Assembly (NCBI GenBank): GCA_937926445.1
Contig: CALBAK010000107.1
Location: 1-39,431, forward strand
Source of the DNA: an uncultured Alphaproteobacteria bacterium
GTDB lineage: Bacteria; Pseudomonadota; Alphaproteobacteria; Geminicoccales; Geminicoccaceae
DNA length: 39,431 bases
Direction: 5' to 3'
Shown: positions 1 to 39,431 of the stretch, piece after piece
Layout: every line of letters begins with the position of its first letter
Position numbering within the stretch: the stretch's first letter is position 1
The notes under the pieces: model-generated
Database searches by the model: none
Seen by the model: the letters and a program-made list of their open reading frames with translations, nothing else
Told to the model about the DNA's origin: nothing
Program-made: the position numbers and the translations under genes

Positions 1-1
1 C

Positions 2-1078
2 GGGCCCGAGGTCTACAGTCTCGAGGTGCCCTCCTGGCGGCAGGACGTCACGACCGAGGCCTGCATCGTCGAGGAGCTGGCGCGGCTGCACGGGTTCGAG
101 CGGATCCCGCCCGTGCCGGTCCAGAGGCTCGAGGCCGTGGCGGCGCCGGTTCTGGGCCCCGAGCAGCGACGGCGGACGGCGGTCCGCCGGGCGGTCGCGG
201 CACAGGGCCTCGCCGAGGCGGTCACCTGGTCCTTCGTCCCGCCCGAGCACGCCGAGCTGTTCGGCGGTGCGCCGGCGCGGATGGAGAACCCGCTGAGCTC
301 GGAGCTCTCCGCGCTGCGGCCCTCGCTCCTACCGGGCCTCTTGGCGGCGACCGCCCGCAACCTCGCCCGCAAGCAGGAGGAGGGGGCGATCTTCGAGCTC
401 GGCCCGCGCTATACCGGGGGGCGGCCGGGCGAGCAGGTCTGGACCGTGGCGGGTGTGCGCTGGGGCCGGGCGGCACCGCGCCATTGGGCGAGTCCGGAGC
501 GGCCGGTCGACGCGCTCGATGCCAAGGGCGACGCGCTCGCGGCCCTCTCCGCGGCCGGGATCCGGGTGGAGGCGGTGAGCACGGCCGGCGAGCCGCCCGC
601 CTGGTACCATCCCGGCCGGGCCGGTCGGCTCGTGCTCGGGCCCACCACCCTCGCCTGCTTCGGCGAGCTCCATCCGAAGGTGCTCGCGGCCTTCGACATC
701 GCTGCACCCGTGGTGGCCTTCGAGCTCGACCTCGACAGCCTGCCGAAACCCAAGCCCAGGACCGGAAAGGGCCGCCCGCCGCTCGAGGCTCTGCCCTACC
801 CGCCCGTGGATCGCGACTTCGCCTTCCTGGTCGACGCGGAGCTGCCGGCGCAGCGCCTGCTAGAGGCGGTACAGGGCGCGGAGAAGCGGCTCGTGCGCGA
901 GGTCCGGCTGTTCGACGTCTACACCGGCAAGGGCCTGCCCGAAGGGAAGAAGTCGCTTGCCGTGGCGGTCCGCCTGCAGGCAGCCGACCACACCCTCACC
1001 GAGGCCGAGATCGAGGGCGCGGCGCGTCGCATCGTGGTCGCGGTCGAGAAGACCTGCGGCGCGCAGCTGCGCCGCTGA
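2..1078 (+). CDS. pheT: Phenylalanine-tRNA ligase beta subunit, C-terminal part (5' end outside window)
   Basis: Cytoplasmic class II aminoacyl-tRNA synthetase subunit; with PheS it forms the alpha2-beta2 enzyme that charges tRNA-Phe. The frame is open from base 2, so the start lies upstream; about 358 codons are visible. The segment VPSWRQDVTTEACIVEELAR near the start matches the end of the B5 region of PheT. The catalytic-like core follows, and residues from about 260 onward (YPPVDRDFAFLVD ... VRLFDVYTGKGLPEGKKSLA) are the C-terminal ferredoxin-fold anticodon-binding (FDX-ACB) domain that ends every PheT. The stop at 1076-1078 gives a normal C terminus. pheS is expected just upstream outside the window (family knowledge, not seen). 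The convergent neighbour is a serine-glyoxylate aminotransferase. Identity is secure. Confidence 0.96.
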   Translation, partial: GPEVYSLEVPSWRQDVTTEACIVEELARLHGFERIPPVPVQRLEAVAAPVLGPEQRRRTAVRRAVAAQGLAEAVTWSFVPPEHAELFGGAPARMENPLSSELSALRPSLLPGLLAATARNLARKQEEGAIFELGPRYTGGRPGEQVWTVAGVRWGRAAPRHWASPERPVDALDAKGDALAALSAAGIRVEAVSTAGEPPAWYHPGRAGRLVLGPTTLACFGELHPKVLAAFDIAAPVVAFELDLDSLPKPKPRTGKGRPPLEALPYPPVDRDFAFLVDAELPAQRLLEAVQGAEKRLVREVRLFDVYTGKGLPEGKKSLAVAVRLQAADHTLTEAEIEGAARRIVVAVEKTCGAQLRR

Positions 1079-1103
1079 GCCGCCTCGCACGCTCGGCCAC
1101 CGC

Positions 1104-1122
1104 CGGTCGACGGGGTCGACCG
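1104..1122. terminator. GC hairpin between convergent genes (possible bidirectional terminator)
   Basis: CGGTCGAC, three G residues, then GTCGACCG form a perfect 8-bp inverted repeat 26 bases past the pheT stop and 80 bases past the end of the convergent aminotransferase gene. No T tract follows on either strand, so it is not a canonical intrinsic terminator. The position between convergent genes is the main argument. Confidence 0.35.
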
Positions 1123-1201
1123 CCACGGCTGCGCGAAGTCACCGACGTGGCGCCCGCTCTCGGGGCCACGGACCGGCGCCGCAGGGACGGAGCGAGCGGG
1201 G

Positions 1202-2398
1202 TCAGGCCGCCGCGCGGGCGCTCGTGAGCTCGCCGAGGAGAACGGCTTGCGCGGCCTCGAGGCCGCTCGCGCGCGGAAGGAGGCCGAACAGCCGCAGGCC
1301 CATCTCCACGCCCGCGAGCGTGGCGAGCAGCGTCAGGTCGTTGAGATCGCCCAGATGGCCGATCCGGAAGCAGCGGCCGGCGAGCTTGCCGAGCCCGGCG
1401 CCGAGGGACAGGTCGAAGCGGTCGAGGATCAGCGCTCGGAGCGTATCGGCATCCGCGCCCTCCGGCAGGAGCACGCCCGTGAGCGAGGCCGAGCGCTCGG
1501 CCGGCAGCCGTGCCACGATCTCGAGCCCCCAGGCCTCGACCGCCGCGCGGGTCGCCGCGGCGTGCCGCTCGTGGCGGGCGAAGACCCGCTCGAGGCCCTC
1601 CTCGTGCAGCATGGCGATCGCCTCGGCCAGACCGAAGAGCAGATTGGTGGCCGGCGTGTAGGGGAAGAAGCCCCGCCGGTTGGCCTCGAGCATCGCCGTC
1701 CAGTCGAAATAGCCGCGCGGCAGCCGGGCCGCGCGGTGTGCGGCGAGCGCCTTCTGCGAGACGGCGTTGAAGGAGAGGCCGGGCGGCAGCATCAGCCCCT
1801 TCTGCGAGCCGCCCACCGTGACGTCCACGCCCCATTCCTCGTGGCGATAGTCCATCGAGGCGAGCGAGCTGATCGTGTCGACCATGAAGAGGGCCGGATG
1901 GCCGGCCCGGTCGATCGCCCGACGGACGGCCGCGACGTCGCTCCTGACACCCGTCGAGGTCTCGTTGTGGACGATGCAGACGGCGGCGATCCGCCGGGTC
2001 CGGTCCTCGGCGAGCGCGGCCTCGATCGCTCGCGGGTCCACACCGCTGCGCCAGTCGCCCGGCAGGAGCACGGGATCGAGCCCGAGCCTCTTGGCGAGCT
2101 CGCACCAGAGAGTGGCGAAATGGCCGGTCTCGACCATGAGCACCCGATCGCCGGGGGCGAGCGTGTTGACGAGCGCCGCTTCCCAGGCACCGGTTCCCGA
2201 GGCCGGATAGATCACGACCGGCCCCGAGGTCCTGAAGATCGTCTTCAATCCCTCGAGGACGGTCCGCGCCAGTCTCTGGAACTCGGGCCCGCGATGGTCG
2301 ATCGTCGGCCGGTCGATCGCCCTGAGGATCCGGTCCGGGACGTTGGTGGGGCCGGGGATCTGGAGGAAATGGCGACCGGCGCGGCGGAGCTCGTTCAT
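1202..2398 (-). CDS. Serine-glyoxylate aminotransferase (class V PLP enzyme)
   Basis: Predicted to transfer the amino group of serine to glyoxylate, giving hydroxypyruvate and glycine, in the serine cycle or in glyoxylate/photorespiratory metabolism. Length is 398 aa, normal for the family. Visible marks are the N-terminal GRHFLQIPGPTNVPDRIL (residues 8-25), SGTGAWEAAL in the cofactor-phosphate region, VDTISSLASM (173-182), and the PLP-binding lysine in GGSQKGLMLPPG (Lys200). The ATG at 2398 was chosen because homology begins at once after it; the frame stays open upstream to 2464, but that extension is low-complexity. It diverges from the FAD/Fe-S dehydrogenase gene with about 140 bases between the chosen starts, so the two may share a regulatory region. 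A close alternative is alanine-glyoxylate transaminase; the sequence alone does not settle substrate preference. Confidence 0.9.
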   Translation of the reverse strand: MNELRRAGRHFLQIPGPTNVPDRILRAIDRPTIDHRGPEFQRLARTVLEGLKTIFRTSGPVVIYPASGTGAWEAALVNTLAPGDRVLMVETGHFATLWCELAKRLGLDPVLLPGDWRSGVDPRAIEAALAEDRTRRIAAVCIVHNETSTGVRSDVAAVRRAIDRAGHPALFMVDTISSLASMDYRHEEWGVDVTVGGSQKGLMLPPGLSFNAVSQKALAAHRAARLPRGYFDWTAMLEANRRGFFPYTPATNLLFGLAEAIAMLHEEGLERVFARHERHAAATRAAVEAWGLEIVARLPAERSASLTGVLLPEGADADTLRALILDRFDLSLGAGLGKLAGRCFRIGHLGDLNDLTLLATLAGVEMGLRLFGLLPRASGLEAAQAVLLGELTSARAAA

Positions 2399-2540
2399 GC
2401 TTCGGGTCCTCTCGATCGAGGGCGGGGGCGAGGCTCGCGCCCGACGGCCTCGGCCGTCAAGCACCGCTTCGAGCGGAACGGGTTGTCCGTCGGCCTGCGG
2501 CCGTGCGAACCTCGCGGACGCCTCGAGCGGACCTTCGGAC

Positions 2541-5453
2541 GTGGCGACGACGAGCCTTCGCCCCTCGCACAGTCGGATCGGTGACCCGGCGCTCGCCGCG
2601 CGACTGCGCCGCGAGCTCGAGGGCGAGGTGCTCTTCGCCCCGGCCGACCGGGCCCGCTACGCCACCGACGCCTCGATCTACCACATCGAGCCCGTGGGCG
2701 TGGTCTGCCCGCGGCATCGGACCGATCTCGAGGCGGCACTCGCGATCGCCCGCGAAGAAGGGGTTTCGGTGATCGCCCGGGGCGGCGGGACCTCGCAGGC
2801 CGGCCAGACGGTCGGCCGCTCCTTGATCCTCGATTGCTCGCGCTGGCTCACCGCCATCGACGAGCTCGACCTCGAGGCCCGCAGCGTGCGGGTCGAGCCC
2901 GGCGTGGTGCTCGACGAGCTGAACCGCTTCTTGAAGCCACACGGGCTCTTCTACCCGGTCGACGTGTCGACCGCCTCGCGCGCGACGATCGGCGGCATGA
3001 CCGCCAACAACGCCTGTGGTGCCCGCTCGCTCGCCTACGGCGTCTCGATCGACAATGTCCTTTCGATCGAAGCGGTTCTGGCGGACGGCTCGCGCGCCAC
3101 CTTCGGTCCCTCGTTGCCGGCCCCGGACGATGCCGGGCCGGCCGGGCGGATCGTCGCCGGACTGCGGGCGATCGCCCGGAACGTCGAAGGCGAGATCGCG
3201 GCACGCTGGCCGCGCACCGCCCGCCAGGTGGGCGGCTACGCGCTCGACCGGGTGGCACCCGACGGACCCTTCAACCCGGCCTCGATCCTGGTGGGCTCGG
3301 AAGGAACGCTGGCACTCTTCGAGCGGATCCGGCTCCGCCTCCATCCCCTGCCCCGCCACCGGGTGCTCGGGGTGTGCCACTTTCCCGACTTCGGCGCGGC
3401 CATGCGCGCCGCCCCGCAGCTCGTCGAGCTCCGCCCCACCTGCGTGGAGCTCGTCGACCGCACGATCCTCGAGCTCGCCCGCACCATTCCGGCCTTCGCC
3501 GATAGCCTCGAGCGCTTCGTCCGCGGCGCGCCCGACTGCCTGCTCCTCGTCGAGTTCGCGGGCGAGGAGCTCGCCCCGCTCGAGCGCGCGCTGGACCGGC
3601 TCGAGGAGGCGATGGGAGACCTCGGCCATCCGGACGCGCTGGTGCGGGCGACGAGCCCGGCGGTGCAGGCCGAGATCGCCGCGCTCAGGACGGCCGGGCT
3701 CAACATCGTCATGGCGATGCGCTCGGCCGGCAAGCCCGTCTCCTTCATCGAGGACTGTACTGTTCCGGTCGAACGGCTCGCGGAATACACGGCAGCCCTC
3801 GAGGAGCTCTTCGCCCGGCACGGCACCAAGGGCACCTGGTACGCCCATGCCGGGGCCGGCTGCCTGCACGTCCGGCCCGTCCTCAACCTGCGTCTCGAGA
3901 AGGACCGCAAAGCGCTTCGCGCGATCGCCGAACAAGCGGTCGAGCTCGTCCGCCGGATGAAGGGGACGCACTCGGGCGAGCACGGCGACGGCATCGTCCG
4001 CAGCGAATGGCACGAGCGGGTCTTCGGTCCCGCGCTCGTGCGCGCTTTCGAGGCCGTGAAGGACCTGTTCGACCCCACGGGCGTGCTAAACACCGCGCCT
4101 TCGAAGATCGTCCGCGCGCCGCGGATGGACACACCCGAGCTCTTGCGCTGGCGCGCCTCGGACCGGCCGATCGCGCTCTCGACCGCACTCGACTGGAGCC
4201 CTTGGGGCGGGCTCCTCGGTGCCGCCGAGATGTGCAACAACAACGGTGCCTGCCGGGCGCTCGCGAGCGGTGTGATGTGCCCCTCCTACCGCGTCACGCG
4301 CGAGGAGGCGCACGTCACCCGTGGCCGCGCCAATCTCTTGCGGGACGTGCTGCTCGGTCGGCTGGGACCGAACGGCGCCGGGTTCGAGGCGTTGGAGGCC
4401 GCGCTCGAGCTCTGCGTGAGCTGCAAGGCCTGCCGCCGCGAATGCCCGGCCGGCGTCGACATGGCGCGCATGAAGCTGGAGCTGCGCCACCGGCGCAGGC
4501 TTCGGCAGGGTCTGCGGGCGCGCGAGCGGCTGATCGCGACGCTGCCGCGCTGGGCGCCCTGGGCGCAGCGGCTGCGAGCCCTGCCGGCACTGCGCGACCG
4601 CATACCCCTGGTCGCCGACCTCTCCGAGCGGCTGTTGGGTCTCGCCCGGGAGCGGCCGCTGCCGCGCTTCTCCCCCACGCCCTGGCGGCCGCCGCCCGCC
4701 CGGCCGAACGGGGCCGAAACCCGCACGGTCGTGCTCTGGGCGGACACCTTCACGACCTGGTTCGAGCCCGACAACGCGGCCGCCGCGGCCCGCCTCCTGG
4801 AGCGCGCGGGCTTCCGCGTCGTCGACCCCACGCCCCCGGGCGAGCGGCCCCTGTGCTGCGGCCGGACCTACCTTTCGGCCGGGATGCTCGAGGAAGCGCG
4901 AGCCGAGCTCTCCCGCACGCTGCGGGCTCTCCGCCCCTGGTGGGAGGCCGGGGCCCGCGTGGTCGGCCTCGAACCTTCCTGCCTGTTGACCTTCCGCGAC
5001 GAGCTCGAAGCCCTTCTCCCGGACGCCGAGCGGGCCGGAGCGACCGGACCCGTCCTCCATCTGGCCGAGTTCCTTCTCGAAGAGCACCGGGCCGGCCGGC
5101 TCGACCTCGATCTGCGACCGCGCCCGGGCCGGGTGCTCGTCCACGGACACTGCCACGAGAAGGCTTTCGGTCTCTTCGCGAAGGTCGTGGATGCGCTGCG
5201 CCTGGTCCCGGGGCTCGAGCCGGTCCCGATCGACTCGAGCTGTTGCGGCATGGCCGGTGCCTTCGGCTACGAGGCCGAGCATCGCGCGATCTCGCGGGCG
5301 ATGGCGGAGGCGACGCTCCTGCCGGCGGTGCGCGCTGCGGCGAGCGATGTCGCGATCGTGGCCGACGGCACGAGCTGTCGGCAGCAGATTCGCGACGGGA
5401 CCGGGCGCGCGGCGGTGCACCTCGCGCGGCTGCTCGTGGAGGCGCTGCCGTGA
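2541..5453 (+). CDS. FAD-linked oxidoreductase with C-terminal Fe-S/CCG domains (D-2-hydroxyacid dehydrogenase, YdiJ/GlcD-GlcF type)
   Basis: About 970 aa. Order: PCMH-type FAD-binding domain (residues about 40-250; IARGGGTSQAGQTVG and GGMTANNACGARSLAYGV), FAD-oxidase C-terminal domain (to about 530; GTHSGEHGDGIVRSEW), a two-cluster Fe-S region (MCNNNGACRALASGVMCPSY at 564-583; CVSCKACRREC at 625-635), then two CCG domains (CCGRTY near 772; HGHCHEKAFG and SSCCGMAGAFGYE near 870-905). This is the fused GlcD-GlcF architecture of YdiJ-like enzymes that oxidise D-lactate, glycolate or D-2-hydroxyglutarate and pass electrons onward. The substrate cannot be read from sequence. The start is uncertain: GTG at 2541 is used, but ATG at 2397 (overlapping the divergent start) is also in frame; homology begins near 2585. 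The downstream gene overlaps by 4 bases (GTGA), implying co-translation. Confidence 0.88.
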   Translation: MATTSLRPSHSRIGDPALAARLRRELEGEVLFAPADRARYATDASIYHIEPVGVVCPRHRTDLEAALAIAREEGVSVIARGGGTSQAGQTVGRSLILDCSRWLTAIDELDLEARSVRVEPGVVLDELNRFLKPHGLFYPVDVSTASRATIGGMTANNACGARSLAYGVSIDNVLSIEAVLADGSRATFGPSLPAPDDAGPAGRIVAGLRAIARNVEGEIAARWPRTARQVGGYALDRVAPDGPFNPASILVGSEGTLALFERIRLRLHPLPRHRVLGVCHFPDFGAAMRAAPQLVELRPTCVELVDRTILELARTIPAFADSLERFVRGAPDCLLLVEFAGEELAPLERALDRLEEAMGDLGHPDALVRATSPAVQAEIAALRTAGLNIVMAMRSAGKPVSFIEDCTVPVERLAEYTAALEELFARHGTKGTWYAHAGAGCLHVRPVLNLRLEKDRKALRAIAEQAVELVRRMKGTHSGEHGDGIVRSEWHERVFGPALVRAFEAVKDLFDPTGVLNTAPSKIVRAPRMDTPELLRWRASDRPIALSTALDWSPWGGLLGAAEMCNNNGACRALASGVMCPSYRVTREEAHVTRGRANLLRDVLLGRLGPNGAGFEALEAALELCVSCKACRRECPAGVDMARMKLELRHRRRLRQGLRARERLIATLPRWAPWAQRLRALPALRDRIPLVADLSERLLGLARERPLPRFSPTPWRPPPARPNGAETRTVVLWADTFTTWFEPDNAAAAARLLERAGFRVVDPTPPGERPLCCGRTYLSAGMLEEARAELSRTLRALRPWWEAGARVVGLEPSCLLTFRDELEALLPDAERAGATGPVLHLAEFLLEEHRAGRLDLDLRPRPGRVLVHGHCHEKAFGLFAKVVDALRLVPGLEPVPIDSSCCGMAGAFGYEAEHRAISRAMAEATLLPAVRAAASDVAIVADGTSCRQQIRDGTGRAAVHLARLLVEALP

Positions 5454-6448
5454 GCCTCGGGATCCTCTCCCTCGCCTGCGGGGCCGATCTCGCCACCGCC
5501 GTGGCTGGCCGGCTCGGCCTCGCGCCGGTGCCGGTCGAGGAGCGGGGCTTCGAGGACGGCGAGCACAAGATCCGGCCCATGGCCGAGGTCCGCGGGCTCG
5601 ATCTCTACCTCCTCCAGCCGCTCTTCGGCGGCCCCGACCTCTCGGCCGACGAGAAGCTCCTCCGCACCCTCTTCCTCGCGGCGGCCCTGGTCGATCAGGG
5701 CGCGGCGCGGGTGACGCTCGTCGCCCCCTATCTCGCCTACGCCCGCAAGGACCGGCGCACCAAGCCCCGCGATCCGGTCTCGATTCGCTACCTCGCGCAG
5801 CTCGTCGAGGCGGTCGGAACGGCCCGGGTGGTGGCCCTCGACGTGCACAATCCGGCGGCCTTCGAGAACGCCTTCCGGATCGAGACCGTGCATCTCGAGG
5901 CGCGCGGCCTCTTCGTCCGTCGGCTCCTGCCTCAGCTCGCGGGCCGTGCGGTCGCCGTGGTCTCGCCCGATGCCGGCGGGGTCAAGCGGGCCGAGGCGCT
6001 GCGCCGCGACCTCGAGGCGGCCCTCGGCCGAGCCGTGCCGCTCGCGCTAATGGAGAAGCACCGGAGCGCCGGGGTGGTGAGCGGCGAGGCCTTCGCGGGC
6101 GAGGTCGAGGGCCGGGTGGCGATCCTGGTCGACGATCTCGTGAGCACGGGCGGGACCATGCTGCGCTGCGCCCGGGCCTGCCGCGAGCGCGGTGCGGCCG
6201 CGGTCCACACCGTCGCCACCCACGGCCTCTTCACGGGCGAAGCGGCCACAGCCGTGGCCGATCCCCTGATCGACGGCTGGCTCGTGACCGATTCCGTGCC
6301 ACCCTTTCGGCTGCCAGAGGCGCTCGCCCGAAGCCGGCTCGCGATCGAGCCCGTGGCCCCGCTGCTCGCCGAGGCGATCCGCCGGTTGCACGGGGGCGGT
6401 TCGATCGTGGATCTCGTGGCCGATCCGGCCGGAACGCTCGGAGCTTGA
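5450..6448 (+). CDS. Ribose-phosphate pyrophosphokinase-like protein (PRPP synthetase paralogue)
   Basis: 332 aa, close to the usual 310-320 of Prs. Predicted to make PRPP from ribose 5-phosphate and ATP, or a related pyrophosphoryl/phosphoribosyl reaction. Visible: FEDGEHKIRP near residue 33 (FxDGE of Prs), the flexible-loop region LAYARKDRRTKPRDPVSIRY (about 97-116), DVHNPAAFENAF in place of the typical DxHxxQxQGFF stretch, VVSPDAGGVKRAE (about 168-180), and the PRPP-binding loop LVDDLVSTGGTM (about 225-236). The GTG start at 5450 overlaps the preceding stop by 4 bases; the frame is open further upstream but that part lies inside the dehydrogenase gene. The divergence at DVHNP and the placement beside a hydrolase and a phosphoribosyltransferase suggest a specialised paralogue rather than the housekeeping prs (inference). 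Confidence 0.88.
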   Translation: MSLGILSLACGADLATAVAGRLGLAPVPVEERGFEDGEHKIRPMAEVRGLDLYLLQPLFGGPDLSADEKLLRTLFLAAALVDQGAARVTLVAPYLAYARKDRRTKPRDPVSIRYLAQLVEAVGTARVVALDVHNPAAFENAFRIETVHLEARGLFVRRLLPQLAGRAVAVVSPDAGGVKRAEALRRDLEAALGRAVPLALMEKHRSAGVVSGEAFAGEVEGRVAILVDDLVSTGGTMLRCARACRERGAAAVHTVATHGLFTGEAATAVADPLIDGWLVTDSVPPFRLPEALARSRLAIEPVAPLLAEAIRRLHGGGSIVDLVADPAGTLGA

Positions 6449-6450
6449 AG

Positions 6451-7107
6451 ATGGCGAGGCGGACGATGCGGCTCGAGATCGGTCCCACCCGGCTCGCGGG
6501 CGATCTCGTGATCCCCGAGCCGGCCCTGGGGCTCGTTCTCTTCGCGCACGGCAGCGGATCGAGCCGGGCGAGCCCGCGCAACCGGATGGTAGCGGGTGTG
6601 CTGCAGGAGGCCGGGCTCGCCACGCTCCTCTTCGACCTCCTGACACCCGAGGAGGCGCTCGACCGCGCCAACGTCTTCGACATCGAGCTCCTGGCCGGAA
6701 GGCTCCTCGAAGCCCTCGAGCGGGTGGCCGATGAGCCCGACCTGCGAGGGCTTCCGGTCGGCCTCTTCGGAGCCTCGACCGGGGCCGCGGCGGCACTCGT
6801 GGCGGCGGCCCGCTCGGCCGAGATCCGCGCCGTGGTCTCGCGCGGCGGCCGGCCCGATCTCGCCGGGGCGGCACTCGCCGCGGTGCGGGCCCCCACCCTC
6901 CTGATCGTGGGTGGCGAGGACCACCCCGTGCTCGAGCTCAACGAGGCGGCGGCACGGCGGCTCGCCGGCCCGCACCGGCTCGTGATCGTGCCGGGGGCCA
7001 CGCATCTCTTCGAGGAGCCGGGCGCGCTCGAACGGGTGGCCGTGCTCGCCCGCGACTTCCTGGTCGAACAACTTTCGACGACGCCGCCTGCGCGCGGCCG
7101 AGGGTGA
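6451..7107 (+). CDS. Small alpha/beta hydrolase, dienelactone hydrolase-like
   Basis: 218 aa, cytoplasmic (no signal or membrane segment). Visible alpha/beta-hydrolase marks: the [13 protein letters not shown] oxyanion-type turn (about residues 31-43), the nucleophile elbow GLFGASTGAAAA (about 104-115, Ser in GxSxG), Asp in IVGGEDHPVLEL (about 150-160) and the C-terminal catalytic His in PGATHLFEEPGALE (about 179-192). Residue FDLLTPEE near 60 is characteristic of the hydrolase half of proteins in which this domain is fused to a phosphoribosyltransferase. Here the two are separate genes: the next gene starts on the GTGA of this stop codon. ATG 6451 is two bases after the previous stop. The substrate is unknown. 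Confidence 0.85.
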   Translation: MARRTMRLEIGPTRLAGDLVIPEPALGLVLFAHGSGSSRASPRNRMVAGVLQEAGLATLLFDLLTPEEALDRANVFDIELLAGRLLEALERVADEPDLRGLPVGLFGASTGAAAALVAAARSAEIRAVVSRGGRPDLAGAALAAVRAPTLLIVGGEDHPVLELNEAAARRLAGPHRLVIVPGATHLFEEPGALERVAVLARDFLVEQLSTTPPARGRG

Positions 7108-7784
7108 GGAGGTCGCTCGTGTTCACCGATCGCACCGACGCCGGCCGTAGGCTCGCCGCCCGGCTCGGCCATCTCGCCGGCGCCGACCCGGTGGTTCTGG
7201 CACTGCCGCGCGGCGGCGTGCCGGTCGGCTTCGAGGTCGCCAAGGCGCTTCGAGCACCGCTCGACGTCCTGCTCGTGCGCAAGATCGGCGCACCCTTCCA
7301 GCCCGAGCTCGCCGCCGGTGCGGTGGTCGACGGTGCCGAGCCCGTGCTGGTCCGCAACGAGGAGGTGATCCGCGCCTACGGGATCGACCAGGACTGGATC
7401 GCCACGGAGGCCGCCCGCCAGCTCGCCGAGATCGAGCGGCGGCGGCGACTCTATTGCGGCGATCGACCGGCGCCGAGCCTGCGCGGCCGCACTGCGATCC
7501 TCGTCGACGACGGCATCGCCACGGGTACGACCGTCCGCGCCGCACTGCAGGCGCTCGCCAAGCTCGGTCCGCGCCGGCGGGTGCTCGCGGTACCGGTGGC
7601 GCCGCCCGATACGCTCGCCCGGCTCGCGCCGGAGGCCGAGGAGATCGTGGTCCTCGAGGAGCCCGAGTGGATGGCCGCGGTCGGCCAGTTCTACCGGGAT
7701 TTCACGCAGACGGAGGACGAGGAGGTCGTCCGCCTGCTGACCGACGCTCAGCGGTGGCTCGGCCAGGTCGAACATCGCCCATAA
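7104..7784 (+). CDS. Phosphoribosyltransferase (type I PRTase fold)
   Basis: 226 aa. The N-terminal FTDRTDAGRRLAARL and VLALPRGGVPVGFEVAKAL segments and the internal LDVLLVRKIGAPFQPELAAG are typical of the PRTase family commonly found fused to dienelactone-hydrolase-like or erythromycin-esterase-like domains. The PRPP loop is AILVDDGIATGTTVRAAL (about residues 132-149; DDGxxTG). The acceptor base or molecule is not evident. The GTG start at 7104 overlaps the hydrolase stop by 4 bases, so the three genes from 5450 form one translationally coupled unit: a PRPP maker, a hydrolase and a PRPP user. The stop at 7782-7784 is followed at once by an AT-rich dyad. Confidence 0.88.
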   Translation: MRRSLVFTDRTDAGRRLAARLGHLAGADPVVLALPRGGVPVGFEVAKALRAPLDVLLVRKIGAPFQPELAAGAVVDGAEPVLVRNEEVIRAYGIDQDWIATEAARQLAEIERRRRLYCGDRPAPSLRGRTAILVDDGIATGTTVRAALQALAKLGPRRRVLAVPVAPPDTLARLAPEAEEIVVLEEPEWMAAVGQFYRDFTQTEDEEVVRLLTDAQRWLGQVEHRP

Positions 7785-7789
7785 GTAGA

Positions 7790-7805
7790 TTTGTGACAAA
7801 TTTGT
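7790..7805. promoter_or_regulatory. AT-rich overlapping palindromes (operator-like)
   Basis: The 16 bases TTTGTGACAAATTTGT contain two overlapping perfect dyads: TTTGT-G-ACAAA (7790-7800) and ACAAATTTGT (7796-7805). They sit in a strikingly AT-rich island directly after the phosphoribosyltransferase stop and about 145 bases before the ATG of the GH94 membrane gene. The layout fits a repressor or activator site at the promoter of that gene. The binding protein is unknown. Confidence 0.4.
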
Positions 7806-7950
7806 AATCGGTTCGGTTGCATCCGGCGCCGAAATGAGCGAGACTCGTTCGGGTCTCGCTTGCCCCGGCAGGCGAGGCGCTGGTCCGGTCGCGCGCGCTG
7901 CGGCCGTCGACCCGGCCGCTGCGACGCCGCGTCGCGAGAGAGGAGCCGGC

Positions 7951-10900
7951 ATGAACGCGAGGCCGACCGCGGACTGTGCCCGACCGGGACGGGTCGGCTG
8001 GGCGGAGCTCGGCTCGCTCTCGGCCGCCGGGCTGTTCGCGCTCGCCGCGGTGGCGGCGACCCTGCGCGGGGCCGGGCCGCTCGGCGCCGCTCCGGCCGGG
8101 CTCGCGGGCGCCCTCGCGCTCCTCGCGACCGCCCGCGGCCGCAGGGCCCGGCCGCCCACGCCCGGACGCTTGCTGTTCGACGCACTCGCGATCGCCCTCC
8201 TGGCGCTCGCTTGCGATCCGGCGGCGCAACCCTGGGGCACCCCGCGCGTGTGGGCCGATCTCCTGACGCTCACCCCGCTCGGCGCCGGGGCCGCCGTGGC
8301 CCTCTACCTCGCGGCCGGGGTCTGGACGCTCGGCCGCGAGCATCGCTGGCCGCACCTGCCCACGAGACTCGCCTGGCTCGTCGCACCGTTCCTCCTCAAT
8401 CTCCTCCTCCTGCTCGGCGCTCGCCCGCTCCTGGCCGAGCTCGGCTCCCTCCTCCTGCCGGCGGGCGTCGATTCGGCGAGCGCCGTCCTCTTCGCCCGGT
8501 TCCTGGTGCTCGCGGGCTTCAACCTCGTGCTCGCGGTGGGCACAGGCTTCGTGATGGACCATCGCTGGACCCGCGATCCGGCCCTTCTGGCCCTCCTGAT
8601 CGCGGGCGCTCTTCTGGCCGTCCTCTCCCCGCTCCTGGCCGACCTCGGCTCCAGCCGGGCGGTCGGCGAGCTGCCCGCACTCTTGCGGGTGCCGGCGGTG
8701 CTGGTGACGGGCAGCCTCGCCCAGGCGGCGCTTTGGGCCGAAGTCTTCCTGATGACCGGGATCCTGTTGGACGCCCTGATCGTCCGGCGGCCGACCCTGC
8801 CCGCGGCGCTCGGCCATTTCCGCGACGGGCTCGGCAAGGGTGCCGTCTACACCCTCGTCTTCCTGCTCGTGATCCACCTCCCGGCGCTCGCCGCCAGCGC
8901 GGCTGCCGTCCGGGCCCTGGTCGAGGCGGCCCCGCTCCTGGCCGCCACGCTCGTGGGCGCGCTCCTCTTCCCGGCCGCCCGCACGATCGTCGAGACCTTC
9001 GACGGCAGCCCGGCCTTCGCCCGGCGGCTCCTGCACGCCGCCCGCCATCCCTGGGGCTACGCCCGGGGTGCCGTGATCGGGCTCGCCGTGGGTCTGGGGC
9101 TCGTGGGCGGTCTGGCGACGGCCGGTCCCCTCGGCCGTTTCGTCTTCGGGGCACTCGCCGGGATCGCCGCCTATGCGGGGGTCGATCTCGTGGCCGATGC
9201 GGTTCAGGTGGCGGGCGGCCGACGGCGGCGGCTGCAGACCTGGCGGCTCTACGCGCTGGGCGCCGGGCTCGGCGGGATCGCCGGCGGTGCCCTCGCCTGG
9301 TATCTCGATGCACCCCAGCTCGCCACCGTGCTCGACAAATGGGCGCGCTACGCGAGCGTCCACTTCCCGCTCGACGGTCGCCCGGTCGAGCCCTACGTGG
9401 TCTATCCGTTGTTCAGCAAATGGGGAGCGCAGGATCTCGGCCGACCCGAGGGCGGGGTGGCGCTGTTCTACGCCGAATCGCTCTCCGGTGTGATCAACTG
9501 GTCGCTCGCGGCCCCGCTCTTTTCGATCAACCTCGTACTTCTCACGGCCCTGGTCGACCGGCGGCTGCGGCCGCTCGAGGAGCTCTTCTCCTCGCGCGGC
9601 CTCTTGGCGCTGGTCGAGCAGGCGATCCGCGTGCTGCGCTGGGGCCTCTGGATGGCCCCGATCATCTACTCTTTCCTCCGGCTCTCGCCCGATCCCTCCT
9701 GGTACAACCAGGACGGAGCGGTGCGGACCGTGGTGGCGACCGTCCAGGCGATCCGGCTCGAGCCCGAGGCCTTCCGCGCCTGGAGCCTCGAGCTGTTCCT
9801 GGGCCTGTTGGCCTACGATTGGCTGCGGATGCTGATCTGGTTCGACCATATGGGCCTGCGCGTCGCCACCCTCGTCAACCTCTCCTTCGTGGGCGGCGAC
9901 GTGCTCGACGAGAAGGCCGCCCGCTTCCTCGGCCACTCCGCGCGCACCCGCTGCATTCCCGAGGGCATTCGCCGCTTCGCGACCTGGCTGCCGCTCCTGA
10001 TCCCCTTCTACATTCCGCGCGGGGCCGAATGGGATCGGGTATGGACCGGCGCCGAGCAGGTCCGCGCTGCGGCCGGGCCGCTTTTGCCGGCGGTCGGCAC
10101 CACCCTCGTCGGCTACGCCTTCGCTGCCGGGCTCTGCTCTTTCGTCCTCGCCGTCCTCTACAACGAGATCGTCCGCGCCCGGCGGATCCGTCACCCGCGC
10201 CCGCATCTGCAGCCCGGCGTCGGCTGGGCCCCTGAGCGCCCCTGGCTCTTGAGCAACGGTCGCTACACGGTCGAGCTCGCCAGCGACGGGCGCGGCTTCT
10301 CGCGGGTTCTGAGCGCGCTCCATCGCGAGTACGAGATCGACCTCACCCGCCGGCCGGACGACCCTTTGCGCCGCCGCGGCAAGCTGTTCTGGCTGTGCGA
10401 CAGCGACGCGCCGGGGCAGCCGCCGATCGGTCTCCAGGCGCTTCCCGGTACGCTCGATCCGTCCTTCCCGGAGGTCAGCCGGCCCGCGCCCTGGGCCGCC
10501 TGCCTCGCGCGCCGGGCCGGCGGGCTGCGGCTGCGCGCGCGGGTCTCGGTCGCCGAACGCGATCCGGTCGAGATCTGGGAGCTCGAGATCCTGAACCTCG
10601 AGGACCGGCCGCGGCGGCTGCGGCTCACGAGCTTCCAGGAGCTTGCGATGGCCCCGCGCGATGCGGTCGAGCGCACGCCGGCCTTCGCCGCCCTCCATGT
10701 CGCCACCTGGTTCGTGCCGAGCCTGGGTGCGATCCTCGCGCGCAACCGTATGCTCCCGAACGGGGCCCGGCGTCCGGAGGACGAGCGGCCCTCGCCCGAG
10801 CACCTCTTCCATGCCGTGGCGGGCGACCTGCCGCCGGGTGCCCGCCTGGTGGGCTACGAAGACAGCCGCGCGCGTTTTTTGGGGCCGGGCGGGATCGCAG

Positions 10901-13509
10901 CACCCGCGGGCCTCGCCCCCGGTGCCGCCCGGCCTGTCGAGGATGCCGGGCTCCTCTGCACTTTCGACCCGGCGGCGAGCCTCACGCTCGCCCTCGAGCT
11001 GCCGCCCCGCGGCTGCCTGCGGCTGCGCTTCGTCGACGGTTACGCACCCGATCGCGAGACGGCGGTCCGGCTGATCTGCCGCTGGGGCCGCCGTCCGGTC
11101 CCTGATCCCGAGGGTCTCGAGCGGGAGCTCGCCGCGTGGCGCGAGCTGCGCGATCCGCCCCAACCGGAGAAGCCCTTCCCCGGGTTCACGGCCGACGGTC
11201 GCGCCGTGCGGTTGCCCGGCGCCCTTCCCCGCCCCTGGCACCACCTGCTCGCGAGCCCGCTCGGCCACGGTGCGGTGGTCGGCAGCGACGGCGAGATCTT
11301 CGCCTTCGGCGGCAACGCCCAGCAGAACGCCTGGAACCGTTTCCAGCTCGACACCGTGCCGGTCGATTGGCCGAGCCGGGCGATCTGGGTCCGGGACCGC
11401 GAGAGCGGGCGGCTCGAAACCGCCTGCTTCGCGCCGGCCCGCCCGCGCGATGCGCGTTTCGAGGTCCGCTTCGAGCCGGGCCGGGTGATCTTCCGCAAAC
11501 GGCCCGAAGAGCCGGACGGGCTCGAGCTCGAGCAGATCGTGAGCCTCGCCGAGGACGCTCCGGTCCAGCTCGACCTCTTGCGCATCCGCAACGGCGGCCC
11601 GCGACCGCGCCGGCTCCGGGCGATCCCGGCGGTCCACGTGGCACTCGCCGAGCTGCCGCGCGACAGCCGTGGCCGGCTCGAGACGCGGCTCGAAGAAACC
11701 GGGCCGTTCGCGGTCTATCTGCGGCACGCTCGCAACGATTTCCGCAAGGGCTGGCTGTTCGTCGCCACGAGCCTGCAGGCGGATGCGGTCGAGGCGATGC
11801 GGGCCCGCTTCGTGGGTCTGCCGGAAGCCTGGGCGGACGGGCCCCTGTTCCTCGCCGAGGGGGTGCCCGATCCGCGTTGTCGCGACGACGGCGAGCGGTT
11901 CGTGGCGTTCGGCGCCGACCTCGAGCTCGGGCCCGGCGAGGAAGCGGTGGTGACCCTGGCCCTCGGCCAGGCCTTCGAGCTCTCCGAGGCCCGCGCGCTC
12001 GCCCGTCGGTTCCGCGAGCCCGCCACGGCCCGCGCGGCGGTCGAGGCGACGCTCGCCCGATGGGAAGAGCGGCTCTCGGTCCTGCGCGTCGAGACCGACG
12101 ATCCCGCCTTCGACCGGCTCGTCAACGACTGGCTGCCCTATCAAGTGCTGACCGCTCGCCTCTGGGGACGTTGCGGGCCGCACCAGCGCGGCGGCGCCTT
12201 CGGCTTTCGCGACCAGTTGCAGGACGTGCTGCCGCTCCTCGTCCTCGACCCCGATGCGGCCCGCGCCCAGATCCTCTTGCACGCCGCCCAGCAGTTCCTC
12301 GAGGGCGACGTGGTCCAGTGGTGGCACCCGTCCTGGGAGGGCAAGACCGGTCTCGCCGCCCGCAATCGTGTGTCCGACCCCCAGCTCTGGCTGCCCCATG
12401 TCGTCGCCCGCTACGTCGAGGCGACCGGTGAAAGGGACATTCTCGACGAGCCGGTCCCCTTCCTCGAGGGCCGTGCGATCCCGCCCGGTGCCGAAGGGAT
12501 CGTGCTCGCCCCGCGCCCCTCGCGCGAGGTCGAGAGCCTGTTCGAGCATTGCCGGCGGGCGGTCGACTTCACGCTCGCCCGGCTCGGGCCGCACGGCCTG
12601 CCGCTCATCGGCACCGGCGACTGGAACGACGGGCTCGACCGGCTCGGCCGGCGCGGCCGCGGCGAGAGCGTCTGGCTCGGCTTCTTCCTCCTGGACGTGC
12701 TGCGCAACCTGGCCCCGCTCGCCGAGCGGCGGGGCGAAGAGCGGATCGCCCGTCGCTGGCGGGCCGCCGAGGCACGGCTTCGCGGCGCGCTCGCCGCCAT
12801 GGCTCGCGGCGACCGCTTCGTGCGGGCGATCGACGACCGTGGCCGCGAGCTCCTGGTGAGCGACGCGCTCTCGGCCGCCTGGCCCGTGCTCGCGGGCCTC
12901 GTCGACCTCGAGCAGGGGCGACGGATCGTGCTCGCCGCCCTCGACTCGCTCGAGCGCGACGGCATGGTCTTGCTCCTCCATCCCCCCTTCGACGAGCAGA
13001 GTGATCCTTATCCCGGTCGGATCGCCGCCTATCCGCAGGGCGTGCGCGAGAATGGCGGGCAGTACAGCCACGGCGTGTCCTGGCTCGTGGACGCGCTCTT
13101 GCGTCTTTCGAGCCTCGCCCGGGCGGCCGGCCGATCGGCCGATGCGGCAGCCCTCGAGGCCCGCGCGGTCGAGGTCTGGTACAAGATCTCGCCTCTCGGC
13201 GAATCGGCACCCGATCGCCTCGCCCGCTACGGCCTGCCGCCGCACCAGCAGCCGGCGGACGTGAGCTTCGGGCCCGGCTACGAGGAGCGCGGCGGCTGGG
13301 CCTGGTACACGGGCTCGGCGGCACGGATGCTGAGTGCGGCCTACGGCCTCCTGGGTCTCGCGATGCGGGATCGCGAGCTCGTGATACCGGCCGATCCGAC
13401 ACGCCCGCGCGGCCGTCTCGTGCTGCGGCGGCTCGTCTGGCGGGGACGGACCTTGATCGAGGGGGGCCGCGTCCTCCCCGGCGCATCGGCCGCGACTCGT
13501 GCGGGCTAG
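7951..13509 (+). CDS. Large polytopic membrane protein with C-terminal GH94 glycoside-phosphorylase module (cyclic-glucan-synthase-like, GT84 not seen)
   Basis: 1852 aa. ATG 7951 is preceded by AGAGAGGAG at good spacing; an in-frame ATG at 7834 lacks this. Residues about 15-740 are a hydrophobic, multi-span membrane region. Then come two beta-sandwich segments typical of GH94 (first from LLSNGRYTVELASDGRGF near 765; second from SPLGHGAVVGSDGEIFAFGG near 1100) and an (alpha/alpha)6 barrel: GGAFGFRDQLQDVLPL (about 1412), GTGDWNDGLDRLG (1554-1566), GVRENGGQYSHGVSWLVDA (about 1698) and WYTGSAARM (about 1786). In GH94 the DWND motif supplies the general acid, and the His of QYSH and the TG of YTG help bind phosphate, so phosphorolysis is plausible. 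The arrangement equals the C-terminal half of NdvB/Cgs cyclic beta-1,2-glucan synthases, but the protein is about 1000 aa shorter and I see no GT84 segment. Role inferred: turnover or length control of a glucan at the membrane. Confidence 0.85.
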   Translation: MNARPTADCARPGRVGWAELGSLSAAGLFALAAVAATLRGAGPLGAAPAGLAGALALLATARGRRARPPTPGRLLFDALAIALLALACDPAAQPWGTPRVWADLLTLTPLGAGAAVALYLAAGVWTLGREHRWPHLPTRLAWLVAPFLLNLLLLLGARPLLAELGSLLLPAGVDSASAVLFARFLVLAGFNLVLAVGTGFVMDHRWTRDPALLALLIAGALLAVLSPLLADLGSSRAVGELPALLRVPAVLVTGSLAQAALWAEVFLMTGILLDALIVRRPTLPAALGHFRDGLGKGAVYTLVFLLVIHLPALAASAAAVRALVEAAPLLAATLVGALLFPAARTIVETFDGSPAFARRLLHAARHPWGYARGAVIGLAVGLGLVGGLATAGPLGRFVFGALAGIAAYAGVDLVADAVQVAGGRRRRLQTWRLYALGAGLGGIAGGALAWYLDAPQLATVLDKWARYASVHFPLDGRPVEPYVVYPLFSKWGAQDLGRPEGGVALFYAESLSGVINWSLAAPLFSINLVLLTALVDRRLRPLEELFSSRGLLALVEQAIRVLRWGLWMAPIIYSFLRLSPDPSWYNQDGAVRTVVATVQAIRLEPEAFRAWSLELFLGLLAYDWLRMLIWFDHMGLRVATLVNLSFVGGDVLDEKAARFLGHSARTRCIPEGIRRFATWLPLLIPFYIPRGAEWDRVWTGAEQVRAAAGPLLPAVGTTLVGYAFAAGLCSFVLAVLYNEIVRARRIRHPRPHLQPGVGWAPERPWLLSNGRYTVELASDGRGFSRVLSALHREYEIDLTRRPDDPLRRRGKLFWLCDSDAPGQPPIGLQALPGTLDPSFPEVSRPAPWAACLARRAGGLRLRARVSVAERDPVEIWELEILNLEDRPRRLRLTSFQELAMAPRDAVERTPAFAALHVATWFVPSLGAILARNRMLPNGARRPEDERPSPEHLFHAVAGDLPPGARLVGYEDSRARFLGPGGIAAPAGLAPGAARPVEDAGLLCTFDPAASLTLALELPPRGCLRLRFVDGYAPDRETAVRLICRWGRRPVPDPEGLERELAAWRELRDPPQPEKPFPGFTADGRAVRLPGALPRPWHHLLASPLGHGAVVGSDGEIFAFGGNAQQNAWNRFQLDTVPVDWPSRAIWVRDRESGRLETACFAPARPRDARFEVRFEPGRVIFRKRPEEPDGLELEQIVSLAEDAPVQLDLLRIRNGGPRPRRLRAIPAVHVALAELPRDSRGRLETRLEETGPFAVYLRHARNDFRKGWLFVATSLQADAVEAMRARFVGLPEAWADGPLFLAEGVPDPRCRDDGERFVAFGADLELGPGEEAVVTLALGQAFELSEARALARRFREPATARAAVEATLARWEERLSVLRVETDDPAFDRLVNDWLPYQVLTARLWGRCGPHQRGGAFGFRDQLQDVLPLLVLDPDAARAQILLHAAQQFLEGDVVQWWHPSWEGKTGLAARNRVSDPQLWLPHVVARYVEATGERDILDEPVPFLEGRAIPPGAEGIVLAPRPSREVESLFEHCRRAVDFTLARLGPHGLPLIGTGDWNDGLDRLGRRGRGESVWLGFFLLDVLRNLAPLAERRGEERIARRWRAAEARLRGALAAMARGDRFVRAIDDRGRELLVSDALSAAWPVLAGLVDLEQGRRIVLAALDSLERDGMVLLLHPPFDEQSDPYPGRIAAYPQGVRENGGQYSHGVSWLVDALLRLSSLARAAGRSADAAALEARAVEVWYKISPLGESAPDRLARYGLPPHQQPADVSFGPGYEERGGWAWYTGSAARMLSAAYGLLGLAMRDRELVIPADPTRPRGRLVLRRLVWRGRTLIEGGRVLPGASAATRAG

Positions 13510-13583
13510 GGAACCCTTTCGCGGAACCGTGCGGGCCCGTAGGATCGCGCCCGTTCACGGGCCAGCTCCGGAGCCGCCGTCGC

Positions 13584-14396
13584 ATGACCGCCCCGACCCC
13601 CCTGATGGCCGGGAAGAGAGGCCTCGTCATGGGTATCGCCAACGACCGCTCGCTCGCCTGGGGGATCGCCCGGGCGGTGCGCCGGCACGGGGCGGAGCTC
13701 GCCGTCACCTACCAGGGCGAGCCGCTCTTGAAGCGCGTCCGCCCGCTCGCCGAGGAGCTCGGCGCCCCGCTCCTCCTGCCGGCCGACGTCACCGATCCCG
13801 CGAGCCTGGATGCGCTCTTCGGCGAGATCGCGGCGAAATGGGGCGGGATCGACTTTCTCGTCCACGCGATCGCTTATTCCGACAAAGCGCAGCTCAAGGG
13901 TCGCTACATCGACACCACGCTCGGCAATTTCCAGAAGACCATGGCGATCTCCTGCTATTCCTTCACCGATCTGGCGCGCCGCGCCGAGCCCCTGATGGGC
14001 TCGGGCTCGAGCCTGTTGACCTTGACCTACATCGGTTCGACGCGGGTCACCCCGCACTACAACGTCATGGGCGTGGCCAAGGCCGCGCTCGAGGCCTCGG
14101 TCCGCTATCTGGCGGTCGATCTCGGAGCCAAGGGAATCCGCGTCAACGCGATCTCGGCCGGGCCGGTGCGCACGCTCGCGGCCTCCGGGATCGGCGATTT
14201 CCGCTACATCCTCAAATGGAACGAGTACAATTCTCCCCTCAAACGCAACGTCACGATCGACGATGTGGGCGGTGCCGCGCTCTTCCTGCTCTCCGAGCTC
14301 GGTTCCGGCACCACCGGTGAGGTCCTGCACGTCGACTGCGGCTACCACGTGGTCGGGATGAAGGCGGTCGACGCGCCCGACATCGCCACCGTCTAG
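13584..14396 (+). CDS. fabI: Enoyl-[acyl-carrier-protein] reductase (NADH), FabI
   Basis: Last step of fatty-acid elongation: reduces trans-2-enoyl-ACP to acyl-ACP in the cytoplasm. 270 aa, the family norm. Visible: the FabI-specific nucleotide-binding start GLVMGIANDRSLAWGIA (about residues 13-29), DVTDPASLDALF, VHAIAYSDKAQLKGRYIDT (about 93-111), and the catalytic pair in YNVMGVAKAAL (Tyr-x6-Lys), then INAISAGPVRTLAASGI and the C-terminal GTTGEVLHVDCGYHVVGM. ATG 13584 has only a weak ribosome-binding site. It lies 74 bases after the GH94 gene and about 130 bases before aroC. Confidence 0.95.
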   Translation: MTAPTPLMAGKRGLVMGIANDRSLAWGIARAVRRHGAELAVTYQGEPLLKRVRPLAEELGAPLLLPADVTDPASLDALFGEIAAKWGGIDFLVHAIAYSDKAQLKGRYIDTTLGNFQKTMAISCYSFTDLARRAEPLMGSGSSLLTLTYIGSTRVTPHYNVMGVAKAALEASVRYLAVDLGAKGIRVNAISAGPVRTLAASGIGDFRYILKWNEYNSPLKRNVTIDDVGGAALFLLSELGSGTTGEVLHVDCGYHVVGMKAVDAPDIATV

Positions 14397-14460
14397 CCTC
14401 GGGTCTGGCGGGCCGCGGTTGCCTGTGCGATCGTCGCTCGGCACGAGCGGGGAACGGACG

Positions 14461-14529
14461 ATGACCGCCGACCCGACCGCGGAAACTCCGACCGTCGACG
14501 AGCCGCTCGAGAGCCTCGTGAAGATCTGA
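14461..14529 (+). CDS. 22-codon upstream ORF translationally coupled to aroC
   Basis: ATG 14461 is preceded by a good purine-rich site (GGGGAACGG) and encodes 22 residues beginning [10 protein letters not shown], acidic and rich in Pro and Thr. Its stop shares a base with the aroC start (TGATG at 14527-14531), the classic arrangement for translational coupling. It contains no aromatic residues, so a codon-stalling attenuation role for Phe, Tyr or Trp is not supported. It may be a real coupled leader or a chance ORF that positions ribosomes. Confidence 0.4.
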
Positions 14530-15605
14530 TGGCAGGATCCTCCTTCGGCGAGCTTTTCCGCTTCACGACGTGGGGCGAGAGCCACGGTCCGGCGATCGGT
14601 GTGGTGGTCGACGGCGTGCCCGCACGCCTGCCGCTCGGCGAGGCCGACATCCAACACTGGCTCGACCGGCGGCGCCCCGGGCTGTCCCGCTTCACGACCC
14701 GACGGCAGGAGCCCGACCGGGTCGAGATCCTCTCGGGCGTGTTCGAGGGGCTCACCACGGGCACGCCGGTGAGCTTGTTGATCCGTAACCTCGACCAGCG
14801 CTCGAAGGATTATTCTGAGCTCGCGGAAACCTATCGGCCGGGCCACGCCGACTTCACCTACGATGTGAAGTACGGCATCCGCGATCATCGCGGCGGCGGC
14901 CGGGCCTCGGCGCGGGAGACCGCCTGCCGGGTCGCGGCCGGGGCGATCGCGCGATTGATCCTCGGGCCCTCGGTCACGATCCGGGGCTACATGGTGCAGA
15001 TGGGGGCGGATCGGATCGATCCCGCCCGCTTCGATCCCGACGAAATCGACCGCAACCCCTTCTGGTGCCCGGACGCGGAGGCCGCGGCGCGCTGGGAGGA
15101 GCAGATCCTTTCGGTCCGCAAGGCCGGCTCCTCGATCGGTGCGGTGATCGAGGTGGTCGCCAAAGGCGTGCCGGCGGGCCTGGGCGAGCCGGTCTACGAC
15201 AAGCTCGATGCCGATCTCGCGAAAGCGATGATGAGCATCAACGCCGTCAAGGGTGTCGAGATCGGCGCCGGCTTCGCGGCCGCGGCGCTGCGCGGCGAGG
15301 AGAACGCGGACGAGATCCGCATGGGCGACGAGGGCCCGCGCTTTCTCTCGAACCACGCGGGCGGGATTCTGGGCGGCATCTCGACCGGGCAGGACATCGT
15401 CGTCCGCTTCGCGGTCAAGCCCACCTCCTCGATCCTGATCCCGCGCCGAACGATCACCCGCGACGGGCGGGAGACGGAGATCGTTACGAGAGGCCGTCAC
15501 GATCCCTGTGTGGGGATCCGCGCCGTGCCGGTCGGCGAAGCCATGATGGCCTGCGTACTCGCCGACCATCTGCTCCGCCACCGCGGCGTCTACGGCGGCC
15601 GCTGA
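14529..15605 (+). CDS. aroC: Chorismate synthase
   Basis: Converts 5-enolpyruvylshikimate 3-phosphate to chorismate, the last common step of aromatic amino-acid synthesis, using reduced FMN. 358 aa, the normal length. Visible: the N-terminal [20 protein letters not shown] (residues 11-30), [20 protein letters not shown], the conserved [20 protein letters not shown] (near 120-140), and the C-terminal region [19 protein letters not shown] with [16 protein letters not shown] 14529 overlaps the stop of a 22-codon upstream ORF by one base and has no independent strong ribosome-binding site, so initiation may depend on that ORF. Confidence 0.96.
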
Positions 15606-15695
15606 GCCCGGGCGCCGGACGGCCGGTCTCGCGGAACGGGATCCGGTCGCTCGCCGGCGAGTTCGGGCGTCCGGAGCCGTGTCGGAAAGGGATCG

Positions 15696-15713
15696 TTAAA
15701 CTCCGGCGGTTAA
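15696..15713 (+). promoter_or_regulatory. Paired TTAA boxes upstream of the receptor gene
   Basis: TTAA at 15696-15699 and TTAA at 15710-15713 are separated by 10 bases, inside a direct repeat of TTAAA-(2-3 bases)-CCGGCGG (15696-15724). TTAA is very rare in this GC-rich DNA. Two TTAA half-sites recall CtrA boxes, though the classic spacing is 7, so this is an imperfect match. The ATG of the receptor gene is about 35 bases further on. Confidence 0.35.
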
Positions 15714-15746
15714 AAACCCGGCGGTCAGCTCGGGAGAACGCCAGGC

Positions 15747-18032
15747 ATGTTCGCCAACCTCCGGATCGGCACCCGGCTCGCGCTCGGCAATGCCGTCTTG
15801 ATCGCCCTCGTCGTCGGACTCGCGCTCGTCCAACAGGTCTACGTGACCCAACTCGGCCGGGTCGTGGAGCAACTCGGAACGCAAGGGGAAACCTCTGCCG
15901 GGATCGCTCGCGTCCTGATCGAGTCCTCGATGCTTTCCTACGAAATGGATCGGTTTGTGGAACATCCTGGCGAAGACAAGAGACGGGCGCTCGTGGAGCA
16001 CCTCGAGAAATTAAACGCATTGACCGACGAAGCTCTCGCGAAAGGTGCGACGGGGGCGGAGGCCGCCGACCGGTTGATCCACGAAATCGAGGAGCGTTTC
16101 GAAGCGTTCGCGTCCCTGGTACTCGAGCACAACCGTCTGAAGAATCAGATCCGCGATTCGGGTATCGAACATCGGCGGGCCATGGGACGGCTCGTGGCGT
16201 TGCTCGAAGAGCGTGGTGCCAAGGAGGAAGCCTATTGGGCGTTGCGGGCGTCCGACGCCTTCCTGACGACGCGGGTCCGCGTGGATCGCTTCCTCCACGG
16301 CGACCCGGTCGCCGAGCTCGAGAGCGCCCTGCCGGCTCTCGAGACGACGCGTGCGGCACTGCGGCGGTTGGCATCCGCGGAGCTCTCCGGCGAGGAGGCG
16401 GAGCTTCTCGAGCGCATCCGTTCCGGCGTGGAGGCCTGGGCCGCGACTCTCGGCCGGGCGCGCGAGACGGAGCTCGCGTTGCGCGAGACGACGGCATTCC
16501 ACGAGCGCAGTTTCTCGACCCTCGAAAGCGACCTGCTCAAGGTCCTCGACAAGATCGACGGCGAGCGGCACGGATCGTCGGAGAAGAGCACGGCGGTGAT
16601 CTCCGAGCAGCGGAGAACGACCCTGGCTCTCTCTGCCCTGGCCGTTCTTCTCGCGCTCGCCACGGCGTGGGTGCTCTGGCGCGGAATCGTTCCGCCTCTC
16701 CAGCGCTGTACGTCGACGACCCGACGGCTCGCGGAGGACGATCTCGATTGCACGGTGGCCGACCGGCGCGGTCGCAACGAACTCGCCGAGCTCGCACGGG
16801 CGTTGGAGACCCTTCGGACAAAGCTGCGCGAGGCCCGTCGAACGAGCGCGGAAGCCGAGGCGGCACGAGCCGAGCGGTTGGCCCAGCAGGAGCGGGAGAG
16901 CCGCATCCAGGCCCGCGTCGTGCGGGAACTCGAGACCGGGCTCGATCGACTCGCGGAAGGCGATCTCACGCACAAGATCGAGAGCCCACCGACCGATCCG
17001 TTCCCGGCCGAGTACGAAGCGCTTCGCAAGGCCTACAACGATACGGTGGATCGCCTCGCCGCGACGGTCGCCAAGATCTGGGAACTCGCCGAGTCGGTCC
17101 GCAACGGCGCGGGCGAGATCGCCCAGGCGGCCTCGGATCTCTCCTCGCGAGCCGAGACGCAGGCGGCGACCCTCGAACAGTCGGCAGCCGCACTCAACCA
17201 GCTGACCGAAAGCGTCCGCGCCACCTCCGAGCGGGCGAGTGCCGCCGACAAGGCTACCCAGGCCAACTACGCCGAGGCCAAGGCCGGCGAGGCCGTGGTC
17301 CGCGAAGCGATCGCCGCGATGGGTGCGATCGAGCGGAGCTCGGAGCAGGTGCAGCGGATCATCGGGGCGATCGACGACATCGCCTTCCAAACCAATCTGC
17401 TCGCACTCAACGCGGGGGTCGAAGCGGCGCGGGCGGGCGAGGCGGGCCGCGGCTTCGCGGTCGTCGCCTCGGAAGTGCGGGCGCTCGCCCAGAGAGCGTC
17501 GGATTCGGCCCGCGAGATCCGCACCCTGCTGTCCGACAGCCGCAACCAGGTGGAGAACGGAGCCGCGCTCGTAGCCAAGACCGGCGAGAGTCTCGAGCGG
17601 ATCCTCCAACAGGCGAGCGAGGTCTCGCGCCTCATGGCCGAAATCGCCGCCGCGACCAACGAGCAGTCCGCCGGTCTGACCGAAATCAACGGCGGGGTCG
17701 GACAGCTCGATCGCGTCACGCAAGAGAACGCCGCCGCGGCCGAAGAAGCGCGCGCGGCCGCCTCCGCGCTGAACCAGCAGGCCGACGGGTTGCGCGACCT
17801 GCTCGTGACCTTCCGCACCAAAGCGAACATGCCATCCGTTCCTCGACCGGTCTTCCCGGGCGAGGTCGTCGGAGCCCGGTCGTCGATCCGCGGCGGCGCT
17901 GCCTCGTCGGAAAAGGCCGGGTCTCGCGCGACCGCCGTGGTGACTCCGATCGACACCGCGAGACAGCAGAGCAAACGAAGGTCTCTGCGTGCGGCGAACG
18001 AAACCGCCGGGAGCGTCTGGCAGGAATTCTGA
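15747..18032 (+). CDS. Transmembrane methyl-accepting chemotaxis protein with C-terminal WxxF tether
   Basis: 761 aa inner-membrane chemoreceptor. Transmembrane helix 1 is at about residues 12-30; an all-helical ligand-binding region of about 260 residues (HBM-like length, no family assigned) follows; helix 2 is at about 292-312. Then HAMP (about 313-365) and a second HAMP-like piece (LDRLAEGDLTHKIE near 405). The cytoplasmic signalling domain has the hairpin tip [20 protein letters not shown] near 542. The protein ends in VWQEF, a WxxF pentapeptide of the kind that recruits CheR (and CheB) in family knowledge, agreeing with cheB and cheD directly downstream. ATG 15747 has GGGAGAA upstream. 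The ligand is unknown. Confidence 0.92.
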   Translation: MFANLRIGTRLALGNAVLIALVVGLALVQQVYVTQLGRVVEQLGTQGETSAGIARVLIESSMLSYEMDRFVEHPGEDKRRALVEHLEKLNALTDEALAKGATGAEAADRLIHEIEERFEAFASLVLEHNRLKNQIRDSGIEHRRAMGRLVALLEERGAKEEAYWALRASDAFLTTRVRVDRFLHGDPVAELESALPALETTRAALRRLASAELSGEEAELLERIRSGVEAWAATLGRARETELALRETTAFHERSFSTLESDLLKVLDKIDGERHGSSEKSTAVISEQRRTTLALSALAVLLALATAWVLWRGIVPPLQRCTSTTRRLAEDDLDCTVADRRGRNELAELARALETLRTKLREARRTSAEAEAARAERLAQQERESRIQARVVRELETGLDRLAEGDLTHKIESPPTDPFPAEYEALRKAYNDTVDRLAATVAKIWELAESVRNGAGEIAQAASDLSSRAETQAATLEQSAAALNQLTESVRATSERASAADKATQANYAEAKAGEAVVREAIAAMGAIERSSEQVQRIIGAIDDIAFQTNLLALNAGVEAARAGEAGRGFAVVASEVRALAQRASDSAREIRTLLSDSRNQVENGAALVAKTGESLERILQQASEVSRLMAEIAAATNEQSAGLTEINGGVGQLDRVTQENAAAAEEARAAASALNQQADGLRDLLVTFRTKANMPSVPRPVFPGEVVGARSSIRGGAASSEKAGSRATAVVTPIDTARQQSKRRSLRAANETAGSVWQEF

Positions 18033-18853
18033 AAGGATCGCAAACGGACGGCACTCGCGAGCGAATTCGCATCGCGTCGAGGTGTGGTCGCAGCGCCGGT
18101 CTCGCGGCGAACCGGCGCTGCTTCCGCCTCCGGCGGGAGGCGCGTGCTTCGTCGCGCCCCTCCGCCTTCGGATTCACGACCCGCTTGCGAACCCACCGAA
18201 GGGCGACGTCCCGACTACTCCTCGCAGATGCGACTGCGGAAGCGGCGGCGACGAACCGGCCAGCGGCATCCGGCTCGATCGCGGATCGAACCGCCACGTC
18301 GCTCTCGCTCCGCGAAGCCCAGCCGGTTCTCCCGGTCGAACATCGCACCGCGACCGATCGCCCGCGTCGCCTTCGCGCCCCACCCGGGGTCCGGAACACC
18401 CGCGGCGCTCTTCCGTCGGGGCAGCACGGGTACGAGCGCCGCGGTCGGGGCGCCGGGCACGGGAGCCGTTCCCGTGGGCGCTCGGAAGCGGCGTCTCGGG
18501 CTGCCGAGAGGTGTCGGGCCACGGAGTACCGGCGATCCGCCGCCATCGGACCCGACCTCGGTAGCCGACCGATCTGCCGAAGCACGGGAACGCCTCGCAC
18601 TTTCGTCTCGCACGCAACCGATCCGCTCGTCGGGTGCAGGACAAGGACGAACGGTCGCATTCCCCCGAAGACCGCTGTCCGTACCCGGACCGAAAAAGGT
18701 CTCGCGTGCGCGGGTCGCGATGCCGGCCTCGGTCATTGCTGCCCGGGCCGGTGTGGCGCAATTCCGGCCGTGGCCAACGTCGACGATTTTTTAACGGCCC
18801 GACGCGAAGGTTGCCCCGTCAGACTGCGACCCGAGAGCGAACAGTCGAAAACC
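18033..18853. other. 821-base intergenic region before cheB
   Basis: No frame here shows codon usage or composition like its neighbours; open frames are Arg/Pro/Ser-rich and overlap in all directions, as expected by chance at this G+C. A TTTTTTAACG element at 18787-18796 contains a TTAA half-site about 60 bases before the chosen cheB start and may belong to its promoter. Nothing else was recognised. Confidence 0.5.
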
Positions 18854-19873
18854 GTGTTCACTGCTCTGCACAACGGGGCGAGCCGCAGCCCGAGCGCACG
18901 CCTCGTCCTAGCCGACCCCCATCTCGGCCGGCGGGCTCGGATCCGGCTGGCGGCCGGGGCCGGAGCGATCCGCGAAGTCGCCGACCTGTCGCAGGCTTTC
19001 AGTGCCGTCGAAGAACTCGAACCGGACGCGATCGCGATCGCCGCCGAGCTCACCGGCGACTCCGGCATCGCGATGTTCGCCGATCTCGTCGAAATGGTAA
19101 GGGCACGTGCACTGGTGTACGGGGACGTCGCGCTCTATCGTGTTCCCACCGGACTCGCGCGCCGTCTTCCCTTCGTGCCCTTCGAAGACACGGCCTCCCC
19201 GCACGAACTCCTCGCCTACCTGTACGGGCTCAAGCGGCCGCCGTGGAGGGCCGTGACACCGGCCCCGAGGGGGCCCGAACTCTTGCTCATCGGGGCGTCG
19301 ACCGGGGGTATCGCGGCGATCGAGACGATCGTCTCGGCGTTTCCGTCCGACTGCCCACCGACGCTCGTCGTGCAGCACATCCGCCCCGGCTTCATCGAGA
19401 GCACGATCGCACGTCTCGAACGGACCTGCCGACCCCGCATCCTCCTCGCCTCCGACGGCCAGCCGCTGTCCCGTGGCTGCGTCTACGTCGCTGCGGACCC
19501 CGAGCGACATCTGGTCCTCGCCGGATTCGGGAAACCGCGCTGCAAGCTGGTCGCCCAGCCACCACGCAACGGCCACCGCCCGTCGGTCGACAGCCTGTTC
19601 CATTCCGCGACACCGTACGCTTCGGTGGTCGCGGCGGCGCTGCTCACCGGTATGGGAGCCGACGGGGCCGCCGGGCTCAAGGCTCTGCGCGACGCCGGCG
19701 CCTTCACGATCGCTCAGGATCGCGCGACGAGCGTGGTCTGGGGCATGCCGCGCGTCGCGACCGAGATCGGCGCCGCGCTCGCCGTTCTGCCCGTCGATCG
19801 AATCGCCGAAGCCCTGCTCGCCGGTCGCGCCGACCAAGCCGCCGCGACCGCGCTCCGACGGAAGGGACGGTAG
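18854..19873 (+). CDS. cheB: CheB-type receptor methylesterase with degenerate receiver domain
   Basis: 339 aa. The C-terminal methylesterase domain is complete: Ser149 in LLLIGASTGGIAAIE, His175 in LVVQHIRPGF and Asp270 in LLTGMGADGAAG give the CheB catalytic triad. It removes methyl groups from receptor glutamates (and may deamidate glutamines) in adaptation. The N-terminal part (about 15-125) aligns with a receiver domain (ARLVLADPHLGRR start), but at the phospho-acceptor position PDAIAIAAEL has Ala63 where PDVVLLDxxMP has Asp, so phosphorylation by CheA is unlikely. GTG 18854 is chosen because the TTAA-bearing candidate promoter lies just upstream; an in-frame GTG at about 18773 would put that element inside the gene. 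cheD starts 2 bases after the stop. Confidence 0.9.
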   Translation: MFTALHNGASRSPSARLVLADPHLGRRARIRLAAGAGAIREVADLSQAFSAVEELEPDAIAIAAELTGDSGIAMFADLVEMVRARALVYGDVALYRVPTGLARRLPFVPFEDTASPHELLAYLYGLKRPPWRAVTPAPRGPELLLIGASTGGIAAIETIVSAFPSDCPPTLVVQHIRPGFIESTIARLERTCRPRILLASDGQPLSRGCVYVAADPERHLVLAGFGKPRCKLVAQPPRNGHRPSVDSLFHSATPYASVVAAALLTGMGADGAAGLKALRDAGAFTIAQDRATSVVWGMPRVATEIGAALAVLPVDRIAEALLAGRADQAAATALRRKGR

Positions 19874-19875
19874 CG

Positions 19876-20412
19876 ATGGCCGAACCGCGGCGTGTCGTCC
19901 ACGTCGTCCAGGGGGAGCACGCGGTCTCGAGCGACCCCGACGTGGCGCTGGCGACCGTTCTCGGATCCTGCGTGGCGGCCTGCTTGTTCGATCCGGTTCG
20001 CCGGGTCGGCGGAATGAACCACTTTCTCTTGCCGGAAGGTAAAGATCCCGGGGACGTTCGCCACGCCTACGCCGCGATGGAACGATTGGTCAACAACCTT
20101 CTGAAGAGCGGTGCGACCCGAAACGAACTTCGAGCCAAAATCTTCGGCGGTGCACGCATCGTACCGGGTCTTCCGGATATCGGCGGCCGGAACGGGGAAG
20201 CGGCATTGCGTTTTCTCGAGAACGAAGGAATTCCCTGCTTGGTATCGCACCTCGGCGGGAATCGGGCGCGCCGAATCCGTTTCTGGCCCACCACCGGAAA
20301 GGTCGAGATGCTGCTGCTCGACGGGCTTGAACCGCCGCACGAGGTGCCGCGGCGAGCCGCTCCGGCGAGCGGCAGCATCGAGCTGTTCTGTGTACCGCGG
20401 TCGAGTGGCTGA
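19876..20412 (+). CDS. cheD: Chemoreceptor glutamine deamidase CheD
   Basis: 178 aa. Deamidates glutamines on receptors to glutamates and thereby tunes their methylation sites. Catalytic residues are visible: Cys32 in TVLGSCVAACLFD, His49 in GGMNHFLLP, and the nearby Thr27. The conserved KIFGGARIV (about 92-100), NGEAALRFLENEGIP and GGNRARRIRF segments follow. ATG 19876 lies 2 bases after the cheB stop, so cheB and cheD are one transcription unit, probably dedicated to the receptor encoded upstream and perhaps to the globin receptor too. The C-terminal tail beyond about residue 160 is variable in the family. Confidence 0.95.
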   Translation: MAEPRRVVHVVQGEHAVSSDPDVALATVLGSCVAACLFDPVRRVGGMNHFLLPEGKDPGDVRHAYAAMERLVNNLLKSGATRNELRAKIFGGARIVPGLPDIGGRNGEAALRFLENEGIPCLVSHLGGNRARRIRFWPTTGKVEMLLLDGLEPPHEVPRRAAPASGSIELFCVPRSSG

Positions 20413-20438
20413 GCGCAACCTCCGGTAGCGCCGCGGCC

Positions 20439-20461
20439 CGAGCCGTCGTTGCGCCGGCTCG
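20439..20461 (+). terminator. Hairpin 27 bases after cheD
   Basis: CGAGCCG, a 9-base loop and CGGCTCG form a perfect 7-bp GC-rich stem shortly after the cheD stop. There is no T tract, so an intrinsic terminator is only a possibility; the position supports it. Confidence 0.25.
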
Positions 20462-20906
20462 TACGACCCCTTCGACGTCGTTCGAGCGCCGTGGCGATCG
20501 TCCGAGGCTCGCCGAGGCTTCGAACGGAACATCGCCGCGGGCCCCGATCGGCACCCGGGAGCCGATGCGCAAGGGATCGCGCCGGGGCACCGCGACGACC
20601 GCTCGAACGGACGGCGACATCTTTCTCCCCGGTCGGGGTCTGCGGTCCGACTGTCCCGACCGTCGATCCGCGGCGTGACACGAGGCTCTGCGCGGACCGT
20701 CGAGCCGTTCCCGTACCGAGGCCGGTCCTGAATGCGGCGGCAGCTCACGACCCGCCCCTTCGTCGAGCGGAGCGCCCGGAACTCGGAGTGTGTTCGGCAG
20801 CCGATAGGGCACCGACGTCCTCGGACCCGGCGCCGCGGCGAAGGCGTCCACCCCCTTCGTTTTCCTCGTGTCGCCTGCGTCGCGACGCGCACGCGCCGGC
20901 GTTGCG

Positions 20907-20921
20907 CTAACCAATCCTTAA
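20907..20921 (+). promoter_or_regulatory. CtrA-like box (CTAA-N7-TTAA) upstream of the cheA operon
   Basis: CTAACCAATCCTTAA matches the CtrA consensus TTAA-N7-TTAA at 7 of 8 defined positions with the exact spacing of 7. It lies about 140 bases before the STAS gene that opens the cheA operon. CtrA control of motility and chemotaxis is established in several Rhodospirillales and Rhodobacterales. Binding here is inferred. Confidence 0.5.
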
Positions 20922-21061
20922 AGACTGTTGGGCATAGAAGGCGCATCCGAGAGGCGTCGTCCGCTCCGGGACGCCGCGGAGCCCGACATCCAACCGGCGT
21001 CGCAGGGTGCGCCGACACCGAGACAGGGCTCACTCTGCCGACGCCGATGGGAGTTTCGAGG

Positions 21062-21457
21062 ATGCAGCAAGGACGCCCCCGTCGCCAGCCCGGTACGAAA
21101 CGCGGCTCGGCGGTTTCCGGATCGACCGACACGGGATCGACCAATCTCGTGAAGCTGCCCCCCCGTCTCGACGCACCGGCCGTTTCGATGCTTCGAGAGC
21201 AATTGCTCGGCCGGCGCGGTAGCGATCTCGTCGTCGACGCGGCCGAGGTCGAAGCAGTGAGCGCTCTCGCACTCGAGGTTCTGGTCGCGGCGGCCCGACA
21301 ATGGTCGCAAGACGGTCGACGCATCGAACTCCGTAACGCGTCTGTAGCCTTCGAGCGTGCTTGCCGGCATTTGGGGCTGGTCCCCTCGACCCCCTGGAGA
21401 GCCGAACCCGTCGAGCTTCCGCGATTGACGGCTGATCGGGAGGAGGAATGCGCGTAA
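21062..21457 (+). CDS. STAS-domain protein of the chemotaxis operon
   Basis: 131 aa. A basic, Ser/Gly-rich N-terminal tail of about 35 residues is followed by a STAS fold: LVKLPPRLDAPAVSMLREQL (about 36-55), LVVDAAEVEAVSALALEVLV (about 61-80) and ERACRHLGL near the end. In anti-anti-sigma factors the phosphorylatable Ser lies in a DSSG-like turn; here that turn reads VSALALE, so only one Ser is near that position and regulation may differ. STAS proteins of this kind occur in alphaproteobacterial che operons just before cheY/cheA; their function is unsettled. ATG 21062 has GGAG 8 bases upstream. Its TAA stop overlaps the cheY1 start at 21457. Confidence 0.8.
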   Translation: MQQGRPRRQPGTKRGSAVSGSTDTGSTNLVKLPPRLDAPAVSMLREQLLGRRGSDLVVDAAEVEAVSALALEVLVAAARQWSQDGRRIELRNASVAFERACRHLGLVPSTPWRAEPVELPRLTADREEECA

Positions 21458-21825
21458 TGAGACCTCGCGTATTGGCGGTCGACGATTCGGCTACGATGCG
21501 TCGGTTGATCGAGGCGACATTGTCGCCCCGAGGCTTCGAGGTCTTCCTCGCCGAGGACGGTATCGAGGGCTTGGCTCGTTTGCCCGAAGTCGATCCGCAC
21601 GTCGTCATCACCGATATCAACATGCCGCGGCTCGACGGCTTCGGCGTGATCGAGGGTGTCCGCCGAAGTCCGACCCACGCAGGCATTCCTGTCCTCGTTC
21701 TCACCACGGAAAGCGGTGCCGATCTCAAGGCGCGTGCTCGGGAGGCGGGAGCTACGGGTTGGCTCGTGAAGCCTTTCGAAGACGATCGCCTCGTGAACGT
21801 GCTCCGCCGGGTGCTCTCGATCTGA
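21457..21825 (+). CDS. cheY: CheY-type response regulator (first of two)
   Basis: 122 aa single receiver domain. Phosphorylation by CheA is supported by a complete site: the acidic pair in LAVDDSAT (residues 9-10), phospho-acceptor Asp53 in ITDINMPRLDG, Thr/Ser in LTTESG and Lys in LVKPFED. Two starts are possible: ATG 21448 (AGGAGG almost touching it) and ATG 21457, which overlaps the STAS stop as TAATG and has AGGAGGA 9 bases upstream; the latter is chosen. Either this or cheY2 is the flagellar-motor regulator, the other possibly a phosphate sink (family knowledge of alphaproteobacteria with two CheY). cheA begins 12 bases downstream. Confidence 0.93.
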   Translation: MRPRVLAVDDSATMRRLIEATLSPRGFEVFLAEDGIEGLARLPEVDPHVVITDINMPRLDGFGVIEGVRRSPTHAGIPVLVLTTESGADLKARAREAGATGWLVKPFEDDRLVNVLRRVLSI

Positions 21826-21837
21826 CAGGAGCCGAAA

Positions 21838-24081
21838 ATGGCCGCGATCGACGAATTGCGGATGACGTTTTTTCAAGAGTGCGAGGATCTCCTCGAGCAA
21901 CTCGCCGAAGGGCTCCGCGTGTTGCGTGCGGAGAACGGTTCGCCCGACGTCGAGACATTGCATTCGGTATTCCGTGCGGTTCATTCTATCAAAGGAGGAG
22001 CCGGAGCATTCGGTCTGAAAGAACTCGTAGCGTTCGCCCATGTTTTCGAAACTGTCCTCGATCATCTTCGTTCGGGGAAGATCGTTCTGAGCGAAACGCT
22101 TCTCGCGCTCCTGTTGCGCGCCGGTGATTTTCTGAACGATCTCGTCGGATGTGCGCGCGACGGGGTCCCTTGCGACGCCGAACGGATGAATCTGCTCTTG
22201 GGAGATCTGGACGAAGTGGCCGAGAAGGTCGGCCGCACTGCGGAGAAAGAGGCCGAGATGCCGGAATTCGTTCCGGTAACCCTCGACCTCTCCGCGATCC
22301 CGCTGGGCGAAGGCGACCGCGACGACGGAGCGAACGAAAGCGCACTCCCCCCTGACGACGCGACCGGCGTGAGCTCGGACCCGACCCGTTTCGAGATCGA
22401 TTTCGCTCCCCTCGGGACGATGTACGGTACCGGCAACGAACCGGCGCCCCTCGTCCGTTCCCTGCGTCGGCTCGGCGCGGTGACCGTGACCGCGGACCTC
22501 TCGGCGGTTCGGCCTCTCGAAACCTTCGATCCGACGGAGCCACAACTGGTGTGGCGGCTGGTTCTGGAGACCGAAGCCCGAAGAGACGAGATCGAAGCGG
22601 TGTTCGAATTCGTCGAGGATCTCGCGCGGATCGACATACGTGCGACCGTCGAGCCGACGAGACGAACGAGCGGGCGTAGCGTCCCCCCATCGTCCGGATG
22701 CGGCGCGGACACAACGGCGTCGTCTCGGGATGCTGCCCTTCTTCGGCCCTCGCCGAAGTCGCGATCGAGCGTCGGCGATCTATCGTCCGGGGCGAACCCG
22801 AAGATCGTCGGATCGACGGCGACGACCGTGCCGACCCCCGGATCGGCCGCGACGAGCTCGGCGGTCGGCGCCTCGCCGTCGACCATTCGCGTGAACCTCG
22901 ATCGAGTGGATCGGCTGATCAATCTCGTCGGCGAGCTCGTCATCATGGAGGCTCGCCTCTCCCAGGTGATCGCCAAGGCCGGCCTCGCCGCCGACAGCGA
23001 CGTCGCGAGCGGCCTCGAAGGTATCAAGCAGCTCGCCTCCGAGGTCCAAGAAAGCGTGATGGCGATACGAGCCCAGCCGCTCAAGCCCGTCTTTCAGCGC
23101 ATGCACCGGATCGTGCGCGAGGCGGCGGAGGCTACCGGCAAGATCGTGACCCTCGAGACGGTGGGGGAGAGTACGGAGGTCGACAAGACCGTCATCGAAC
23201 GACTGGTCGATCCGCTGACCCACATGATCCGCAACGCCGTCGATCACGGGATCGAGCAGCCCGACATCCGCGTCGCCGCAGGTAAGCCGCGCGAAGGCAA
23301 AATCACTTTGTCGGCCGCCCATCGTTCGGGACGCGTCGTGATCGAGGTCGCCGACGATGGAGGCGGTATCGATCGGGCGAAGGTGAAGGCGGCTGCCGAG
23401 CGGAAGGGCCTCGTCCAGCCGGGCACGGCGATGACTCCGAACGAGATCGACAACCTTCTCTTCCTCCCGGGGTTCTCCTCGAAGGAGGAGGTCTCCGCAC
23501 TCTCGGGACGCGGGGTCGGTCTGGACGTGGTACGCCGGGAAATCCAGGGTCTCGGAGGCAGGGTCGCGATCGATTCGATTCCCGGGCGCGGTACGACCTT
23601 CATCATCACTTTGCCTCTCACCCTCGCCGTTCTCCAAGGCATGCTCGTGTCGATCCGCGGCGAAACGCTGGTTCTTCCGCTTTCTGCAGTCGTCGAGACT
23701 CTGCACGCGACCAATGCCACCCGCTACTCGGTCGGACGGCGAGCACGGCTGGTCGCGAACCGCGGCGAACTTTTGCCGATCATCGACTTGGCGGAGGTGT
23801 TCGGTCTTTCCGGCCCGCTTTGCGACGACGGACGCGGTGTTCTGATCGTCGTCGAGTGCGACGGCGGTCGGCGCGCGGCACTCGAAGTCGACCATATCGA
23901 AGACCAACGCCAAGTCGTAATCAAGAGTATCGAGGAGAATTATGGACATGTTTTCGGAATATCGGCCGCTACGATCCTCGGGAACGGACGCATTGCCCTC
24001 ATAATCGATCCGGACGAGATCATCTCCAGTGCCACTGCAGGGATCCGGTATCCCGCTCTGGCGGAGGCTGTCTGCGCATGA
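21838..24081 (+). CDS. cheA: Chemotaxis histidine kinase CheA
   Basis: 747 aa. Domains in order: P1 Hpt (about 1-105) with phosphorylated His49 in [16 protein letters not shown]; a P2-like regulator-docking domain (about 184-270); a Pro/Ser-rich linker; P3 dimerisation (from about 348, [17 protein letters not shown]); P4 ATPase with N box [12 protein letters not shown] (about 461-472), G1 VADDGGGID and G2 [12 protein letters not shown]5 CheW-like regulatory domain (about 595-740). All kinase motifs are intact, so the protein should phosphorylate CheY1 and CheY2. AGGAG precedes ATG 21838. The stop overlaps cheW by 4 bases (ATGA). Third codon positions contain more A/T than in the metabolic genes to the left. 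Confidence 0.97.
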
Positions 24082-24569
24082 CGCCAACGAGTACAGCGAA
24101 CCAGCTCGGTCGAAAAGAAGTCGTGGCTTTCCGGCTCGGCGATCAGGACTTCTGCATCGATATCGATCACGTGCGGGAGATCCGCGGTTGGACACCCGCG
24201 ACGAAGCTCCCGCACGCTCCCAGTTACGTGACCGGCGTGATCAACCTGCGAGGATCGGTGGTCGCTGTCGTCGACCTCGCCGATCGCCTCGGGCTCGGCG
24301 CCACCGTGCCGTCCGACCGACACGTGATCATCATCGTGACCCTGGGTCGGCAAACCGTCGGGTTACTCGCGGACTTCGTTTCCGACATTCTGACCATTGG
24401 CGAAGAGTCCACGAAAGCTGTACCGGAACTCGGCGCCGAGCCGACAAGAGATTTCATCGTGAACATCATCACGCTCGAAGACGGGCGGATGCTGCGCAAG
24501 ATCGACCTCTCGCGGGTCCTTCCCAACTTGCGGTCGTCCGGGCCGACCGATGTGGCGGCGGCGGCATGA
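24078..24569 (+). CDS. cheW: Chemotaxis coupling protein CheW
   Basis: 163 aa. Links receptors to CheA in the signalling array. Typical marks: [20 protein letters not shown] (about 15-34), [20 protein letters not shown] (about 48-67), [20 protein letters not shown] (about 84-103) and a C-terminal [15 protein letters not shown] 24078 overlaps the cheA stop, and the cheW stop overlaps the cheR start, both as ATGA, so translation of the block is coupled. Confidence 0.96.
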
Positions 24570-25552
24570 CCGCGACCTCGTTCGAGCATCAATTCGGCCG
24601 AGAACAACCGAACGCTGCCACGAGGCTCACCGTTCTCGGACCGAGCCCTCGGCCTGTCTCGCCCTACGAAGCCGCCTCGCGCCTGACCGACGACGTTTTC
24701 GCTCGCCTCGCCGGTATCGTCCATCGCGAAACGGGAATCGTACTGCCGGCTTCCAAGCGCAACATGGTAGTGTCGCGATTGAGCCGCCGTCTACGCGCTC
24801 TCGGTCTGAACGACTTCGCAGAATATTGTCGGCTTTTGGAGAGTGTGGAAGGCAAATCCGAACGAAAGGCGCTCGTATCCGCCATAACGACGAATGTCAC
24901 GAGCTTCTTTCGCGAGCCCCATCATTTCGTGACGTTGTCAAACGTCGTTCCGGATCTCGCCAAAAAAGCTCGGTTCGGTGGAAGGGTTCGTATCTGGTCC
25001 GCTGCGTGTGCTACGGGCCAAGAAGCATACTCTATTGCCGTGCAGATTCTCGAACGATGGCCGGACGCGATCCACTTCGATGTCAAGATTCTGGCGACCG
25101 ATATCGATCCCGAGGCGATCGAGACCGCTCGGCAGGGAATTTACGATGACAGTCTCGTCTCGGACGCGCCGCGATCTCTCCGCCGCCACTTGGTCAGAGG
25201 TCCTGTCCCGAACACCGTGGCGATCGGCGATCTGCCGCGGAAGCTCGTTCGCTTCGAAGAGTTGAATCTTCTCGGTCCATGGCCTTTTCGAGGACATTTC
25301 GATGTCATTTTTTGTAGAAATGTCGTGATATACTTCGACGCGACGACGCGGTCGCATCTCTGGGAACGTCTGTCGAACCGCCTCGTTCCTGGAGGATGGC
25401 TCTTCGTGGGTCACTCCGAAACGATCGATCGAAGCACACGTATCGGTCTGGTGCCAGCGGGCGTTACGCAATATCGGCGACGGGTCGAGCGCCAAGAGCA
25501 CCCTTTCGGACCGGCATCCGACGATGTCCTCGACATGGAGCCACCGAACTGA
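24566..25552 (+). CDS. cheR: Chemotaxis receptor methyltransferase CheR
   Basis: 328 aa, slightly long for CheR because of an N-terminal tail of about 35 residues. Uses S-adenosylmethionine to methylate receptor glutamates. Visible: the N-terminal helical domain with [36 protein letters not shown] (about 112-129), the SAM site [15 protein letters not shown] (about 143-157), [13 protein letters not shown], and [14 protein letters not shown] (about 249-262). The SAM loop reads CATGQE rather than the usual CSTGEE. The receptor gene at 15747 carries the WxxF tail that CheR can bind. It overlaps cheW by 4 bases. A 60-base sample inside the gene is about 55% G+C, far below its metabolic neighbours. 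Confidence 0.95.
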
Positions 25553-25565
25553 AGGAGTAATGGAA

Positions 25566-25955
25566 ATGGCACTCAAGAACTCGCTTCATGTAATGGTTGT
25601 CGACGACATGGCCGTTAGCCGCGGCTTGATCACGCAAGCACTGGAAGAAATCGGGATCCACAATGTACAATACGAACGTGACGGCGCCTCGGCGTTGAGG
25701 CGCTTGGCTGCCAATCCCGTGCATCTGGTTATCGCGGATTACAATATGCCGGGCATGGACGGACTTACTCTTCTTCAAGGATTGCGGGCCAACCGATCGA
25801 CCCAACGTATAGGTTTCATTCTCGTCACCGGCAGGCCGGATCGCGACATCCTTGCGCGCGGACAAAAGCTCGGGATGAACAACTACCTCGCCAAGCCTTT
25901 TTCGGTTCAGGCGATGCGGACCTGCATCGAGAAGGTGGTGGGGCCGCTCGGATGA
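25566..25955 (+). CDS. cheY: CheY-type response regulator (second)
   Basis: 129 aa receiver with a complete phosphorylation site: VVDDMAVSR (Asp13/14), Asp58 in VIADYNMPGMDG, Thr in ILVTGRPD and Lys in LAKPFSV. AAGGAG precedes two in-frame ATGs (25560 and 25566); the second has the better spacing of 8 and is chosen. It differs clearly from the receiver encoded at 21457, so this is not a recent duplication. In two-CheY systems one protein binds the motor and the other drains phosphate; the sequence does not say which. Its stop overlaps the next gene as ATGA. Confidence 0.93.
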   Translation: MALKNSLHVMVVDDMAVSRGLITQALEEIGIHNVQYERDGASALRRLAANPVHLVIADYNMPGMDGLTLLQGLRANRSTQRIGFILVTGRPDRDILARGQKLGMNNYLAKPFSVQAMRTCIEKVVGPLG

Positions 25956-26611
25956 CACAGTGGACATCGTCGAACGGCGGCGGGCCGAGCTCGCACACGA
26001 TAGTGGCCACGGGCATGGTCGGAAAGGCTGCGGCGGCGGTGACGCTTCCGGCCTCCGCGCTCTCGGTGCTCGCTGCCGGCGGTTCTCGCAGCGAGCCGAC
26101 GAAAGAAGAAACAACGGCGCGACGCGAGGATGGCGCCGAGCGAATTCCGCTCGGTACGAACGTCGATGGATCGGTCTCGCCAGAGACGTCCATCGCGGGC
26201 CTTTTACCTCGCGATCACGACTGCCTCTGGGACGAGGTTGCCTGTGCCCACGGATCGGACGAGCCGATAGCCGAAAGCCTTCCGGCACATCGCCTACTGA
26301 GAGCCTGCGCTGCAGAGGCCCGGCGCATCCTGGCCAAGGTGTCGGCGCTCGACTCGACCGTGGCCGAAGCGCTGTCGAACGCCGCGCGTTCCGGAGCCGC
26401 CCCATCCCACACGTCGCTCCTCACTGCATCGCTACAGGGTCTCGACCTGTTGTGTCAGGAAATAGACGGTTTGGGGCGGATCCTCGTACTACTCGCCGAC
26501 AAAGCCAAGTGTGATGGAACCGTTTCCGGGGTCAATTTCACCGCCGCGGTGAAGCTCGGTGCCCAGCGGCGAAGACTGCTCGTGGAGGGTCCGCTCGCTA
26601 CCGATCGTTGA
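25952..26611 (+). CDS. Last gene of the che operon: candidate CheZ/CheT-like phosphatase
   Basis: 219 aa. No family is recognised end to end. Residues about 1-105 are low-complexity and probably disordered. Residues 112-148 and 153-186 are predicted amphipathic helices that could form a hairpin. The second contains LTASLQGLDLLCQEIDGLGR (158-177), with Asp165-x3-Gln169. In CheZ the catalytic residues are Asp-x3-Gln in a helix of the same layout (QDFQDLTGQVI), and the CheT protein of Sinorhizobium che operons is thought to be related. The gene overlaps cheY2 by 4 bases, so the protein is made with the likely substrate. Assigning CheY-P phosphatase activity is inference from this motif, the helix layout and position. 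Confidence 0.6.
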   Translation: MTQWTSSNGGGPSSHTIVATGMVGKAAAAVTLPASALSVLAAGGSRSEPTKEETTARREDGAERIPLGTNVDGSVSPETSIAGLLPRDHDCLWDEVACAHGSDEPIAESLPAHRLLRACAAEARRILAKVSALDSTVAEALSNAARSGAAPSHTSLLTASLQGLDLLCQEIDGLGRILVLLADKAKCDGTVSGVNFTAAVKLGAQRRRLLVEGPLATDR

Positions 26612-29600
26612 GTCGGATCGCGGTCGGGAAGGTCTTCGCAGACCCTATCCGGATGCCCGGCCCGACAATGCCGAACCGTCCTTCGGAGCGCACGGACGGG
26701 GCCGTTCGCACTTCGGGGGATTCCTGGTGATGGACGTTTCGGAAATCCGCGAGGCGAACGACGCGGAGGAGGAACGAAAAAAGGTCGTCATCGTTGCGAA
26801 GAGCCCGATCCTCCGATGTCGTGCGTCGTCTCGGCCGCACGCACTCTCCGACGAGATCCCGAGCGACCGACACGGTCCGTCGGCGATCACCGAGCGGCTC
26901 CAACGGCACGAGCCACCACGAGATCCGACACGCGAACGGATCCCGTCCGAGGCACGTAGAAAAAGCGCGCGTTTTTGTTCGTGACCTCGGTACCCGAGCG
27001 CGGTCGACGATCGCGCCATCCGCTTCGCCCCACGGTAGCAAGCCGCCGGATTTCTCCGTGTATTCCTCCAAAAACAGAAGAGGCCGAAGTCCGGAAGATC
27101 CGGCTCGGCGAACCGCGCCGTCGTATCTGTTCCACATCGCCACTCGAGTTGCACCGGCTGCGGATCCACGTCTGTGCGCCGCTTTCGATGCCACTGCCGA
27201 GGCGGCTCGGGAAATTCCGAGCCCGGGTCGGCTTCGAGCAAAAGAGAGCATTCGGGCAAAACTGCTCTGCTCGCGACGAGGATTCCACTATTCTCGCGCG
27301 ATCTCCGGCCGAGCTTCACGCTGCGCCGCAACCGGGCCGGGACAATTGGCGACGAGACCGGCTCTCTCGGGAAAGAACGCCGAGCCACCGAACCGCGTCC
27401 AGCTACGGCGGGGAGAGCGAAGCACTTTTCGTACCTCTCGAAGACCCCGTTACCGGGCTCCCCCGAAAGTCAGGACCGCGTTCTTCCGGCTCGAGATGTG
27501 GGAGATTCGCTGGACGACTCCACCGCAGGAGAGTCCTTGGCACCGAGGTCTGTAGAGCGTGTTCGGTCGATCCACAGGTTGCGCAAGGTCCCGGCCACAG
27601 CCGTAGAACGATAGGTTCGGGTCGATGTGCACCGGCTGAAGATACCCCGCTTCCACTGCGGCCGCGGCCGAGGGCCACCGAGGTACCACACGCTCGCGAA
27701 GAAACTGTTCCTTGTCGAGCGACCCTTCAGATGTCGTCAGCACGGGACGAGGGCGTTCGAGAAGATTCCAAGGCCGGAGACGCGGTCGGGACGCCCAGTT
27801 CCCGAGTTGCTCCTCCTGCTCGTTCCGCAGTCTCTCTCGCTCGACGCGCGGTCGGGCGAGTGCCGTAGGGTCGCGTATCGGGTCGAGCCGGTTCCGGGCT
27901 TTCGGAACTTCCTTGGTCGCATCGGCGGGAGTTGGCATAGTGTCCACGGTGCCGCCGTACGGTGGCCGCGAGGCCCGTTCACGTCGCGGGTCGCAAGAAA
28001 CAACTCCCCCGCGCTCCGGCGCCTCCGCGAGCCGAACGGAGCGAGGACGACCGCTCCGAGGTGTGCGCCGACACTGTCCACAACTAGCGGAACGCGTAGC
28101 GTCGTAAGATTTCTCGCCTCGTGTCCGGTGGGGCCATGGCCGGAGCGCTTCGCGAACGCGCCCGACGGCGGAGGTGGTCTGCTGCGTTGCTGGCGCAACC
28201 GGCTCTCCCGCTTCGGGCGACTGGCTCGGCGCCCGGTCGGAGAACACTCTTCGGCTGCAACGACGGGACTCACCGACGCCTCTGGCCGGAGACCGGAAGG
28301 GCGCACCACTGGGCCACGGCTATGCCCGGGGTTGTGGTCGGAGCCGGGCTGGACGTTCCAGCCGACCTCGCGGCTCTCCCGGGAACGGAACGCGGCCGAG
28401 GTGGCGCGAAACGCATCGGGTCGGCCGGCGGGAGGTTCCTCGTGCGGGCATTGGCGCCCCGGTGCTCGGAGCCACGATCTCGTGCTCCGTGCCCGGTGAA
28501 CAAAAGGTCGGCCGAGGGCAGCGGACCTCGGTGTCGAGGTCAGGAAGCGTGACCGTCCTGCCGGACCGATGCCCAGGCTTTCGCCGGTGTCAGCAAAGGT
28601 AGGTGTGGCGTGGGTCTCGGTATCCGGGTCACCGGTGCGGGGCCGGCTCGGCCGTCCATGGTTGTTCCGTGAAGGCCACGCTGCAGCCGGCTGCCTGGCA
28701 CGCGCCGATGAGCGGACGGGCCGAGCTCGCAACCGCCGACAGGTCGGGGACGACTGGGTGCAGCGCCGGAGGGGAGGTCGAGCGGGGTTCGCCGACAATG
28801 AGCCTTCGGTTCGGGTCGACCTCGGGCCCGTCGCCGGGGGAGCCCCGGTTGGCGTGGCCGGCTCGGTGCCTCCGACGGCGGGCGAACGCGAATACGGGCA
28901 CCGTTTCGAGCGAGTCCCGAAGAGTTTTCGTCGCCGCGCAACGCCCCGCCGTCCGGTCTCGTAGATCCGCGAGTCACGGACGGCGTCGAGGCCCCGGCTT
29001 CGGGCTCGTCCTCTGCAGATCACGGCCCCGCTCGCGAAATGCCAGCCGATCCCACCCGGAGGACGCCCGTACGAAGGCGCGGGCGACGTCGAACCACCGG
29101 ATCGGGTACGCCCGGATCGCGGAGCCGCACCCGGATCGATCGGTATCCCGCCACCGAGGAGTGAACGGTCGCGACCCGATTGCGTCTTCCGGCGCGCCCG
29201 GCGAGCGCATTCCGGTCTTCCGAATCGGCCACGGGAACATTGCCGATTGCCGCCAGAGGAGTTCGCCGGCATCGAATGGATCGAAAGATCGTTCGCTGAA
29301 CGTGCTGCGTCCCGTATCTCGACAGGGGCCTCGGCTAGACCCGACGGCGCGTTCGATCTGCCGATCGCGGTCCCTCGATGCGCTGTCGCGGGAAGGTGAC
29401 CCGACCCGCTGCCGCGGTCACCGATCGATCGCGCCCACGACTCTCGATCGGCACGGGCGAAAAGGGCTCGCGCACTCTCGCGATCGATTTATTCTCGGTA
29501 GCCCGCGCAAGGCAGGCGAGAACGGGGTCGTGGCCTCCTCCCAAACCTCCCCTGCACTCCTTCGGACGGGCTCCGTCGAGCCTCGCTCCAGAAAAATAGG

Positions 29601-30041
29601 TCGTTTTCCCCGGTACCCGCCACCGACCGGGCCGACTCGCCGCGAGTGAGCCGAGGGGAGACGGAGCCGAACGGGAGCGCGTCGGCCGGCGGCCCGCGAG
29701 AACGAGGGCTTCCTCGGGAACGCACTCCGCCCATCCCGAGTCCGGACAGGGCGTGCCGAACGCGCGCGACGAGCCGCATTCGAACCTTTCTCCGCATCAC
29801 CCGCGGGATCACGACCACCGGGAAGGCGTTCGAACACGCTCACCTCGGTCGCGTGGCCGCCCACGGCAACTGCGCCCCGCGCTGCCACCTCGCTCGTTCT
29901 ACGGCCCACCGGCGACCCGGACGGGTGACAGCCCCGACCAATCGAGACACGAGTGCAGCCGGCGAGCCCGAATCCGGCCGTCGCCATCGGGTGCCGCCGC
30001 AGCCGTCCGCTACGTATGGACCACGGACCCGCGGTCGCGGC
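26612..30041. other. 3.4-kb gene-poor region between the che operon and the globin receptor
   Basis: The longest stretch without a supported gene. Open frames on both strands are short, Arg/Ser/Pro-rich, mutually overlapping and show no recognisable product; G+C is high but codon-position bias is weak. No tRNA, rRNA, insertion sequence, CRISPR array or long repeat was seen by eye. It may be decayed coding DNA, or hold untranslated RNAs that cannot be recognised without comparison. One weak ORF within it is listed separately. Confidence 0.5.
27450..27938 (-). CDS. Possible hypothetical protein inside the gene-poor region
   Basis: A 162-codon frame starting MPTPADATKEVPKARN that reads slightly more protein-like than its surroundings (acidic and charged first half, then VEAGYLQPVHIDPNLSFYG near residues 98-116). 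No ribosome-binding site is evident and codon usage is only mediocre, with many CGA, AGA and CCT codons. No family recognised. Listed because it is the best candidate in 3.4 kb; it may be a remnant or chance. Confidence 0.2.
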   Translation of the reverse strand: MPTPADATKEVPKARNRLDPIRDPTALARPRVERERLRNEQEEQLGNWASRPRLRPWNLLERPRPVLTTSEGSLDKEQFLRERVVPRWPSAAAAVEAGYLQPVHIDPNLSFYGCGRDLAQPVDRPNTLYRPRCQGLSCGGVVQRISHISSRKNAVLTFGGAR

Positions 30042-31550
30042 TCAGCCAACCGCGCGCAGCCGCGCCGGTGCCTGAGCCGGTCCGGTCGTGGCTCGCTTAC
30101 GGGAGCCGTCGTCGAATCTTTCCACGAGCTCGATGAGCGTCTTCGAGGTCGTGGCGAGCGTGCTAGCGGCCGCCGTCGCCTGTTCGGCCATCGCGGCGTT
30201 CTGCTGTGTCACCTGATCCAGATGACCGACGGCGTCGCTGATCTCGGCGATCGCCGTCGCCTGCTCCCGCATGGCTTTGGCCATCTCGCCGACGACGCGG
30301 TTCACCTCGCTCACGAATTCGGCGATCCGGTTGAAGGCCTCCTCGGTCGCGTCCACGAGCCGCACTCCTTCGCCGACGTGCGCGCCACTCCGGTCGATCA
30401 GATCCCGGATCGTGCGCGCCGACTCCGCAGAACGCTGCGCCAGCTGGCGTACCTCGGTCGCCACCACAGCAAAGCCGCGCCCGGCCTCGCCCGCTCGCGC
30501 CGCCTCGACGCCCGCGTTCAAAGCCAGCAAGTTGGTCTGGAAAGCCAACTCGTCGATCACCGCGAGGATCTGACCGACCTCGTTCGACGAGGCGGAGATC
30601 TGGCTCATCGCTTTCTTGCTGTCGCGTACGACGCCGCCACCCACGTCGGCTTCGGCACGGGCCTCCAGCACCTTCCGACTGGCCACCTGGGCACGCTCCG
30701 CCGCCTCGGTGACGTTCCGTTTGAGTTGCTCGAGAGAAGCGGAGGTCTGTTCGAGGCTCGCCGCCTGTTGTTCCGTGCGGCCCGCCAGATCGTGCGAGGC
30801 GGCAGCGATCTCCGCCGCGCTCCGATCCAGCGATTCGGCGGCTTCCCGAACGGCGGCGATCGTCTCGCGGATCTCGGCGACGGTCTCGTTGAAGCCCGTA
30901 ACCGCGCTCAGCTCCGCGTCGATCGTGACGGTGAGGTCGCCCTCGCGCAGACGCGACAGACCGGCAGACAGGGTCTCCGCCTTCTGCTTCGCTGCCGCTT
31001 GCTCCTCGGCGAGCTTGCTCGAGAGGCGATCGATATAGACGGTCAGCGCGATGTCCATGTCGATCAGGGTAGCACGCACCAGCGTTCCGATCTCGAGCGA
31101 GAGCTCGCGCGCCGAACGCTTTCCACCGGCGAGGACGCCCAACCGACGCGAGAGGCGAGCCGCGATCAACCGCTGGAGAATACCAGTGAGGATGTGCGCG
31201 TAACCGGCGATGTACCAGCGCGGCTCGAGCCCGATCCGTGCATGGACTTCACCCACCGTCTGCACCGACCGGACCCAGCCGGAGTCGAATTCGGCCGTCA
31301 CGATCCGCCGCCAGTGATCGAGCTGCCGCTGCTTCGCCCGCGCCATGCTCTGGTCGTCCGGAAACAGGCGGCGAATCTCCGGAGTCGAACGAACCCGCGC
31401 GTAGAAATCGGCGAGGACGGGATCGAGGGCCTCCAAAACCGTCGGCGCGAGCGCCCGGAGCCGTGCCCGCTCCTCGTTTCGCAGACCGATGAAATCCAGA
31501 CGAGCGGCGATATCGGCATCGTACAGGACGGACGGCTGGCTCGCGCTCAT
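30042..31550 (-). CDS. Globin-coupled methyl-accepting chemotaxis protein (soluble oxygen/aerotaxis receptor)
   Basis: 502 aa with no transmembrane segment, so cytoplasmic. Residues about 10-165 form a protoglobin-type sensor domain; the proximal heme His is His103 in [19 protein letters not shown] helical linker with a HAMP-like [14 protein letters not shown] (near 228) leads to the signalling domain with the hairpin tip [20 protein letters not shown], followed by [18 protein letters not shown]. This is the HemAT architecture: heme binding of O2 alters CheA activity. There is no C-terminal WxxF tether, unlike the receptor at 15747. ATG 31550 is preceded on its strand by GGAAGAGGAAC, a strong ribosome-binding site; an open extension to 31634 lacks this. 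katG lies upstream on the same strand, separated by a likely terminator. Confidence 0.93.
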
Positions 31551-31654
31551 GGAAGTTCCTCTTCCGGCAAGAAAGCCCTTCCGGGGCGTTCCACTCCGTG
31601 CACGGGCCTCACCCGCGACGGCTGGCGTCGGCACGCGAGGTTACGCGGCGGGAT

Positions 31655-31669
31655 TGAACGAACGGTTAA
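31655..31669 (-). promoter_or_regulatory. CtrA-like box (TTAA-N7-TTCA) upstream of the globin receptor gene
   Basis: On the reverse strand TTAACCGTTCGTTCA matches TTAA-N7-TTAA at 7 of 8 defined bases with exact spacing. It lies about 105 bases before the receptor start. Its first half TTAACC resembles the box before the cheA operon (CTAACC). Binding is inferred. Confidence 0.45.
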
Positions 31670-31818
31670 CAACGCCCCCTCCTCGCACGGTCGAGCGAAC
31701 GGCGTCTCTCGAACAGGGTCGGGCGTGCCCGCGCCGCCGTCCGGCCGCCCGGCGTCGGCACCAACTCTCCGGGCGAGGTTCGGCCGGAGGACCGGGCGCA
31801 TCGTCCCGAAAAGGGCGA

Positions 31819-31846
31819 ACCCCGCCGCACCTCGGCGCGGCGGGGT
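31819..31846 (-). terminator. Likely terminator of katG
   Basis: ACCCCGCCGC / GCGGCGGGGT is a perfect 10-bp stem with an 8-base loop, 26 bases past the katG stop. On the reverse strand a short T run (CCCTTTT) follows a few bases later. The best terminator-like hairpin in the window. Confidence 0.6.
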
Positions 31847-31872
31847 CCTGTCCGATCGAGCCGACGCTCGGA

Positions 31873-34523
<2,651 letters not shown>

Positions 34524-35651
34524 GTGCACGAGCTCGTCCGGTTCGCGACCGTGGCGATCGTGTGTTCGGTCGGGCCATGTCTCGCGACTCGGATGCGTCG
34601 GATTGCCGAGGAACGGCACGGCCGTGCCGAGCCGCTCGCGGAGCCCGGGGAGAGTACGCTCGCCGCGGAAGTCGCCGGTCGGGCTGCGCGATCGCGCGAG
34701 GCCTTTGCCCGGAACCGCCGGCAGGTCCGGGCGATGGCCGAGGGGCGACCGCCGGAGACCAGCTTCCGGCTCGGCTTCGCGCCGGATCGAGTTCTCCAAC
34801 GGTATGCGGCCGAGTTGCGGGCCACGAGAGAGGCCGCCGAGGCGACACGGGTCGAAGAACCGGCCACAGTCTGCCGGGTGGAGCTCGCGCGGGCGGTGGA
34901 GCAGCTGCGGCGTCGGTCACGGGCCTACCCGCTTCGCCCGATGCCGCGATCGTCGCCCGCGGGCGAGAAGCGTCGACGACCGAACAGCCCGCGGGGTCCG
35001 CGAGCGCGTCGCGCGCCGGATATCGTCCTCCGCCCGGAGTCCGACGCGCAGCGATGCGAGGTGGCGCCCGTCGAGCCGACCGACATCCGCTCGCCGAGCC
35101 CGTCGGGCAGCTTCTCGAACGCTGCGTCGAACCCGGAGGAAACCCGCTCCGCGGTCGAGACGATCGAGCCCGTGCTCGCATCGGCACAATATTCGAATCC
35201 CGGATCCGAACGCCCTTCGCAGATCCCGAACCGCTCGGCTGTCGCGACGTCGGCTCCGATGGGATTCGCCCCGGTCGGGCAGATCGCTTCCCGCTGCAGC
35301 GGCCGAAGGGTAGGCCCGGGCGGTGCGACGGCGCGTGGCGCCCGCCGGCGAGTTCCCGCGGCTCCCGAATCTCGCTCCCGGGTCTCCCGGGGTCGGACGA
35401 GAGTGCTCGGCGCTCGGTCGGGGCGGCTCGGAGCCCGCGACCGGCGCCGGCTGCGGGTGCGAGTGTACCCCTCCGTCGTTCCCGGTCCAGCGGCTCTCGG
35501 CTCGCCTCGCGGCTCGACGGGGGCGCGGGAAGAGGGCCGAACGAGCAGGGGATCGTGCGCGGAAGGACAGACGGAGCGCGGTTCGAGATCCCGCGATGCA
35601 CGAATGACGATCTCGACCGTCGGTTCCCGGTGGACAGCCTGGTCTGTTTAA
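34524..35651 (+). CDS. Hypothetical membrane-anchored or exported protein
   Basis: 375 codons from GTG 34524, which has GAGGGAG about 6 bases upstream. Residues about 5-22 (VRFATVAIVCSVGPCLAT) are hydrophobic and followed by basic residues, so a signal anchor is likely. Residues about 25-135 are charged and helix-forming (AAEVAGRAARSREAFARNRR; YAAELRATREAAEATRVEEP). The next part is Ser/Pro-rich, and the last 90 residues are Arg-rich and less convincing, so the true end may be earlier or a frameshift may exist. Third codon positions stay strongly G/C to about 35300, supporting coding. No family recognised. The neighbours are katG (divergent) and a methyltransferase remnant. Confidence 0.45.
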   Translation: MHELVRFATVAIVCSVGPCLATRMRRIAEERHGRAEPLAEPGESTLAAEVAGRAARSREAFARNRRQVRAMAEGRPPETSFRLGFAPDRVLQRYAAELRATREAAEATRVEEPATVCRVELARAVEQLRRRSRAYPLRPMPRSSPAGEKRRRPNSPRGPRARRAPDIVLRPESDAQRCEVAPVEPTDIRSPSPSGSFSNAASNPEETRSAVETIEPVLASAQYSNPGSERPSQIPNRSAVATSAPMGFAPVGQIASRCSGRRVGPGGATARGARRRVPAAPESRSRVSRGRTRVLGARSGRLGARDRRRLRVRVYPSVVPGPAALGSPRGSTGAREEGRTSRGSCAEGQTERGSRSRDARMTISTVGSRWTAWSV

Positions 35652-35811
35652 CCTGTCGGCTTCGGCCGCGGGATGGATGAAGGAGCGGGGCGGCGGAGGT
35701 TCGCGAACCGACTGCAGTCGCATACCGGTCGATTTCGGCGGGAGCTCCGAAGTGGGCAGCGCAACGATCCGAGGTCGGTGTCGGGAGCGCGCGTAGGATC
35801 GGGCGACCTCT

Positions 35812-36520
35812 GTGGAGCGAGCGTGCTCGCGGCTGTTCGCTGCAGCGCTCGATGCCGCCCGCGCGGCCTCGAGCACGCGAGCGCCGGACGCCGGTCGTGG
35901 CGCGGGACGTCTCGCGCTGCTGGCGAGCTTCCGGGACGCACAGGTGAGCGCGCTCGACGCCTCGACGGGGTTGCTCGCCATCGCGCGCCGGCGTCTGCCC
36001 ACAGCCGATCGGCGGGAAGGTGATCTCGAGGCGCTTCCCTTCGCCGACGGAGGCTTCGACGCGGGCGTGGCCGTCGAGAGCGTCTCTTTGGCCGCGGGTA
36101 TGGCGGCCGCTGTGCGCGCGCTCGTGCGCGTCACCCGGGCCGCCGGTCTAGTGGTCGTCACGGCCCGGGGATCGCCCGAGAAATGCCGATTCTCGACGGC
36201 CGCGATGCCCGGCGCTCGGGCCGCCGATGCCGCCCCCGCCGCCCCCTCTCGCCCCGGGGCGCTGGCCGAGCCGGGGCCGCTGGCGGCCGTCTCGAAGTTG
36301 GCCGGACTTCCGGTCCTCACGGAAAGCGAAGTCCCTCGTCCCTTCGTCTTCGCGAACGCCGAGATGTCGTGGCGTGGAAACACCGGTGCTGGCGTCGACC
36401 GGGCGGCCGGCGCGCACGGCGACGAAGCCGCGGTGCGCGCGGTCTCGCGCGGAGGCCGAACGCGCGGCTGCGCGGCCGGCGGGAAGCGTTCGCTACGGGA
36501 AGGTCTTGCTCCGGGCGGCC
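35812..36520 (+). pseudogene. Broken SAM-dependent methyltransferase
   Basis: The frame from GTG 35812 matches a class I methyltransferase: ALDAARAASS, a glycine-rich motif I reading PDAGRGAGRLALLAS where LDVGCGTG is expected, ALDASTGLLAIARRRLP, REGDLEALPFADGGFDAGVA, then FVFANAEMSWRG and GDEAAVRAVSR. The expected C-terminal stretch (GSVRYGKVLLRAAG) continues in another frame after about 36440, indicating a frameshift. The N terminus is also short: a stop at 35794 removes the usual leading helices. Both damage points and the weakened motif I argue for a pseudogene; sequencing error could explain the frameshift alone. It lies just outside the tRNA/island junction. Confidence 0.6.
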
Positions 36521-36684
36521 GGAAGCCGTCCACGTCCGGCCCTCGCGGTCGGGTGCGGTGGCGGTGCGGGTGGGTCGGGGTCGACCGATCGTCGTTCCGG
36601 CCGGATCGGCCGGCCGGTCGGGGTCGGAAGCGCAGGCCGGTGCGGTTCGGGCGGGGTGGGTCGGGGGTCGTGGATCGAGCGGTC

Positions 36685-36712
36685 GGGCGCGGGTCGGGTG
36701 TGGCGGGGCGGG
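36685..36712 (+). other. G-quadruplex-capable G-rich tract beside the attachment site
   Basis: Five runs of three or more G with loops of 3, 2, 6 and 1 bases meet the G3+N1-7 rule on the plus strand. It sits at the end of a 170-base G-rich low-complexity stretch (from about 36540), one base before the tRNA fragment. Confidence 0.5.
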
Positions 36713-36713
36713 A

Positions 36714-36758
<45 letters not shown>

Positions 36759-37039
36759 TGAAACGGAACGGACTACGATTACTTTCTCTATTCTTCGATA
36801 TAGCCCGCAATTTCCGCTACTTAGCGCCGATGTCTGCAAGATTGACTTTCGAACCACTTCGTGCTGTTTCGCGCCATTTCCTTCCTTCTTGCTTCCACAG
36901 TGCTTCCAGAATTCCGCCCTTTGATGGCGTGGAAGCAAGATAAGCAATTGATTCCACATGGCCGCACGCAAAACGCTTCTGTTTTCTCCGTGGCGGACGC
37001 TCGTTCAGAGACCAAGTATTCGTTCGGCTCATTTCCAAG
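36759..37039. other. Low-G+C non-coding edge of the island
   Basis: 281 bases with no supported gene; contains short repeats of CTTCCA and GGAAGCAA. Possibly arm-type recombinase sites or a decayed gene end. Nothing specific recognised. Confidence 0.4.
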
Positions 37040-38545
37040 TCAATACCGGGCACATCGACAGTACTCGTTGTGACGCGCACAATGAGTTTGCTCTCCGTCT
37101 CGCCTTCGTGAAATTAAGCTCCAGAAACCACTCTTGCGGCCGTGCTCGGCCTTCAGTCGGGTGGCGTAGGCTTCGTGGGTCTCGAAGGCGCCATAGTCGG
37201 CGACCGATGACGCGAGGCTTGCACACTCCATGAAGTGCCGCGCGGCATGGCGATAACGACTCGACCGGGCCTTGGTGAGCGTGAAATCGATCATCGACCG
37301 AAGCACGATCGTGGCTGCGAGCGGGTGTTTGCCGGCGAGCGCATCGGCGGCCGGCGAGAGGATCTCGTAATGGTTGCCGTCGAACTCCCCCGCCCGCCGG
37401 GTCACGACCCGTGCGGCCCGGTCCAGGGCGGGCCAGGAGACGAAGAACGCCAGCGCCTGAAGGAGGAGGCTCTCGTAGCGCTCGGTATGATCGAGGGCCC
37501 GCTCCTCGGCCTCGACGTCGTCAAAGTCGGGAAGCCGCTTCAAGTAGGCGCGCAGATGCTCAGCGCTGAGCGCACGCTCAAAGCACGACCAGCGGGCGGC
37601 CTGCGCTTCATCGCCGCGACCGAGCGCCTCGAGTGCCTCGATCCGTGCGTCCTCCCAGTCGAAGTCCGGCCAGCCGCCTCGCCGGTGCTCGGCCGCCTCG
37701 ATCACACGCAGCGCCTCCTCCGCACGGCCGGCCGCCAGAAGCCGCCGGGCGATCGACGCCGCAATCCTCGGGGCCTTTAGCGTCTTGTCGTCGTACTGGG
37801 CGATGAAGGCGTCGACATCGCCCTGGGCGTCCGCGATCTCCTGCAGGGCGAGACGGATGGTGCTTTCGCGGCTGCGCGCCTTGATCTCATCCTCATACAT
37901 CGGCCCGCCCGAGCCCCAGCCGAGGACCTTGCGCTGCCCTTCCGGCGGCCTCTCGATGGGTGTCTTCGACAGCTCGACGAAGCGCGCCTTCAGATGGTCG
38001 AGGCCATTGGCGTCCAGAGCCGCCGCGAGCGTCTCGATCAGATGATCGTACTGACCGTAATCATTCTCATTGAGCGCCGCAAACACGCGATCGGCCAAGG
38101 CGACGGGATCGAGCTTCGCCAGCTCGGCAAGCGGGCCGAGATCGCGGCAGGCGCCGCGAAACACGTCGCCGATCACGCCGTTGCTGTCGTCGCAGCGCTC
38201 ATGTACGGATTCGGCCAGGCCCATGAACCGCCACATCAGCTCCAGCGCCTCGGCAGGATCGATCCTCGCCGCCTGATCGACGATCGCGCGGCGCTGCGCT
38301 TCGAGATCGGCGGCGAGATCGCGCACCTTGCGCCAGTCGACGAAGGAGCGCGCGCGGGCGATCTGGCCGAGCCTTTTCCTCACCTCCGCCGCCACCGTCT
38401 CCGGCGCCTCCTTGGCGGCAAGCTCCAGCCGCAGGCGCCGTTTCACCGCGGCGTCGTCCTCGGCGATATCCATAAGCAGCGCGGCTAGGCGCTGCCCGCC
38501 CAGGGCTTCGAGGTTTTCGGCGTTCAACGTTTTCTTCGAGGCCAT
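37040..38545 (-). CDS. DUF6880-like protein of unknown function
   Basis: 501 aa, cytoplasmic, helix-rich, with TPR-like stretches (for example ARRLLAAGRAEEALRVIEAA and ARIEALEALGRGDEAQAARW). The start MASKKTLNAENLEALGGQRL followed by KRRLRLELAAKEAP and the ARSFVDWRKVRDLAADLE, DPAEALELMWRFM and ERCDDSNGVIGDVF segments match my memory of the family annotated DUF6880; its function is not known to me. ATG 38545 has AGGGGAA upstream. The last 20-25 codons run into low-G+C island-edge DNA and look unlike the rest, so the natural C terminus may have been replaced. It follows the PIN gene by 20 bases and is probably co-transcribed. Confidence 0.75.
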   Translation of the reverse strand: MASKKTLNAENLEALGGQRLAALLMDIAEDDAAVKRRLRLELAAKEAPETVAAEVRKRLGQIARARSFVDWRKVRDLAADLEAQRRAIVDQAARIDPAEALELMWRFMGLAESVHERCDDSNGVIGDVFRGACRDLGPLAELAKLDPVALADRVFAALNENDYGQYDHLIETLAAALDANGLDHLKARFVELSKTPIERPPEGQRKVLGWGSGGPMYEDEIKARSRESTIRLALQEIADAQGDVDAFIAQYDDKTLKAPRIAASIARRLLAAGRAEEALRVIEAAEHRRGGWPDFDWEDARIEALEALGRGDEAQAARWSCFERALSAEHLRAYLKRLPDFDDVEAEERALDHTERYESLLLQALAFFVSWPALDRAARVVTRRAGEFDGNHYEILSPAADALAGKHPLAATIVLRSMIDFTLTKARSSRYRHAARHFMECASLASSVADYGAFETHEAYATRLKAEHGRKSGFWSLISRRRDGEQTHCARHNEYCRCARY

Positions 38546-38565
38546 GGTTGGTTCCCCTGGCACGA

Positions 38566-39135
38566 TCAGATGAACTGATCGAACGGCGCGATCTCGCTTA
38601 CCGTCGCAAGCAGCCCCTGGGCCCGGAGCGTGTCGAGATACGCCTCGACGGATTTCGGCGGGTTCTTGAGGCGCAGGCGCACCGTCTTCACAGCCTTGAG
38701 AAACACCGGCTGCGACAGATGGAACTGGTGGGTCAGGAACTCATCCGGGTGCTGCGCCTCGATGCCCCATGGCTCCAGGGCCTCGGCCGGGAAGTCCTTG
38801 AGGTTGGCGGTGACGATGAGATCGGCCCGCCCCTTGATCGCCGCCGCCAGCACATGGCGGTCGTCCGGGTCGGGCAGTTTCAGGACGTCGATCAGGTCCT
38901 CGTAGCCCGTGACCAGCGCATCGCGCGTGTGCGCGTTCATCAGGTCGCGCGTCCGCTCCAGCCGCTCCCGGGTGAGGTCGGGACGGGTGCGCAGAAGCGC
39001 ATTGATCCACTCTTCGTGGACGGCGTTCGACCATTTGGCCCGATAGAGATCCGAGACGGCGAGCTCCAGGAGGAGGTCTCGCAACGGCGCCGGGTAGAGG
39101 ACCGAGGCATCGAGAAAGGCCGTGAAGCTCCCCAA
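38566..39135 (-). CDS. PIN-domain protein (putative VapC-like ribonuclease toxin)
   Basis: 189 aa. The PIN fold acidic residues are present: Asp9 in FLDASVLYPAPLRD, Glu41/42 in VHEEWINAL, Asp91/92 in LPDPDDRHVLAAAI and Asp114 in ANLKDFPAEAL. PIN domains cleave RNA with bound metal and commonly act as toxins of type II toxin-antitoxin pairs. It is longer than minimal VapC (about 130 aa); residues 125-189 form an extra helical tail. The start is TTG 39135, 3 bases after the upstream HTH gene stop, the usual antitoxin-toxin spacing; no ATG or GTG is available near the homologous start. Confidence 0.85.
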   Translation of the reverse strand: MGSFTAFLDASVLYPAPLRDLLLELAVSDLYRAKWSNAVHEEWINALLRTRPDLTRERLERTRDLMNAHTRDALVTGYEDLIDVLKLPDPDDRHVLAAAIKGRADLIVTANLKDFPAEALEPWGIEAQHPDEFLTHQFHLSQPVFLKAVKTVRLRLKNPPKSVEAYLDTLRAQGLLATVSEIAPFDQFI

Positions 39136-39138
39136 GGC

Positions 39139-39431
39139 TCAGTATCCCATGCCCAATTCCTGAGCCTCTGCGGCAAGCGCATCGAGCACCTTGCGGCGCT
39201 CGGCGTCGATCCCCTCCTTGTAGCGCAAGACATCCTCGAAGCGGACGCGGCGGTGCGTGCCCACCTTGCGGTAGGGGATCTTCTTCTCTTCCAGAAGCTG
39301 GATCAGGAACGGCCGGGACACGTTCAGGAAGTCGGCGGCCTGCTGGGTGGTGAGCTCGGCGTTCTGGGGCACGATGGTGACGGCGCGGCCGGACGCCATT
39401 TCCTCCAGAATCTCGACCAGAAGCCTTACCG
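39139..39431 (-). CDS. Excisionase-type helix-turn-helix protein, putative antitoxin (5' end outside window)
   Basis: 97 codons visible; the frame is open to the window edge and the residues before the internal ATG at 39399 ([10 protein letters not shown]) fit the family, so the true start is outside. The HTH_17/MerR-like DNA-binding region is [20 protein letters not shown] followed by the wing [18 protein letters not shown]. Proteins of this type pair with PIN toxins and also bind their own promoter. A recombination directionality factor would have a similar HTH, but the pairing with a PIN gene 3 bases downstream favours an antitoxin. Confidence 0.82.

Follow-up and report, generated by a model that had tools for sequence, protein, structure and literature searches.

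A putative CheT-family protein, probably the off-switch of the pathway, is encoded by the unannotated last gene of an alphaproteobacterial chemotaxis operon

How the chemotactic signal is ended in bacteria that lack CheZ is a standing question for the Alphaproteobacteria. For rhizobia, the main answer given in PMC8429497 is a second CheY that serves as a phosphate sink. The stretch of 39,431 nucleotides analyzed here (the window) contains a che operon with two cheY genes and an unannotated last gene, called X in the following. X extends from 25952 to 26611 on the forward strand and encodes a protein of 219 amino acids. Judged from its sequence, X belongs to the CheT family, and it is probably the off-switch of the pathway, because the residues that are invariant in this family are the Asp and the Gln used by CheZ-type enzymes.

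All genes of the operon are located on the same strand, in the order MCP-cheB-cheD-STAS(cheS)-cheY1-cheA-cheW-cheR-cheY2-X. The gene for the methyl-accepting chemotaxis protein (15747 to 18032, Pfam; protein end VWQEF) is followed by a cheB-like gene with a methylesterase domain (18794 to 19873, with a putative start) and by cheD (19879 to 20412, start approximate), the product of which has SIELF near the C-terminus, followed by CVPRSSG. Next are the gene of a STAS-domain protein in the cheS position (21149 to 21457 from the domain on, Pfam; ORF listed from 20732), cheY1 (21448 to 21825, Pfam), cheA (21838 to 24081, Pfam; its product nests among Rhodobacterales CheA), cheW (24078 to 24569) and cheR (24566 to 25552), the latter two identified by Pfam and with approximate starts. 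The gene directly upstream of X is cheY2 (25560 to 25955, 131 aa with the start as read here; ORF listed from 25524), and among the matches listed its product reaches 73% identity with a CheY2 of Rhodobacterales. The STAS gene has the rhizobial cheS position, and therefore the cluster resembles the Sinorhizobium meliloti type, which is described in PMC12654446 and PMC8429497 as having an extra cheY, cheS, cheD and cheT. In contrast to that type, cheB and cheD are moved upstream in the window, and X is found where cheT would end the operon. The Pfam receiver domain was not matched in the cheB-like gene, and the stretch before the methylesterase domain looks like a degenerate receiver; for these reasons CheB may escape the control of CheA.

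The initial annotation had described X as an ORF of 219 aa that is coupled to cheY2 by ATGA and contains Asp165-x3-Gln169, and this was confirmed by the translation and by the overlap of the ATG of X with the TGA of cheY2 (25953-25955). The GC3 values of the two halves of X are 0.73 and 0.69, and those of the neighboring genes are 0.63-0.78. Asp165 and Gln169 are part of the peptide LQGLDLLCQEIDGL, which comprises residues 161-174. Residues 161-169 (LQGLDLLCQ, 26432 to 26458, forward strand) include the two invariant residues and the near-invariant Gln162. X had no match in NCBIfam, no match to the Pfam families of CheC, CheX and FliY, and nothing beyond noise in Pfam as a whole; the only sub-threshold match, Mis12 (E 0.32), was rejected as the identity of X. 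When such proteins are shuffled, 41% of the copies contain D...Q, and thus the motif alone is weak evidence and its conservation decides. The longer pattern Q..D...Q is present in 2.9% of shuffled copies.

The conservation was analyzed at loci that were found by scanning genome contigs with a CheY2 profile. The best 80 of at least 554 confirmed relatives were taken, which represent 80 distinct loci, mostly from Rhodobacteraceae. An ORF with Q..D...Q follows cheY2 in 77 of these best 80 loci, a number obtained with a choice of ORFs that favored those with the motif (D...Q was required somewhere), and at one further locus (L067) the ORF has D...Q only. The unannotated gene after cheY2 is thus placed in 78 of the 80 clusters of this best set, with Asp165 and Gln169 as the two residues named. 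At L053 and L057 cheB follows cheY2, and the family member sits elsewhere in the cluster, where it was detected by profile with 73.4 and 75.1 bits, respectively (LQNADLLRQ and MQDLDLLRQ). When the ORFs were chosen by a rule that takes no account of the motif, 76 of the 80 loci yielded an ORF, and Q..D...Q is present in 72 of these 76, versus 3.0% in shuffles. This rule missed L053 and L057 (CheB after cheY2), L067 (D...Q only), L054 and L055, for which the wrong frame was chosen and the right frame has the motif, and L076, L096 and L112, which have no ORF of 75 aa. L076 seems to be frame-shifted.

An alignment of 73 rows (A3) comprises the window, 70 of the 79 chosen ORFs, and G052 and G189; the nine ORFs left out are those of L057 (wrong ORF), L076, and the near-duplicates L093, L106, L107, L108, L110, L120 and L123. 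The mean column identity of A3 is 15%, and Asp165 and Gln169 are its sole invariant columns, an invariance that is a little favored because the rows were required to hold D...Q somewhere. The start Met, Q162 and L202 reach 90%, and after weighting to 48.9 effective sequences the values are 1.00 for D165 and Q169 and 0.98 for Q162. A second alignment of 13 rows, with sequences from Sinorhizobium, Shinella, Sphingobium, Ruegeria, Rhodobacter, Roseibacterium, the window and other genomes, has Q162, D165, Q169 and one Leu as invariant columns. The conservation of Asp165 and Gln169 among relatives, which had been named beforehand as a point at which the first reading could fail, was therefore seen in both alignments.

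Relatives of X were hardly detected with single sequences. A plain protein search of 60 genomes gave two poor matches, in G003, and the same search in 385 genomes of the class gave a single true relative (G189, E 2.1e-4, reciprocal match), which is encoded directly after cheD. A profile of 4 rows found three members and eight other matches at E 0.014-0.084. With A3, matches at E<=0.05 were found in 27 of the 385 class genomes, and both strands were inspected at each of these loci. Members that are linked to che genes and have Q..D...Q were present at nine of them (G000, which is the genome of the window, G052, G069, G183, G189, G272, G280, G358 and G383). The other 18 loci are not linked to che genes, and six of these hold Q..D...Q in ORFs of 167-593 aa, i.e., long unrelated ORFs can also contain the pattern by chance. 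A PDB sequence search with A3 matched coiled coils, among them keratins (best E 1.4e-5), and these were rejected because of the shared coiled-coil composition. The Pfam matches of single members (H-kinase_dim, BLOC1 and others, among 25 of the 74 families listed) were weak and scattered. As a side observation, G081 contains an open frame of 593 residues (L143:901-2679, forward strand) with LQAGDLTRQRLEH, a helix-like D-x3-Q stretch, near CheB- and MCP-like sequence; it is perhaps an unrelated phosphatase-like protein or a chance occurrence.

The relation to a named family was analyzed with a profile from which the window was left out (A5). It is built from 49 relatives, the source loci of which are from L053-L132, and contains no Sinorhizobium or Shinella sequence. 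In the genome of the window X was the first match of the 49-row profile (E 1.8e-16; next match 0.28), and at the window locus it was on top with 57.6 bits. In Sinorhizobium sp. M103 and Shinella sp. PSBB067 the order is MCP-STAS-cheY1-cheA-cheW-cheR-cheB-cheY2-cheD, followed by a gene with LQGIDLAVQ, and this gene was the top match of its locus with the 49-row profile (48.1 bits in M103 and 55.8 bits in Shinella). The position after cheY2-cheD is the place of the published CheT of S. meliloti, the comparison being made via the M103 and Shinella genes. Further members follow cheB-cheY2-cheD in G069 (20.5 bits), G383 (60.5 bits) and Sphingobium sp. V4 (21.7 bits); in all five of these clusters CheB lies between cheR and cheY2. 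Because the window-free profile finds both X and the gene in the Sinorhizobium cheT position, X is classified, on sequence grounds, as a divergent CheT-family protein, and the link to CheT suggested initially was borne out by the profile search and the gene position. The kinship of X with the Sinorhizobium protein rests on the profile; the pairwise BLASTP match with the M103 protein is weak (20 bits, E 0.012, 18 residues).

The CheT family was published in 2024 (Agbekudzi et al. 2024, cited in PMC12654446). According to PMC12654446, CheT of S. meliloti contains DXXXQ, its AlphaFold model is like E. coli CheZ (citing Agbekudzi et al. 2024), it enhances the dephosphorylation of only one of two CheY proteins, and it forms a complex with CheR. 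X shares DXXXQ, with D165-x3-Q169 invariant in 73 rows, and like CheT of S. meliloti and Agrobacterium fabrum (Atu0522) it ends a che operon with cheS, two cheY and cheD. In contrast to the rhizobial gene, which follows cheD, X follows cheY2, and with 219 aa it is longer than the M103 protein (124 aa with the start taken here), from which it also differs by a probably disordered N-terminal half and by the absence of the C-terminal ...DFEAF. The same order as in the window, STAS-cheY1-cheA-cheW-cheR-cheY2-X, is present in Ruegeria sp. TM1040 (WP_011536822.1) and Phaeobacter piscinae (WP_096873369.1), and the proteins fit the profile with 93.2 and 71.9 bits, respectively. They have 109 and 114 aa and are without the long N-terminal extension of X. 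In TM1040 the MCP gene, cheB and cheD are adjoining but divergent, whereas in the window they are on the same strand. In public records the genes after cheY2 of Ruegeria and Phaeobacter are a "hypothetical protein", and no paper on the roseobacter gene after cheY2 was found in the literature searched. CheT is named in rhizobia, Agrobacterium and Caulobacter in PMC12654446, PMC8429497 and PMC7750401 and in literature searches, and Rhodobacter sphaeroides appears in PMC12654446, in a loose enumeration of bacteria that have CheD, CheS and CheT. The reach of CheT is thus extended from rhizobia to roseobacters and Rhodobacter; as the literature credits CheT with its role in S. meliloti, the principle is not new, and the addition lies in the wider distribution.

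A helical hairpin, which was another point named beforehand, was predicted for residues 112-184 of X (26285 to 26503, forward strand) by AlphaFold2 with 73 sequences. The helices comprise residues 112-146 and 151-184, the mean pLDDT of 10-residue blocks is 85-95, and Asp165 and Gln169 are both in helix 2. The whole model has a mean pLDDT of 69.7 and a pTM of 0.54. The same hairpin was predicted for the Rhodobacter capsulatus relative of 129 aa (helices 19-46 and 55-84, mean pLDDT 84.8), so that for both proteins the confidence in the hairpin is high. The columns 161, 164, 167, 171, 174, 177 and 181 are hydrophobic, and Q162, D165 and Q169 form an adjacent polar stripe. Such a stripe beside the packed face would suit a residue pair that has to enter the active site of a partner. 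Foldseek matches of both models in the PDB were ROP and WXG100/Esx proteins, none below E 0.8, and these were rejected as generic hairpins. No CheZ was among the matches listed, i.e., 50 of 129 and 50 of 79 for the two models.

The initial annotation had called X CheZ-style. The D-x3-Q pair on the second helix of a hairpin, which was seen in the alignment and the AlphaFold2 model, is shared with CheZ, as is the presumed role as a CheY-P phosphatase, and the catalytic pattern thus stood. Descent from CheZ did not: PF04344 has no match in X, it has 0 matches in the genome of the window, it is likewise missing in the eight further genomes that have a member linked to che genes, and of the 74 Pfam families matched by the 73 relatives, the 25 listed do not include CheZ. 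A profile-profile comparison of A3 with 12 alphaproteobacterial CheZ (A4) by hhalign, a check of the kind that had been proposed for such a kinship, gave a probability of 1.1%, with the CheZ motif outside the aligned part. The 12 CheZ carry FQDxxGQ. As stated in PMC7750401, AXXFQ precedes DXXXQ in CheZ; it is absent from X (LQGLDLLCQ), and the pattern of the family is LQxxDxxxQ. The C-terminal CheY-binding helix of CheZ was also not seen in X. That X is a true CheZ which has diverged beyond detection would agree with the common D-x3-Q pattern and hairpin, and with the similarity of the S. meliloti CheT model to E. coli CheZ, but the missing Pfam match, the hhalign result and the absence of AXXFQ from the family make this improbable, and on sequence grounds it is disfavored. 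X was therefore filed under CheT, with CheZ-like action as the best mechanism suggested by the sequence.

CheZ was also surveyed in 28 genomes chosen by hand, to which the nine genomes with a che-linked member (all without CheZ) belong. It was present in 13 of them, and six had neither CheZ nor a che-linked match to A3. G010 has CheZ as well as a weak member (19.7 bits), and thus the replacement of CheZ by CheT is a tendency and not a rule. A weak member was detected by profile in G009, which is among the six genomes. In this genome, which belongs to the family of the window, a weak CheT-like protein (L036:10649-11173, reverse strand; 21.8 bits) with LQNEDRLQQ and the end GDVDLF is encoded upstream of cheY1.

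In CheZ, the Gln positions the attacking water and the Asp contacts the active site of CheY. We regard it as probable, based on sequence and model, that X is a divergent CheT-family member that acts like CheZ on phosphorylated CheY. CheA would phosphorylate CheY1 and CheY2, and the hairpin of X would probably dimerize into a four-helix bundle in which Asp165, Gln169 and also Gln162 point from the same side of a helix. X would use this surface to dock on a phosphorylated CheY encoded in the operon, where Gln169 would have the part of the CheZ Gln, placing the water for the attack, and Asp165 that of the CheZ Asp at the active site of CheY. CheY-P would thereby be dephosphorylated by the putative phosphatase X, and the signal would end. 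By analogy, X may serve only one of the two CheY proteins; because the S. meliloti CheT serves one CheY only, X may act on the sink CheY and not on the motor-binding CheY.

The complex of S. meliloti CheT with CheR (PMC12654446) points to another role, in which X would bind CheR, CheY or CheA, or serve as an adaptor for one of them, and the Q-x2-D-x3-Q stripe would be a docking surface without catalysis. The simple hairpin fold and the small number of conserved columns in the family would also fit this role. However, the motif has the spacing of the CheZ catalytic pair, S. meliloti CheT was described as enhancing the dephosphorylation of one CheY in the same source, and invariance of D and Q at a mean identity of 15% would be more typical of catalysis than of docking. 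An adaptor without catalysis is thus unlikely, and a CheZ-like action of X is preferred.

The operon is part of an island of about 16.2 kb (15624 to 31820) between aroC and katG, which is missing between these two genes in both congeners that were compared. AroC and KatG are 94% and 90% identical to those of the congener G005, and therefore the contig is the host's own. In G005 and G004 aroC and katG are adjacent, and the positions that correspond to 15623 and 31821 of the window are about 30 bases apart in G005, so that about 16.2 kb have been inserted. The CheA of the window forms a clade with Roseibacterium and other Rhodobacterales (support 100/98), and G007 and G009 of the same family are outside. 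Five congeners had no match to the window CheA at E<=1e-30, and all five carry FliM and flagellin. The island also contains a gene for a globin-coupled (protoglobin) MCP, a HemAT-like oxygen sensor (30042 to 31634, reverse strand), suggesting aerotaxis. The island thus holds a complete Rhodobacterales-like che system plus the globin-coupled MCP, in a flagellated genus.

X and its relatives differ at both termini. The relatives have 95-143 aa, with one of 180 aa and one truncated at 78. X has about 105 extra N-terminal residues, which are absent from the relatives and are probably disordered (residues 1-104, 25952 to 26263, forward strand). The block-mean pLDDT of residues 1-100 is very low (41-53), in line with the long disordered N-terminal half that had been proposed; the GC3 of 0.73 shows that the extension is coding-like. 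At the other terminus, 43 of 72 relatives end in F or W, often with [DE][VI]x[LW]F. The strict form of this tail is present in 24 of the 72, compared with 0.2% in shuffles. A similar ending (slightly wider pattern) was found in 40 of the 54 CheD detected in 86 loci, and with the wider pattern in 0 of 32-86 each of CheR, CheA, CheW, CheY1, CheY2 and MCP. The CheD and CheT-like tail peptide possibly serves one common docking partner. X is without the [DE][VI]xLF tail, and likewise its four nearest relatives (L054, L055, L056 and L058).

The missing tail, the long low-complexity N-terminus and the location on an island absent from two congeners could indicate that X is decaying or non-functional after horizontal transfer. 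This is very improbable, because the frame is intact and the invariant residues are kept, the GC3 is like that of the neighboring genes, the ATGA coupling is retained, X is the best leave-one-out match of its genome, and the nearest four relatives also lack an LF/WF tail.

A joint reading is offered tentatively, with less than even confidence. A D-x3-Q family that evolves very fast and can be taken as CheT in a wide sense would be the general CheY-P terminator of two-CheY systems in Rhodobacterales, rhizobia and sphingomonads, and it would have been overlooked as "hypothetical protein" because hardly more than Gln-x2-Asp-x3-Gln is kept. CheT and CheD would both dock on a common partner by the C-terminal peptide [DE][VI]x[LW]F, X would have swapped its tail for the disordered N-terminal arm, and the pathway would have been transferred together with its terminator, on a single 16-kb island, to a lineage that has flagella but no CheA.

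The N-terminal arm of X would perhaps be a docking or localizing arm that replaces the absent C-terminal tail. The 180-aa relative from Roseicyclus (L061:7428-7967) has an acidic-Trp stretch, DLWEDELW, before the hairpin, and residues 86-103 of X contain CLWDEV. A moved docking motif is possible for this acidic-Trp stretch, of which there are two cases only.
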